DNA from: Chlamydiota bacterium
GTDB taxonomy: Bacteria > Auribacterota > Tritonobacteria > UBA1439
Assembly (NCBI GenBank): GCA_012729785.1
Contig: JAAYCL010000023.1
Coordinates: 25,684-89,683, forward strand
Length of the DNA stretch: 64,000 nt
Direction of reading: 5' to 3'
Positions 1 to 64,000 of this stretch are shown piece by piece. Each line of letters begins with the position of its first letter. The first letter of the stretch is position 1. The translations under genes were made by a program, and so were the position numbers. Under the pieces are notes generated by a model. It did no database searches. It saw only the letters and a program-made list of their open reading frames with translations, and was not told where the DNA came from.

Positions 1-180
1 GCGACGCCGACGGATACACCCGAACCCACGGCAACGCCGACGGAGACGCCGGTGCCCACCGCGACACCAACGGAGACACCCGAACCCACGGCAACGCCGA
101 CGGAGACGCCTGAGCCCACGGCGACACCGACGGAGACACCCGAACCCACGGCGACACCGACGGAGACGCCCGAACCCACG
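1..180 (+). repeat. 30-bp in-frame tandem repeat, six copies
   Basis: Six consecutive 30-bp units (1-30, 31-60, 61-90, 91-120, 121-150, 151-180) each encode ten residues of the type ATPTETPEPT. The units differ by a few synonymous or near-synonymous changes. The array runs off the left edge, so copy number is unknown. It forms an extended linker or stalk in the secreted protein and is a likely site of length variation. Confidence 0.9.
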
Positions 181-1203
181 GCGACACCGCTTGTAGGCGA
201 TCTGTACGAGCTGCCTTTCGAGGTTGGATCGGACTTCAGCGGGGGCGGCACCACGTGCGGCTTCAACGACAACTATACACGGTACGGCGACAGCAAGATC
301 GTCGAGTCCGGTCCCGATGTCGTCTATTCGTTCACCCGCCAGTCCGCCGGGCCGATGCACATCGCCCTTACGGGTCTTGCGACGGACCTCGATCTGTTCC
401 TCTGCAACGGCCCCTCGGCGGCATACGCTGTCGCCGCCAGCGTCAATCCCGGATCGGCCGACGAATCGATCGACGTCGAGGCCGAAGCGGGGACCTACTA
501 CCTGGTGATAGACGGATACGACGGCGTTTGCGGAGGGTACCAACTGGCCATATCGAATCCCATTGTCAACGATACCTTCGAAATGCCGATGGCAATCGAG
601 CCGAATTACGGCGGCAGCGGCACCACCTGCGGCCTGAACAACGACTACGAGTCGTATCCCTGCCTCCAGAAGGTGCTCGAAACCGGGACGGACGCCGTCT
701 ACATGTTCACCACGGCCTTCGCCGGGAGGATCACGGTGAGGATCTCCAACCTCTCCGCCGACCTCGACCTGTTCCTCTTCGACGGCCCGAGCCCCGACTC
801 GTGCGTCGCGGCCGGCGCGTTCGGGGGAACACACGATGAGGAGATCGTGTACGACGGCCCGGCGGGAACCTACTACGTCGTGGTCGACGGCTTCGATGGC
901 GCGTGCGGAACCTTCGATCTCTCCGTGATCTCGACGGAATCGCCGACGCCGACACCGACCTCCATGCCGACGGTTGTGCCTCCCACCGCGACGCCGACCG
1001 CGACGCCGACCATCACCCCGGTGCCGCCCACCGCGACGCCGACGCCGACGCTGCCCAACATCGGCTATTCCCTGAAGGTCAACTTCCAGCCGGAATGGCA
1101 CCTGATTCCCGAGGGGTTCGTGGAAGACAACGGCTATACGTTCGACCTGCAGCCCGCTCCCCCTCCCTCGCTCGGCTACCTGGAGTACGGCTGGACGTAC
1201 TGA
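1..1203 (+). CDS. Secreted PPC-domain protein with Thr/Pro-rich linker (5' partial)
   Basis: The frame is open from base 1, so the true start lies before the window. The visible product begins with about 60 residues of PTATPTETPE decapeptide repeats. Two homologous domains of about 120 residues follow (roughly residues 66-185 and 190-300), each with a TTCG motif near its start, a DLDLFL strand and a GTYY(L/V)V(I/V)DG(Y/F)DG core. This is the pattern of bacterial pre-peptidase C-terminal (PPC) beta-sandwich domains. A second Thr/Pro linker (about 320-345) leads to a short tail ending in GYLEYGWTY. Such proteins are normally exported and surface-exposed, often attached to hydrolases. No catalytic domain or anchor is visible here, so the activity, if any, must lie upstream. 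The conserved cysteine pairs suggest disulphides outside the cytoplasm (inference). Confidence 0.75.
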   Translation, partial: ATPTDTPEPTATPTETPVPTATPTETPEPTATPTETPEPTATPTETPEPTATPTETPEPTATPLVGDLYELPFEVGSDFSGGGTTCGFNDNYTRYGDSKIVESGPDVVYSFTRQSAGPMHIALTGLATDLDLFLCNGPSAAYAVAASVNPGSADESIDVEAEAGTYYLVIDGYDGVCGGYQLAISNPIVNDTFEMPMAIEPNYGGSGTTCGLNNDYESYPCLQKVLETGTDAVYMFTTAFAGRITVRISNLSADLDLFLFDGPSPDSCVAAGAFGGTHDEEIVYDGPAGTYYVVVDGFDGACGTFDLSVISTESPTPTPTSMPTVVPPTATPTATPTITPVPPTATPTPTLPNIGYSLKVNFQPEWHLIPEGFVEDNGYTFDLQPAPPPSLGYLEYGWTY

Positions 1204-1248
1204 ACCCCGCCGGGGTGCAGCCGTCGCCCGGGCACCGCGTTCCACCGG

Positions 1249-1287
1249 CTGTCAACCCGCGGTGACACTGTTGCCTCCGGTTGACAG
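1249..1287. promoter_or_regulatory. 9-bp inverted repeat with embedded TTGACA ahead of comEC
   Basis: CTGTCAACC at 1249-1257 is repeated exactly in inverted orientation as GGTTGACAG at 1279-1287. The right arm contains a perfect -35 hexamer TTGACA (1281-1286). A possible -10 (TTATGT, 1306-1311) follows at 19 bp, longer than ideal. It could be an operator-promoter for comEC, or a hairpin ending the upstream transcript. No T-tract follows it. The rest of the 1204-1425 spacer shows nothing else recognisable. Confidence 0.4.
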
Positions 1288-1425
1288 TCCGTGCGCCCGA
1301 ATCCGTTATGTCCCGCCCCCCCAATTCGTAACATCTTCATCCTTAGAGCGTTGCGCAACCCGGGAAGTTAAGGTCCGTGCGCACCTCGGCATGCTCCTTG
1401 CAACCATCTGGGCCGGAGAGGCGCG

Positions 1426-3864
1426 ATGCACAACCCGGCGTTTTGGCTTGCATGCGCGTTCGCGGGGGGGATCTTCGTGTGCGCCCAATTCCCGTTCCGC
1501 CCCGCGATCCCCGCCGCCGCATGCGCCTTCGCCGCAGCCGCGGCCGGTGTCCGGATCAGGAACGACAGGGCGGCGACGGCGGCGACGTTCGCCGCCGTCT
1601 TCTTCGCCGGGGTGTGCGCATACGCCCTGAAGGAACGGTGCCTGGACGCGTGCGACCTGAACGCGTTGTTGGGGGGAAGATCCGCATTCCTCTCGCTCCG
1701 CGGCACGGTGAGACGCGCGCCGGTGTGGGAAAGGAGGCCCGACGAGAGAGGGGAGGCGCACTGGAGGGGCACGGGAGAGGTGTGCGTCTCGGCCGTGGAG
1801 ACGGCGCGCGGCTGGACCGGCCTGTCGGGGATCGTGCGCGCGGCGTGGAGGTCCGGCGAGCCGATCGCGCTCGGGTGCGGCGACCGGGTGACGCTGCACG
1901 GCGTCCTGCGCCCGATCGACGGGGCCTCGAATCCCGGGCAGTTCGACGCGCGGACGTTCTGGCGAAGAAGGGGGATCGGGTATATCCTCTCCGTCTCCCC
2001 CGGCGGCACGAGGATAACGGATCGGGCCGGCCGGCGCCGGATCGCGGGGCTGCTCGACGCGCTGAGAAGAGAGCTCAGCAGGAGACTCGCCGCGGGGATG
2101 CCTCCGGGGGCCCCCGCGCGCGTCGTCCAGGCGATGCTCCTGGGCGTCAGGGAGGGGCTCGGCGACGAGATCTCCAGGCCGTTCGGACGGACCAACACGA
2201 TGCACATCCTCGCGATATCCGGCCTGCACGTCGGCTTCTTCTACCTTTCGGTGCGCGCGGCGCTGGACGTGTTGCGCGTGCCGCGGCATCTCTCGTCGGC
2301 TGTCGCGATACCGCTGATCGCGCTTTACGCGGTCGTCACGGGGGGCGCGGTCCCCGTGCTGCGCGCCTCGGTGATGTTCATCGCCCTGCTCATCGCCCCG
2401 TTTCTGCGGAGGCAGCGGGACCCGGTCAACGCCCTCGGCGTCGCGGGGATCGTCATCCTCGCCGCCAACCCGCTCCAGCTTTTCGACACCGGATTCCGGC
2501 TCTCCTTCGCCGCCGTCCTCTCCATCCTCGTCTTCTCCGGCCCCCTGGCTGCGTTCTTCCACCGCCTCTGGCCCTGTCGGCCGCTCCAGGGCCAGCTCCT
2601 GGTGAGCCGCGGGGAGCGGGTGCGATGGTGGACGGGGAGGCAGGCGATCTCGCTGCTGGCGGCGTCGCTGGCCACATGGATCGGCCTCGCCCCCCTTTTC
2701 GCGGCGTCGTTCCACATCGTGACCGCGCTCGGCCTTCTCGGCAATCTGCTCGTCATCCCCGCGGGGCTCGCGGTCGTCTGCCTGGGGTTCGCGGGGCTTC
2801 TCGCCACCTGCATCTCGACGGCGCTCGCCGGTCTCCTGCACCGGCTCGCCTGGTGCGTCGCGTGGGCGATGCTCGGCGGGGTGGACGCGATCTCGCGTCT
2901 GCCGTGGGCCTGGCGGCACGTGCGCTCGCCGGGACCGCTCCTCCTGTGCGCCTACTACGGGACGGCCGTCGCGGGCCTGCTCGTCTTGAAAGGATCCGCG
3001 CGCGGGAGGTGGAAGGCGCTCCTCCTCTCGGCGATGACGCTGTTCCCCCTCCTTCCCCCGGCGCTGGGGCGTGTCCCTCCCGAGCTCCGGATCACCTTTC
3101 TCGACGTGGGGCAGGGGGACGCGATCTGCATCGAGTTTCCGCGAGGGGAGACCCTTCTCGTGGACGCGGGACCCGGGGCGGGGGGGTCGGCGGGGAGAAG
3201 GGTCGTCGCGCCATTCCTGAAATCGCGGGGCCGGTCACGGGTCGATACGGCGCTTTTGACGCACGCCCATGACGACCATTTCGGGGGGTTCGCCGCCGTG
3301 TTCGACGAGTTTCCGACCGCACGGACGGTCGCGGGGAGGGGGACGGGCGGCCGCCCGCCGCCGCCTTTCGCGGTCGCCCCGGACGACGCGGGAGGCGAAG
3401 GGTTTTACGAGGTGAAACGCGGGGACCTCATCGCGCGCGGGGACGGAGCCTCCGTGACCGTGCTGCACCCCGGGGGCGCCCTGTGCCCGGAGACGCAGGC
3501 GGATCTGAACAACGGCTCCGTAGCGCTGATGGTGGCGTTCGGACGGACGCGCGCGCTGCTCTGCGGGGACCTGGAGCGGGAGGGGGAGGAGGAGTTGCGC
3601 CGCAGCGGCCTGTCACTGAAGGCCGACCTGCTCAAGGTCGGACACCACGGGGGCGCCTCCTCGTGCACGGAGGAGTTCCTTCGCGAGGTGGCCCCGACGT
3701 GGGCGGTCGTAAGCGCGGGAAGGCGGAACCGGTTCGGGCATCCCTCGCCGAAGACGCTGGCGCGCCTGCGGGAGGCGGGGATAATCGTCTACCGGACCGA
3801 CCTGCACGGGGCGGTGACGTTCGTCTCGGACGGGGAGCGCTGGGCGGCGGATACGTTCCGATAG
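1426..3864 (+). CDS. comEC: ComEC/Rec2-family DNA internalization protein
   Basis: An 812-residue inner-membrane protein with the ComEC layout. The N-terminal membrane segments and DUF4131-type soluble region occupy about residues 1-200. The Competence domain (about 230-510) starts near HILAISGLHVGFF and has many hydrophobic helices. The C-terminal metallo-beta-lactamase domain (about 540-800) contains FLDVGQGDA, THAHDDHFGG and LKVGHHGG. In competent bacteria ComEC forms the channel that takes single-stranded DNA into the cytoplasm, and the MBL domain is thought to degrade or process DNA. Start is ATG 1426 with GGAGAGG upstream. The convergent DUF3006 gene downstream is a family often seen beside ComEC-like MBL proteins. 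No other competence genes are visible. Confidence 0.93.
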   Translation: MHNPAFWLACAFAGGIFVCAQFPFRPAIPAAACAFAAAAAGVRIRNDRAATAATFAAVFFAGVCAYALKERCLDACDLNALLGGRSAFLSLRGTVRRAPVWERRPDERGEAHWRGTGEVCVSAVETARGWTGLSGIVRAAWRSGEPIALGCGDRVTLHGVLRPIDGASNPGQFDARTFWRRRGIGYILSVSPGGTRITDRAGRRRIAGLLDALRRELSRRLAAGMPPGAPARVVQAMLLGVREGLGDEISRPFGRTNTMHILAISGLHVGFFYLSVRAALDVLRVPRHLSSAVAIPLIALYAVVTGGAVPVLRASVMFIALLIAPFLRRQRDPVNALGVAGIVILAANPLQLFDTGFRLSFAAVLSILVFSGPLAAFFHRLWPCRPLQGQLLVSRGERVRWWTGRQAISLLAASLATWIGLAPLFAASFHIVTALGLLGNLLVIPAGLAVVCLGFAGLLATCISTALAGLLHRLAWCVAWAMLGGVDAISRLPWAWRHVRSPGPLLLCAYYGTAVAGLLVLKGSARGRWKALLLSAMTLFPLLPPALGRVPPELRITFLDVGQGDAICIEFPRGETLLVDAGPGAGGSAGRRVVAPFLKSRGRSRVDTALLTHAHDDHFGGFAAVFDEFPTARTVAGRGTGGRPPPPFAVAPDDAGGEGFYEVKRGDLIARGDGASVTVLHPGGALCPETQADLNNGSVALMVAFGRTRALLCGDLEREGEEELRRSGLSLKADLLKVGHHGGASSCTEEFLREVAPTWAVVSAGRRNRFGHPSPKTLARLREAGIIVYRTDLHGAVTFVSDGERWAADTFR

Positions 3865-4024
3865 AACGCCGTCGCCTCGGGGCCGCCGGCGGGAGCCGGG
3901 CGTCGATCCGCCGCTGCGGCAGGATGCCGCGAACCCGCGGCGCGGTACGCGGCGGGCGACGGCATGCGCGCGGCGTCATCTCCCCCGCGAGCGTCACGCG
4001 GGCATGCGCCGCCTGCATTCGTCG

Positions 4025-4267
4025 TTACGCCTTCTTTCCCTTGTCCAGTTTTTTCGTCCGCTCGAGGAGCTGTTTCTGGAGATCGGAGATCTCGGCGCGC
4101 GCCTCCGCTTCGGCCTGCCGGTTGATCAAAAACTCCACGTCGAGGACGTTTCCCTCCTGGAGTTCTGGGGGCAGAAACTTCACCGGCCACTCCACCGTCC
4201 CCTCGCCGCCGACCTCGAGCACCGCGAGATCCTCCTCGATCCGGTCCACGACCACGCGCACCTTCAT
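4025..4267 (-). CDS. DUF3006-family small protein
   Basis: An 80-residue protein starting MKVRVVVDRIEEDLAVLEV, the hallmark of DUF3006 (a small beta-rich domain beginning VDRIE...AVLE). It ends in a charged, probably coiled-coil tail rich in Glu, Gln and Lys. The start at 4267 is chosen because AGGAGG lies 8 bp upstream on the minus strand. An in-frame ATG eight codons earlier has no such support. It is the only convincing minus-strand gene in the window and converges on comEC. DUF3006 genes commonly accompany ComEC/MBL genes, but their function is unknown. Confidence 0.8.
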   Translation of the reverse strand: MKVRVVVDRIEEDLAVLEVGGEGTVEWPVKFLPPELQEGNVLDVEFLINRQAEAEARAEISDLQKQLLERTKKLDKGKKA

Positions 4268-4363
4268 ATCCCGCCTCCTCTGTTGCCGCAAGTATAGGAG
4301 GGAGCCGCGCGTCGCTCAAGCGCAAAGTGCGGCGTCCCCCTTGCGCGGAGGGCGCATTGCGTG

Positions 4364-4392
4364 TTGACATCTCCGTCTAAATGCCCTAGGAT
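4364..4392 (+). promoter_or_regulatory. Sigma-70-type promoter of the ketosynthase cluster
   Basis: TTGACA (4364-4369), a 17-bp spacer and TAGGAT (4387-4392) make a near-consensus housekeeping promoter in an otherwise very GC-rich spacer. Predicted transcription starts near 4399. This leaves a leader of about 100 nt before the first ketosynthase ATG at 4503, and argues against an in-frame ATG at 4398 being used. Confidence 0.7.
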
Positions 4393-4502
4393 TTTTCATG
4401 CTGCCGGGCGCGCGTCTTTCCGTGGCCCGGCTCTCCTTTGTGCCCCGTCGGATGCCGCAGGCGCCGCCTCGCGGCCGCCCGGGGGCCGGTCGACGGAGCG
4501 CC

Positions 4503-5798
4503 ATGATCCAGGACAACCGCAGGGTGGTCATCACCGGGATAGGGGTGATAAGCCCCCTGGGCCTCAGCCGGGACGAGTTCTGGACCAACCTCACGGCGCG
4601 GAGATCCGGCGTCTCCCGCATCACCCTCTTCGACACCCGGGGGTTCCCCACCAGGATCGCCGCGGAGGTGAAAGGATTCGACCCGCAGAGGTACATCGAG
4701 AAAAAGAAATCGCTCAAGGTGATGATCCGGGACATGCAGTTCGCCGTCGCCGCCGCGCGGGAGGCCGCCTCAGACGCGGGCCTCGGCGCCTCCGCCCCCG
4801 ACCCCGAGCGCGTCGGCGTGGTCTTCGGGGCGAGCATGATCTCGACCGACCCGTGCGAGCTGGGCCCCGCCATCAAACAGTCCCTCGGGAAGGACGGCCA
4901 GTTCGACCTTGTGCGGTTCGGCGCCGAGGGGATCCAGAACCTCTTCCCCCTCTGGCTGTTGAAGCAGCTCCCCAACATGCTCGCCTCGCACGTCGCCATC
5001 ATGTACGACGCGCAGGGCCCGAGCAACACCATCACCAGCGGCTGTTCCGCGAGCGCCCACGCGATCGGCGAGGCGTTCCGCATCATCTCCCGCGGCGCCG
5101 CGGACCTCGTCATCACCGGCGGGGCCAGCTCCTGCATCACCCCGCTCAAGCTCGCGCGCTACCACCGGCTCGGCGTCCTCTCCACGCGCAACGACGAGCC
5201 CGAGAAGGCGAGCCGTCCGTTCGACGCCGCGCGGGACGGGTTCGTCATCGGGGAAGGGGCCGGGATGCTGATCCTCGAGGAGCGGGAGCGCGCGCGGGCG
5301 CGGAACGCCCGGATCTACGCCGAGATCGCCGGCTACGGGAGCGCGGTGGATATGCAGAGCGGCCCCGGCGGAACGATCGAGCCGTCCAGCAAGGCGCGCG
5401 CAATGCGGATGGCGCTCCTTGAGGCCGAAACGGAACCCGGCGGCGTCGACTACATCGGCGCCCACGGGAACTCGATCCCGTTCACCGACCGCCTCGAGAC
5501 GCTGGCGATCAAGGAGATCTGGGGGAAGCGGGCCCGCGCAACCCCGGTCAGCTCCATCAAGGGGCAGATCGGCGATCTGGGGCCCGCCTCGGGGGCGGTC
5601 GGGGTCATCGCAACCGCGTTGGCCATCGAACGCGGGATCATCCCGTGCACCCTCAACTGGGAGAACCGCGACGCGGACTGCGATCTGGACTACGTGCCGC
5701 ACCCGCGCGAGGCGGCGCTGCGCTGCGCCGTCTGCAACTCGTTCGACTTCATGGGACAGAACGTGAGCCTGGTGCTGCGAAATCCGGGGTGCGCCTAG
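4503..5798 (+). CDS. FabF-like beta-ketoacyl synthase with His-to-Asp active-site change (KS1)
   Basis: 431 residues with the full thiolase-fold KS length. The nucleophile Cys181 is in SGCSASAHAIG and the first catalytic His321 in GAHGNS. At the position of the second catalytic histidine (FabF KSMTGH) the sequence reads KGQIGD, so Asp358 replaces His. The Cys-His spacing (140) and His-His/Asp spacing (37) match E. coli FabF exactly, so the alignment is secure. Lys353 of the same motif is kept. Loss of this His should impair malonyl decarboxylation/condensation, so this subunit may act as a partner (chain-length-factor-like) or acyl-transfer enzyme (inference). ATG 4503 is preferred over ATG 4398, which lies at the promoter start point. 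The next gene begins directly after the stop codon. Confidence 0.9.
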   Translation: MIQDNRRVVITGIGVISPLGLSRDEFWTNLTARRSGVSRITLFDTRGFPTRIAAEVKGFDPQRYIEKKKSLKVMIRDMQFAVAAAREAASDAGLGASAPDPERVGVVFGASMISTDPCELGPAIKQSLGKDGQFDLVRFGAEGIQNLFPLWLLKQLPNMLASHVAIMYDAQGPSNTITSGCSASAHAIGEAFRIISRGAADLVITGGASSCITPLKLARYHRLGVLSTRNDEPEKASRPFDAARDGFVIGEGAGMLILEERERARARNARIYAEIAGYGSAVDMQSGPGGTIEPSSKARAMRMALLEAETEPGGVDYIGAHGNSIPFTDRLETLAIKEIWGKRARATPVSSIKGQIGDLGPASGAVGVIATALAIERGIIPCTLNWENRDADCDLDYVPHPREAALRCAVCNSFDFMGQNVSLVLRNPGCA

Positions 5799-7091
5799 AT
5801 GGACGACACACGGCGCGTGGTGATCACGGGGCTCGGACTGGTCACGCCGCTCGGCATCGGCATCGAGCGGAACTGGGACGCCCTCGTCGAGGGCCGCTCC
5901 GGCGTGGGCCGGCTCACGCACTTCAACGCATCCGGCTACGCGACGCGGATCGCGGGGCAGGTCCGGGAGTTCGACGCCAGCCGGCTCCTCGGGGACCGCG
6001 GGGACATCGACTACCTCGGCGCGCACAGCCGCTTCGCCATCGCCGCCGCGCGCCTCGCCTACGAGGACGCGGGCCTCGGCGGCTGCCCCCTCGACCCTGA
6101 GCGGGTCGGCGTCTACCTCGGCTGCGGGGAGGGGGACCCGAGCTTCCTCTGGCTCGCGCAGCGCATCGCGGAGTCGCTCGAGGAAGACGGCGAGGTCTCC
6201 ATCCGGCGCTTCCTCTGCCGCAGCGCGGAGATGCTGAATCCGCGGCGGGACATCGAGTACGAGCCGAACAAGCCGGTCTACCATATCGCGAATCTGTTCA
6301 ACGCGCGGGGGCCCAACTCCAACTGCCTCACCGCCTGCGCCGCGAGCGCCCAGGCGCTCGGCGAGGCGGCCTGCGCCATCGTGCGCGGCGACGCCGAGCT
6401 GATGTTCGCGGGGGGGGCGCACTCGATGATCCACCCGATGGGGGTCGCGGGGTTCAACCTCCTCAACGCCATCTCCACGCGCAACGACGACCCCGAGAAG
6501 GCGAGCCGCCCGTTCGACCGGGAGCGCGACGGCTTCGTGATCGCCGAGGGGTCGGGGGTGCTCATCCTCGAGGAGGCCGGCCACGCCGCGCGGCGCGGGG
6601 CGCGGATCTACGGGGAGCTCCTCGGCTACGGCTGCTCCTCGGACGCCTACCGGATCACCGACATCCACCCGGACGGCCGCGGCGCCGCCCAGGCGATGCG
6701 GAACGCCCTGAACGACGCGCGGATCGCCCCGGACGAGGTGGGGTACATCAACGCGCACGGGACCTCCACGCAGATCAACGACCGCGTGGAGACCCTCGCG
6801 ATCAAGAAGGTCTTCGGGGAGCGCAGCCGCGCCGTGCCGGTCAGCTCGACCAAATCGATGATGGGGCACCTGATCGCCGCGGCGGGGGCGGTGGAGGCGG
6901 CCGTCTGCCTGCTCGCGATCGGGCGGGGGATCGTCCCCCCCACCATCAACCAGGAGTTCCCGGACCCGGAGTGCGATCTCGACTATGTCCCCAACAGGGC
7001 CCGCGAGGCGCGGGTGGAGATCGCCCTCTCGAACTCGTTCGGTTTCGGGGGGCAGAACATCTGCCTCGTCCTCTCGCGCTACAGGGGGTGA
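5799..7091 (+). CDS. FabF-like beta-ketoacyl synthase, complete triad (KS2)
   Basis: 430 residues. Cys180 in TACAASAQALG, His320 in NAHGTST and His357 in KSMMGHL give the complete Cys-His-His set for decarboxylative Claisen condensation of acyl and malonyl units on an acyl carrier protein. The start ATG abuts the TAG of KS1 with no gap, so the two are almost certainly translated together and may form a KS-alpha/KS-beta-type heterodimer. No acyl carrier protein, ketoreductase or dehydratase gene is seen in the window. The pair must use the cell's fatty-acid ACP or distant partners (inference). General fatty-acid FabF is the alternative, but duplication and neighbours argue for a specialised pathway. 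Confidence 0.93.
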   Translation: MDDTRRVVITGLGLVTPLGIGIERNWDALVEGRSGVGRLTHFNASGYATRIAGQVREFDASRLLGDRGDIDYLGAHSRFAIAAARLAYEDAGLGGCPLDPERVGVYLGCGEGDPSFLWLAQRIAESLEEDGEVSIRRFLCRSAEMLNPRRDIEYEPNKPVYHIANLFNARGPNSNCLTACAASAQALGEAACAIVRGDAELMFAGGAHSMIHPMGVAGFNLLNAISTRNDDPEKASRPFDRERDGFVIAEGSGVLILEEAGHAARRGARIYGELLGYGCSSDAYRITDIHPDGRGAAQAMRNALNDARIAPDEVGYINAHGTSTQINDRVETLAIKKVFGERSRAVPVSSTKSMMGHLIAAAGAVEAAVCLLAIGRGIVPPTINQEFPDPECDLDYVPNRAREARVEIALSNSFGFGGQNICLVLSRYRG

Positions 7092-7097
7092 ACCGCG

Positions 7098-7943
7098 ATG
7101 CGATGGCTTGAGATCGACGGCGTCAGGTACGAGACCCTGCCGCTCTTCCAGCGGGCGTTCAACCGGGCGTTGCTGAACCCGCTCATCAACTACCTCATCC
7201 CGGCGCGGCTCCTCTCGGATTTCCTCAAGAAGAGCAAGAGCCCGCTCCTGCACGAGTCGATGCTGCGCCCGGGCGGCTGGCGGGCGATGAAGATCACCTA
7301 CGATGACGGGGTGCCGGTGGACTTCGTCGACAAGCGGATGCTGAAGGACGCCGTGCTCACCCTCAGCGCCAGGAACCGGCGGCGGATGGCGGCGCGCTCG
7401 ATCAGCGACCTGATCAAGAAATACCGCGTGAAGGGGGACGTCCACATCGTCGGCATCGGGACCGGCCCGGGGTTCAACGTCCTCGAGGCGATGGTGGACG
7501 CCAACACCGACAGGGTCTTCGCCTATTGCATCGACGAGGACGCGGAGGCGTTCGACTTCGGCCGCGCCCTGGCGTCCCGGATGGGGCTCGGGGAGCGGAT
7601 CCGCTACATCGCCGGCAACGCGATCAACCTGGAGCGTCTCCTCGACGTGGTGCCGCACATCGTCAAGATGGTGGGGATCCTCGAATATCTGAACGACGCC
7701 CAGGTGCGCGACCTCCTCCGGGTCAGTTACCGGAAGCTCTCGCCGGGGGGCGCCGTGCTCGCCAACAGCATGGTCTCGAGCCACGGCGTGGACCGCTATA
7801 TGCGCAGGATCTTCAACTGGCACCTGAACTACCGTTCCCCGGAAAGGATCGTGCGCCTCTTCGAGGAGTGCGGCTTCGGGGATTTCAGCCTCCGGTCGGA
7901 CCCCCTGGGGGTCTACTCGATCATCGCCGGTTCGAAGCGCTGA
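7098..7943 (+). CDS. SAM-dependent methyltransferase-like protein of the KS cluster
   Basis: 281 residues. The N-terminal 110 residues have no domain I recognise. From about residue 118 a Rossmann-type class I methyltransferase core begins with motif I GIGTGPGFN, followed by an acidic strand (YCIDEDAEAF) and a later PGGAVLANSM segment. The substrate cannot be read from sequence. It follows KS2 after 6 bp and precedes the GH3-like gene, so it probably modifies an intermediate or product of that pathway. A methyl-acceptor on a polyketide or lipid headgroup is a guess only. Confidence 0.75.
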   Translation: MRWLEIDGVRYETLPLFQRAFNRALLNPLINYLIPARLLSDFLKKSKSPLLHESMLRPGGWRAMKITYDDGVPVDFVDKRMLKDAVLTLSARNRRRMAARSISDLIKKYRVKGDVHIVGIGTGPGFNVLEAMVDANTDRVFAYCIDEDAEAFDFGRALASRMGLGERIRYIAGNAINLERLLDVVPHIVKMVGILEYLNDAQVRDLLRVSYRKLSPGGAVLANSMVSSHGVDRYMRRIFNWHLNYRSPERIVRLFEECGFGDFSLRSDPLGVYSIIAGSKR

Positions 7944-7981
7944 GGCGCTCCCGGCCGTCTCCCGAAGGGACCTCTGCGGCA

Positions 7982-9685
7982 ATGTACAGCAGTGTCTGCA
8001 CCGCCGTCGCGTACGGGTGGGCGAGGTTGCACGGCGTCAGGGCGCAGCGGGCCTTCCTCCGGCGGGGGGGGCGCTGCGCCGAAACGCAGCGGCGCGTCCT
8101 CCGGCGGAAGCTCGCCTGGGCCGCCGGCACCGAGTACGGCCGCCGCCACGGATTCGCCCGCATCGCCACGCCGGACGACTACCGCCGCGCCGTCCCGCTC
8201 GTCGACTACCAGACGATCTCCCCGCTCGTGGCGCGCGTGGTCGCGGGGGAAGGCGACATCCTCTTCCCCTCCCGCGAGCGGCTGCTGATGTTCGCCATGA
8301 CCAGCGGGACCACCGCGACGCCGAAGTACGTCCCGGTGACGGAGCGCTACCTCGCCGAGCTCGCGGAGGGGAACTTCGTCTGGGGGATGCGCCTCCTGCG
8401 GGACCACCCCGCCGCCATCGCGCACAAGATACTGCATATCGTCTCCCCGAGCAGGGAGTCCGCCACCCCCTCGGGGATCCCGTGCGGCGCGGCGACCGGG
8501 CTCGTCGCCGAATCGCAGCGGCGGATCGCCCACCTGAAGTACGCCCTCCCGACGGCGGTGTACGGCATCGGCGACTACGGGCTGAAGTACCTGTGCATCC
8601 TCCGGCTCGCCCTCCAGAAGAAGATCAGCCTCCTCATCGCGGCCAATCCGAGCACGCTGGTGGCGCTGGGGCGCCGGTTCGAGGAGCGCGCGCCGGCGCT
8701 CGTCCGGGACCTTCGCGACGGCGTCTTCCACGAGGCCGGCGCCCTCCCCCCCGCCGTGCGGGCAGTCGTCGCCCGGCAGCTCCGGAAGGACCCCGCGGGG
8801 GCGCGCCGGCTGGACCGGATCCTTGCGGCGAACGGGAAACTTCTCCCGCGCGACGCCTGGCCGGAACTCGAGGTGATCGGTTGCTGGACCGGCGGGACGC
8901 TCACGCCGTACCTCGACCTCGCGCGGGCGTACTGGGGCGACCGGCCGCTGCGCGACCCCGGGCTCATCGCCTCCGAGGGGCGGATGACCATCCCTTTGGA
9001 GGACGGGGACGGGGGCGGCGTGCTGGACGTGGGGAGCCACTTCTACGAGTTCATCCCGTACGGCGAGGAGGAGGCGGGGGCGACGCTTCTCGCCCACGAG
9101 CTGGAGGTGGGGAAAAGCTACTTCATTATCCTGACCACCTCCTCGGGCTTCTTCCGGTATAATATCTCCGACGTCGTGAAGGTGACCGGCCGGTTCGGCG
9201 ACACCCCGGTGCTCAGATTCCTGCACAAGGGAAGCCGCATCAGCTCCCTGACCGGTGAGAAGATCACCGAGCACCAGGTGGTGGAGGCGTTCAGGGAGTG
9301 CGAGCGGTCGCTCGGCCTCGCGGTCCCGCAGTTCACCGTCTGCCCCGGATGGGGCGACCCTCCCCGCTACTTCATCCTGATCGAGGAGCAGGGCGGAGGC
9401 CCCGTTTCGGCGGGGGAGGGGGGCCGGCGCTGGGCGGAGGCGGGCGCCCTCTTCGACCTCGCCCTCGGGCGGGCGAATATCGAGTACCGGGGCAAGCGCG
9501 ACTCGGGGCGCCTCGGGATGCCGGTCGTGCGCCTGGTCGAGCCCGGCTCGTTCGACCGGGACAAGTGCGCGCACGTCGGCAGGAGCGGGGGGAGGATGGA
9601 ACAGTACAAGCACCCCTACCTGAGCCCGCAGATCGACCATTGCGCCCGGTTCCGCCTCTCGGAGCCGGAAGACGGACGCGGCTGA
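7982..9685 (+). CDS. GH3 auxin-responsive-promoter-family acyl-adenylating enzyme
   Basis: 567 residues, full length for GH3 proteins, which belong to the ANL (acyl/aryl adenylate-forming) superfamily. The ATP-binding P-loop-like motif reads TSGTTATPKYVPVT near residue 105. A central GSHFYEFIPYGEEE segment and the FRYNISDVVKVTG motif (about 392-404) are typical GH3 signatures. Plant GH3 enzymes adenylate a carboxylic acid and conjugate it to an amino acid. Bacterial members are scattered and mostly uncharacterised. Here the enzyme would activate a carboxylate, perhaps a fatty or polyketide acid made by KS1/KS2, for amide or ester formation (inference). Start ATG 7982 begins the family alignment; longer in-frame starts overlap the methyltransferase gene. 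Confidence 0.88.
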   Translation: MYSSVCTAVAYGWARLHGVRAQRAFLRRGGRCAETQRRVLRRKLAWAAGTEYGRRHGFARIATPDDYRRAVPLVDYQTISPLVARVVAGEGDILFPSRERLLMFAMTSGTTATPKYVPVTERYLAELAEGNFVWGMRLLRDHPAAIAHKILHIVSPSRESATPSGIPCGAATGLVAESQRRIAHLKYALPTAVYGIGDYGLKYLCILRLALQKKISLLIAANPSTLVALGRRFEERAPALVRDLRDGVFHEAGALPPAVRAVVARQLRKDPAGARRLDRILAANGKLLPRDAWPELEVIGCWTGGTLTPYLDLARAYWGDRPLRDPGLIASEGRMTIPLEDGDGGGVLDVGSHFYEFIPYGEEEAGATLLAHELEVGKSYFIILTTSSGFFRYNISDVVKVTGRFGDTPVLRFLHKGSRISSLTGEKITEHQVVEAFRECERSLGLAVPQFTVCPGWGDPPRYFILIEEQGGGPVSAGEGGRRWAEAGALFDLALGRANIEYRGKRDSGRLGMPVVRLVEPGSFDRDKCAHVGRSGGRMEQYKHPYLSPQIDHCARFRLSEPEDGRG

Positions 9686-9700
9686 GCCGCGGAGGATTGC

Positions 9701-10453
9701 ATGCGGACGACGATGACGGCTGCGCTGCTGCTGCTGATCCTCGCCCCCCTCTCGGCGTCGGAGGAGGGGGAGGCGCCCGATCTGATGCGGCTCCTGGCCG
9801 CGGCGCGCCTCCACTACGCCGGCGTCACCGACTACACGGCGGTGTTCCACAAGCAGCAGCGCGTGGGAGGGGTGCTGCAGCCCGAGGAGAAGACGCAGTT
9901 CAAGTTCATGAAGCCGTTCAGCGTCTACATGAAGTGGATCGGGGGTTCGCACACGGGGAGGGAGGCGCTCTTCGTGCGCGGGAAGTACCACGACCGTCTG
10001 CTCGTGCATCTGGGGGGGATGGCCAACTATTTCGCCCCGACCATGGCGCTCTATCCCAACGGGATGCTCGCGATGCGGAACAACCTGCGCCCGATCACCG
10101 AGTCGGGAATGGAGAGCACCATCAACCTCATCGCCAGGGTCTGCGAGGAGGCCCGAAGGAACGGCGACCTGACGGTGCGGTATCGGGGGGAGGGGAACGT
10201 CGCGGGCCGGCCGACGCACATCTTCGAGCGCCTCCTGCCGAAGGGGAAGGGGTACCCGGCGCACCTGAGCCTGCTGGAGCTCGACAAGGAAACAGGCTAC
10301 CCGCTCTCGGTCCTCAGCTACGGGTGGGACGGGGAGCTGCTCGAGAAGTACCGGTACGAGCGGTTCCGCACGAATGTGGGCCTCACCGAACGCGATTTCG
10401 ACAGGGGAAACCGCGCCTATGCGTTCGGCCGCTTCACCGCGCCCATTCCCTGA
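9701..10453 (+). CDS. DUF1571 protein, LolA-like periplasmic carrier
   Basis: 250 residues with an N-terminal signal peptide (hydrophobic TAALLLLILAPLSAS). A domain matching DUF1571 follows: VTDYTAVFHKQQRVGG, then KFMKPFSVYMKW, GREALFVRGKY and a C-terminal RYERFRTNVGL. DUF1571 belongs to the LolA/LppX-like half-barrel group that shields lipid groups in the periplasm. SD GGAGG lies 7 bp before ATG 9701. Position within a ketosynthase cluster parallels aryl-polyene-type clusters, where LolA-like proteins help move the product to the outer membrane. That supports a lipidic, exported product (inference). Confidence 0.82.
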   Translation: MRTTMTAALLLLILAPLSASEEGEAPDLMRLLAAARLHYAGVTDYTAVFHKQQRVGGVLQPEEKTQFKFMKPFSVYMKWIGGSHTGREALFVRGKYHDRLLVHLGGMANYFAPTMALYPNGMLAMRNNLRPITESGMESTINLIARVCEEARRNGDLTVRYRGEGNVAGRPTHIFERLLPKGKGYPAHLSLLELDKETGYPLSVLSYGWDGELLEKYRYERFRTNVGLTERDFDRGNRAYAFGRFTAPIP

Positions 10454-10465
10454 GGGAGGACGGCA

Positions 10466-11635
10466 GTGCGCGTGCGCAGCCTGGTCGTGTACCGTGTCCG
10501 GGTCCCGTTCAGAACCGTCTTCAGCCACGCCCGCGCCTCCCGCGCCGAGACCGACAACGTCGTTGTCGAGGCGGTCACCGACGCCGGGGTGCGCGGGTTC
10601 GGCGAGGGGGTGCCGAGGGAGTACGTGACCGGCGAGACCCCCGCGTCGGCGATCGACTATCTCCGGACGCTCGACCTCGCCTTCCTCTCCGCGGGCTGGG
10701 GTTCCGCGGGGGAGGCCGTTCGGGCGCTGCGCGCCTGGGAGAAGGGGGCGGAGGAGCGCGGCGGGATATTCCCGGGCGCGGCGCGGTGCGCCTTGTCGCT
10801 GGCGCTCCTCGACGCGGCGGGGAAGGCCTGGAAGGTCGGCGCGGAAGCCCTCTGCGCGGAGGCCGCCGGGGCGGGCGCGGCGGGGGGGGCGCCTGAACGG
10901 GTGCGCTACAGCGCCGTCTGCTCGGGCGGGGAGCCGCGCGCGGTCGCACTCTCCTGCCTGAAATTCAGGCTCTACGGCTTCGCGGCCGTGAAGCTCAAGG
11001 TCGGGTGGGGGGAGGAGCGCGACGTCGCCCTCGTGCGCCTCGCGAGGAGGCTGCTCGGGCGGCGGACCGATATCCGGGTGGACGCCAACGGCAGGTGGAA
11101 TTTCGACACCGCGAGGCGTCTGATCCCCCGCCTCGGCGGGTTCGGCGTCTCGTCGGTGGAGGAGCCGCTCGCTCCGGAAGAGCGGGGCCGGCTCCCCGAG
11201 CTCAGGCGGGCAGCCGGGGTGCCGCTGATGCTCGACGAGTCCGTGCGCTCGAGCGCGGAGCTGCGCCGTCTCGCGGAGGCCGGCGCGTGCGACCTCGTGA
11301 ATATCCGCCTCTCGAAGTGCGGCGGGATCTTCGCGTCGCTGGCGCTCGCGGCGCAGGCGCGGGCGTCGGGGCTCGGGTTTCAGATGGGGTGCCAGGTGGG
11401 CGAGAGCGGGCTCCTCTCCGCGGCGGGGCGCCTGTTCGCGTTCCTCGCCCCGGATGCGCGCCACCTCGAGGGCTCGTACGACAGGCACCTGCTGCGGGAG
11501 AATCTGGTCGCCGAGGACGTTACCTTCGGCCGCGGCGGGTGGGCGCGGCGGCTGCCGGGCGCGGGGCTCGGCGTGACAATCGACCCTCAGGCGCTGGACC
11601 GATGCGCGGCGGAGAGGCTGCAACTGACGTTGTGA
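10466..11635 (+). CDS. Enolase-superfamily enzyme (muconate-cycloisomerase subgroup)
   Basis: 389 residues starting at GTG 10466 with GGGAGGA just upstream. It has the N-terminal capping domain and a TIM-barrel with all subgroup hallmarks: KLKVG (KxK general base, about residue 176), metal ligands in VDANGRW, VEEPL and LDESV, and the opposite-face Lys in NIRLSKCGG. Family members include o-succinylbenzoate synthase, dipeptide epimerase and N-succinylamino acid racemase. The sequence alone does not choose between them. In this cluster an epimerase acting on an amino-acid or dipeptide part of the GH3 product is conceivable (inference). Menaquinone OSBS is less likely because no other men genes are nearby. 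Confidence 0.85.
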   Translation: MRVRSLVVYRVRVPFRTVFSHARASRAETDNVVVEAVTDAGVRGFGEGVPREYVTGETPASAIDYLRTLDLAFLSAGWGSAGEAVRALRAWEKGAEERGGIFPGAARCALSLALLDAAGKAWKVGAEALCAEAAGAGAAGGAPERVRYSAVCSGGEPRAVALSCLKFRLYGFAAVKLKVGWGEERDVALVRLARRLLGRRTDIRVDANGRWNFDTARRLIPRLGGFGVSSVEEPLAPEERGRLPELRRAAGVPLMLDESVRSSAELRRLAEAGACDLVNIRLSKCGGIFASLALAAQARASGLGFQMGCQVGESGLLSAAGRLFAFLAPDARHLEGSYDRHLLRENLVAEDVTFGRGGWARRLPGAGLGVTIDPQALDRCAAERLQLTL

Positions 11636-12059
11636 CGAGGGCGTGCGGCGGGCGGGCGCATCGTCCGACGAAACGGACGGAGGCACTGGGACGCGGATGA
11701 ACGGGGAAGAGCGCGGCGAAGAACGGCTGCACGGCGGATCGGCGCCCCCGCCCGACGAAAGCCGGGCGGGGATGCGGACGGATGCGGGAGGGGCCGGCGG
11801 AGCGGACGGGCGGCGCGCCGGTCAATCCGGGACCGGGAACGTCCCGCCGCCCCGCGGGGAGGCCGACAGGGAGGCGCGCAGGCGCGGCGGAAGGAGGCGC
11901 AGGAGGCCGCGCGGTCCCGCCGGCCGCCGGGCGGGGGGAGACGGACACGAGGAGGGGCATCGCCGGGAGGAACGCCGGGACCGCCGCTTGGACGAGCAGG
12001 AACCTTGCGGCGGGGCCACGGGTGCGGATACGGACGGGACCGCGCCCGAGGTAAAGCGG
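11636..12059. other. Arg/Gly-rich open spacer before the hydrolase gene
   Basis: The 424 bp between the enolase-superfamily gene and the hydrolase start are extremely rich in CGG/GGC/GAC. They remain open in the hydrolase frame from ATG 11643 (also ATG 11697), and would encode about 139 residues of low-complexity Arg, Gly, Glu and Asp. No domain is recognisable. Either the hydrolase carries a disordered basic/acidic N-terminal tail or this is untranslated GC-rich spacer. I favour untranslated spacer because a better start with GAGG upstream exists at 12060. Confidence 0.5.
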
Positions 12060-12875
12060 ATGGTCATGGACGACGGGATCGCGCTCCAGTACCGGGACTG
12101 GGCGCCGCGGCATCCGAAAGGGGCCGTGATCTGCGTGCACGGCATCCGGAGCCACGGCGCCTGGTACCTCGGCTCCTGCGCCCGGCTCGCCGAACGCGGG
12201 TATCGGGTGCTGTTCCCCGACCGCCGCGGCTCAGGCCTCAATCGGGACGCGGGAACGCCGGGCGCCGAGCGGGTCGCGCGGTGGGTGGGGGACCTGGTGC
12301 AATTCGCCGCGCGCGCGTCCGTGGAACTGCGGGGGAAACCGGTGCACCTGCTCGGCATCTCGTGGGGCGGGCGCATCGCCGCGGCGGCGGCCGCGGCGGG
12401 GCGCGTCCGGGTGCGCAGCGTCGTCCTCTCCGCCCCCGGCATCGTCGCCTTGCGGGACTGCAGCATCGGCACGAAGCTCTCCGTCGCCACCGCGCTCCTC
12501 CTGAACCCGCGCCGCGACTTTTCGATACCGCTGCAGGACCCGGCCCTCTTCACCGACGACCCCGACGAGCGCAACTACATCGAGCAGGACCAGTTCGGGG
12601 TCCGGCGCGCGAGCGCGCGGTTTCTTTTCGAGAGCAGGAAACTCGAGCGCCTCGGGCGCCGGTCGCTGCGGACGCTGCGGACCCCGCTCCTGCTGCTCCT
12701 CGCGGGGCGCGACCGGATCGTGGACAACGCGAAGACGCAACGCCTCTTCGAGAAGTGCCCGGCCGCGGACAAGGTCTTGAAGGTGTACCCCGAGGCCCGG
12801 CACACGCTCGACTTCGACGCGTGCCGCGACGAGTATTTCGACGACCTCGCGGCCTGGTTCGACGCGCACGGATAG
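12060..12875 (+). CDS. Alpha/beta-hydrolase (lysophospholipase-like)
   Basis: 271 residues from ATG 12060. Motifs in order are the oxyanion VCVHGIRSHG type (ICVHGIRSHGAWY), the nucleophile elbow GISWGG, the acid in LLLAGRDRIVD and the catalytic His in PEARHTLDF. This is the arrangement of monoacylglycerol lipase/lysophospholipase-like serine hydrolases. A GAGG element lies about 8 bp before ATG 12060; ATG 12066 is also possible. A much longer reading from 11643 adds only low-complexity sequence. In this cluster it may release or trim an acyl chain (inference). Confidence 0.85.
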   Translation: MVMDDGIALQYRDWAPRHPKGAVICVHGIRSHGAWYLGSCARLAERGYRVLFPDRRGSGLNRDAGTPGAERVARWVGDLVQFAARASVELRGKPVHLLGISWGGRIAAAAAAAGRVRVRSVVLSAPGIVALRDCSIGTKLSVATALLLNPRRDFSIPLQDPALFTDDPDERNYIEQDQFGVRRASARFLFESRKLERLGRRSLRTLRTPLLLLLAGRDRIVDNAKTQRLFEKCPAADKVLKVYPEARHTLDFDACRDEYFDDLAAWFDAHG

Positions 12876-12957
12876 GGCGCCTGTGCGCCGGGTGGGGGGC
12901 CCCCCCCCGGGCGGGGACGCGCCCGGGCGGAAGGGGCCGATGACAAGGAGAACGGAG

Positions 12958-13950
12958 ATGCAGGCATTGGTGACGGGGGCGGCCGGGTGCGTGGGGAGCG
13001 CCCTGGCGGAGCTGTTGAAGGCCCGGGGGCACGAGGTGCGGGCGCTCGTGCGCGAGGGGAGCGACACCGCGTTCCTGAAAACGCTCGACGTGGAACTGAC
13101 CCGCGGCGACCTCGGCGACCGCCCCTCCCTCGACGCGGCGGTGCGGGGCGTGGACGCGGTCTTCCACTGCGCGGCGCTGGTGGGCGACTGGGTGAGCCTC
13201 GATGAGATGCGGCGGGTGAACGTCGAGGGGCTGGGGCGGCTTCTCGAGGCCTCGGCGGCGGCGGGCGTGCGGCGCTTCATATATATGAGCTCGATGGTGG
13301 TCCTCGGGGCGGACAGGCAGGACAACCTCGACGAGACCGCCCCGTACGTCTTCACCGGCGACAACTACAACACCACGAAGATCGAGGCGGAGAAACTGCT
13401 GATGGAGTTCGCCGCCGCGCACAAGCTCGCCGTCACGGTGGTCAGGGCCCCGTACGTCTACGGTCCCCGGGACCGGCAGATGTTTCCCCGCATCCTTCAG
13501 TACCTCGCCCGGGGGAAGTACGCCTACATCGGCGGCGGCGACGTCCCGTTCACGCTCGTCTACTCCGGGAACCTCGCCGAGGGGCTCCTCAAGGCCGCTC
13601 GGAACCCCGCGGCGGCCGGGAAGGTCTACAACATCACCGACGGCGCCCCGGTGACCCGCCGGCAGCTGATCGAGCGGATGGCGGACGAGCTCGGCCTCCC
13701 GCGGCCGAAGAAAAATGTCCCGTACCCGGTCGCCGTCGCCGTCTGCGCCCTCTGCGAGGCGGCGGCGAAACTGTTCCGGCTGAAGACCCCGCCGATCCTC
13801 AACCGTTTCCGGCTGAAGTTCATGACGGCGCATCTCACCTTCGACATCTCCAAAGCCCGCCGCGAGCTCGGCTACGAGCCGCGGATCCCGTTCGACCGGG
13901 CGCTGAAGGAGACGGTGGCCTGGTTCAAGGCGAACGGAAAGACGAGGTGA
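12958..13950 (+). CDS. NAD(P)-dependent epimerase / 3-beta-HSD-like SDR
   Basis: 330 residues of the extended short-chain dehydrogenase family. The nucleotide-binding motif is TGAAGCVGSAL at the N-terminus, FHCAALVGDW follows, the catalytic serine region is YMSSMVVLG and the active-site pair is YNTTK. The closest description is a 3-beta-hydroxysteroid dehydrogenase/isomerase-like protein. OleD of the long-chain olefin pathway, which reduces a beta-keto acid from head-to-head condensation, belongs to the same group. That makes a role in reducing a KS product attractive but unproven. ATG 12958 is chosen because AAGGAG lies 8 bp upstream; an earlier ATG at 12883 adds a Gly/Pro-rich leader. Confidence 0.85.
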   Translation: MQALVTGAAGCVGSALAELLKARGHEVRALVREGSDTAFLKTLDVELTRGDLGDRPSLDAAVRGVDAVFHCAALVGDWVSLDEMRRVNVEGLGRLLEASAAAGVRRFIYMSSMVVLGADRQDNLDETAPYVFTGDNYNTTKIEAEKLLMEFAAAHKLAVTVVRAPYVYGPRDRQMFPRILQYLARGKYAYIGGGDVPFTLVYSGNLAEGLLKAARNPAAAGKVYNITDGAPVTRRQLIERMADELGLPRPKKNVPYPVAVAVCALCEAAAKLFRLKTPPILNRFRLKFMTAHLTFDISKARRELGYEPRIPFDRALKETVAWFKANGKTR

Positions 13951-13957
13951 GCCGATC

Positions 13958-14935
13958 ATGATCCTTGTCACCGGGGCGAACGGCTACGTGGGCGCGCACC
14001 TCGTCGCGCGCCTCCGCGAGGAGGGGGCGGCGGTCCGCGCGCTCGTGCGGAGGGGCTGTTCCGGCGCCGAGGCGGAGTGTCTGCGGAAGACGGGCGCGGA
14101 GCTGGTCGAGGCCGACCTCGAGGAGGCCGGCCCCCTGGCCGCCGCGCTGGACCGGGCGGAGACGGTCGTGCACCTCCTCGGGAGCATCGAGCGTCCCCGG
14201 CGGGGCGGCTACCGGGGGATGCACACCGCCAAGACGGCGCTGCTCGCGCGAGCGTTCCGCGCGGAGGTCGACGCCCGGCGGCGGCGGGGCGGGTCCGGGC
14301 GCGGGCGGGTGGTGTACCTGAGCGCCCTCGGCGCCTCGCCAAACGCCGCGAACCTCTACGCCCGCACGAAGGGGGAGGCGGAGGAGGAGCTCAGGCGTTC
14401 GGGGCTCGACTGGGTGAGCGTGCGGTCGTCGCTCATCTTCGGGAGGGAGACGGGGAGGCGCGACAGCAAGATCGTGCGCAAGCTCGCCCGCCTCGCGGCC
14501 TCGGGGCGCGCGGTGCCGCTCGTCGGCGGGGGGAGGAACCGGATCCAGCCGATCTACATCGCCGACCTCGTCTCCTGTCTCCGGGCGGCGATCCTGGCCG
14601 ACGGCCCGCTCCGCGAGATTTGGGAAGCGGGCGGGCCCGCGCAGCTCATGCTCCGCGACGTGGCCCTCACGCTGATGCGGCTCTTCGGTAATCCGAACGG
14701 GATCGCCGCGGTCCCGTTCCCGGTGGCGTACCTGCTGGCCCTGTGCGCGCGCGCCGTGCGCGCGGAGAAGACGCTGAACCTCGAACAGGTGCGAATGTCC
14801 CGCCGCGACGCGGTCTGCGCCGCCAACCGCGCCCCCGCGGCCTGCGGCGGGCGCCTTGTCTCGTTCGAGGAGGGGATGGCGCGGACGATTTCGCGTTTCG
14901 GGCGCGAAGCGCTCCTGGGGGGGGAGGGGAGATGA
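13958..14935 (+). CDS. NAD(P)-binding SDR of the NDUFA9-like type
   Basis: 325 residues beginning [15 protein letters not shown], an N-terminal Rossmann motif. It continues with [21 protein letters not shown] and a YARTK active-site-like motif (Tyr-x-x-x-Lys as YARTK). This pattern fits the atypical SDRs related to complex I subunit NDUFA9 and YwnB-like proteins. These often bind NADPH without clear catalysis. The start lies 7 bp after the preceding SDR, and the stop overlaps the next start (ATGA), so it is part of the same operon. Substrate unknown. Confidence 0.82.
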
Positions 14936-15858
14936 TCTGGGTCGGCCTCGTCGCGGTCCTGGCGCTGGCGGCCTACCTGTGTAGCCTCACGGTCCACTAC
15001 GTCCGCCTGATCAGGAGCATCTTCCTCAACTCGACGATCTCGGCGCCGCCGCAGACGCGCTGGGAGATAGACGGCGAGGTGGTGAGGTTCCTCAGCCTCG
15101 ACGGCGTCGAGCTCAAGGGCGTCTTCGTCCCGTGCGCCTCCGGCGCGGCGAACGGGACGATCGTCTTCGCGCACGAGGTGGGGGCGGGGCTCAACTCCTA
15201 CGAGCGGTACTGCGCCTTCCTCCTCGACGAGGGGTACAACATCTTCTCCTTCGACTTCCGCGGCCAGCACGCCGAGGAGAACGAGCACTACAACCCGACC
15301 CAGTGGGCGAGCGAGAACGAGTACTACGACCTCCTGGGGGCCATCGCCTACGTGCAGGGGCGCGCCGACGTCGACCCCGAGCATATCGGCCTGTTCGGCG
15401 TCTCCCGCGGGGCCACCACCTGCCTCTGCGTGCTCGGGAGGAACCCGGGCGTCAAGGCCGTCGTCAGCGACGGGGCGTTCTCGACGATGGCGACGATGGG
15501 GAGCTATATCCGCCGATGGGCGCCGATCTACTTCCCCCGCTTCGTGGCGCCGCGACTTCCGAAATGGCTGATCGTCTATCTGAGTTTCCTCAGCCTGAAG
15601 TCGGCGCAGCGGCGGCTCGGTCTGCGGCTCCTCTCGCTCGAGTGGTCGCTCCGGAGGAACACCGACGTCCCCGTCTTCATCATCCACGGGAAGAAGGACC
15701 GCTACATCGAATCCCGCCTCGCCCCGTGGCTCTACGACCGGATCCGCGCCTCCAAGGAGCTCTGGATCGTCGAGGGGGCCCGGCACAACGAGGCGGTCCA
15801 GCTCGAGCCCGAGGAGTACCGGAAGCGGGTCACCGCCTTCATCCGCGAGTATCTCTGA
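14932..15858 (+). CDS. Membrane-anchored alpha/beta-hydrolase
   Basis: 308 residues with an N-terminal transmembrane segment ([17 protein letters not shown]). A dienelactone-hydrolase/BAAT-like alpha/beta-hydrolase domain follows: [16 protein letters not shown], nucleophile elbow FGVSRGA, acid in IHGKKDRYI and His in EGARHNEA. It starts inside the stop codon of the previous SDR (ATGA), which indicates translational coupling. It is the last gene of the cluster before the rplU promoter. The membrane anchor suggests it acts on a lipid-like or exported substrate (inference). Confidence 0.85.
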
Positions 15859-15895
15859 GACGCCCCGCCCCCTCCCCGCGTCCGGCCCTTTGGCC

Positions 15896-15924
15896 TTGAC
15901 GAGGGAGGGGGAACGCGGTACCAT
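15896..15924 (+). promoter_or_regulatory. Promoter of rplU-rpmA-obgE
   Basis: TTGACG (15896-15901), 17-bp spacer, TACCAT (15919-15924), placed 37 bp before the rplU start. The match is good for the -35 and moderate for the -10. Confidence 0.5.
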
Positions 15925-15960
15925 TCTCTCCTTGTTCTCACCACGTGCGGGGAGGCGACA

Positions 15961-16275
15961 ATGTTTGCTATCATAGAGTCCGGATCGAAGCAGTACAAGG
16001 TGTCCGAAGGGGACAGGATCGAGATCTACGCCCTCGGCCTCGAACCCGGCAAGGAGATCGAGTTCAAGGAGGTGCTCCTCGTCGCCGACGGGAAGAAGGT
16101 GCTCGTCGGCCGCCCGGTCGTCGAGGGGGCGAAGGTCGTCGGGACCGCCGAGGGGGAGAAGAAAGGGCCGAAGCTCTTCCCCCTCCAGCGGAGGCGCCGG
16201 AAGAACTCGCAGCGCCGCATCGGCCACCGCCAGAAGATGAGCGTGGTCAGGATCAGCAGCATCGTCGTCGCATAG
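15961..16275 (+). CDS. rplU: 50S ribosomal protein L21
   Basis: 104 residues, the usual length. [14 protein letters not shown] at the start, a basic [21 protein letters not shown] segment in the middle and the C-terminal VRISSIVVA strand are all diagnostic of bL21. It binds 23S rRNA near L20. GGGGAGG precedes the ATG. The order rplU-rpmA-obgE is the classic bacterial one. Confidence 0.97.
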
Positions 16276-16285
16276 GAGGTTCGCC

Positions 16286-17570
<1,285 letters not shown>

Positions 17571-17574
17571 CGAC

Positions 17575-17735
17575 AGCCACAGAGGGCACAGAGCACACGG
17601 AAAGAGGCGGTTTTGTTTCGCCACGGATCGTCACGGATGTCCACGGATCGAACACTCGGGTATCCGTGAAGATCCGTGAGAATCCGTGGCAAAAGAAGGA
17701 ATCTTTCCCTCTGTGGCCTCTGTGATCTCTGTGGC
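17575..17735. repeat. Nested inverted repeats between obgE and proB
   Basis: The obgE-proB spacer is built from two nested palindromes. The outer arms carry CCACAGAGG/CACAGAG on the left (17576-17593) and CTCTGTGGC/CTCTGTG on the right (17709-17735). The inner arms carry three copies of CACGGAT on the left (17621-17648) and three ATCCGTG units on the right (17662-17689). A transcript would fold into a long two-part hairpin. Similar CTCCGTG/CTCTGTGG text recurs at 30571-30600, so this is a dispersed family. It is AT-richer than the surrounding genes and ends only 4 bp before proB. Confidence 0.75.
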
Positions 17736-17739
17736 AACG

Positions 17740-18888
17740 ATGAATATGAGAACGCAACTGATATCGAAGGCGCGCAGGGTCGTGGTCAAGGTCGGGAGCA
17801 ACGTGCTCTCCGACAGGACCGGGCACCTGAGCGAGCGGGTCATCGGCGACCTGGCCCGCCAGGTCGCCGCGGCGCGAGGCGGCGGGCGCGAAACGGTCCT
17901 GGTCACCTCCGGGGCGATCTCCGCGGGCGTGGCCCAGCTGGGCCTCGCGTCGCGCCCCAAGCTGCTCCCCCAGCTCCAGGCCGCCGCCGCGGTGGGCCAG
18001 AGCCGCCTGATGCAGCTGTACGCCGCCGCCTTCCGCAGGGAGGGGCTGGAGGTCGGTCAGATCCTGCTCACCGCGGAGGATCTGAAGGCCCGCACCCGGC
18101 ACCTGAACGCGCGCAACACGATCATCGCCCTGCTGGAGAAGGGGGTCGTCCCGATCATCAACGAGAACGACACCGTCTCGACCGACGAGATCAAGTTCGG
18201 CGACAACGACACCCTGTCCGCGCTCGTCGCGAATCTGGTCGCCGCCGACCTCCTGGTGATCCTCACCGACACGCGGGGCCTGATGACCGAGGACCCCCGG
18301 AAGGGGAAGGGGGAGCTCATCCGCGAGGTGGAGCGCATGACGCCCGGCATCGAAACCCTCGCCAGGGGCGCCGGGTCCGCCCGCGGCACGGGCGGGATGG
18401 CGTCCAAGCTCAGGGCGGTGAAGATGGTCGTCTCTTCGGGCGAAGCGGCGGTCATCGCCGACGGCCGGGAGCGGGAGATCCTGTGCCGCATACTGCGCGG
18501 GGAGGATGTCGGGACGTTCTTCCACCCCGCCGGGGCGAAAATGGACGGCCGGAAGCGCTGGATCGCCTGGTTCGTCAAGCCGAGGGGGACGCTGATCGTC
18601 GACGACGGCGCGGCGGCCGCCCTCCTGCGGAAGGGAACCAGCCTGCTCCCCTCCGGCATCCGGGATGTGCTCGGGGAGTTCAGGGACGGGGACACGGTGC
18701 GCGTCACCGCCGCGGACGGGCGGGAGATCGCGCGGGGGCTCTCGAACTACTCCGCCGCCGACCTCCGCGTCATCCGGGGGCGGAAGACCGGCGAGATCGC
18801 GGGCCTTCTCGGGCACAAGGACTACGACGAGGCGGTGCACCGGGACAACCTGGTGCTCATGGGGGGACGGGAGACCGGCGGGGGGTAA
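17740..18888 (+). CDS. proB: Glutamate 5-kinase
   Basis: First step of proline synthesis: ATP-dependent phosphorylation of glutamate. The amino-acid kinase domain shows VVVKVGSNVL, VTSGAISAG, INENDTVST and FGDNDTLSA. A C-terminal PUA domain is present (RGTLIVDDGAAAALLRKG, SLLPSGI). Start ATG 17740 (or 17746) immediately follows the inverted-repeat block. Longer in-frame starts (17686) would translate the repeat and are rejected. Product is about 382 residues, normal for ProB with PUA. Confidence 0.95.
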   Translation: MNMRTQLISKARRVVVKVGSNVLSDRTGHLSERVIGDLARQVAAARGGGRETVLVTSGAISAGVAQLGLASRPKLLPQLQAAAAVGQSRLMQLYAAAFRREGLEVGQILLTAEDLKARTRHLNARNTIIALLEKGVVPIINENDTVSTDEIKFGDNDTLSALVANLVAADLLVILTDTRGLMTEDPRKGKGELIREVERMTPGIETLARGAGSARGTGGMASKLRAVKMVVSSGEAAVIADGREREILCRILRGEDVGTFFHPAGAKMDGRKRWIAWFVKPRGTLIVDDGAAAALLRKGTSLLPSGIRDVLGEFRDGDTVRVTAADGREIARGLSNYSAADLRVIRGRKTGEIAGLLGHKDYDEAVHRDNLVLMGGRETGGG

Positions 18889-18990
18889 GGGGCCCGCTCC
18901 CGCCGCGCGGACACGCCCTTTGCCTTTCGGCGGGCGGAAAACGGACGGGGCGCACACGGCGCCGCGCCGGCGATCACAACCGAGGTGCGT

Positions 18991-20250
18991 ATGCGCGCGA
19001 TCAGGAACTATGTCGAGGATCTCGGGCGCAGGGCCCGCGCGGCGGCCGCGGCGCTCGCCCGCCTCTCCACGGAGGCCAAGAACGCCGCGCTCCTGGCGAT
19101 GGCCGAAGCCGTCGTGCGCGAGGCGGCGTCGCTGGAAGCCGCCAACCGGCTCGACCTCGAGGCGGCGGAGCGGGCGGGGGTTTCGCCCGCCGTCCGCCAG
19201 CGCCTCCGGCTGGACGGCGCCGCGCTCGCCGGGATCCGGGACGGCCTGCGGCAGGTGGCCGCGCTTCCCGACCCGGTGGGGGAGCTGCTCGGGGAGTGGG
19301 AGCGGCCGAACGGCCTCCGGATCAGCAAGGTGCGGGTCCCGATCGGCGTGATCGCCATGATCTACGAGGCGCGCCCCAACGTGACGCCCGACGCGGCGGC
19401 GCTCTGCGTCAAGTCCGGCAACGCGGTGATCCTGCGCGGCGGCCGCGAGGCCCTGCGCTCCAACATCGCCCTCGCCCGGCTGCTCCGGGAAACCTCCGCG
19501 GCGAGTGGGCTCCCGGCGGACTCGATCCAGCTCGTCGAGAGGCCGGAGCACGAGGCGGTGGACGAGCTGCTCACGCTGAACGAATGGATCGATCTCGTGA
19601 TACCGCGGGGCGGCGAGGCGTTGATACGGAAGGTCGTCGAGCGCTCGACCATCCCGGTCATCAAGCACTACCGCGGCGTCTGCCACGTCTACGTGGACCG
19701 AAGCGCCGAGCTCGAAATGGCCGAGCGGATCGTCGTCAACGCCAAGGCGCAGAAGCCCGCGGTCTGCAACGCCGCCGAGACGCTTCTCGTCCACGAAGAG
19801 ATCGCCCCCGCGTTCCTCCCGCGCCTCGCCCCCCTCCTCGCCGCGCGCGGGGTGGAGCTGCGGGGGGACGCCGCGGCGCGGGCGATCGTCCCCGAAATGG
19901 CGGAGGCGACCGGCTCCGACTGGGGGCGGGAGTATCTCGACCTCATCCTGGCGGTCAGGGTGGTGAAAGACCTCGACGAGGCGGAGGCCCACATCGCCCG
20001 GTACGGCTCGCAGCACTCCGACGCCATCGTGGCGGAGGACCGCGAGGCCGCCGAGCGCTTCCTGCGCGAGGTGGACTCGTCCGCCGTCTTCTGGAACGCG
20101 TCGACGCGCTTCAACGACGGCGGCCAGTTCGGGATGGGCGCCGAGATCGGGATCAGCACCGACCGGATCCACGCCCGGGGGCCGATGGCCCTCCCCGAGC
20201 TGACCATCTACAAGTACGTGGTGCGCGGGGCGGGGCAGGTGAGGGACTGA
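18991..20250 (+). CDS. proA: Gamma-glutamyl phosphate reductase
   Basis: 419 residues, the typical ProA length. It reduces gamma-glutamyl phosphate to glutamate semialdehyde with NADPH. Aldehyde-dehydrogenase-fold motifs include IYEARPNVTPDAAALC, GGREALRSN, the VCNAAETLLVHE catalytic cysteine region and the C-terminal FNDGGQFGMGAEIGIST. ATG 18991 has GAGG five bases upstream; a GTG two codons earlier is possible. It follows proB, as is common. Confidence 0.96.
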   Translation: MRAIRNYVEDLGRRARAAAAALARLSTEAKNAALLAMAEAVVREAASLEAANRLDLEAAERAGVSPAVRQRLRLDGAALAGIRDGLRQVAALPDPVGELLGEWERPNGLRISKVRVPIGVIAMIYEARPNVTPDAAALCVKSGNAVILRGGREALRSNIALARLLRETSAASGLPADSIQLVERPEHEAVDELLTLNEWIDLVIPRGGEALIRKVVERSTIPVIKHYRGVCHVYVDRSAELEMAERIVVNAKAQKPAVCNAAETLLVHEEIAPAFLPRLAPLLAARGVELRGDAAARAIVPEMAEATGSDWGREYLDLILAVRVVKDLDEAEAHIARYGSQHSDAIVAEDREAAERFLREVDSSAVFWNASTRFNDGGQFGMGAEIGISTDRIHARGPMALPELTIYKYVVRGAGQVRD

Positions 20251-20252
20251 TC

Positions 20253-20951
20253 GTGCCGACCGTGCGGGGCGGGCGAAACGGGGCGGGGGAGCCGGCCAGG
20301 ATCGGGATCATGGGCGGCTCGTTCGACCCGATCCATCTCGGGCACCTGATCGTCGCCGAGCGGGCGAGGGAGGCGCTCGGGGCGGACCGGGTGCTGTTCA
20401 TCCCGTGCAACATCCCGCCGCACAAGGACGCCGCCGGGCTCACGAGCGGGCGGCACCGGCTGCGCATGATCGAGCTCGCGGCGGCGGGCAACCCGAGATT
20501 CCGCGCCTCCGACATCGAGCTGCGCCGCGGGGGGGTGTCGTACACGGTGGAGACGATCGAGGAGCTGCGGAACCTCCACGGCCGGGGGGCGAAACTCTGG
20601 TTCATCATCGGCGCCGACAGTTTGCGGGAACTGACCACCTGGCGCGACTACCGGCGCCTGCTCCGTCTCTGCACGGTGGTGACCGCGGGGCGGCCCGGCG
20701 TTGCGCTCGACCGGTGGCGCGGGGCGCGGGGCGCGTTCGGCGGCCGGGAGATCGCGCGGCTCAAGAAGCATTTCCTCGACGCGCCGCTGATCGGCATATC
20801 CTCCTCGGAGATACGCCGGCGGCGGCAGGCGGGGATGAGCATACGCTATCTCGTTCCCCCCGCGGTGGAGCGCTACATCGCCGCCCACGGCCTGTACGGG
20901 GGGGCTGCGGAGAGGGGGCGCGTCAGATGCCGCGCCGCGCGAACGCGCTGA
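20253..20951 (+). CDS. nadD: Nicotinate-nucleotide adenylyltransferase
   Basis: 232 residues from GTG 20253, two bases after the proA stop. Nucleotidyltransferase motif GGSFDPIHLGHL, then FIPCNIPPHKD, WFIIGADSLREL and the second ATP motif ISSSEIRRRR are all present. It makes deamido-NAD from nicotinate mononucleotide and ATP. The first 17 residues before RIGIMGG are not conserved and end in a short Gly/Ala stretch. The true start could therefore be a later GTG (20262). Confidence 0.94.
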   Translation: MPTVRGGRNGAGEPARIGIMGGSFDPIHLGHLIVAERAREALGADRVLFIPCNIPPHKDAAGLTSGRHRLRMIELAAAGNPRFRASDIELRRGGVSYTVETIEELRNLHGRGAKLWFIIGADSLRELTTWRDYRRLLRLCTVVTAGRPGVALDRWRGARGAFGGREIARLKKHFLDAPLIGISSSEIRRRRQAGMSIRYLVPPAVERYIAAHGLYGGAAERGRVRCRAARTR

Positions 20952-21119
20952 CGCGGCCGCAGGGAACGCGGCGCCGGGTGCCGCGGCGCGGATACGATGC
21001 GGGGATGCGTGCGCCGCGGAGACTCGCGGATCTTGTCGGATGATGCCGTCGCCGTGAAGGTCCGCGGCGAACGATGCGCCTCCTCCGACTTCTCCGCGGC
21101 GCCCTACAAAGGAGGCAGC

Positions 21120-21500
21120 GTGAGAACGCCACGAGCCGGGAAGACGCCGGCCGCGAAAAAGATCGCCCTCGCGTGCGCGAAGGCCGCCGGGGAGAAGCAG
21201 GCGCGCGACATCGTCGTCCTCGACATCCGGAAGGTCTCCTCGATCGCGGACTACTTCGTGATCTGCGGCGCCGCCTCCGACCGCCAGGTGAAGGCGGTCG
21301 CCGAGGGGGTCATCGACGCGATCGCGGCGCTCGGGACGCGCTGCTACCACAGCGACGGGTGGCGGGACTGCACCTGGATCGTCCTCGATTTCGTCGACGT
21401 GATCTTCCACGTGTTCCAGGACGAGGCGCGCGAGCGGTTCGGGATAGAGCGCCTCTGGGGCGACGCCGCGCGGGTGAAGACGAAGACAATTCCCGGTTGA
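21120..21500 (+). CDS. rsfS: Ribosome silencing factor
   Basis: 126 residues. The RsfS/Iojap core is clear: ALACAKAAGEKQARDIVVLD, ADYFVICGAASDRQVKA, GWRDCTWIVLDFVDVIFHVF and ERLWGDA. It binds L14 on the 50S subunit and blocks subunit joining under starvation. GTG 21120 is chosen because AAAGGAGG sits just upstream; an open extension to 20997 has no conservation. nadD-rsfS is a widespread gene pair. Confidence 0.94.
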   Translation: MRTPRAGKTPAAKKIALACAKAAGEKQARDIVVLDIRKVSSIADYFVICGAASDRQVKAVAEGVIDAIAALGTRCYHSDGWRDCTWIVLDFVDVIFHVFQDEARERFGIERLWGDAARVKTKTIPG

Positions 21501-21542
21501 TCGTTTCCGGCATGGGGGGTACGGCTCCCCGGAAGGGCGGAT

Positions 21543-23240
21543 ATGGACGCACCAGGGCATCGCCGGGACCGCAGCATCCGGTCCCGCGTCGAGGAGGCGC
21601 TCGTCCGGGCCTGCCGCGCCTCCGCGCCTGGGCGCGTCCCCGCCGTCATCCTCGAGAAGCCCCGGCGGGAGGGGCACGGCGACCTGTCCACGAACCTCGC
21701 TCTCCTCGTCGCCCGGGAGACGGGGGAGAAGGGGCGCGACGTCGCGGAGAGGCTCGCCGCCGCGCTCCGGGCGGACGCCGGGCTCTGCCCCTCCGTCATC
21801 GCGAAGATCCAGATCGCGGGGGGCGGGTTCATCAACTTCTTCCTCGCCCCCGGGGCGTTCCACGCCGCCCTCGCCCTGCTCCTGAGCGATCCGGAGCGGT
21901 TCGGCGTCTCCGTCCCGTCGGACCCGAAGCGCATCCTCGTCGAGTTCGTGAGCGCGAACCCCACCGGCCCCCTCACGGTCGCGCACGGCAGGCAGGCGGC
22001 GGTAGGGGACAGCATCGCGCGCCTCCTCGGCGCGGCGGGACACCAAGTCGTGCGCGAGTACTACCTGAACGACCGCGGGAAGCAGATCCGCCTCCTCGGC
22101 CTCTCCGCGTGGCGGCGCTACCTGGAGCTGTTCGGCGACAAGGCGGAGATCCCCGAGGACGGCTACCGCGGCGACTACCTGCGCCTCGTCGCCGCGCGGG
22201 CGAGGGAGCGCGAGGGGGACCGGTGGCGCGGGGCGGCGGAGGAGGCGGCGGTCGCGTTCTTCTCCAGCTTCGCGGCGGGCGAGATCCTCGCGGAGATCCG
22301 GAACGACCTCGACCGGTTCCGCGTGCGCTTCGACCGGTGGACGAGCGAAACGGAGTTCGGCGCCACGGGGAAGATCGAGGAGTGCCTCGATCTCCTCCGC
22401 CGGAACGGGTTCGTCCGGGAGCGGGACGGGGCGGTCTGGTTCGAGAGCACGAGGCTGGGCGACGACAAGGACCGCGTGCTCGTCAAGGGCGACGGGTCGC
22501 GCACCTACTTCACCCCCGATATCGCCTACCACCGCGACAAGTTCGAGCGCGGTTTCGACCGCGTCATCGACCTTTGGGGTCCCGATCACCACGGCTACAT
22601 CCCCCGGATGAAGGCCGCGGTCAGGGCGCTCGGCTACCCAGAGGACCGGTTCACCCCGCGCATCGTCCAGCTCACGACCCTTTTCCGCGGGAAGGAGAAG
22701 CTGTCGATGTCCACGCGCGCGGGCGAGTTCGTGACGCTGCGGGAGGTCGTCGACGAGGTGGGCGTGGACGCCGCCCGGTACTTCTTCGCCCGGATGCGCA
22801 CCGAAAGCCACCTCAACTTCGACCTCGCCCTCGCCGCGGAGCGCTCCAACGACAACCCGGTCTACTACGTCCAGTACGTCCACGCGCGCATCTGCAGCAT
22901 CTTCAAGCGGCTCCCGGAGAAGCTGCCGGGGTTCGTGGTGCCGCCGTGGGGCGAGGCGCCGCTCGACCGGCTCGTCCAGCGCGAGGAGCTCGACCTGATC
23001 GGCGCGCTCTCGGAGTTCCCGCACATGGTGCGGAAGGCCGCGGACTCCCTCGAGCCGAACCTGCTCTGCAACTACCTCGAGGCGCTCGCCGCCGGTTTCC
23101 ACCGCTGCTACGCCGCGCACACGGTCATCTCGAACGACGCCGCCCTGACCGCCGCGCGGCTGGCCCTCGCCGAGGGGGTGCGCGCCGTCGTCCGGAGCGG
23201 CCTCGACCTCCTGGGGGTCTCGGCCCCGAGGGAGATGTAG
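21543..23240 (+). CDS. argS: Arginyl-tRNA synthetase
   Basis: 565 residues, normal size. The N-terminal tRNA-recognition domain (GHGDLSTNLAL) is followed by the class I catalytic core with EFVSANPTGPL, DRGKQI and DLWGPDHHGYIPRMKAA. The KMSKS-like loop is KLSMSTRAG, and a C-terminal anticodon-binding DALR domain ends the protein. The HxGH nucleotide-binding motif reads TVAH in PLTVAHGR, so the first His is Thr. The class I fold tolerates variation there, but it is worth noting. The gene follows rsfS by 42 bp. Confidence 0.95.
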   Translation: MDAPGHRRDRSIRSRVEEALVRACRASAPGRVPAVILEKPRREGHGDLSTNLALLVARETGEKGRDVAERLAAALRADAGLCPSVIAKIQIAGGGFINFFLAPGAFHAALALLLSDPERFGVSVPSDPKRILVEFVSANPTGPLTVAHGRQAAVGDSIARLLGAAGHQVVREYYLNDRGKQIRLLGLSAWRRYLELFGDKAEIPEDGYRGDYLRLVAARAREREGDRWRGAAEEAAVAFFSSFAAGEILAEIRNDLDRFRVRFDRWTSETEFGATGKIEECLDLLRRNGFVRERDGAVWFESTRLGDDKDRVLVKGDGSRTYFTPDIAYHRDKFERGFDRVIDLWGPDHHGYIPRMKAAVRALGYPEDRFTPRIVQLTTLFRGKEKLSMSTRAGEFVTLREVVDEVGVDAARYFFARMRTESHLNFDLALAAERSNDNPVYYVQYVHARICSIFKRLPEKLPGFVVPPWGEAPLDRLVQREELDLIGALSEFPHMVRKAADSLEPNLLCNYLEALAAGFHRCYAAHTVISNDAALTAARLALAEGVRAVVRSGLDLLGVSAPREM

Positions 23241-23281
23241 GGGGGCGCGGCGCGCCTCTCCACCGCAACAGGGAGACGACC

Positions 23282-24622
23282 ATGATCGGATGCACCATCG
23301 GGAGGCTGTTCCAGGTCACCGTCGCCGGGGGGTCGTACCAGGAGGGGCTCGCCGCCGTCGTGCAGGGCCTCCCCCCCGGGATGCCGCTGAGCGAGGAGGA
23401 GATCTACGCCGACCTGCTGCTGCGCAAGCCGGGCGCGGACGAGCTCTCCAGCCCGCGCAAGGAGCCGGACCTGCCCATCATCCTGACCGGCCTCAACGCC
23501 GCCGACACCGTGGAGGGGGCGGGGAACCGGAACCGAACGAACGGGACGCCGCTGACGATCCTCATCCCGAACCTGGACCGCCACTTCGTCCATATCAAGC
23601 AGTACCAGGACACCAACCGCACGCCGCGCCCCGGGCACGCCTCCTGGGCCTCGTTTCTCAAGTACGGTCCCGACGACGACGCCGTCGGCGCCGGCTTCTT
23701 CAGCGGGCGCCACACCGCCCCGGTCGTCGCCGCGGGGTCGGTCGCCAGGAAGGTCCTCGCCCGCTGCGGGATCCGCGTCTTCGCCTACGTCCGCGAGATG
23801 GCGGGGGTGCGCTGCGGCGACATGGACCACGAGAAGGCGTTCGCCTCCGTGGAGGCGTACAAGCGGATGCGGCGCGACACCGACCCGTTCCAGCGGGCGG
23901 TGTACGCGCGCGGGCGCGTCACGATGGAGATGCGCTTCCTCGAGAAGGCGCGCGTCTTCGCCGAGATCGAGAAGGAGATCGACAAAATACGGGCCGGCGC
24001 GCCCCGGCTCGCCCCCGGGGAGGTGCGGGAGCGGTACGGGGTGCACCACGTCGTGAACTGCCCGGACCCGGATGCCGCCGCCGGGATGCTCGAGGCCGCC
24101 ACCCGGGTGTCGGCCGCCGGCGACTCCTCGGGCGGCGTGGTGGAGCTCGTCGCGCTCGGCGTCCCCGCGGGGCTCGGCGAACCGGTCTTCTGCAAGCTCG
24201 ACGCGGCGCTCGGCGGGATGCTCGGCATCGGGGCGGTCAAGGGGGTGGAGGTCGGCGCGGGCTTCGCCGTGAAGGATATGACCGGCTCGGTGTGCAACGA
24301 CCAGATGCGGGCGGAGAACGGGCGCGTGATCTTCCTCTCCAACAACGCCGGCGGGATCACCGGCGGTCTGGCGACCGGCCAGCCGGTCGTCGCGCGCATC
24401 GCCGTCAAGCCCACGCCCACCATCGACCGGCCGCAGAAGACGATCGACAAATACACGAAGAGGAATACCGAGCTGGCGGCCATCACGCGGCGCGACCCGA
24501 CGATCGTGGCGCGCATCTGGCCGGTCGCGGAGTCGTACGCCGCCCTGGCGCTGCTCGACCAGCTGATGATCCATTTCGGCTACCAGACGCTCAGGGAGCG
24601 CGCGGCGGGAACAAACCCTTGA
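23282..24622 (+). CDS. Divergent chorismate synthase homologue with altered active site
   Basis: 446 residues against about 360-400 usual. Homology is clear along the length: N-terminal IGRLFQVT, LPPGMPLSEEEIYADL, RKPGADELSSPRKEPD, RPGHASW, ALGVPAGLGEPVF, GAVKGVEVGAGF, SNNAGGITGGLATGQPV and the KPTPTI segment. Key residues differ. The GESHG motif is GGSYQ (Tyr19 replaces catalytic His), the flavin-contact GGG(R/H) motif is GAGF, and the RHDPC motif is RRDPT. An insert of roughly 60 residues, charged and probably helical, sits between MAGVRCGDM and the VPAGLGEP block. Either the chorismate synthase reaction (EPSP to chorismate, reduced FMN) uses other residues here, or the protein has a new role. 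No standard aroC is in this window. Confidence 0.85.
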   Translation: MIGCTIGRLFQVTVAGGSYQEGLAAVVQGLPPGMPLSEEEIYADLLLRKPGADELSSPRKEPDLPIILTGLNAADTVEGAGNRNRTNGTPLTILIPNLDRHFVHIKQYQDTNRTPRPGHASWASFLKYGPDDDAVGAGFFSGRHTAPVVAAGSVARKVLARCGIRVFAYVREMAGVRCGDMDHEKAFASVEAYKRMRRDTDPFQRAVYARGRVTMEMRFLEKARVFAEIEKEIDKIRAGAPRLAPGEVRERYGVHHVVNCPDPDAAAGMLEAATRVSAAGDSSGGVVELVALGVPAGLGEPVFCKLDAALGGMLGIGAVKGVEVGAGFAVKDMTGSVCNDQMRAENGRVIFLSNNAGGITGGLATGQPVVARIAVKPTPTIDRPQKTIDKYTKRNTELAAITRRDPTIVARIWPVAESYAALALLDQLMIHFGYQTLRERAAGTNP

Positions 24623-24646
24623 AAATCCGGCGCAAGGTGCTATAGT
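24619..24646 (+). promoter_or_regulatory. Promoter of the ferredoxin gene
   Basis: TTGAAA (24619-24624), 16-bp spacer, TATAGT (24641-24646). It overlaps the aroC-like stop codon and lies 38 bp before the ferredoxin ATG. Confidence 0.6.
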
Positions 24647-24683
24647 TGCACCGGTTCCATCGCGTGAGGACAGGAGGAGAGAG

Positions 24684-24857
24684 ATGGCTCACAAGATCAT
24701 CGAGGTGTGCGTGTCCTGCGGCGCATGCGAGGCCGAGTGCCCCGTACAGGCGATCAGCCAGGGCGAGACGACCTACCTGATCGATCCCGCCAAGTGCACC
24801 GACTGCGGGGCGTGCGTCGAGGTCTGCCCCGTGCAGGCCATCGTGAAACCCGAGTGA
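24684..24857 (+). CDS. 2[4Fe-4S] ferredoxin
   Basis: 57 residues, the size of clostridial-type ferredoxins. Two complete cluster motifs are visible: Cys9, 12, 15 and 19 (CVSCGACEAECP) and Cys38, 41, 44 and 48 (CTDCGACVEVCP). It is a soluble low-potential electron carrier. SD AGGAGGAGAG is optimal and the promoter upstream is its own. Being next to the chorismate synthase homologue, an FMN-reductant role is possible but unproven. Confidence 0.95.
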   Translation: MAHKIIEVCVSCGACEAECPVQAISQGETTYLIDPAKCTDCGACVEVCPVQAIVKPE

Positions 24858-24891
24858 CGGCCGCCGCCTCGCCGTCGTCTCGGTGCCCCAG

Positions 24892-26217
24892 ATGCCCCCG
24901 CACACCGTGCGCCCGCATTCGGCCCGCCTGCTCGCCGCGGCGGCGCTGATCGCCTGCGCGGCGCCCCTCCGGGGAGAGGCCGTCCCCGGGCCGGACGACG
25001 CGGGGGCGCGCTGCGCCTCCGCCCTGAAGCTCCTGGAGGCCGGCAGGCGGCGCGAAGCCGCAGCCGAGATGGCCGCTGCGCTCGACGCCTGCGCCGGCAC
25101 GGCCGCCGCCGCGGCGCCCTCCTCCGCCTCCGAGAAGCGTTACCGCGCCGGGCTGGAGCAGTTGGGCGTCCGGTACGATTCGCTCGCGGAGAAGGAGTTC
25201 AGGGAGGCGCTGTCGCTCGATCCCGGCCACGCCGCCGCGCGCTACCAGCTCGCCTTCCTGCTCGGCAACAGGGGCGACTACGCGGGGATGTTCCGCGAGA
25301 TCTGGCAGGCGGTCCGGACCCGGCCGCTGGAGACCGAGAAGCTCCGGGCGATCGGCGGGCTCTCCCTGATGGCCGGCGACGTGCCCCGGGCGATACGGGC
25401 CTACGAGCGGGCGCTGGAGCTCTCCCCCTCCTCCCCGGAGGTCCGAAGGATGCTCGGCCTGGTGCTGGTCGAGAACGGCAGGAGGGACGAGGGGTTCGCG
25501 ATGCTCCGGCAGGCGCTCGACGCGCAGCCGGGCGACTATTCGACCCTCTCCTCCCTCGGCCTCGCCCACGCCCTGGCCGGCGACTACCCGAAGGCGGAGG
25601 AGACGCTCAAGAAGGCGATCGAGATCAACCGCGGGCACCCGGAGGCGCTGTCGCGCCTCGGGATGGTCCTCCTCGTCCAGGACCGCGCCGGAGAGAGCGT
25701 CCGGCTGCTCGACGCGGCGGTGAAGACCGCGCCCGATTCCGCCGATCTCCACGCCAACCTGGCGAAGGCGTACAGGGCCGAGGGAAAACTCGACGAGGCC
25801 GAGCGCCACTACACGCTCGCCCTGAAGGCGGACCCGGGGAACTACGACGCCTGGTTCGAGCTGGGCGCCATCCAGAGCGCGGCGGGGCGCTTCGAGAGGG
25901 CGCTGGAGGCGTACCGGAAGGCGGCGGAGCTCGACCCCGGCCTCGCCCGCGCCCACCACAGGATCGGCCTGCTTTTGGCGAAGAAGAAGCAGTACGCCGA
26001 CGCGGAGAAGAGCTTCAAGAAGGCGCTCGACGCGAACTGCGACTTCGCGGACGCCTACTTCGCGCTCGCCCTGATCGCGCGCGAGCACCGGAAGGACCCG
26101 CGCGCCGCCGCGCACTACTGCCGGATGTACCTGCTCTACGACTCGAGGAGCCCCCGCGCGGCGCAGGCGGCGCGCTGGATAGAGGACGCGGAAGGCGGGG
26201 GGAAAGGCGGGGGCTAG
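24892..26217 (+). CDS. Exported TPR-repeat protein
   Basis: About 441 residues. An N-terminal signal-like segment (LLAAAALIACAAPLRGEA) is followed by about nine tetratricopeptide repeats from residue 85 onward, with the usual A-x-Y...A-x-x-x-DP pattern (for example YERALELSPSS, LKKAIEINRG, YTLALKADPG, YRKAAELDPG). It ends in a Gly-rich tail. TPR solenoids mediate protein-protein contacts; no enzymatic domain is visible. The start could be GTG 24883 or ATG 24892. It is followed within 30 bp by the sensor kinase, so it may belong to the same regulon. Confidence 0.85.
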   Translation: MPPHTVRPHSARLLAAAALIACAAPLRGEAVPGPDDAGARCASALKLLEAGRRREAAAEMAAALDACAGTAAAAAPSSASEKRYRAGLEQLGVRYDSLAEKEFREALSLDPGHAAARYQLAFLLGNRGDYAGMFREIWQAVRTRPLETEKLRAIGGLSLMAGDVPRAIRAYERALELSPSSPEVRRMLGLVLVENGRRDEGFAMLRQALDAQPGDYSTLSSLGLAHALAGDYPKAEETLKKAIEINRGHPEALSRLGMVLLVQDRAGESVRLLDAAVKTAPDSADLHANLAKAYRAEGKLDEAERHYTLALKADPGNYDAWFELGAIQSAAGRFERALEAYRKAAELDPGLARAHHRIGLLLAKKKQYADAEKSFKKALDANCDFADAYFALALIAREHRKDPRAAAHYCRMYLLYDSRSPRAAQAARWIEDAEGGGKGGG

Positions 26218-26242
26218 ACGCGCCGCTCGGAGGCGGGCCGGT

Positions 26243-27421
26243 ATGCCGTTCCTGGACAAGGTGCTGCCGCGGATCGACCGGGTCGACCGGGACCGGCTCG
26301 GCGGCATGCTCACGACGCTCGCGCGCGAGCGCGACCTGTTCCGGCAGGTGTTCAACCTGCTCGGCGAGGGGATCGTCGTCACCGACCGGGAGGGGAAAGT
26401 CACCTTCGCCAACCGGTCCGCGGACTCGATGCTGACGGCGGGCAGGGAGACGCTGGAGGGGATGCGCCTGGCCGACGTCCTCCCCGACGCCCGGCTCCGC
26501 CGCTTCATCGCGGAGGCGCTCAGGGGGCGCGTGGGGATACTCGCCCGCGAGATGACCGTGGAGCGCCCGGCGCCCGAGCACCTCACGGTCACCGTGATGC
26601 CGATCGACGAGCAGGGGGGCGCCTTCGACGGGGCGGTCTTCATCTTCAGGGTCACCACCGCGGAGATGCGCAGGCAGGCGCGGCACGCCCAGATGAAGCG
26701 GATGCAGGCGTTCGGGATGATGGCGGCGGGGATCGCCCACGAGATCGGGAACCCGTTGAACAGCCTCGATATCCACCTTCAGCTCATCGGGCGCAAGATC
26801 AGGCTCTTGCAAGGGGCGGGGAAGGCCGAGCTCGCGGAACTCCTCGGCGTCGCCCAGGAGGAGGTCAAGCGCCTCGAGCGGATCGTCGGCGGGTTCCTGA
26901 AGGCGGCGCGCCCGGAGCCCCCCGCGTTCACGGAGGCGGAGGTGACCGATATCCTCGACCGGACGATCGCCCTGATGGAGCCCGAGATGCGGCAGGCGGG
27001 GATCGCGGTCGAGCGGCGCTACGAGCCGTTCGTCCCCCCGGTGCTGTGCAGCCCCGACCATCTGCGGCAGGTCTTCATCAACCTGCTCAAGAACGCGGTC
27101 CATGCGATGCGCGGGGGGGGGACGATCCGCATCGGGGCGGGGGTCGAGCGCGGGCAGGTGGCGGTGACGGTCGCCGACAGCGGCTGCGGCATCCCCGGGG
27201 ACCAGCTCGGCAGGATCTTCGAGCCGTACTTCACCACGAAGGAGGAGGGGAGCGGTCTCGGCCTCGTGATCGTGGAGCGGCTCGTGAACTCGCACGGGGG
27301 GGACCTTGCGGTGTCGAGCGCGCCGGGGAAGGGGACGACGATCACGGTGCGCATCCCGGTGCCGGCGAAGTACGGCAAGCTCCTCACCGGGGGCAGCGAT
27401 GTCAACGGGGAGCGCGCGTGA
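26243..27421 (+). CDS. PAS-domain sensor histidine kinase, NtrB-like
   Basis: 392 residues with no transmembrane segment, so cytoplasmic. A PAS domain (about 40-150: LLGEGIVVTDREGKV...FANRSADSML) precedes a HisKA domain with phospho-acceptor His166 in GIAHEIGNPLNSL. The HATPase domain has N box FINLLKNAVHAM, G1 VADSGCGIP, F box FEPYFTTK and G2 GSGLGL. The downstream response regulator starts 4 bp after its stop, so the two form a two-component system. The signal sensed is unknown. Confidence 0.93.
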   Translation: MPFLDKVLPRIDRVDRDRLGGMLTTLARERDLFRQVFNLLGEGIVVTDREGKVTFANRSADSMLTAGRETLEGMRLADVLPDARLRRFIAEALRGRVGILAREMTVERPAPEHLTVTVMPIDEQGGAFDGAVFIFRVTTAEMRRQARHAQMKRMQAFGMMAAGIAHEIGNPLNSLDIHLQLIGRKIRLLQGAGKAELAELLGVAQEEVKRLERIVGGFLKAARPEPPAFTEAEVTDILDRTIALMEPEMRQAGIAVERRYEPFVPPVLCSPDHLRQVFINLLKNAVHAMRGGGTIRIGAGVERGQVAVTVADSGCGIPGDQLGRIFEPYFTTKEEGSGLGLVIVERLVNSHGGDLAVSSAPGKGTTITVRIPVPAKYGKLLTGGSDVNGERA

Positions 27422-27425
27422 GGCG

Positions 27426-28754
27426 ATGAAACCGGTTATTCTGATCGTCGACGACGAGAAGAACACCCGCGAGGGGCTCCGGAGGGGGCTGGAGTCGCCC
27501 GCGCACGAGCTGCTGCTCGCCGCCGACGCGGCCGAGGCGCTCGGGGTGCTCACGACGCGGAAGGTGGACCTCGTCCTCACCGACCTCAGGATGCCGGGGG
27601 AGAGCGGCCTCGACCTGATGCGCCGCGCCCGGGCGGCAAAATCCGACGCGATCTTCATCCTCCTCACCGCCTACGGGACCGTCGAGACCGCGGTCCAGGC
27701 GATGAAGGAGGGGGCGTACGACTACCTGACCAAGCCGGTGAACCTCGACGAGCTCGGGATGATGGTGCACCGCGCGATCGCCTCCCGGCGGCCTAGCGAC
27801 GAGGAGGCGGCGGGGAGGGGATTCGACGCGCTCATCGGCGACAGCCTGGCGATGGCGCGGATCAAGGGCCTCGTCAGGCAGGTCGCGCCGACGCGGGCGA
27901 CCGTCCTCATCGAGGGGGAGAGCGGCACGGGGAAGGAGCTCATCGCCCGCGCGATCCATTCCCTGAGCGACCGGAGCGCCCGCCCGTTCGTCGCGGTGCA
28001 CTGCGCCGCCCTGGCGGAGGGGGTGCTCGAGAGCGAGCTCTTCGGCCACGAACGGGGCGCCTTCACCGGCGCCGTCCGTCGCCATCTCGGCCGCTTCGAG
28101 ATGGCCGACCGGGGCACGCTCTTCCTCGACGAGGTGGGCGACACGGCCCCGGGGACGCAGGTGAAGCTGCTCCGCGTCCTCCAGGAGCAAACGTTCGAGC
28201 GCGTCGGCGGGACGGAGACGGTCAACGTCGATGTCCGCCTCATCACCGCGACGAACGCCTCGCTCGAGAAACTGATGCGCGAGGGCCGGTTCCGCGAGGA
28301 TCTGTTCTACCGTTTGAACGTCATCCGGCTCGAGGTGCCCCCCCTGCGCGACCGGAAGGAGGATATCCCCCTGCTCGCGGCGGCGTTCCTCAACGAGTTC
28401 AACGCGCTCAACGGAACGCGGATCTCCGGCTTCGCCCCCGACGCCCTCGCCGCGCTTGCCGCCTACGGCTGGCCGGGGAACGTCAGGGAGCTGCGCAACT
28501 GCGTCGAGGGGCTCGTCGTGCTCTGCCGCGGGACGGAGATCGCCCTCTCCGACCTGCCGGGCAAGATCCGCGAAGGGGCGCAGGAGGCCGGCGACACGCC
28601 GCGGGCGCCGGGCGGCGCAACGATCCGGGACGCGGAACGGAAGATGATCGAGGATGCGCTGGCGAAGGCCGGCGGCTCGCGGACCGAGGCGGCCCGCGCC
28701 CTCGGCATCAGCCGCCGCACGCTGCACCGCAAGATCAACCGGTACGGCCTGTGA
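27426..28754 (+). CDS. Sigma-54-dependent response regulator, NtrC family
   Basis: 442 residues in three parts. The receiver domain (1-120) has phospho-acceptor Asp53 in VLTDLRMPG. The AAA+ domain (about 138-370) has Walker A GESGTGKE, the sigma-54-contact motif GAFTGA and LFLDEVGD as Walker B. A C-terminal Fis-type helix-turn-helix follows (EAARALGISRRTLHRKINRYGL). It activates sigma-54 promoters when phosphorylated by the upstream kinase. An in-frame ATG at 27306 inside the kinase gene is rejected; ATG 27426 begins the receiver domain. Confidence 0.95.
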   Translation: MKPVILIVDDEKNTREGLRRGLESPAHELLLAADAAEALGVLTTRKVDLVLTDLRMPGESGLDLMRRARAAKSDAIFILLTAYGTVETAVQAMKEGAYDYLTKPVNLDELGMMVHRAIASRRPSDEEAAGRGFDALIGDSLAMARIKGLVRQVAPTRATVLIEGESGTGKELIARAIHSLSDRSARPFVAVHCAALAEGVLESELFGHERGAFTGAVRRHLGRFEMADRGTLFLDEVGDTAPGTQVKLLRVLQEQTFERVGGTETVNVDVRLITATNASLEKLMREGRFREDLFYRLNVIRLEVPPLRDRKEDIPLLAAAFLNEFNALNGTRISGFAPDALAALAAYGWPGNVRELRNCVEGLVVLCRGTEIALSDLPGKIREGAQEAGDTPRAPGGATIRDAERKMIEDALAKAGGSRTEAARALGISRRTLHRKINRYGL

Positions 28755-28986
28755 ACCGCCTGGGGCACGGGCGCGCGCGCGGGCGCGCGAATGCCGCACA
28801 CATCCGTGCGGCGGCATCCGCCGAGGCGCGGTCGAGGCGTGGAATCGCGGCGCGCGGCTGCGAGGCGCCGAGCCCGCAGGGTGGGGATGGGGCCGCCGTG
28901 CATAGGGCCGCGTGCACGCGCTTGCCGGACCAGTCCGGCAGGTCCGACGTCCCGGGCGCATGCCGCGAAGGCGGGGGAAAGCGGGG

Positions 28987-29565
28987 ATGAACGGATACAG
29001 ACCGGGCATGATCGCGTGCGTCGCGCTCGCGTTCGGGGCGCCGCTGGTGTGCGCGTGCGCCGCGCACGCCGCCAAGGATTTTTCCGTGGCGGAATCGCGC
29101 ATCGGCATCACGCCGCCCGACGCGGCCGGGATCGTGACCCTCTCGGGCCCCCCGGGGACCGTCTTCTTCGGCCGGAATCCCGCCGCCACCTTCACGATAG
29201 AGAACAAGAGCGCCAGGCCCAAGCGCCCCCCCGGCCAGGGGATCGTGGGGCCCGACGGGGGGTTCAGCGCCCGTATCGCCGGCGCCACCGGCGACAAGAT
29301 CAAGCTGAAGATCAGCCTGATCACCGGCAAGAACAAGAGCGTGACGCTGAAGGTCCCCCCCGGAATGGCGCCATCGGCCTCCTCGCCTGTCGTGGCGCCC
29401 AGGACGGACGTGATCTCCCAATCCCCGTACCGGCCGTGGGTACGCCCGGCTGAGCCGACGCCGGAGATCACCATCAACTACCGGGACGCCCCTTCGCGGC
29501 CGTCCCCGGCGCCCGTCGATCCCGACGCCGAAATCCGCACGAGTGGCGTCCTGCCGCCGGAGTGA
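28987..29565 (+). CDS. Secreted hypothetical protein
   Basis: 192 residues, no family recognised. An N-terminal export signal (MIACVALAFGAPLVCACAAHA) is followed by a roughly 100-residue region with alternating polar/hydrophobic pattern (IVTLSGPPGTVFFGRNPAATFTI, GDKIKLKISLITGKN) suggestive of a beta-sandwich. A Pro/Ser-rich tail ends LPPE. It may end the ntrBC-like operon but is separated by 232 bp of GC-rich spacer containing nothing I recognise. An open extension upstream to 28912 lacks conservation. Confidence 0.6.
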   Translation: MNGYRPGMIACVALAFGAPLVCACAAHAAKDFSVAESRIGITPPDAAGIVTLSGPPGTVFFGRNPAATFTIENKSARPKRPPGQGIVGPDGGFSARIAGATGDKIKLKISLITGKNKSVTLKVPPGMAPSASSPVVAPRTDVISQSPYRPWVRPAEPTPEITINYRDAPSRPSPAPVDPDAEIRTSGVLPPE

Positions 29566-29613
29566 ATAAGACAAGTGATAATGGGTCAGTTCGGGGGGGT
29601 AGTCTTTTGGATC

Positions 29614-29694
29614 TCATCCCCGCGGAAGCAGGGATCCAGCATTGGATCGCATAGTGCTGGATTCCTGCTTCCCGCCTGCCGGATGGCGGGCAGG
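29614..29694. repeat. Dispersed palindromic repeat, copy 1
   Basis: Left arm CCGCGGAAGCAGGGATCCAG (29620-29639) pairs with right arm CTGGATTCCTGCTTCCCG (29657-29674). A second short hairpin, CCTGCC...GGCAGG (29675-29694), follows. It matches the copy at 45795-45865 in overall design: TCATTCCCGC...AAGC...ATCCAG facing its complement. This class of palindrome resembles the ATTCCC...GGGAAT (dRS3-like) repeats scattered in many genomes. Confidence 0.75.
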
Positions 29695-29697
29695 TCG

Positions 29698-29731
29698 TCG
29701 GAAGGACAAACTACTCGGAAGGACAAACTAC
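29698..29731 (+). repeat. 17-bp tandem duplication
   Basis: TCGGAAGGACAAACTAC occurs at 29698-29714 and again, identical, at 29715-29731. It lies between the palindromic repeat and the promoter. It may be an insertion footprint or a binding-site pair; nothing decides between these. Confidence 0.8.
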
Positions 29732-29781
29732 TATGGAGTTCCCCCTATAACTGCCCCTTGCTGACAAGTGGCAATCGGATA

Positions 29782-29809
29782 TTGACAAGGTAAACCACTG
29801 TGATATTAT
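29782..29809 (+). promoter_or_regulatory. Strong extended -10 promoter upstream of the NYN gene
   Basis: TTGACA (29782-29787), 16-bp spacer, TATTAT (29804-29809), with TGA directly before the -10 (extended -10). Predicted start is near 29816, only about 10 nt before the terminator-like hairpin. Confidence 0.7.
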
Positions 29810-29825
29810 ATGGGCAGAAGTTGAT

Positions 29826-29868
29826 CCCCGTCCGACACGCCGAAAGGCCTCGGACGGGGTTATTTTTT
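29826..29868 (+). terminator. Terminator-like hairpin in the leader of the NYN gene
   Basis: CCCCGTCCGA (29826-29835) pairs perfectly with TCGGACGGGG (29850-29859) and is followed by TTATTTTTT (29860-29868). It has the shape of an intrinsic terminator, yet sits between a strong promoter and the NYN start at 29882. Transcription from that promoter should give mainly an RNA of about 50 nt, with the NYN gene expressed by read-through. Confidence 0.75.
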
Positions 29869-29881
29869 CCCGAGGCCCACC

Positions 29882-30511
29882 ATGCCCGTTGAACCCGCCC
29901 AAAAGCGCGCCATTACCTTTGTTGACGGCCAGAATCTGTTCTTCGCCGTGAAGGATGTCTTCGGCTATGCATATCCGAATTATGATGTTATGGCTCTCTC
30001 AAAGGCAGTCTGTCGCTTGCAGAATTGGCACCTTCGGCAGGCGCGCTTTTACACGGGAGTGCCCGATCAGACCGATAATGCATTCTGGCATCATTTCTGG
30101 AATCATAAGCTGGCGATAATGGGACGGCATGGCGTGCATGTATTTTCGCGCTCCCTCCGCTACCGCAATCGGCGAGTCCGGCTGCCCGATAGCACGCAGC
30201 ACACATTCACTTCCGGAGAGGAAAAGGGTATTGATGTTCGAATCGCCATCGATGTGATCCGCCTTGCGCACAGTCGGGAGTACGACGTCGCCGTCATCTT
30301 CAGCCAGGATCAGGATCTGTCGGAGGTTGCCGATGAGGTGCGCGTCATCGCGAAAGAGCAGAACCGCTGGATCAAGGTTGCCTCCGCCTTCCCGGTGAGC
30401 CCTGTGGTGACGAGGGCGCGCGGCATAAACAAGACTGACTGGATCCGTATCGACCGCACCACATATGACACCTGTATCGATTCCAGGGATTATCGCTCCA
30501 TTGGGACATAG
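29882..30511 (+). CDS. NYN-domain (PIN-like) ribonuclease
   Basis: 209 residues. The NYN fold is recognisable from FVDGQNLFF (Asp15, Asn18), EKGIDVRIAIDVIRLA (Asp118) and DVAVIFSQDQDL (Asp143, Asp145). These are the acidic residues that bind catalytic metal in PIN/NYN nucleases. NYN proteins cleave RNA; many bacterial ones are uncharacterised. Codon use and GC are visibly lower than in neighbouring genes, and dispersed repeats lie on both sides, so it is probably acquired. The leader contains a strong promoter and a terminator-like hairpin. Only a weak GAGG precedes the ATG. Confidence 0.85.
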   Translation: MPVEPAQKRAITFVDGQNLFFAVKDVFGYAYPNYDVMALSKAVCRLQNWHLRQARFYTGVPDQTDNAFWHHFWNHKLAIMGRHGVHVFSRSLRYRNRRVRLPDSTQHTFTSGEEKGIDVRIAIDVIRLAHSREYDVAVIFSQDQDLSEVADEVRVIAKEQNRWIKVASAFPVSPVVTRARGINKTDWIRIDRTTYDTCIDSRDYRSIGT

Positions 30512-30555
30512 CCGGACCAAAACGGCCCAATTGGATAGTGGTCATTCGTTTGTCA

Positions 30556-30600
30556 TTTGAGCTTCAGCATTCTCCGTGCCCTCCGTGTCTCTGTGGTGAA
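30556..30600 (+). repeat. Fragment of the CTCCGTG/CTCTGTGG repeat family
   Basis: The spacer after the NYN gene contains CTCCGTGCCCTCCGTGTCT followed by CTGTGGTG. The words resemble the right arms of the nested repeat at 17575-17735. It runs to within 10 bp of the zinc-ribbon gene start and marks the right edge of the low-GC island. Confidence 0.5.
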
Positions 30601-30609
30601 AATTGCTTT

Positions 30610-30804
30610 ATGGATGAGTACGTGCGGTGCCCGCACTGCGGCGGCGACACGCCGGACGAGAACCTCAACTGCATCTACTGCGGGGAGGCGTTCCCCGCCG
30701 CGCTCGGCGTCTTCGGCGCCCTGCGCTACGGCTGGAGGGGCGTCTTCTGCGCCGCTGTCGCCCTCGTTTTGATCCTCTCCATCCTCGCCTGGCTCGTCGT
30801 GTAA
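30610..30804 (+). CDS. Zinc-ribbon single-pass membrane protein
   Basis: 64 residues. The N-terminus MDEYVRCPHCGG...LNCIYCGEAF is a CxxC...CxxC zinc ribbon. A single transmembrane helix follows at the C-terminus (FCAAVALVLILSILAWLVV). Such small proteins are common and of unknown role. ATG 30610 is preferred; an in-frame GTG at 30538 would translate repeat sequence. Confidence 0.7.
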   Translation: MDEYVRCPHCGGDTPDENLNCIYCGEAFPAALGVFGALRYGWRGVFCAAVALVLILSILAWLVV

Positions 30805-30972
30805 CCGTCCGCACCCTGCGCCTCGACGCGCATATTCCCGCTCCCGCATCCCGGCCTGCCCTCGCGTCATGGGAGGGAGGATGCCGCGCGGATCGTCCGC
30901 CCTGCGCGCCGCGCCCCGCCCGTAGCGCGCGTCCCTCTTCCGAAGAGGCCCGCGGGGGGTTATACTGGTGAC

Positions 30973-32451
30973 ATGGCCTCTATCGCGTTCTTCGGGATCT
31001 TCGGCGTAGCGACGGCCCTCTGCGCGGTTTCCGCCCCCGCGCAGGATACCGCCCTGCATGCGCAGGTCGAGCGCCGCATCGTTGAGATCACGGACGCCGC
31101 CCTCGTCCGGCACGGCATCCCCGGGGCGGTCGTGGGCGTCCGGATCGGCGGCGCGGGGACGTGGCTCGTGGCGCGCGGGAAGGCCGACCTCGACGCGGGC
31201 AGGGACGCGGAGGCCACCGACCCCATCCGCATCGGAAGCGTCACGAAGTCGTTTACGGCGGTCGCGGCGCTCCAGCTCGCCGACCGCGGCCTGCTCGATC
31301 TCGACGACGCGCTCGACCGGTTTGACGCCGGGGCGAAGGTGCCCCACGCCGCCGAGATCACCGTCCGGATGCTCCTCAATCACACGAGCGGCATCTTCGA
31401 CTATGCGAACGACGAGGTCTTCGAGGAGGATTTCGCCACGAAGCCCGACAAGACCTGGACACCGGAGGAGCTGGTGGATATCGCCGTATCGCACGGCCCC
31501 GACTTCCCGCCGGGCGCGCGCTGGGCGTACTCCAACACGAACTACATCCTCCTCGGGATGATCGCCGAGGAGGTCTCCGGCGAGTTTATCGGCGACCTCA
31601 TCCGCGAGAACATCGTCGAGCCGCTCGGGCTCGCCTGCACCGTGTGGCCCGACGGCCCCACGATGGAGGACCCCTGCCTGCATGGCTACTGGGACCCGGG
31701 ATGCACGGGCGTTCTCAAGGATTGCAGCAGGTACGAGCCGACCGCCGAGTTCGGCGCGGGTGCGATGATCTCCTGCGTCGAGGACCTCCTCGTGTGGGCG
31801 AAGGCGTTCGCGGAGGGGGCGCTGCTCGGCGAATCCGTCCGCCGGGAGCAGCGGACCCTGGTCGACGCCGGCGGGGGGGGGAGATGGGGCCTCGGCGTCT
31901 CATTCGTGCACGGATTCTACGGGCACGGCGGGAACATCCGGGGGTACGACATTTCGATGTACCATCTCCCGTCGCGGGACGCGTCGTTCGCGATCCTGCT
32001 CAACAGGCAGGTCGGCTGGGAAGAGTGCAGCGCGCCTGTCGTGGTTTCGGCGTCCATCTTCAAGGAGATCGCGGCGGAACTCGTCAAGGCATCCTCCCTC
32101 CTCCAGCTCGACCTGAACGGGCGGGAGGCGGCGGTGGGCGACACCGTGAGCGTCCTCGCGACCGCGGCGCACCTCGTGCCCCCCTTCGACGCCTACTGCG
32201 TCGTCGAGGATCCCGCGGGGACGCTCTTCTCCCTCGGTCCCGGCGGCGCGGTCATGCCGGGCGTCTCGCCGTTCGCCCGCGGCGTCCCCTTCGTCTCGGA
32301 TCCCGTGACCGTCGAGCTGTTCCGGGATCCGATCCCCCCGGGCCTGCGGCTCGGCCGCTACCGGGTCACGCTCGGCATCTGCGACCCGGGCGCCCGGCCC
32401 TCCCTCGACTCCGCCCGGGAATACCGGCAGGACCTGATCGCCATCCGCTGA
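30973..32451 (+). CDS. Secreted serine beta-lactamase/DD-peptidase-family protein
   Basis: 492 residues. After a signal peptide (FGIFGVATALCAVSAPAQ), a class C/penicillin-binding-like domain spans about 30-370. It has the SxxK motif Ser89-Val-Thr-Lys92 (GSVTKS), the YxN motif in WAYSNTNY and the HxG-like motif GHGGNIRG. A C-terminal region of about 110 residues looks like a separate beta domain. The family includes D-aminopeptidases, esterases and beta-lactamases, so resistance cannot be inferred. An AT-rich TATACT precedes it. The 168-bp spacer upstream holds nothing else clear. Confidence 0.88.
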   Translation: MASIAFFGIFGVATALCAVSAPAQDTALHAQVERRIVEITDAALVRHGIPGAVVGVRIGGAGTWLVARGKADLDAGRDAEATDPIRIGSVTKSFTAVAALQLADRGLLDLDDALDRFDAGAKVPHAAEITVRMLLNHTSGIFDYANDEVFEEDFATKPDKTWTPEELVDIAVSHGPDFPPGARWAYSNTNYILLGMIAEEVSGEFIGDLIRENIVEPLGLACTVWPDGPTMEDPCLHGYWDPGCTGVLKDCSRYEPTAEFGAGAMISCVEDLLVWAKAFAEGALLGESVRREQRTLVDAGGGGRWGLGVSFVHGFYGHGGNIRGYDISMYHLPSRDASFAILLNRQVGWEECSAPVVVSASIFKEIAAELVKASSLLQLDLNGREAAVGDTVSVLATAAHLVPPFDAYCVVEDPAGTLFSLGPGGAVMPGVSPFARGVPFVSDPVTVELFRDPIPPGLRLGRYRVTLGICDPGARPSLDSAREYRQDLIAIR

Positions 32452-32738
32452 CTGGGCCATCCCCCCGTCATCGACCGCGCGCCATGTTCAATGCCAACGC
32501 CGGCGGGACGTGGCGGCGCAGACTCGGCGGCGCGCTCCCGGCCGGCAGAGGCGTATCCTGCAAGAGCACGGTTGTTGCGCGCGAAATCGCCCCCGCGGCC
32601 GGCGACTTTCAGGTCAGGTTCATGCTACACACTGCGATGCGCGAAATAAGCTGATTGAAAAGGAGTATTGGATTAAGATGGATGCGAGAGACCATTCGAG
32701 ATGGGAGATGGAGTAGAAGGAGCGGCGGAGGCGGCGGT

Positions 32739-33866
32739 ATGATCGCGATACGGAAGAGCCCCGACACCGCGGAGAAGCTCGCGACCCTGTCGCGCGACTC
32801 GCGCTACGACCTGGCGTGCGCCTGCGCGACGCGCGCGGACGAGCACCGCCGGCGATCCCCCGATGACACGTGGATCTACCCGGTGATCCATCCCGACGGG
32901 CGCGCGACCTTCCTGTTCAAGGTCCTGCTCTCCAACGAGTGCGTCAACCGCTGCGCCTACTGCCCCCTCCGGGCCGGGGCGGATATCGCCCGCTGCACCC
33001 TCGCCCCCGAGGAGCTGGCGCGGGCGTTCCTCTCCTACTACAGGGCGGGGCGGGTGAGCGGCCTGTTCCTGAGCAGCGCGGTGCGCGGGAGCCCCGACGA
33101 CACGATGGAGCGGATCAACCGCGTCGCAGTCTCCCTGCGCAGGGCGCGGTTCAGGGGCTACATCCACCTCAAGATCATCCCCGGGGCCTCGGACGCCGCG
33201 ATCGAGCAGGCGCTGGGCCTCGCCACGGCGGTGTCCCTGAACATCGAGACCGCCGGGGAGGCCAATTTCAGGCGCCTGGACACCGGGAAGGAGTACCTCC
33301 GCGACATCGTCAGGCCGATGCGTCTCATTGGCGCGCTCACCGCGAAGGGACGCCGCTACGCGGGGGTGAAACAGACGACGCAGTTCGTCGTGGGGGCCGC
33401 GCAGGAGACGGATGCGGAGCTCATCCGCTACACCTGGAGACTGTACAAGGGGCTGGGGCTGGCCCGGGTCTACTTCAGCGCCTACCAGCGCGCGGCGGGC
33501 TCCGCCGCGCTCTCCCCGGTCCGGGGCAACCGCGACCTCCTTATGCGCGAGCACCGGCTCTACCAGGCCGACTGGCTCATCAGAAAGTACGGTTTTGCCG
33601 CCGACGAGATACCGCTGGGGCCGGACGGGAACCTGTCGCTCGAGGCCGACCCGAAGGAGATCTGGGCGCGGGCGCACCCGGAGTTTTTCCCCGTCGCGGT
33701 CAACAGGGACGACGCCGCCCGGCTCCTCCGTGTGCCGGGGATAGGGCAGGTGGCGGCGAAGCGGATCCTGGCGCTGCGGCGGGACGGAACGAGCTTCCGC
33801 TCGCCGGAGGATCTCGCGCGGGCCGTCGTCCTGCGCGGGAAGGCCGTACCCTATCTGTCGTTCTGA
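32739..33866 (+). CDS. Radical SAM protein with C-terminal helix-hairpin-helix (DNA modification/repair type)
   Basis: 375 residues from ATG 32739. The radical SAM cluster motif is Cys68-x3-Cys72-x2-Cys75 (ECVNRCAYCPLR), followed by a TIM-barrel-like region. The C-terminus has a DNA-binding helix-hairpin-helix (LLRVPGIGQVAAKRILALRR). This combination matches the family annotated as putative DNA modification/repair radical SAM protein. That family usually sits next to a uracil-DNA-glycosylase-like/DUF4130 partner, which is not present here. The upstream 287 bp contain no gene I can support. Open sequence before 32739 is not conserved. Confidence 0.85.
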   Translation: MIAIRKSPDTAEKLATLSRDSRYDLACACATRADEHRRRSPDDTWIYPVIHPDGRATFLFKVLLSNECVNRCAYCPLRAGADIARCTLAPEELARAFLSYYRAGRVSGLFLSSAVRGSPDDTMERINRVAVSLRRARFRGYIHLKIIPGASDAAIEQALGLATAVSLNIETAGEANFRRLDTGKEYLRDIVRPMRLIGALTAKGRRYAGVKQTTQFVVGAAQETDAELIRYTWRLYKGLGLARVYFSAYQRAAGSAALSPVRGNRDLLMREHRLYQADWLIRKYGFAADEIPLGPDGNLSLEADPKEIWARAHPEFFPVAVNRDDAARLLRVPGIGQVAAKRILALRRDGTSFRSPEDLARAVVLRGKAVPYLSF

Positions 33867-34111
33867 CCGTTCCTTCCGGGCCTTCCCCGCCCGCGGCTTC
33901 CTGTGACATTCTGTCCCACCTGCGACGGGACGGCCTGTCGACTCTGGGGCGGGATGTCACAACCGTTGCCTCGCCGCTCCGGCACTTCAATTCCGCAACA
34001 CCTCGCGCCGCAGTATATTGCGTTTGCTTGAACGATTCGATCTCTCTTGGAACGCCGCGTGCTTACTAATGAGCGGGATTCCATCCGGGGATCCCCATAA
34101 GGAGGATGCAA

Positions 34112-36058
34112 ATGTCCAAGGTTATCGGTATAGATCTCGGTACCACCAACTCATGCGCGGCGGTGATGCAGGGCGGTGAGCCGGTGGTCATCCCCAACGC
34201 CGAGGGGAACCGCGTGACGCCGTCAACCGTGGCGATCACCAAGTCCGGCGAGCGGCTCGTGGGGCAGACGGCCAAGCGGCAGGCGGTGACGAACTACAGC
34301 AACACCATCTTCTCCATCAAGCGCTTCATGGGGCGCAAGTACGAGGAGGTGGGGAGCGAGATCAAGCTCGTCCCCTACAAGGTCGTGCGCGCCTCCAACG
34401 GCGACGTCAACGTCGCCGCCGGCGGCAAGACGATGTCTCCGCCGGAGGTCTCCTCGATCATCCTCCAGAAGATGAAGAGCGACGCCGAGGCGTACCTGGG
34501 CGAGAAGGTCACCCAGGCCGTCATCACGGTCCCGGCCTACTTCAACGACAGCCAGCGCCAGGCCACCAAGGACGCGGGCCGCATCGCGGGCCTCGAGGTG
34601 CTCCGCATCATCAACGAACCCACCGCCGCCTCGCTCGCCTACGGCCTCGACAAGAAGAAGGACGAGAAGATCGCCGTCTACGACCTCGGCGGAGGCACCT
34701 TCGACATCTCCATCCTCGAGATCGGCGACGGCGTCTTCGAGGTCAAATCCACCAACGGCGACACGCACCTCGGCGGGGACGACTTTGACCAGCGGATCGT
34801 GGACTGGATCGCCGACGAGTTCAAGCGCGAGCAGGGGATCGACATCCGCCAGGACAAGATGGCCCTGCAGCGCCTGAAGGAGGCGTCGGAGAAGGCCAAG
34901 TGCGAACTCTCCTCCGCGACCGAGACCGAGATCAACCTCCCGTTCATCACCGCGGACGCCTCCGGGCCCAAGCACCTCGTCCTCAAGCTCTCCCGCTCGA
35001 AGCTCGAGCAGCTGGTGGGCGACCTGATCGAGCGCACCATCGGCCCCTGCAAGCGGGCGATCGAGGACTCCGGCATCGCGCTCGACAAGATCGACGAGGT
35101 GATCCTCGTCGGCGGGCAGACCCGGATGCCCAAGGTGCAGGAGGCGGTCAAGAAGCTGTTCGGGAAGGAGCCGCACAAGGGCGTGAACCCCGACGAGGTG
35201 GTCGCGGTCGGCGCCGCCATCCAGGCCGGCGTCCTCAAGGGGGAGGTGAAGGACGTCCTGCTCCTCGACGTGACCCCGCTCTCCCTCGGCATCGAGACCC
35301 TCGGCGGCGTGACGACCCGCCTCATCGAGCGCAACACCACCATCCCCACCAAGAAGAACGAGATCTTCTCCACCGCCTCCGACAGCCAGACGAGCGTGGA
35401 CATCCGCGTCCTGCAGGGCGAGCGCGAGATGGCGGCCGACAACAAGCTGATCGGCAACTTCCAGCTCGTGGGCATCCCGCCCGCGCCGCGCGGCATCCCG
35501 CAGATCGAGGTGACGTTCGACATCGACGTCAACGGCATCCTCCACGTCTCCGCGAAGGACCTCGGGACCGGCAAGGAGCAGTCGATCAAGATCACCGCCT
35601 CGAGCGGCCTGGACGAAGGCGAGATCAAGCGGATGGTCAAGGACGCCGAGCTCCACGCCAACGAGGACAAGACGCGCCGGGAGCGGATCGAGACGAAGAA
35701 CCGCTCCGAGGCCGCGGTCTACGAGGCCGAGAAGCTCCTGAAGGAGCACGGAGGGAAGATCTCCGCGGAGCAGCAGGAGAAGCTCAAGGCCGCGATGGAG
35801 CGCGTCCGGGAGGCGGTGAAGAAGGACGACCACGACGAGATGAAGTCCGCCTCGGAGGCGCTGACGCAGGCCTGGCACGCGGTCTCCTCCGAGCTGTACG
35901 CCCAGGCGGGGCCGAAGGGGCGGCCGGAGGGGGCGCAGGGCGGCCCGCAGGGAGGCCCCGGCGCGGGGCAGCCCGGCGAGGAGGGGCCGCAGCAGAAGAA
36001 GGGCGGCGACGACGTGATCGACGCCGATTACGAGGTCGTGGACGACGACAAGAAGTAG
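34112..36058 (+). CDS. dnaK: Chaperone Hsp70
   Basis: 648 residues, complete DnaK. The ATPase domain begins [16 protein letters not shown], with [16 protein letters not shown] and [13 protein letters not shown]. The linker [20 protein letters not shown] leads into the substrate-binding domain, and the C-terminus ends [20 protein letters not shown] lies 6 bp before ATG 34112; the ATG two codons earlier overlaps the SD. No grpE, dnaJ or hrcA gene is adjacent and no CIRCE element was found upstream. groES-groEL follow directly, so the heat-shock chaperones are clustered. Confidence 0.98.
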
Positions 36059-36129
36059 GGCGCCGGCGCGCAGGGCGGCCCGCACGGACGGCGACAAGGA
36101 GGTGATGCGAGGCGGTGACGCGATAGGGC

Positions 36130-36157
36130 TTGCGATTCGGGCAAAAACGACTATACT
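36130..36157 (+). promoter_or_regulatory. Promoter of groES-groEL
   Basis: TTGCGA (36130-36135), 16-bp spacer, TATACT (36152-36157), in the 129-bp dnaK-groES spacer. No CIRCE inverted repeat is visible around it, so the usual HrcA control is not indicated. Confidence 0.55.
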
Positions 36158-36187
36158 ATTTACCCCATTCACGAAAGGAGACGCACG

Positions 36188-36475
36188 ATGAAGGTAAAAC
36201 CCCTGGGCGACAGGATCCTGGTGGTGAGGATCGAGGATGCCGAGGTGAAGAAGGGCGGCATCATCATACCCGACACCGCGAAGGAGAAGCCGATGCAGGC
36301 CAAGGTGATCGAGGTCGGCTTGGGCAAGAGGAACGAGGACGGGAAGCTGATCCCGTTCGAGGTGAAGAAGGGCGACACGGTCCTGATCGGGAAATACGCG
36401 GGCACCGAGGTGACGATCGCCGACAAGGAGCACCTGATCCTCCGCGAAGAGGATGTCCTCGCGGTCATCTCGTAA
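36188..36475 (+). CDS. groES: Co-chaperonin GroES
   Basis: 95 residues, standard length. [19 protein letters not shown], the mobile loop [15 protein letters not shown] and the C-terminal DVLAVIS are diagnostic. It caps GroEL. SD AAAGGAG is 8 bp upstream, and groEL follows after 36 bp. Confidence 0.98.
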
Positions 36476-38152
<1,677 letters not shown>

Positions 38153-38170
38153 TCCGGCACGCCTGAGTTC

Positions 38171-38207
38171 GAACCCCGGGGAGGGCGCATGCGCCCTCCC
38201 CGGGTTC
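38171..38207 (+). terminator. Strong hairpin after groEL
   Basis: GAACCCCGGGGAGGGCGC (38171-38188) faces GCGCCCTCCCCGGGTTC (38191-38207), pairing along 17 bp with one bulged C. No T-tract follows. It probably stabilises or ends the groESL transcript. Confidence 0.6.
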
Positions 38208-38345
38208 GCCGCGCCCGCGGCGGGCGCCTCGGGAAGGAGGCCCGTCGCGGGCGGAGGCGAATCGTTTCAACATTTTTTCCGTCCCCGGCGTCAAAGGGGT
38301 GTGCGGCGCATTCGGGAACGCTACGTTCACCCGGAGGGAGGCAGC

Positions 38346-38558
38346 GTGGAGGAACAGAAAAGGATTCTCGCGGAGGCGGTTCTCAAGACCGGGAGCGCTC
38401 CGCTCCTCGTCAACATCGTCGCCAACCGCATCAAGCAGCTCGACCGCGGGGGGGTGCCGCTATGCGACGCTCCGCAGGGGCTCAACACCGCCGAGATAGC
38501 GCTGCGGGAGTTCAACGAGGGGAAGATCGGCTACCGGTCGAGGATCCTTCCCGCGTGA
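38346..38558 (+). CDS. rpoZ: RNA polymerase omega subunit, short form
   Basis: 70 residues from GTG 38346, with GGAGGGAGG upstream. The Rpb6/omega core is visible as LLVNIVANRIKQLDRGG followed by TAEIALREFNEGKIGY, corresponding to the V-A-x-R-x-x-Q and T-x-x-ALRE-x-x-EGxI blocks of omega. Omega helps beta-prime folding and ppGpp binding. The protein is shorter than the 91 residues of E. coli, but similar short forms exist in other phyla. A perfect hairpin sits 8 bp after the stop. Confidence 0.75.
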   Translation: MEEQKRILAEAVLKTGSAPLLVNIVANRIKQLDRGGVPLCDAPQGLNTAEIALREFNEGKIGYRSRILPA

Positions 38559-38566
38559 GCCGTGAT

Positions 38567-38589
38567 GGCGCGCCCCGCCGGGGCGCGCC
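38567..38589 (+). terminator. Hairpin after rpoZ
   Basis: GGCGCGCCCC-GCC-GGGGCGCGCC, a perfect 10-bp stem with a 3-nt loop. No T-tract. It lies between rpoZ and the ABC transporter operon. Confidence 0.6.
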
Positions 38590-38653
38590 GCGGCCTCTTC
38601 GCCGTCCTTCCCTGTTCCGGGACCGCTCGTCGCCAAGGGAGGATTCGAGCGTT

Positions 38654-39598
38654 ATGATCGACGCACGCAACCTCAGCAAGAGCTACGCCGACACGCGCGC
38701 GGTGGACGAGATCACCTTCCGCGTCCGCAAAGGCGAGATCCTCGGTCTCCTCGGCCCCAACGGCGCCGGGAAGACCACCACGATGCGGATGCTCACCTGT
38801 TTCATGCCGCCCACCTCGGGCACCGCCACGGTCGGCGGCTACGACATCTTCCGCGAATCGCTCGAGGTGCGCAGGATCATCGGCTATCTCCCGGAGAATG
38901 TCCCCCTCTACCCGGAGATGCGCGTCGAGGAGTACCTCGACTACCGGGCCCGACTCAAGGGGGTGCCCCGCAGGGCCCGCCGCGCGCGTCTGGCCGACGT
39001 GATGGAGAAGACGCTGGTTTCCGACGTCCGCCGCCGGATCATCGGCCATCTCTCGAAAGGCTACCGCCAGCGCGTCGGCCTCGCCGAGGCGCTCGTCCAC
39101 GACCCGAAGGTCCTCATCCTCGACGAGCCGACCATCGGCCTGGACCCCAACCAGGTCCGCCAGGTGCGCTCGCTGATCAAGCGGCTCGGCGGGGAGTACA
39201 CCATCCTCCTCTCCACGCACATCCTCCCGGAGGTGGAGGCGATCTGCGGGCGCGTCATCATCATCAACCGCGGCAGGATCGTCGCGATGGACTCCCCCGA
39301 GAACCTGGTCCGCGATATCCGCGGCGGCACGCGGCTTTCCGTCGAGGTGCGCGGCCCCGGGGAGGAGGTGCGCCAGGCCCTCTCGAGGGTCGCGGGCGTG
39401 GAGAAGGTCGAGCCCCGCGGCGAAGGCGGCGGCGTCGGCCTCTTTTCCGTCGCGCTCCGGCAGGGGGCGGACGCGCGCGAGGAGATCGCGCGGCTGATCG
39501 CGGAGCGGCGGTGGGGACTGCGGGAGATGAAACGGGAGACCGTCACGCTCGAGGAGATCTTCGTCCATATCACGATGCGCGAGCAGGAGAACGGATAG
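38654..39598 (+). CDS. ABC transporter ATP-binding protein (GldA/Nos-like)
   Basis: 314 residues. Walker A GPNGAGKTT, signature LSKGYRQR, Walker B LILDEPTIGLD and switch His in STHILPE are present. A C-terminal extension of about 90 residues is typical of ATPases pairing with ABC-2 permeases. It starts the operon ATPase-permease-GldG-like-DUF4340. In Bacteroidetes the related GldA-GldF-GldG set is needed for gliding. In other phyla the set is widespread without gliding and of unknown substrate. The start ATG 38654 has GGGAGGA upstream; an open frame back to 38189 overlaps rpoZ and is rejected. Confidence 0.92.
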   Translation: MIDARNLSKSYADTRAVDEITFRVRKGEILGLLGPNGAGKTTTMRMLTCFMPPTSGTATVGGYDIFRESLEVRRIIGYLPENVPLYPEMRVEEYLDYRARLKGVPRRARRARLADVMEKTLVSDVRRRIIGHLSKGYRQRVGLAEALVHDPKVLILDEPTIGLDPNQVRQVRSLIKRLGGEYTILLSTHILPEVEAICGRVIIINRGRIVAMDSPENLVRDIRGGTRLSVEVRGPGEEVRQALSRVAGVEKVEPRGEGGGVGLFSVALRQGADAREEIARLIAERRWGLREMKRETVTLEEIFVHITMREQENG

Positions 39599-39655
39599 CA
39601 CGGGCGGGCGGCCGGGAGGGACCGGTACCGGCGCGACGGAACAAGGAGACGACGC

Positions 39656-40399
39656 ATGGTCAAGATAGCCCCGCTGTTCGCCAAGGAGCTCAAGGCGTAC
39701 TTCTACTCGCCGATCGCCTATGTCGTGCTGGTGGTCTTTCTGGCGTTCAACTCGTTCATCTTCTCCGTGCTGATGATCGTCCTCAACGACCCGCGGATGA
39801 CGATCGACGGCTCCGCGATGCAGCTCTACTTCGGCAGGACGATCTTCCTCTACCTCGTCCTCTCCATCGTGCCGGCGGTCATCACGATGCGGCTCATCGC
39901 CGAGGAGCGCAGGGCGGGGACGCTCGAGGTGCTGATGACCGCCCCGGTCACCGACTGGGAACTCGTCCTCTCGAAGTTCCTCGGCGCCTGGGCGTTCTTC
40001 GCCTTCCTCTGGCTGCCGACCCTGCTCTACGTGGCGGTGCTGCGCTGGTACTCGCCGCTCGACCTCGGGCCGGTCGCCTCGGGCTACCTGGGGACGCTGC
40101 TGATCGGCGCGATGTTCATCGCGATCGGGCTCCTCTGCTCGGCGCTCACTCGCAACCAGATCATCGCGGCCGTCGTAAGCTATCTCCTCGTCACCGTCAT
40201 CTGGATCGTGGGCGTCTTCGAGAGCCTCGTCTCGGGCCCGCTCGCCAAGGGGATCTTCTCCTACCTGAGCGTCTTCCAGCACTTCGACGGGTTCAGCAAG
40301 GGGATCGTGGATTCGCGGCCGCTCGTCTACTACCTGAGCTCCGCCGCACTCTGCCTCTTCCTGACCGTGCGGGTCGTCGAGTCGCAGAAGTGGCGGTGA
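39656..40399 (+). CDS. ABC-2 type permease (GldF-like)
   Basis: 247 residues with six predicted membrane segments. It starts VKIAPLFAKELKAYFYSPIAYVVL, typical of GldF/NosY-type permeases, and contains EERRAGTLEVLMTAPVTDWE. It works with the upstream ATPase. SD AAGGAG is 9 bp before the ATG. Confidence 0.92.
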   Translation: MVKIAPLFAKELKAYFYSPIAYVVLVVFLAFNSFIFSVLMIVLNDPRMTIDGSAMQLYFGRTIFLYLVLSIVPAVITMRLIAEERRAGTLEVLMTAPVTDWELVLSKFLGAWAFFAFLWLPTLLYVAVLRWYSPLDLGPVASGYLGTLLIGAMFIAIGLLCSALTRNQIIAAVVSYLLVTVIWIVGVFESLVSGPLAKGIFSYLSVFQHFDGFSKGIVDSRPLVYYLSSAALCLFLTVRVVESQKWR

Positions 40400-40444
40400 C
40401 GCGGCAACGGAACCGCGAGGCGCATAGACACCGGGGGATCGGGA

Positions 40445-41908
40445 ATGGCTAACGGGCGGACTGTAAAGATACGAAGGGCGGCGATCGGCGTCAACGTGAC
40501 GGCCTCGTGCCTCATCGCGGGCGCCATCTTCCTGATGGTCAACTACCTCGGCTATCGGCACTACCGGAGGTTCGACTGGACCGCGAGCAGCTACTTCTCG
40601 CTCTCCGACAAGACGATCGGCGTCCTGAAGGGCCTCGAGAAGCCGGTGGCGGCCTACGTCTTCTACCCCCCGTACAATCCCACGCACGACGACATACGCG
40701 AGCTCCTCGCGCGCTACGCGGCGGTGACGAAGAACCTGACGGTGGAGCACGTGGACCCGGAGAAGGACCCCGCCCGCGTGCGTTTCCTCCTGGGCAAATT
40801 CAAGATCCCGCCGACCGACCGGGCCCCGAGCATCGTCGTCTTCGAGGAGGGGGAGAAGACCAAGTACGTCTACGACAAGGACATCGTCGAGATGGACTAC
40901 AGCGGCGCCCGGCGCGGGCAGGCCCCCACGATCAAGGCGTTCAAGGGGGAACAGGCGTTCACCTCGGCGATCCTCAACCTGACCCAGGGGACGCAGCCGG
41001 TCGTCTACGCGGTCACGAAGCACGGCGAGGCCGACCTCGACGACGCGGGGCCGCGGGGGCTCGAGGTCTGCAAGACCCTCCTGGAGCGCGAGAACCTGAA
41101 GGTCGAGAAGCTCTCCCTCCACGAGAAACGCGGGATCCCCGACGACTGCGGCCTCCTCCTCATCGCCGGCCCCGTCGAGCCGTACATGGACGAGGAGAAG
41201 AAGACCCTCGCCGGCTACCTCGAGCGGGGCGGGCGGCTCTTCGTCGCGCTCGACCCCCGGACGAACTCCGGCCTCGAGCCGCTCCTGAAGGCGTGGGGCG
41301 CGGAGGCGGGGGACAACATCGTCGTGGACCCGGAGTCCGCCCAGCGCCTCATCTTCCTCAGCCCGCTGAACCTCCTCGCCGACAACTACGGGTTCCACGA
41401 GATCACCGACCAGATGAAGGGGCGGGCGACCTTCTTCGCCGAGGCCCGTTCCGTCTCCCCGGAGGCGTCGAATCGGGGGCTCTCCGCCCGGACCCTGCTG
41501 CAGACCTCTCCGTCGGGATGGGGGGAGACCGACTTCACGGATGAGACGTTCCGCTTCGACGAGGGGAAGGACGCGAAGGGTCCGGTCTCCTTCGGCGTCG
41601 CGGTCGAGACGAACCCGGAGAAGGCCGGCGGCGCCCGGGACAACGGGTTCCGGCTGGTGGTGGTCGGCGACTCGGATTTCATCACGAACGAGAAGATCGC
41701 CACGATGGGCAACGCCACCCTGCTCCTCAACATCGTCAACTGGCTCACCAGCAGGGAGAATCTGATCGCCATCGGCCCCAAGATGCCGGAGCAGACGCGC
41801 GTCCGGCTCAACGCCGCGCAGATGCGCAGCATCTTCTGGCTGTTCGGGGCGCTGCCCGTCTTCGGCCTCCTGCTCGGCGTCGTCGTCTGGTGGCGGCGGC
41901 GGAAGTAG
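40445..41908 (+). CDS. GldG-like auxiliary protein of the ABC system
   Basis: 487 residues. An N-terminal transmembrane helix (SCLIAGAIFLMVNYLG) and a C-terminal one (FWLFGALPVFGLLLGVVVWW) enclose a large periplasmic region of the ABC-type uncharacterized transport system (GldG/IFT52-like) family. Its features include FSLSDKTIGVLKGLEKPV, VDPEKDPARV, YAVTKHGEADL and VVGDSDFITN. It is required together with the permease in gliding bacteria. Its molecular task is unknown. Confidence 0.88.
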   Translation: MANGRTVKIRRAAIGVNVTASCLIAGAIFLMVNYLGYRHYRRFDWTASSYFSLSDKTIGVLKGLEKPVAAYVFYPPYNPTHDDIRELLARYAAVTKNLTVEHVDPEKDPARVRFLLGKFKIPPTDRAPSIVVFEEGEKTKYVYDKDIVEMDYSGARRGQAPTIKAFKGEQAFTSAILNLTQGTQPVVYAVTKHGEADLDDAGPRGLEVCKTLLERENLKVEKLSLHEKRGIPDDCGLLLIAGPVEPYMDEEKKTLAGYLERGGRLFVALDPRTNSGLEPLLKAWGAEAGDNIVVDPESAQRLIFLSPLNLLADNYGFHEITDQMKGRATFFAEARSVSPEASNRGLSARTLLQTSPSGWGETDFTDETFRFDEGKDAKGPVSFGVAVETNPEKAGGARDNGFRLVVVGDSDFITNEKIATMGNATLLLNIVNWLTSRENLIAIGPKMPEQTRVRLNAAQMRSIFWLFGALPVFGLLLGVVVWWRRRK

Positions 41909-42021
41909 CGGTCGGCCGATCGAGCCGCCGGCGGATGCCGCGCCTCCCCGGAGACCCGCGGCGACGCCCGCGAAGGGGGGCGGTGTCCGTCTTCCCGGGA
42001 CACGGATAAGGGGAGTAGAGG

Positions 42022-43830
42022 ATGAAATTCCGATCCACGATTCTGCTGCTGGCCGTGGCGCTCGGCATCGGCGCCTACATCTGGTTCGTCGAGAAGTCGC
42101 AGCTCTCGACCGACGAGCGGGAGGAGAAGGAGAAGCTCGTCTTCTCCGTCAAGGCCGACGAGATCGACCGGGTCGAACTCGTCCGCGAAAGGGACCCGGT
42201 CGTTCTCTCGAAGGCTGCGGACGGCGCCTGGAACCTCGAGAAGCCGCTGCAGTACCGCGCTGACAAGGGCCAGGTCCTCGCCATCCTGCGCCGCATCGAG
42301 GGGTTGAGAAGCGAACGGGTCATCCCCGCGGCCGAGACCGACGAGAAGAAGATCGAGGAGTTCGGCCTGCACGCCCCCCGCATCACCGCCCGCTTCTGGG
42401 CCTCGGGCAGGGAGACGGGCATCGCCCTCGGCGCGGACACCCCGCTCGGCGATACCGCCTACGTGCGCGTCGAGGGGGCCGCGGATGTGCATGTCGTGCC
42501 CAAGGGGCTCCATGCCGCCCTCGACAAGCAGCTCGGGGACCTGCGTGACCGGACGGTGATCGAGTTCGACCAGGCGGATCTGACGAAGCTGGTCGTCACG
42601 CGCGGCGGGAAGCAGGTCGAGCTCGCCCGGGACGGGGAGGGGTGGAGGATCGTCTCCCCGCTCTCCGGGGCGGCGGACCCGGACAAGGTGAACGCGCTCC
42701 TCCGCAAGATCCGCACACTCCGCGCGCGCGATTTCGCGGACGACGATCCGAAGGATCTCGGGAGATACGGCCTCGCCGCCCCCGAGGCGGACATCGCCCT
42801 CACGGGGAAGGACGGGGTCCCTGCGGGGACGATCATCTTCGGCGCGGAGGGGGAGAAGGGCGTGCGCTACGTCCGCACGGTCGGGCGCGACGCGATCCTC
42901 ACCGTGGGCGGCGAGGTGCTGAAGGACGTCGTCTCGGACGCCGATGCGCTGCGGGACCGGAAGGTGACGCGCATCCCCGAGGCGCAGCTGCGCGAGGTGC
43001 GGGTGGAACACGGCGGCGCGACGCTCGCCCTGGCCAGGGAAGGGGCGCGCTGGGAGATCCGCGAGCCCGAAAAGAACGACGCGGACGCGGCCTCGTGCGC
43101 CGCCCTCGTCAAGGCGATCGCGGACCTGACGGTCCTCGATTTCGTCGCCGAGCCGGCGGAGGACCCGGCGAGGTACGGCCTCGGCGGGGAGGCCCTCTCG
43201 GTGACGCTCAAGACGGCCGCCGGGGACGAAGAGAAGATCCTCGTCGGCGCGAGGTACGCGCGCGGCAAGAAGGTCTACGTCACGCGCGGGAAGGGAGACG
43301 AGATCCTCGGCGTGAGCGCGGAGTTCCTCGACTGGTGCGCGACCGACCCGCTCAGGTACATGGACAGGCGGGTCATCGACTTCAGCGCCCCCGCCGCGCG
43401 CAAGGTCGCCATCTCGGGGCGCGGGATCGCGAACACGGTCTGCGAGAAGGAGGGCCCCCTCTGGCTTCTCCGCGAGCCGGAGAAGGGGACCGCCGACGCC
43501 GCCGCGGTGACGGGCATCACGACCGCCCTCTCGGGTCTCAACGCGCTCGAACTCGTCGCCCGCTCGCCCAAGGACCTGAAGCGCTACGGCCTCGACGCCC
43601 CCTCGCTGGAGGTGTCGGTCGAGTGCGACAAGGCCGGCTCGCGCGAGACCACGACGCTCAAGGTCGGCAGGAAGACGAAGGACGGCGCCTTCTACGCGAT
43701 GTGCGAGGGCGGCGATCTCGTCTTCACCATCCCGTCCTCGCTGGAGGAGTCGCTGCGCGCCGACCTGGCGCTGAAACCCCCCGCCGCCGCGCCCGTCGCG
43801 GAACCGGAAGCCGTCGAGGGCGGGGAGTAG
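42022..43830 (+). CDS. DUF4340-repeat periplasmic protein
   Basis: 602 residues with an N-terminal anchor helix (STILLLAVALGIGAYIWFV) and at least three DUF4340-like repeats. Each repeat carries a DEIDRVELVR/ADLTKLVVTR/AQLREVRVEH strand, a W-x-(L/I) segment such as GAWNLEKPL or ARWEIREPE, and a (R/K)YGL motif (ARYGLGGE, KRYGLDAP). DUF4340 genes regularly follow GldG-like genes and probably encode a periplasmic partner of the ABC complex. Start ATG 42022 with a weak SD. Confidence 0.88.
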   Translation: MKFRSTILLLAVALGIGAYIWFVEKSQLSTDEREEKEKLVFSVKADEIDRVELVRERDPVVLSKAADGAWNLEKPLQYRADKGQVLAILRRIEGLRSERVIPAAETDEKKIEEFGLHAPRITARFWASGRETGIALGADTPLGDTAYVRVEGAADVHVVPKGLHAALDKQLGDLRDRTVIEFDQADLTKLVVTRGGKQVELARDGEGWRIVSPLSGAADPDKVNALLRKIRTLRARDFADDDPKDLGRYGLAAPEADIALTGKDGVPAGTIIFGAEGEKGVRYVRTVGRDAILTVGGEVLKDVVSDADALRDRKVTRIPEAQLREVRVEHGGATLALAREGARWEIREPEKNDADAASCAALVKAIADLTVLDFVAEPAEDPARYGLGGEALSVTLKTAAGDEEKILVGARYARGKKVYVTRGKGDEILGVSAEFLDWCATDPLRYMDRRVIDFSAPAARKVAISGRGIANTVCEKEGPLWLLREPEKGTADAAAVTGITTALSGLNALELVARSPKDLKRYGLDAPSLEVSVECDKAGSRETTTLKVGRKTKDGAFYAMCEGGDLVFTIPSSLEESLRADLALKPPAAAPVAEPEAVEGGE

Positions 43831-43912
43831 GAATCCGCGTCTCATCCTTCCACCCCCCGCGGGGGGAGGCGAGGCGCGCGTCTTCCCGTCGCGATGGAAG
43901 GAGGAGTCCCCG

Positions 43913-44908
43913 ACGACCTCCCGTCTCCTGAGCGCCCTCTGCGTCTCGCTCGCCCTGTCTCCGGCGGTCGCCGTTTCGGCTGAAGACGGGGCCGTCCACG
44001 CGCCCGGACCGCCGCGGGCCGCAACCGTGACGCCGTCCCCGGCCCCCGGCGCCCCCGCCGCCTCCGCGTCTCCCGGCGCGCCCGCCGACTCCGTCTCAAA
44101 AGACGCCGCCGCGCCGGCCCCCCTTCGGATCCACTTCATCGACGTGGGGCACGGCGACGCCTGCCTGATCCAGACCCCGCGCGGCAACCAGATCCTCATC
44201 GACGGCGGTTCCGCCGAGATCGCCGACGCGCTCGTGCGGTATCTGCGGGAAGCGGGCGTGAAGCGCCTCGCCTTGCTCGTCGCCACGCACCCGCACTCCG
44301 ACCATATCGGGGGCCTCCCCGCGGTGCTGCGCGCATTCGATGTGGAGACGGTTTTCGACTCCGGCAAGCGGCACCCCACGGCCGCCTACCGGGACTACCT
44401 CGAGGCGGTGCAATCGAGGCCGAAGGCCCGGTTCACGCTCGCGCGCGCGGGCCAGAGCTACCGGGTGGACGACGTCCGCATCGACGTGTTGAATCCCGGA
44501 GAACCGCTCCCCTCGGACGTGAACGACTGCTCCGTCGTCTGCCGGCTCTCCTACGGCGACTTCAGCATCATGCTCGCCGGGGACGTGGGAGTGGAGGAGG
44601 AACGGAGGATCCTGCGGCAGCGGCGCGTGCCCCTCGGCAGCACCGTGCTCAAGGTCGCCCACCACGGCAGCACGACCTCGACCTCCGCGCCGTTTCTGCG
44701 CGCGGTGGCCCCCAAAGTCGCCCTGATCAGCTGCAAGGAGCGCGATTCCCAGCAGTGGGCGCCGAAGGTGGTCCAGCCCCTCAAAGCCCGTGGGGTGAGG
44801 ATCTACCGCACCGACCACGACGGCACAATCATCATCGAGAGCGACGGCAACGGGTACACGGTCAAGACGCTCGGCGAGGGGCTCGACGAGGCGCCGATGC
44901 GGCGGTAG
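43913..44908 (+). CDS. Secreted ComEC-like metallo-beta-lactamase protein, probable ACG start
   Basis: The MBL domain is clear: IHFIDVGHGDACLIQ, VATHPHSDHIGG, a later DVG(V) and KVAHHGS. It is the form found at the ComEC C-terminus and in secreted nucleases/phosphodiesterases. The first standard start, GTG 44027, gives 293 residues but cuts off an obvious in-frame signal peptide (SRLLSALCVSLALSPAVAVSA). That peptide begins just after ACG 43913, which has AAGGAGGAG six bases upstream. No ATG, GTG or TTG is in frame there. I therefore give the start as ACG 43913 (331 residues). A sequence error (ATG read as ACG) or GTG 44027 are the alternatives. Confidence 0.8.
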   Translation, partial: TTSRLLSALCVSLALSPAVAVSAEDGAVHAPGPPRAATVTPSPAPGAPAASASPGAPADSVSKDAAAPAPLRIHFIDVGHGDACLIQTPRGNQILIDGGSAEIADALVRYLREAGVKRLALLVATHPHSDHIGGLPAVLRAFDVETVFDSGKRHPTAAYRDYLEAVQSRPKARFTLARAGQSYRVDDVRIDVLNPGEPLPSDVNDCSVVCRLSYGDFSIMLAGDVGVEEERRILRQRRVPLGSTVLKVAHHGSTTSTSAPFLRAVAPKVALISCKERDSQQWAPKVVQPLKARGVRIYRTDHDGTIIIESDGNGYTVKTLGEGLDEAPMRR

Positions 44909-44995
44909 TTTCCCCCGAGAGACGCGGGACGGCCCGCGGCGGTCGGGGGACGGCGCGATGCGACGGGTGCCTGCACACCGGATCGGAGGAGGCCT

Positions 44996-45628
44996 ATGGA
45001 TGCGCGCGTGCTGAACGGGTTGAGAATCGTCGCCGATCTTATGGCCGTGTCCGCGTGCACGGCCCCCAAGGCCGGCGGGATGGACTGGGTCCGGTCGAGA
45101 ACGGCCACGGATGAAGAGAAGCGGGCCGTCTGCCGGGTCATGCGGGAAACGGGGGCGTCGAAGGGGGCGGCTCTTTCGGCGTCGCGCGGTCGGATCGGCG
45201 AGGCGATCCAAATGGATTGGGCCAGCGATGCGGACGCCGTCGAGGCATCGGCCCTGCTCTTCCTCGTCGGCGTCCAGGGCCGCAAGGCGGTCGGCATCAA
45301 CTGCGGGGGATGCGGCTTCGCGACCTGCGCCGAGATGCTCGGGCGAGGCCCCCTCCCGAAGGACGGAAGCGACTTCCCCGGCCCGTTCTGCATCTTCAGG
45401 ATCATGGACCTGAGCATCGCCGCGGGCTCCGCCGCCAAAACCGCCATGGAGCACAACGTCGACAACCGGATGATGCAGAAGGTCGGCGCGGCGGCCCTGA
45501 AGCTGGGCCTGCTCGCCCCGTGCGATCTCATCCTGGGCCTCCCGCTCTCGGCGACCGGCAAGAACATCTACTTCGACCGTTTGGACAAGCTGGAAGCCCG
45601 GAAGACCCTCGGATTGATACGGGAATGA
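44996..45628 (+). CDS. DUF2148 ferredoxin-domain-like protein
   Basis: 210 residues matching the DUF2148 family. Features are a GLRIVADLMAVSACTAPKAGG start, the cysteine-rich GINCGGCGFATCAEM motif and a C-terminal LGLPLSATGKNIYFDR. Members are described as containing a ferredoxin-like domain, and the cysteines could hold a metal or iron-sulphur cluster. SD GGAGG. It follows the MBL gene by 87 bp. No pathway can be assigned. Confidence 0.85.
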   Translation: MDARVLNGLRIVADLMAVSACTAPKAGGMDWVRSRTATDEEKRAVCRVMRETGASKGAALSASRGRIGEAIQMDWASDADAVEASALLFLVGVQGRKAVGINCGGCGFATCAEMLGRGPLPKDGSDFPGPFCIFRIMDLSIAAGSAAKTAMEHNVDNRMMQKVGAAALKLGLLAPCDLILGLPLSATGKNIYFDRLDKLEARKTLGLIRE

Positions 45629-46152
45629 CGAACCGGCGGCCCCGCGTTCTCGGAGTCAAACCTCTGCTATCCACTGCGGGGGGATGGCTGATTGAGGATG
45701 ACACCGCGGGCGAGCTGGATTTGCATTACGCATGGTAGTGTAGAGTAAAGACCTATTACTCGGAGCATCAATATCCTTACACTATAAAGTGGTTGTCATT
45801 CCCGCGGAAGCGGGAATCCAGCGTCAGATGATTCAATGCTGGGCCCCCGCTTTCGCGGGGGTGACAGACAGTGCAAAGCACTTTGTGCTCTCCGCAGTAA
45901 CCCCAATATCTACCCGAACTTCCCCCCTTGTCTTGCACCGTCACGTCCACTTATGCAACCGGTCGCCGGCATCCATGATAACGAAGTTCCCGTGTTATAC
46001 CCCAATCACCATAACCAAGGAAATGCCAGTGGTATGGTAGTCACCTGACCGCCTCCCATCAAGAATCCTCGGGCGCGGCCGCTTTGCGGTACCCGTTCCG
46101 CCCGTTTCGTTCTACAATGGATCGACCGGCCGGCATGCGAAGGGAGGGTGCG
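45629..46152. other. Repeat-bearing intergenic spacer
   Basis: 524 bp of lower GC than the flanking genes. It contains a 71-bp palindromic repeat (45795-45865) and AT-rich words such as CTTACACTATAAAG (45776-45789). Two overlapping open frames of about 70-83 codons run across the palindrome; they show no ribosome site or family similarity and are not called. The remainder shows nothing I recognise. Confidence 0.6.
45795..45865. repeat. Dispersed palindromic repeat, copy 2
   Basis: GTCATTCCCGCGGAAGCGGG at the left is mirrored by CCCCGCTTTCGCGGGGGTGAC at the right, with AATCCAGC...GCTGGG between. It is the same design as the copy at 29614-29694. The sequence also contains nested smaller hairpins (CCCGCGGAAGCGGG and CCCCGCTTTCGCGGGG). 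Confidence 0.8.
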
Positions 46153-46497
46153 ATGAACGACTGCCTGTTCTGCGCCATCGCGCGAAAGGAGCTGGCGTGC
46201 GATATCGTCCACGAGGACGACGAGTTCCTCGTCTTCAAGGACATCCAGCCCCAGGCGCCGATCCATCTCCTCATTATCCCGAAGAAGCATATCCCCGGCG
46301 CGGCGGAGATCGCGGCCGAGGACGCGCCCCTCGTCGGCCGGATCGTCGCCTTCTCGAAGCAGCTCGCGGAGCGGTGTGCGATCTCGCGGCGCGGCTTTCG
46401 CCTCGTCGTGAACTCGGGCTCCGACGCGGGCCAGGCGGTCGACCACCTCCACGTCCATTTCCTCGGCGGGAGAAGGCTCGGCTGGCCGCCGGGCTGA
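46153..46497 (+). CDS. HIT-family nucleotide hydrolase (Hint/PKCI type)
   Basis: 114 residues. It starts [19 protein letters not shown], with [20 protein letters not shown] and the catalytic histidine triad [10 protein letters not shown]. Hint proteins hydrolyse purine nucleoside phosphoramidates. AAGGGAGGG lies 6-8 bp before ATG 46153; an upstream ATG in frame lacks support. Confidence 0.95.
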
Positions 46498-46676
46498 ACA
46501 CCGTCCGCGAGGATCGAGGGCAACTGAAACGGCCCCCGCGGGCGCCCGCAGGCGGACCGATACCGGTCCGGGGGGGGCGGGGCGGCGCGCGCCCGGACGG
46601 CCTCGGGAAGAGGGGCAGGAATGGACGGAGGAAGAGGGCGGCTCGCGGGGGGCGCGGGCGCCCGGCCGGGGGAGAG

Positions 46677-47246
46677 ATGTCAGAGCGCATCGAGACGCGC
46701 GTCGGCCGCCTGCTTCGCGACAGGGGCCTCACGCTGGCTGTCGCGGAGTCCTGCACCGGGGGGCTGATCTGTCATCGGCTCACGCAGGTGCCGGGATGCT
46801 CCGCCTATTTCCTCGGCGGAGCGGTCGCCTACCACAACGCCGTCAAGATCGCCCTCCTCGGCGTCGCCGCGACGACGCTGGCGCGTGACGGCGCGGTGAG
46901 CGCCGAGACCGCCGCGGAGATGGCGCGGGGTGCGCGGCGGGTCTTCGGCGCGGACGCGGCCGTCGCGGCCACGGGGATCGCCGGGCCGGCGGGAGGGAGC
47001 GAGACGAAACCGGTCGGCCTCGTCTACCTCGCCGTGGCGCACGGCGGCGGCGTGACCGTGCGCAGGCGTCTCTTCAACGGATCCCGCTCCGCGATCAAGT
47101 CCCGCGCGGCGGAGGCGGCCCTCGGCCTGCTGAGGGAGTGCCTGCGGGCGACCAGAAAAGCCGGCGTCCGCCACGCGAAGGCGGGCGGCCGGACGCCCGC
47201 CGGCGGGAGGCGGAAGGCCCCTCCGGGGCGGAGGCGCGCGGGATGA
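46677..47246 (+). CDS. pncC: CinA C-terminal domain protein (nicotinamide-nucleotide amidase)
   Basis: 189 residues consisting only of the CinA C-terminal domain: [47 protein letters not shown] and [10 protein letters not shown]. PncC deamidates nicotinamide mononucleotide in NAD recycling. A basic Arg/Lys/Gly tail of about 35 residues follows the domain. The stop overlaps the next start (ATGA). The 179-bp spacer upstream holds nothing recognised. Confidence 0.9.
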
Positions 47247-47806
47247 CGCAGCGCCTGTTTGTCGCCATCGAGATCGGAGACGTGGGGAAGAGGGCGCTGG
47301 GGCGCATCCAATCCCGCCTGCGGCGTCTCCTCCCCTCCGTGCGCTGGGTCAAGCCCGACACCGTCCACCTCACGTTGAGGTTCATCGGCGACACGGACGA
47401 GAGCCGGGTGGGGGATGCCGCGGATGCGCTCGCCCGCGCCGCGGCAGGATGCGCCCCGTTCGACTTCACCCTGCGCGGGGTGGGCGCCTTCCCCGACGCG
47501 AGGCGGCCCCGCGTGCTCTGGATCGGCGTGGAGGAGCCGGGCGGCTCCCTCGCCGCGCTCGCCGATCGTCTGAACGCCCGCCTCTCCGCGGCGGGATTCC
47601 CCCCCGAGGAGCGCCCGTTCAGCCCCCACATCACCATCGGGCGCATAAGGGATCGGGCGGGGGGCGACTGCGTTTCCGCGCTCTCCCCCCTGCACGACGA
47701 GCCGGCGGCCAGGGCGCGCGCCTCCGAGGCATGCCTCTTCAGGAGCGCGCTCACCCCCGCCGGGCCGATCCACACCGTTCTGTGCCGGGTCCCGTTCAAC
47801 GGCTGA
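47243..47806 (+). CDS. thpR: RNA 2',3'-cyclic phosphodiesterase (2H family)
   Basis: 187 residues. [11 protein letters not shown] start and the two H-x-T/S motifs of the 2H phosphoesterase fold (HLTLRFIGD and HITIGRIRD) are diagnostic of ThpR/LigT. It opens 2',3'-cyclic phosphates on RNA. ATG 47243 overlaps the cinA-C stop; a longer open frame to 47138 lies inside the previous gene. Confidence 0.94.
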
Positions 47807-47998
47807 CCGTGCATCCGTCCCGCCGGATCCCGTCCTCCGGTCCGTCTCCGCGTTCACCAGGAACGGCGGCTCCCGGATCAGGTCCGCGTCGACCGGGAGC
47901 GGCGAAGAAAGTCGAAATATCCTGTAATCTTTTCCGGATTTTCGCGACTAGTATGGCGGGAGAGGACAAGATTCCTTACGGGCATCGGGGCCTTTTGT

Positions 47999-48004
47999 TA
48001 TAAT
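47999..48004 (+). promoter_or_regulatory. -10 element upstream of recA
   Basis: A perfect TATAAT at 47999-48004, 64 bp before the recA ATG. The -35 position 17 bp upstream (TTACGG, 47976-47981) is a weak match. No LexA-type site of the E. coli (CTG-N10-CAG) or Gram-positive (GAAC-N4-GTTC) form was seen. The rest of the 47807-48067 spacer is unremarkable. Confidence 0.5.
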
Positions 48005-48067
48005 GCGCCGGTTTCGAGGTGCTGCGAGACCGGCGGACGCGGCGGACTGCGAGGGGAGGAGGGAGCG

Positions 48068-49092
<1,025 letters not shown>

Positions 49093-49096
<4 letters not shown>

Positions 49097-49959
49097 AGCG
49101 GTACGTGCTGACGCTCGCCCTGATGGTGCTCTGCGCCGCGGCGCTCGTGGTGGCGGTGGCGTTCTACCAGCCGGCGGGCGGGGCGGGCGGCCGGGCGAAA
49201 ACCGGCGCCCCGCCGGCGCGCGCGGCGCACGCGCAGCCGCTCCCCGAGAAGCCGATCGAGGAGATCGTGGAGTCGGTGGGGCCGGCGGTGGTGGCGCTCA
49301 ACACGACCGAGAGGAGGCTGATCAGGGCGCGGTTCCGGGACCCGCTCTTCCAGTTTTTCTGGGGAGGGGAGGATTTCATCGCCGAGCGCGAGGGGATCGG
49401 GTCGGCGGTCATCTTCGACGCCGAGGGCTACGCGCTGACGAACGAGCACGTGGTGGGCGGCGCGCAGGAGATCGAGGCGATCCTCTCCGACGGCAGGCAG
49501 GTCCGGGCGGAGATCTGCGCCGTCGACCGCGCGCACGACCTCGCCCTTATCCGGCTGGAGGCGCGGGGGCTGCCCGTCGCGGAGCTGGGCGGTTCCGGCG
49601 ACCTGCAGGTCGGGCAGGCGGTGCTGGCGTTCGGCAATCCGTTCGGGACCGCCTCCAGGAGCGCGCAGCCGTCGGTCACGTTCGGGGTGATCAGCGGGCT
49701 CCAGCGCAACATCAGGGTCGAGCGCGGGCGCTTCTACCGGGACCTCATCCAGACCGACGCGGCGATCAACCTCGGCAACAACGGGGGACCGCTGGTGGAC
49801 ATGACGGGGAGGGTGATCGGGTTGAACACGTTGATCGTCACCTCCTCGGGCGCCTCCACCGGGGTGGGGTTCGCCATCCCGACGGATCTTGTCCGGGAGC
49901 GCCTCGACGATCTGCGGGGGGAGTGCGGCCGCGTCGGGAGGACGAAGCGCCGGCGATGA
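49093..49959 (+). CDS. HtrA/trypsin-like protein lacking the catalytic serine
   Basis: 288 residues with an N-terminal membrane anchor or signal ([20 protein letters not shown]) and a chymotrypsin-fold domain like DegP/DegS. The catalytic His119 (TNEHVVGG) and Asp149 (AHDLALI) are kept, but the serine of GNSGGPL is replaced: the sequence reads [10 protein letters not shown], with Asn230 encoded by AAC. There is no PDZ domain after the catalytic domain; the chain ends with a basic tail. It is therefore predicted to be proteolytically inactive, a pseudoprotease or peptide-binding protein. It is coupled by ATGA overlaps both to recA upstream and recX downstream, a position where a protease-like gene is not usual. 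Confidence 0.9.
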
Positions 49960-50474
49960 GGAGAAGGGCGGCGGTGCCGGCGGGCGACGGGGTCGTCGAC
50001 TACCGGAAGGCGATGGACATCGCCCTGCGCCTCCTCGGCTTTCGAAGCAGGACGGTGCGGGAGCTCGGGAAGCGCCTGGCGGAGAAGGGCGTCGGGGAGG
50101 AGGTCGCCGGGCGCGTCCTGGCGCGCCTTGCGGAGCTCGGCTACCTGGACGACCGCAGATTCGCGCTCGACTGGATCAAGGCGCGGTCCGGGGCCAAGTG
50201 CCGCAGCGCCTGGGTGCTGAAACGGGAGCTGCGCGAGAAGGGGATCGACCCCGCCCTCGCCGAGGAGACGGTCGAGGAGGCGCTGGATCCGGATGCGGCG
50301 TTCCCGGCCGCGTGCGCGATCGCGCGCCAGAAGCTCTCCCGCGGCGGGGAAGCCGACCTGGCGAAATGGAGGGCGCGGGTGCAGGGCGCCCTCCTGCGGC
50401 GGGGATTCGACTACGACTTCATCCGCAGGGTGATCGCGGAGACGGCGCCGCGCGAGGCGGACGGGGACGGGTAG
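49956..50474 (+). CDS. recX: RecX regulatory protein
   Basis: 172 residues. The RecX pattern of three-helix repeats is present: [41 protein letters not shown], and a C-terminal [12 protein letters not shown]. RecX inhibits or modulates RecA filaments. It overlaps the preceding stop (ATGA at 49956). An open N-terminal extension to 49923 lies inside the protease-like gene. Confidence 0.9.
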
Positions 50475-50489
50475 GGAAAGGGGCCGCGG

Positions 50490-53179
<2,690 letters not shown>

Positions 53180-53183
<4 letters not shown>

Positions 53184-54424
53184 AACGGGACGACCGGGCA
53201 GACGCCGTCGAATCGGCGGTGGCGGGGATCATCGCCCAGGTGCGGCGGGGCGGGGACCGGGCGCTCGTCCGCCTGGCGCGCCGGTACGACCGCGCCCGCA
53301 TCGGCCCGGGCTCCATCGTCGTGAAGCGGAAGGAGATCGCCGCGGCGCGGCGCCGGACGGGGCCGGGGTTCGCCCGCCTCGTGCAGCGCGTCGCCCGCAA
53401 CATCGCCGCCTACCACCGGCGGCAGATGCCGCGCCCGGAGATGTTCCGCAACATCCACGGGGCCCAGGTCGGCTGGATCTACGCGCCGGTCGATCGGGTC
53501 GGCGTCTACATCCCCGCGGGCAGCGCGCCGCTGGTCTCCACGGGGCTGATGACCATCGTTCCCGCCCGTGTCGCCGGGGTGCGGGAGATCGTCGTGGCCA
53601 CGCCGCCGCGGCGCGACGGCTCCGTCGATCCGCACCTTCTCGCCGCCTGCCGCGAGCTGGGGGCGGACCTCGTCGTGCGCGCGGGCGGCGCGCAGGCGAT
53701 CGCCGCGCTCGCCTTCGGCACCCGGAGCGTCCCGCGAGTGGACCTGATCGTGGGGCCCGGCAACGTCTACGTGACCGAGGCCAAGCGCCAGCTCTACGGC
53801 AAGGTCGGGATCGACATGACGGCGGGGCCGAGCGAGGTCGCCGTCATCGCCGACGGCCGCGCGGATGCGAAATTCATCGCGGCGGACCTGCTCTCGCAGG
53901 CCGAGCACGACCCGCTGAGCACGGCGGTCCTCCTGACCCCCTCGGCCCGCCTCGCGGCGCAGGTCCGGAAGCAACTCCGCGTCCAGGCCAGGGCGCTCCC
54001 GAGGATCGCGTCGCTCCCCGGGGGGCGCGCGACGGGGATCCGGATCAAGAAATGCCGCAGCATCGCCGACGCCGTCGCCCGGTCGAACCTGATGGCGCCC
54101 GAGCATCTGGAGATCGTCACCGCCGATCCGCGGAAGGTGCTGCAGAAGGTGCGGCACGCGGGGGCGGTCTTCCTCGGGCCCCATACCCCGACCGCCCTGG
54201 GGGACTACGTCGCGGGACCGAGCCACGTGCTCCCGACGGGGAGGACGGCGCGATTCGCGCAGGTCCTGTCGGTGGACACGTTCCTGCGCCGGATAAGCTG
54301 CGTGCGCTACGACCGGAGATCGGTGCGGCGGGCGGCGGCCGCGGCGGAGCGGCTGGCGGAGATCGAGGGGCTGGAGGCGCATCGGCGGGCGGTCCGCATG
54401 CGCTGGGGCGACGACGCGGAGTGA
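53180..54424 (+). CDS. hisD: Histidinol dehydrogenase
   Basis: 414 residues, slightly short but complete. VGVYIPAGSAPLVSTGLM, the NAD/zinc motif GPGNVYVTEAKR, MTAGPSEVAVIAD, LLSQAEHDP and GPSHVLPT cover the known catalytic and zinc-binding residues. It performs the last two oxidation steps to histidine. It begins the cluster hisDCBHAFI and is coupled to alaS by an ATGA overlap. Confidence 0.97.
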
Positions 54425-54428
54425 CGGC

Positions 54429-55514
54429 GTGGCGATGAAACTGATGCGGAACGCGGTCGTCGGGATGCGGGGCTACGCGCCGGGCGAGCAGCCGACCGAG
54501 GGCGGGTACCTCAAGCTCAACACCAACGAGAACCCGTACCCGCCCTCCCCGCGGGTGGTCGAGGCGCTCGCCGCCGAGGCCGGGCGGCTGCGGCTCTATC
54601 CCGACCCGACGGCGAGCCGGCTCCGGGCGCGGATCGCCTCCTACTGCGGCGTGGCGCCGGAGGAGGTGCTCGTGGGAAACGGCTCCGACGAGCTCTTGAC
54701 GATCGCCGTCCGCACCTTCGCGGACGCCGGCGCCCTCGTCGCGACCCCCGACCCGACCTACACGCTCTACCGGACGCTCTGCGAGATCCAGGGGGCCCGC
54801 CACGTTGCCGTCCCGTACCGCGACGACTACTCCCTCAACCCCGATCTCGTCCCGGCGAAGGCGCGCCTCGTCTTCATCGCCAACCCGAACTCCCCCTCGG
54901 GGACGCTCCTGCCGGAGGAGACACTCGCGGCGGTGGCGAGGTCGATCTCGGGCGTTCTCGTCGTGGACGAGGCGTACGCGGACTTCGCGAGAACAAACGC
55001 CGCGGGGCTCCTCAAGAGCCGCAGGAACGTCGTCATCCTTCGCACGCTCTCCAAGTCGTTCTCGCTGGCCGGGCTGCGCGTCGGCTACGCGCTGGCGGAC
55101 CGGGAGATCATCGCGGGGTTCGACAAGGTCAAGGACTCCTACAACGTGGGGCGGCTAGCGATCGCGGGCGGCCTCGCCGCGATCGAGGACGCCGCCTGGA
55201 TGCGCGAAAACGTCCGCCGGATCGTCGCGACGCGGAAGCGGCTCGCGGCGCGGCTCGCGGCGCTCGGCTTCACCGTCTTCCCGTCGGAGGCGAACTTCGT
55301 CCTCGCGCGGATCTCCTCCTACCCCGCGCGGCAGATCTACGAGCATCTGAAGAAGCGGCGGATACTGGTGCGCTACTACGACACCCCGCGCCTGGCGGAC
55401 TGTGTGAGGATCAGCGTCGGCACCGACGAGGAGATCGAGCGGCTCCTCGAACAGATCGCGGAGATCATCGGCTGGAGGGCGGGCGAGGGCGGCGGGCGGG
55501 GAGGGGGACGATGA
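54429..55514 (+). CDS. hisC: Histidinol-phosphate aminotransferase
   Basis: 361 residues from GTG 54429. A class I/II PLP aminotransferase with KLNTNENPYPPSP, GNGSDELL, VVDEAYADFA and the PLP-lysine motif TLSKSFSLAGLRVG. It converts imidazole acetol phosphate to histidinol phosphate. Start 4 bp after hisD. The stop overlaps hisB. Confidence 0.96.
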   Translation: MAMKLMRNAVVGMRGYAPGEQPTEGGYLKLNTNENPYPPSPRVVEALAAEAGRLRLYPDPTASRLRARIASYCGVAPEEVLVGNGSDELLTIAVRTFADAGALVATPDPTYTLYRTLCEIQGARHVAVPYRDDYSLNPDLVPAKARLVFIANPNSPSGTLLPEETLAAVARSISGVLVVDEAYADFARTNAAGLLKSRRNVVILRTLSKSFSLAGLRVGYALADREIIAGFDKVKDSYNVGRLAIAGGLAAIEDAAWMRENVRRIVATRKRLAARLAALGFTVFPSEANFVLARISSYPARQIYEHLKKRRILVRYYDTPRLADCVRISVGTDEEIERLLEQIAEIIGWRAGEGGGRGGGR

Positions 55515-56101
55515 GATCGAGGAAGGCGGCGGTCGAGCGGAAGACGCGGGAGACGGAGATACGGCTGCGCCTCGACCTGGACGGCGCGGGCAGGGGGCGG
55601 GTGCGCACGGGGATCGGGTTCCTCGACCATATGCTGGAGCTGCTGACCGCGCACGCGGGGATGGACCTCGACCTCTCGGCCAGGGGCGACCTGTGCGTCG
55701 ATGCGCACCACACCGTCGAGGACGTCGGCATCTGCCTCGGCGAGGGGATCAGGAAGGCGCTCGGGCGCAAGGAGGGGATCGCGCGCTACGGCTCCTGCCT
55801 CCTCCCGATGGACGAGGCGCTGGTCTCCGCGGCGCTCGACGTCAGCGGCCGGCCGCACCTCTCGTACCGGGTGAAGGTCGGGAGGAGGAAGATCGACTCG
55901 TTCGACACGGAACTCGTCGAGGAGTTTTTCCAGGCGCTGGTGAACCATGCGGGACTGACGCTGCACGTCGATCTCGTGCGCGGCAGGAACGCGCACCATA
56001 TCGTCGAGGCGGTGTTCAAAGGCGTGGCGCGGGCGCTCAAGGCGGCCGCGGCGCGGCCGGGCGGGGCGAACGGCGTCCCGTCCACGAAGGGGACGCTGTA
56101 G
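55511..56101 (+). CDS. hisB: Imidazoleglycerol-phosphate dehydratase
   Basis: 196 residues, monofunctional (no phosphatase domain). FLDHMLELLTAHAGMDL, DAHHTVEDVGICLGE and the C-terminal NAHHIVEAVFK carry the metal-binding histidines. ATG 55511 overlaps the hisC TGA. Confidence 0.97.
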   Translation: MRSRKAAVERKTRETEIRLRLDLDGAGRGRVRTGIGFLDHMLELLTAHAGMDLDLSARGDLCVDAHHTVEDVGICLGEGIRKALGRKEGIARYGSCLLPMDEALVSAALDVSGRPHLSYRVKVGRRKIDSFDTELVEEFFQALVNHAGLTLHVDLVRGRNAHHIVEAVFKGVARALKAAAARPGGANGVPSTKGTL

Positions 56102-56147
56102 GCGTCCGCAACGCCGGGCGCCCGGAGCGGCATGCCGTGTGGATCCG

Positions 56148-56840
56148 ATGGATACCGGATCGAGGATCGCGATCGTCGACTACGGGATGGGGAACCTCCA
56201 CAGCGTCCGGAAGGCGTTCGAGGCGTGCGGGGGGGAGGCCGCTCTCGCCCGCGATCCGGCGGAGGTCGCCCGGGCCGACGCGCTCGTGGTCCCCGGCGTG
56301 GGCTCGTTCGGCGACTGCGTCGAGAACCTCGCCCGCGCCGGTCTGAAAGACGCGATCGCGGCGTGCATCGGCTCCGGCAGGCCCTACCTCGGCATCTGCC
56401 TCGGCCTCCAGATCCTCTTCTCCTCGAGCGAGGAGGCGCCCGGGACGCCGGGCCTCGGGATCATCCCGGGGAAAGTCCGCAAATTCGCCGGATCCCTCAA
56501 GGTCCCGCACATGGGCTGGAACACGATACGCCTCGCCGGGCGGGGGGGAGGGGAGACCGCCGGGGCGGGGTGCTGTCCGCTCTTCCGCGGGATCGAAGAC
56601 GGGGCGTACGTCTACTTCGTCCACTCGTTCTACCCGGAGCCGGAGGATGAAGCGGTGACGGCGGCGGTGACGGAGTACGGGGTGCCGTTCGCGTCGGCGA
56701 TATGGAACGGCAATCTCATGGCGACGCAGTTCCACCCGGAGAAGAGCCAGCGCGTCGGGCTCGCCATGATCCGGAACTTCGTCGCGTTCGCCTCGGCGCG
56801 CGCGGCGGCGGGGCGCGAAGCGCCGGGAGGGGCGCGATGA
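56148..56840 (+). CDS. hisH: Imidazole glycerol phosphate synthase, glutaminase subunit
   Basis: 230 residues. IAIVDYGMGNLHSVRKA, VVPGVGSFG, the nucleophile motif GICLGLQIL and the His/Glu of QFHPEKSQ give a complete class I amidotransferase. It supplies ammonia to HisF. GTG 56139 is an alternative start adding MDP. The stop overlaps hisA (ATGA). Confidence 0.95.
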   Translation: MDTGSRIAIVDYGMGNLHSVRKAFEACGGEAALARDPAEVARADALVVPGVGSFGDCVENLARAGLKDAIAACIGSGRPYLGICLGLQILFSSSEEAPGTPGLGIIPGKVRKFAGSLKVPHMGWNTIRLAGRGGGETAGAGCCPLFRGIEDGAYVYFVHSFYPEPEDEAVTAAVTEYGVPFASAIWNGNLMATQFHPEKSQRVGLAMIRNFVAFASARAAAGREAPGGAR

Positions 56841-57589
56841 TCGTCATCCCCGCGATCGACATCCGAAACGGCAGGTGCGTGCGCCTCTTCCAGGGGCGCG
56901 AGGACCGGGAGACGGTGTACGGAGACGACCCGGCGGCGATGGCGTTGCGCTGGAAGGCGGAAGGGGCGCGCGTGGTGCACGTGGTCGACCTGGACGGGGC
57001 GTTTGCGGGGGAGCCGCGGAATCTTCGCGCGGTGCGGGAGATCGTCGAGAAAGCCGCCCTGCCGGTGGAGTTCGGCGGGGGGCTGCGCTCGATCGACTCC
57101 GTCCGGAAGGTGTTCAGGCTGGGGGTCGCCCGCGCCATCCTCGGCACCGCGGCGATCCGCGATCGGGGCCTCCTCCGGGCCGCCGCCGCCGAGTTTCCGG
57201 GCAAGATCTTCGTGGGGCTCGACGCGAGGAACGGCGTCGTGACGGTGGAGGGGTGGAAGACCGATTCGGGCGTGCGGGCGCTGGACCTGCTCGCGGAGGT
57301 GGAGAAGGACGGGGCGGCCGGGGCGATCTACACCGACGTCGCCACGGACGGCGCCTTGTCCGGGCCCGATTTCGCGGCCGTTGAGAGGATATACGCCGCG
57401 GCCCGCGTCCCCGTGATCGCCTCGGGAGGCGTGGGAACCGCCGAGCACGTGCGGCGCCTCGCCGCGATCGGCCGCGGGGGGCTGTACGGCGCGATCGTCG
57501 GCACGGCGCTGTACGACGGCGTCCTGACGCTCGCCGACGCGATCGCCGCGGCATCGGAGGGCGGACGGGGCGCGAGAGGCGGCGCCTGA
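56837..57589 (+). CDS. hisA: ProFAR isomerase
   Basis: 250 residues. [20 protein letters not shown] start, [17 protein letters not shown] and the second-half [13 protein letters not shown] and ASGGVG motifs of the HisA half-barrel repeats. The first-half catalytic Asp is in PAIDI and the second in TDVATDG. It isomerises the aminoimidazole carboxamide ribonucleotide intermediate. TGATG junction with hisF. Confidence 0.96.
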
Positions 57590-58344
57590 TGCTCGCGCGC
57601 AGGATCATCCCCTGCCTGGACGTGAAGGAGGGGCGGGTGGTGAAGGGGGTGCGGTTCGTGAAGCTCCGCGACGCGGGCGATCCGGCGGAGGCCGCGCAGG
57701 CGTACGACGAGGCCGGGGCGGACGAGATCGTCTTCCTCGACATCACCGCCTCGCACGAGGGGAGGCCGACGATCGTGGACGCGGTGCGCCGCGCCGCGGA
57801 CCGGGTCTTCATGCCGCTCACCGTCGGGGGCGGCGTGCGGACGCTGGAGGATATCCGCCTCCTCCTCCGCGCCGGGGCCGACAAGGTGTCGCTCAACACC
57901 GCGGCGGTCGCCGACCCGTCGTTCATCGACCGGGCCGCGCGGGCGTTCGGGTCGCAGTGCATCGTGCTCGCCGTCGACGCGCGGCGCGCGGAGGGCGGCT
58001 GGGAGGTGTACACGCACGGCGGGAGGACCCCGGCGGGGAAGGACGCGGTCCGGTGGGCGGTCGAGGGGGCGGCGCGGGGCGCGGGCGAGATCCTCCTGAC
58101 CGGCATGGACGCCGACGGCACCGAGGACGGGTACGACCTCGCCCTGACGAGGAGCGTCTCGGGGGCGGTGGGCGTGCCGGTGATCGCCTCGGGCGGCGCG
58201 GGGACGCTCGAGCACCTCCGCGAGGCGCTCACGGAGGGGCGGGCGGACGCCGCGCTCGCGGCCTCGATATTCCATTTCGGGACGTACACGGTCGGGGAGG
58301 CGAAACGGTACCTGAAACAGCGGGGGGTGGAGGTGAGGGTATGA
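57589..58344 (+). CDS. hisF: Imidazole glycerol phosphate synthase, cyclase subunit
   Basis: 251 residues. [57 protein letters not shown] and [11 protein letters not shown] are the classic HisF signatures, with both catalytic aspartates (CLDV, GMDADG). It works with HisH. Confidence 0.97.
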
Positions 58345-58721
58345 GGATGCCGCAGGGGCTCAAGTTCGACGAGAAGGGGCTGGTGACCGCGGTGATGCAG
58401 GACGCCGGCACCGGCGAGGTGCTGATGGTCGCCTTCATGAACGCGGAGGCGCTCGCCAAAACGCTCGAAACGGGTCTGGCGCATTTCTGGAGCCGCTCGC
58501 GCGGGAAGCTCTGGCTCAAGGGGGAATCCTCCGGCCACGTGCAGAAGGTGAAGGAGGTGCGCGTGGACTGCGACGCGGATGCCGTGCTCCTGAAGATCGA
58601 GCAGAAGGGGGGGGCATGCCACGCCGGCTACCGCTCCTGCTTCTACCGGAGGCTGAAGGAGGACGGGGGGTACGAGACGGCGGGGGAGAAGGTCTTCGAC
58701 CCCGGCACGGTGTACAAGTGA
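58341..58721 (+). CDS. hisI: Phosphoribosyl-AMP cyclohydrolase
   Basis: 126 residues, cyclohydrolase only (no HisE pyrophosphatase domain). [30 protein letters not shown] and the zinc-site [28 protein letters not shown] are diagnostic. It overlaps hisF by ATGA. hisG and hisE are not in this window and must be elsewhere. Confidence 0.97.
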
Positions 58722-58797
58722 AGCGCCCCCCCCGTGCCGCGGGGGGCGCGGGGAAGGAGAAGATTCTTCGCCGCGGCGGGAGGGCAGCGAGGCCGAC

Positions 58798-60273
58798 ATG
58801 TTCACGCCTGACCTGAAGGAGTTCGTCAAGAAATCGCGCGAGGGGAACCTCATACCGGTCTACAAGGAGATCATGGCCGATATGGAGACGCCGCTCTCCG
58901 CCTTCCTGAAGCTCGAGCGGGGGAGGTACGCGTTCCTGCTCGAGAGCGTGGAGGGGGGGGAGCGGATCGGCCGCTACTCGTTCCTCGGGTGCAACCCGGG
59001 GAAGGTGTTCACGGCGAAGGGGAGGACGGTCACCGTGGAGGACGAGGCGGGACGGCGCTCCTTCGAGAGCGCGACCGACCCGCTCGACGATCTCGCCGCG
59101 CTGCTCGGGGCGTACCGGCCCGTCGCCGTCCCCGGCCTCCCCCGCTTCAGCGGCGGGGCGGTGGGGTACGCCGCGTACGACGCCGTGCGCTACTTCGAGA
59201 AGCTCCCCGACACGAACCCGGACGACCTCGGTTTGCCGGACCTGCTCTTCATGTTCACCGACACGATCCTGATCTTCGACCATGTGCGGCACACGATCAA
59301 GATCGTCTCCAACGCCCGCGTGGACTCCGACCCGGCGCGGGCGTACGACACCGCGGTGCGCACGATCCGGCGCATCGAGGAGCGCATGCGCAATCCGCTC
59401 CCCGCGAGGCCGATCGAGATCGCCCCCGTACAAGGCGAGGCGTCGTTCCGCTCCAACGTCACGCGGGAGGAGTACGAGGCGATCGTCGCCCGGGCGCAGG
59501 AGTACATCAGGGCCGGCGACGTGATACAGGTCGTCCCCTCCCAGCGCCTCGAGACCGAGGTGCACGCCCCCCCGTTCAACGTCTATCGCGCCCTCCGCTC
59601 GATCAACCCGTCGCCGTACATGTACTACCTCCAGCTCGGGGACGTCTGCGTGGTCGGCTCCTCCCCCGAGGTGCACGTGCGCTGCGAGGACGGGCTCGTG
59701 GAGGTCCGCCCGATCGCGGGGACCCGGCCGCGCGGGAGGGACGAGGGGGAGGACCTCGCGCTCGAACGGGAGCTTCTCGCCGATCCGAAGGAGCGCGCCG
59801 AGCATATCATGCTCGTGGACCTCGGGCGCAACGACATCGGGCGGGTGTGCCGCTACGGGACGGTGAAGCCGCAGGAGCTGATGGTCGTCGAGCGGTACTC
59901 GCACGTGATGCACATCGTCTCCGACATCCGGGGGCGCCTCCGCGAGGGCGCGACCGCATTCGACGTCCTGCGCGCCTCGTTCCCCGCGGGGACCGTCTCG
60001 GGGGCCCCGAAGATACGGGCCATGGAGATCATCGACGAGCTCGAGAACCGGCGGCGCGGGCCGTACGCGGGGGCGGTGGGGTACTTCAGCTTCACCGGGA
60101 ACCTCGACTGCTGCATCACCATCCGTACGATCCTGATCAAGGGGACGCGGGCGTTCGTGCAGGCGGGCGGGGGCGTCGTCGCGGACTCGGTGCCCGCGCG
60201 GGAGTACGAGGAGACGCTGAACAAGGCCCGCGCGATGCTGCGCGCGATCGCCATGGCGGAGGGATTGCGGTGA
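58798..60273 (+). CDS. trpE: Anthranilate synthase component I
   Basis: 491 residues. The N-terminal LLES motif ([19 protein letters not shown]), which binds the feedback inhibitor tryptophan, favours TrpE over PabB. The chorismate-binding domain includes [41 protein letters not shown] and [15 protein letters not shown]. It makes anthranilate from chorismate with TrpG, whose gene follows after 7 bp. 76 bp separate it from hisI, so his and trp genes may share a transcript. Confidence 0.95.
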
Positions 60274-60280
60274 GGCGGCC

Positions 60281-60847
60281 ATGCTCCTGATGATCGACAA
60301 CTACGATTCGTTCGTCTACAACCTCGTCCAGTATTTCGGCGAACTGGGGGAGGAGCCGCGGGTCTATCGGAACGACCGGATCAGCGTCGCGGAGGCCGAG
60401 GCGCTGAAGCCGGACCGGATCGTGATCTCGCCCGGCCCCTGCACGCCCCGCGAGGCGGGGGTCTCGAAGGAGATCGTCGCGGCGTTCGCGGGCAGGGTCC
60501 CCCTCCTCGGCGTCTGCCTCGGCCACCAGTGCATCGCGGAGGCGTTCGGCGGCGAGGTCGTGCGGGCGGAGCGGCTGATGCACGGCAAGACCTCGATGAT
60601 CCGGCACGACGGAAAGGGGCTCTTCGAGGGGCTCCCCAACCCGTTCGAGGCGACGCGCTACCACTCGCTCATCGTCAGGCGCGCTACGCTTCCCGGCTGC
60701 CTCGAGGTCACCGCGGAGACCGCCGAGGGGGAGATCATGGGGCTCAGGCACCGCCTGCACGCGGTCTGGGGCGTCCAGTTCCACCCCGAATCCATTCTCA
60801 CCGCGGAGGGGATGCGCCTGCTCGCGAACTTCCTCCGCGCGAGGTAG
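60281..60847 (+). CDS. trpG: Anthranilate synthase component II (glutaminase)
   Basis: 188 residues. [21 protein letters not shown], the nucleophile [15 protein letters not shown] and the HPES motif are those of TrpG/PabA amidotransferases. The protein may serve both anthranilate and p-aminobenzoate synthesis. It is the glutaminase partner of the TrpE just upstream. Confidence 0.95.
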
Positions 60848-60884
60848 GCGCCCGCCTCGCCGGGCGGGACGCCGGAGGGGGACG

Positions 60885-61706
60885 ATGCACGGCGGGAGGA
60901 TCGGATGGCGGCGGCGCGACTCCGGCGAGCGTTCGTTCGCCGCGACGGCGCGCCCCGCGGTCGTCAACGCGGCCCGCGCGCGGTACCTGTTCGCGCGCCC
61001 CTTCTGCGCGGGCGGGGACCTGCTTGACATCGGCTGCGGGCCGGGGGACGGCCTCGCCCTCGTCTCCGGCGCGGCGCGGCGCGCCGTGGGCCTGGACTAC
61101 TCCGCCGATACGCTCGTCGCCTGCGCGCCGGCCCTCGAGGCGGCGGGGATCCGCCCCGTCGCGGGCGACGCGCTCGCCCTCCCGTTCCTCGACCACAGCT
61201 TCGACGCGGTCACCGCCTTCGAGGTGATCGAGCACCTCCCGGACCCGGCCCGTTTCCTCTCGGAGACGTTCCGGGTCCTCGCCCCCGGGGGCGTCGCCGT
61301 CATCTCGACGCCGAACAGGCCCGTCTACAGCCCGCGGGGGACCTGGCTCGACTACCATCTGCGGGAGTACGACGCCGGGGAGCTGCGGGCGCTCCTGGAA
61401 CCGTTCTTCCCCGAGATCTCGCTCTTCGGCCAGGAGCACCGAACCCGCGACGCGCAACTCGACTGCTCTCCCCTCAACAGATACCTCTACCCGCTCAAGC
61501 GTCGCCTCGACCCGCGCGGGGTGCTCCTGAACCGCCTCCGGGCGGCCTACGTCTATCTCCGGTGGGGGGAGAGGCCGGGGGACTGCACGCCGGGCGATTT
61601 CCCGGTCCTGGAAGGCGGCGTCGACCGCCGGCCGATCCTCGTCGCGGTGTGCGTCGCGGAACGAAACGACCGGCCGCGGGAAGGGGGCGGCGATGCGCGC
61701 CGTTAG
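60885..61706 (+). CDS. Class I SAM-dependent methyltransferase
   Basis: 273 residues. UbiE/Methyltransf_11-like core: LLDIGCGPGDGLALV (motif I), AVGLDYSADTL, FDAVTAFEVIEHLPDP, VLAPGGVAVISTPN. Substrate unknown. Its 3' end overlaps the start of the DUF2851 gene by 14 bp. It begins the last operon of the window. Confidence 0.88.
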   Translation: MHGGRIGWRRRDSGERSFAATARPAVVNAARARYLFARPFCAGGDLLDIGCGPGDGLALVSGAARRAVGLDYSADTLVACAPALEAAGIRPVAGDALALPFLDHSFDAVTAFEVIEHLPDPARFLSETFRVLAPGGVAVISTPNRPVYSPRGTWLDYHLREYDAGELRALLEPFFPEISLFGQEHRTRDAQLDCSPLNRYLYPLKRRLDPRGVLLNRLRAAYVYLRWGERPGDCTPGDFPVLEGGVDRRPILVAVCVAERNDRPREGGGDARR

Positions 61707-63171
61707 CGCGGAAAGGCGGGCGCGGGCGGCGGGGGAGGCGGCGGATCGCGCCGCGTCCCCTCCCGAGAAGTACCTTCGCTGCCTCTGGTACGACGGGCGC
61801 CGCTTCCTCAAGCGCGGCATCCGCACGCGGGACGGCGCGAGGATCGAGATCGTCTCGCCGGGGGCCTGGAACACGGGGCGCGGGCCGGATTTCCTCGGCG
61901 GGGTCTTCAGACTGGACGGCCGTGCGACGGTCTGCGGAGACGTCGAGGTGCACCGGCGCAGGCGCGACTGGGCCGCGCACGCCCACCGGCGCGATCCCGC
62001 CTTCGGCGGGGTGCGTCTCCACGTCTTTCTCCTCGACGACGGGCGGCGCGACTGCTGCCGGAACCACCTGGGCGACCCGGTGACGGAGCTGTGCCTTCGG
62101 GGCCAGACACGCCGTCCCGCCGAGGAGGCCGCGCGCCTGATCGATCCGCGCGACTACCCGTACCGGGCCGGAGGGGCGCGGGGGAGGTGCGGGGCGGTCG
62201 CGGGCGCCGGGGGAGGGGAGCGGCTGGCCGTCTTACTCCGCCTCGCCGGGAAGGAGCGTCTGCGCGTGAAGATCGCCCGCGCGCGGCGCCTCGCGCGGCG
62301 GCACGGGCGCGAACAGGCGCTCTACCTGCTCATCCTCGAAACGCTCGGCTACTCCGCGCACAAGGGTGCGTTCAGGCGCCTCTCGCGGCTCCTCCCCTGG
62401 AGGACCCTGCGCCGCATCGCCGCACACGCGGGGCCGCGCGACGCACACGCGGCGGTCGAGACGGCGCTCCTGGGCGCCGCGGGCCTCATCCCCCCCTCCG
62501 CCGCGCCGGCATGGGACCGCGAGACGCAACGCGCCTGGCGGGCGGCGAAACGCGGATGGCGCCTGATCGAAACCTCCCGCGGCGTCGGGGGGATGGACCC
62601 GGCGGTGTGGCGCGGCGGCGCCCAGCGTCCCGCGAGCGCGCCCCCGCGCCGGCTCGCGGCCGCGGGCGTCCTCTTCGCCCGGTGCGCGAAGAAGGGCCTC
62701 GTCCGCACCCTCCTGCCGCGGGGACGCGGAGCCGTTCCCGGCGCCCTGGAGCGGCGGCTGGCGCGGCTTCTCGACGGCGCCCCCCGTTCCTACTGGGACC
62801 TGCGTTGCGCCTGGGGCGGCAGACGGCTTCGCCGGCCGTGCGCCCCCATCGGGCCGGAGCACCGCGTGAAGATCGTCGCCAACGTGCTGCTCCCGTTTCT
62901 GCATCTCGAAGGCCAGCGCGCGGCCGCCCGGGCCGTCTTCGAATCCCTCCCCGCGGTCGAGCCGGACTCGTGCGTGAAGGCGATGATGGCGCGTCTCGTC
63001 GGAGGCGGAACGCCGTTCCCGCGCCGGTGGGGCTTCGCCGCCCAGCAGGGGCTGCTGTGCCTGCACCGGCGTCTCTGCGTAAAGGACAGGTCCGGCTGCC
63101 GCCGCTGCCGCCTGCCGGGCCTGCTGAGGGGTGGCGCAGGCGAAGCGCGCCGCATGACGGGGCTCACTTGA
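61693..63171 (+). CDS. DUF2851-family protein
   Basis: 492 residues. The family features are an N-terminal [48 protein letters not shown] and the C-terminal cysteine-rich segment [21 protein letters not shown]2851 proteins are conserved in Bacteroidetes and several candidate phyla and have no known function. The conserved acidic (GDVEVH) and Cys-rich ends suggest a nuclease-like or metal-binding protein, but this is a guess. It lies between two methyltransferases and overlaps both. Confidence 0.85.
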
Positions 63172-63782
63172 GCTCGGGCGCCGGACGGCGAGATCGGTGG
63201 GACCGGCGGTACGCGGCAGGGCATCCGTCCTGGGAGACGGGGAGGCCGTCCACGGAGCTGGCCACACTGCTCCGGTCCGGGAAGGTCCCCGTCGGAAGCG
63301 CCCTCGAGCTGGGCTGCGGGCGGGGCGCGAACGCCTGCTACCTCGCGGCGCAGGGGTTTGCGGTGACCGCGGCGGATATCTCCGCAACCGCCGTCGAGGC
63401 GGCGCGGCGCGCGGCGGCCGGGCGAGGGCTGACCGTGGATTTCCGCATCGCGGATTTGGCGGCCGATCCCGACCTCGGCGGGACGTACGACTTTCTCTTC
63501 GACCGGGGAGCGTACCACGCCGTCCGGCTGGCGGATGCACACGCATTCCTGCGCCTGCTCGCGAAGGTCAGCCGAACGGGCACGCGGTATCTGTGCCTCT
63601 GCGGAAACAGCAGGGAGCGCTGCGTCTCGGGCCCGCCGGTCGTCACCGAGGAGGAACTGACCGCGGAACTCGGCTCGCTCTTCGAGATAGTCGATCTCCA
63701 CGAATTCCGCTTCGACGAATCCCCGGGGAGGGAGGGCCGCCCGCTCGGCTGGTCGGTTTTCATGCGTCGGCGCGGCGGGTGA
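63168..63782 (+). CDS. Class I methyltransferase (TehB/thiopurine-type)
   Basis: 204 residues from TTG 63168, a TTGA overlap with the DUF2851 stop. No ATG or GTG is in frame near the start. Motifs: RWDRRYAAGHPSWETGRPS (typical start of TPMT/TehB-like enzymes), LELGCGRGANACYLAAQG, VTAADISATAVEAAR and FDRGAYHAV. Substrate unknown; candidates are thiols, tellurite or small metabolites. Confidence 0.85.
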   Translation: MSSGAGRRDRWDRRYAAGHPSWETGRPSTELATLLRSGKVPVGSALELGCGRGANACYLAAQGFAVTAADISATAVEAARRAAAGRGLTVDFRIADLAADPDLGGTYDFLFDRGAYHAVRLADAHAFLRLLAKVSRTGTRYLCLCGNSRERCVSGPPVVTEEELTAELGSLFEIVDLHEFRFDESPGREGRPLGWSVFMRRRGG

Positions 63783-64000
63783 AGCGCGCCTGCGGGGGGC
63801 GATGGGGCGGCGCGGCGGGCGCATCCCCCCCCAGAAGTCGCCGCGCCCGGGCGACTGCGGCCCCCCCCCCGCCGATCATGCAACAAAAAGTGTGGGCTTT
63901 CCGCCGAAGGGCTTAGTCAAATAGCCGGGCACAAGCTCTCCGGATTTATACACGACATACGTAAACAGCGCCAAATTGAGGTTTGCTCGTCCCTGGAAGT
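63783..64000. other. Right-edge sequence without a called gene
   Basis: The 218 bp after the last gene contain C-tracts (for example a run of ten C near 63862) and then an AT-richer end (about 63885-64000). No open frame with a credible start, hairpin terminator or RNA gene is visible. A gene on either strand may begin beyond the edge. Confidence 0.5.

Follow-up and report, generated by a model that had tools for sequence, protein, structure and literature searches.

A conserved gene set of Auribacterota and Planctomycetota with a divergent ketosynthase pair, a GH3 enzyme and a DUF1571 protein: candidate genes for a split lipid pathway

Highly-reducing type II PKSs and aryl polyenes have already been described (PMC8358021, PMC8253772, PMC10698177). 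From another direction, a 2025 study showed that the planctomycete GH3 enzyme OlsH produces N-acyl-ornithine from ordinary free fatty acids, and OlsI, an alpha/beta hydrolase, is an O-acyltransferase acting on N-acyl-ornithine (PMC12493201). Rhodopirellula FabF paralogues with Asp or Glu in place of Cys were noticed by Rattray et al. 2009 (PMC2649909), and one catalogue of KS-CLF matches includes Planctomycetes without describing them. In the open-access literature we found no description of the set considered here (a divergent ketosynthase/chain-length-factor pair with a long ACP, GH3, an enolase-superfamily enzyme and DUF1571) or of its spread, an absence that is weak evidence as subscription papers lie mostly outside that literature. 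The open-access literature searched also yielded no mention of DUF1571.

The window analyzed here is a stretch of 64,000 nucleotides from a Candidatus Auribacterota metagenome-assembled genome of 2.59 Mb in 45 contigs (GCA_012729785.1). An earlier note, made from the letters of the window, had described ten co-directional genes behind one promoter. All ten are present at positions 4364-15858 on the + strand in the order it gave, and Pfam confirms each family it named: in gene order, two ketoacyl-synthase domains, Methyltransf_20, GH3 N/M/C, DUF1571, MR_MLE, Hydrolase_4, two Epimerase-type SDRs and an alpha/beta hydrolase. The features are listed below, with start codons refined using homologues for KS1 (4503, not 4398), GH3 (7982), HYD2 (14932) and HYD1 (probably 12060).

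4364..4392, + strand: sigma-70-type promoter, TTGACA-17-TAGGAT; an equivalent box precedes KS1 in six family members
4503..5798, + strand: KS1, chain-length-factor-like ketosynthase, C-H-D (retains Cys and the first His, has Asp in the second His position)
5799..7091, + strand: KS2, ketosynthase with a complete Cys-His-His triad
7098..7943, + strand: SAM methyltransferase, Methyltransf_20-like
7982..9685, + strand: GH3-family adenylating enzyme, putative acyl-acid amido synthetase
9701..10453, + strand: DUF1571 protein with an N-terminal hydrophobic leader and a predicted LolA/RseB/LprG-type fold
10466..11635, + strand: ENO, enolase-superfamily enzyme of the muconate-lactonizing subgroup
12060..12875, + strand: HYD1, alpha/beta hydrolase (Hydrolase_4); the ORF is open from 11643 and its conserved part begins near 12060
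12958..13950, + strand: SDR1, OleD/HpnA-like extended SDR
13958..14935, + strand: SDR2, second extended SDR
14932..15858, + strand: HYD2, alpha/beta hydrolase with an N-terminal membrane helix; candidate release thioesterase/acyltransferase

Most gaps within the cluster are short (KS1/KS2 0 nt, KS2/methyltransferase 6 nt, methyltransferase/GH3 38 nt, GH3/DUF1571 15 nt, DUF1571/ENO 12 nt, SDR1/SDR2 7 nt), and SDR2 and HYD2 overlap by 4 nt. The promoter matches the consensus at 10 of 12 positions, with three such sites in the region against 0.4 +/- 0.6 expected. A TTGAC[A/T]-N17-TAnnnT box lies 95-176 nt upstream of KS1 in 6 of the 6 family members examined, and because this equivalent box is kept we take the promoter to be more than a chance match. 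Housekeeping genes flank the cluster, with ComEC upstream and Obg downstream.

Four other family members have contigs that span the cluster, and in all of them the order of the ten genes is identical; a fifth carries the first five genes before its contig ends. Within the family alone, this conservation could reflect a conserved neighborhood, because ComEC is conserved upstream as well. In other Auribacterota families and in Planctomycetota, where Singulisphaera acidiphila carries the cluster at NC_019892.1 7,796,519-7,809,836, the same gene set recurs in rearranged order, outside the family typically FabA-(FabG)-ACP-FabZ-KS1-KS2-HYD2-GH3-DUF1571-...-ENO-HYD1. In a sample of GH3 loci outside Auribacterota, picked by similarity to the window GH3 so that counts do not equal phylum-wide frequencies, the KS pair lies beside GH3 at 47 of the 68 loci with at least 4 kb upstream and HYD2 is found at 50 of these 68, while DUF1571 (16/47) and ENO (11/47) occur at a minority of the loci with enough downstream DNA. 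The methyltransferase belongs to the Auribacterota versions of the cluster and was not detected in the Planctomycetota versions, and only the window's family has SDR1 and SDR2 in the cluster. In L024, L058 and L104, GH3-ENO-HYD1 is found with no KS genes. The viral contigs searched held no KS1 relative.

Could the KS pair, GH3-ENO-HYD1 and the SDRs be adjacent by ancestry and not by function? The likewise conserved ComEC gene in the family, and the lineages in which GH3-ENO-HYD1 stands without KS genes, are consistent with such independent neighbors. However, the set is retained across phyla despite changes in order, and in the window's family it has one conserved promoter, short gaps and overlaps, and we regard this explanation as improbable. 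Together these observations support the ten genes as a real, conserved biosynthetic unit. That claim of the earlier note is upheld by the recurrence of the gene set in different order in other families and phyla, and the synteny comparison it had proposed did not reveal independent neighbors in relatives, with the caveat that the ComEC flank is conserved within the family.

KS2 has a Cys-His-His triad that is invariant in all readable homologues. Relatives of KS1 have Asp or Glu in place of Cys in 47 of 56 cases and have lost the second His in 51 of 56; judged from the aligned residues, these losses are the signature of a chain-length factor. One Rhodopirellula FabF paralogue of Rattray et al. 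2009 has Glu-His-Asn, a residue pattern common in planctomycete KS1. We consider it very likely that KS2 and KS1 form a ketosynthase/chain-length-factor pair. In the window's family, KS1 keeps Cys and has Asp in place of the second His. Because Cys is retained, the window's KS1 is not a textbook chain-length factor; the KS1 of this family may still be able to load an acyl group, and it should lack normal malonyl-ACP decarboxylation.

In a maximum-likelihood tree, KS1 and KS2 fall into two clans (93.1/96 and 98.2/100, respectively), each including one S. acidiphila paralogue and both separate from the FabF sequences of their own genomes, from aryl-polyene ketosynthases and from the Streptomyces aromatic KS/CLF. 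Both lie outside the known HR and APE clades in this tree, which has few references, and a weak sister link joins KS2 to a Streptomyces HR-type KS (89.3/83). Neither reaches the FabF equivalog cut-off of 493.75 bits (KS1 413.6, KS2 490.0), which the genome's own housekeeping FabF passes at 644. We rejected a duplicated housekeeping FabF as the identity of KS1 and KS2 on the basis of these scores, the separate clans and the separate genomic FabF. Grouping with the housekeeping FabF of the lineage, the phylogenetic result that the earlier note had named as counting against its reading, was found for neither protein.

The same note had reported no ACP or ketoreductase of the usual kind. This is correct for the cluster, and in the case of the ACP for its contig, but not for the genome, where both lie in a second locus on contig C42. 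A whole-genome search found two ACPs, both on C42 and none on the window's contig. No ACP lies within at least 30 kb on the upstream side of the cluster and 48 kb on its downstream side, so the two loci are separate. One of the ACPs is 127 residues long and sits in a block FabA1-FabG-ACP-PPTase-FabA2 (C42 31,492-34,103); in a related genome, L022, genes in this same order lie ahead of the KS pair. Four other family members conserve a block of this type, always on a different contig from the KS cluster, and in sister lineages the block genes and KS genes are joined in one cluster. With high probability, the C42 block is the partner of the KS cluster. The long ACP, used as a diagnostic, is present in 110 of 294 sampled Planctomycetota genomes (~37%).

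The two dehydratases of the block differ in their catalytic residues, with His and Glu in FabA1 and Gln and Glu in FabA2, which has lost the dehydratase His. The reference dehydratase pairs of aryl-polyene (E. coli) and Streptomyces HR-type systems likewise have one member with His and one without; in Planctomycetota both dehydratases keep His, and FabA1 often has Gln for Glu. A dedicated enoyl reductase was not found in either locus. For ordinary synthesis the genome also has its separate FabF and an LpxC-FabZ fusion, and the presence of LpxC implies an outer membrane with lipid A.

We propose, with somewhat more confidence than doubt, a split system that makes a lipid, with the ten genes as its larger half. 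In this system, KS2/KS1 would act with the long ACP, the FabG-type ketoreductase and the active and degenerate dehydratases of C42 to lengthen a chain held on the ACP through repeated condensation, reduction and dehydration. As neither locus yielded a dedicated enoyl reductase, a polyene-type chain would be the likeliest product. Its unsaturation is a prediction, since an enoyl reductase of housekeeping type could also reduce the chain, and we hold the chances of a polyene to be evenly balanced. Alternatively, the housekeeping enoyl reductase may work alongside KS1/KS2 and the C42 enzymes to give one particular fatty acid, saturated or mono-unsaturated, destined for an amino lipid of the membrane; no polyene would then be made, and KS1 would have a regulatory or priming role. 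KS1 and KS2 do score best against FabF models, OlsH does use ordinary free fatty acids for the N-acyl-ornithine that OlsI then O-acylates (PMC12493201), and the cluster is in every family member examined, as would be the case for a membrane lipid. The pair of dedicated dehydratases, one of them degenerate, and the chain-length-factor-like KS1 fit polyene systems better, however, the housekeeping FabF and LpxC-FabZ fusion already serve normal synthesis, and that no dedicated enoyl reductase was found in either locus also speaks against a specialized fatty-acid route, which we therefore judge to be rather unlikely.

Under the split-system proposal, the acid would probably be freed by HYD2, a membrane-anchored serine hydrolase. 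Our reading of the alignment is that HYD2 keeps the Ser, Asp and His of a serine hydrolase. In other lineages its gene adjoins those of KS2 and GH3 and lies between them, and this placement suggests that HYD2 is the chain release enzyme. Its fold search matches are non-discriminating, consisting only of generic alpha/beta hydrolases that include esterases and a thioesterase. The earlier note had seen no thioesterase of the usual kind in the window; a dedicated release enzyme may be HYD2.

GH3 would then turn the freed acid into an acyl-adenylate and couple it to an amine, for which an amino acid is the likeliest candidate. By Pfam it has all three GH3 domains (N, middle and C), the TSGTT, SEG and R-Y...D motifs are kept, and the adenylation motifs match those of plant acyl-acid amido synthetases. 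Formation of an amide is likely, and GH3 enzymes differ in their acyl and amine partners. Since GH3, a methyltransferase and an alpha/beta hydrolase occur together here, as in the olsHGI operon of S. acidiphila, we also considered that the cluster might be the OlsH/OlsG/OlsI ornithine-lipid pathway with accessory genes. Against the NCBIfam model for OlsH, which has a cut-off of 620 bits, the window GH3 reaches 92, and S. acidiphila has both OlsH (24% identical to the window GH3) and, elsewhere in its genome, a separate orthologue of the window GH3 (44% identical). We rejected GH3 as OlsH on these scores and place it in a different subfamily; HYD1 and HYD2 were rejected as OlsI orthologues for want of a significant match, and the methyltransferase matches OlsG only weakly. 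An ornithine-lipid pathway is thus a very improbable account of the cluster.

The product of GH3 would be an N-acyl amino acid, which ENO would epimerize. The nearest solved relatives of ENO are 2p88/2p8b/2p8c, followed by the dipeptide epimerase 3jva, at scores of only ~100-124 bits. In the alignment to 2p88, which we take to be an N-succinyl-amino-acid racemase, the Lys-x-Lys, Asp, Glu, Asp and Lys positions are all in place. Function in the enolase superfamily is hard to predict from sequence, and we put epimerization of an N-acyl amino acid at slightly less than an even chance. ENO as MenC, and ENO-HYD1 as MenC/MenH, were rejected because the genome has no MenD above cut-off. HYD1 would hydrolyze or transfer an acyl group; for both hydrolases, we deduce the role from fold and position only. 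As GH3-ENO-HYD1 is also found without KS genes, these three genes fit an N-acyl-amino-acid module that could receive acyl groups of different origins.

The methyltransferase and the SDRs would tailor the molecule. SDR1 scores 202 bits against OleD, for which the cut-off is 580. An OleA-D olefin pathway was rejected, as the condensing enzymes are FabF-type and not OleA-type and the ligase is GH3.

Finally, DUF1571 would take the lipid across the periplasm, towards the outer membrane. Its AF2 model (pLDDT 87.5) has a LolA-type half-barrel fold, resembling LolA, RseB and the lipid-binding LprG/LppX, with matches to RseB (Z 14.4), the Bacteroides LolA-type protein 4mxt (14.1) and LprG (12.1). The LolA fold is also that of the stress sensors RseB and MucB, and thus does not prove lipid carriage, to which we give an even chance.

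The pathway sketched in the earlier note (a chain, its activation and amide formation, epimerization and periplasmic transfer) is in keeping with the best relatives of the individual enzymes. The KS/CLF core and the split locus are well supported at the level of sequence, and we infer the chain type, amide partner, epimer, order of steps, export and destination. More tentatively, and with the balance against it, we speculate that the product represents a phylum-wide, hitherto undescribed lipid class in which a divergent highly-reducing type II PKS makes the chain, GH3 couples the released chain to an amino acid, this is converted to its D-form on the N-acyl product and DUF1571 delivers the lipid to the outer membrane. 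Such a pathway would explain orphan families, DUF1571 and the Cys-less FabF paralogues reported from Rhodopirellula in 2009. If the proposal is true, DUF1571 gains a function, and type II PKS chemistry would be tied to the amino lipids of a phylum whose membranes are poorly known. Related gene sets are widespread in Planctomycetota, including the genetically tractable S. acidiphila, for which a knockout method works and at least four lipids are unassigned (PMC12493201).

Among known systems, the anammox ladderane-candidate clusters also pair FabF with a non-canonical FabF, FabZ and ACP (PMC4790861, PMC2649909), but they carry radical SAM and phytoene-desaturase genes. Neither domain was present in the window's ten genes, in the C42 block or in those S. 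acidiphila cluster genes that were examined, and a ladderane assignment was rejected on the absence of these markers. The Ols pathway of S. acidiphila likewise has GH3 with a methyltransferase and an alpha/beta hydrolase nearby, whereas no KS, ACP or DUF1571 is reported for it, the GH3s are only 24% identical and the hydrolases lack significant similarity. ENO shares the catalytic positions of 2p88 among the N-succinyl-amino-acid racemases and dipeptide epimerases (2p88, 3jva), but is distant from them in score and sits with GH3.

The earlier note had held that the cluster matches no known type; this is not supported, as both highly-reducing type II PKSs and aryl-polyene clusters are built on the plan found here, which combines a KS/CLF with a ketoreductase, active and degenerate dehydratases, an ACP and a protein of LolA fold, and the working principle is not new. 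The aryl-polyene cluster of E. coli CFT073 has KS/CLF, two dehydratases (one without His), a ketoreductase, an ACP, a SAM methyltransferase and a LolA-like carrier (PMC8253772). In contrast to that cluster, no third FabB-like KS, MMPL transporter, LolB-like protein or aryl starter enzymes were found in the window's two loci, and the half-length CLF of aryl-polyene clusters contrasts with the full-length KS1 of the window. Highly-reducing type II PKSs of the ishigamide type, which make polyenes and for which an amide-containing polyene product is known, share the KS/CLF pair, ketoreductase, dehydratase pair and ACP. Compared with them, KS1 lies outside the actinobacterial CLF branch and has Asp or Glu for Cys, or Cys kept, and the window system adds a GH3 putative amide synthetase, ENO, DUF1571 and a long ACP.

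In the window, the open reading frame of the alpha/beta hydrolase HYD1 is extended by about 139 codons (11643-12059) ahead of its conserved part; this extension is of low complexity, rich in Arg, Gly and Asp, and is probably not translated as such. At L022 (11596-13880), DUF1571 genes lie in tandem, and the second bears a long N-terminal extension. The version of the cluster at L023 holds two additional genes (4250-6503), one encoding a 301-aa protein with no Pfam match and the other a GNA1162-like/fn3 protein.

Three loci (L024, L058 and L104, with a Sumerlaeota MAG among their sources) have GH3, the enolase-superfamily gene ENO and HYD1 with no ketosynthase genes nearby, and perhaps represent a free-standing N-acyl-amino-acid module. 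GH3-DUF1571-ENO-HYD1, again with no ketosynthase pair nearby, occurs at L061; the MAG contig there carries the label Candidatus Kuenenia stuttgartiensis, which may be wrong.

The window's own genome (G000) encodes another divergent ketosynthase (L172, G000:C37:66094-66243) in an open frame of 408 codons, on a contig where no ACP turned up. Outside its cluster, Singulisphaera acidiphila has two ketosynthases, one branching with the KS2 clan (at ~2,105,166 of NC_019892.1) and one with the KS1 clan (at ~1,744,649), possibly a second, unlinked pair.

The S. acidiphila cluster, from an organism with at least four unassigned lipids (PMC12493201, 2025), lies at:

NC_019892.1 7,796,519-7,809,836, S. 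acidiphila cluster (locus L121)

Here FabA, ACP, FabZ, KS1, KS2, HYD2 (a second alpha/beta hydrolase), GH3, DUF1571, a NicO/DsbD-like membrane protein, ENO and HYD1 form a single run.
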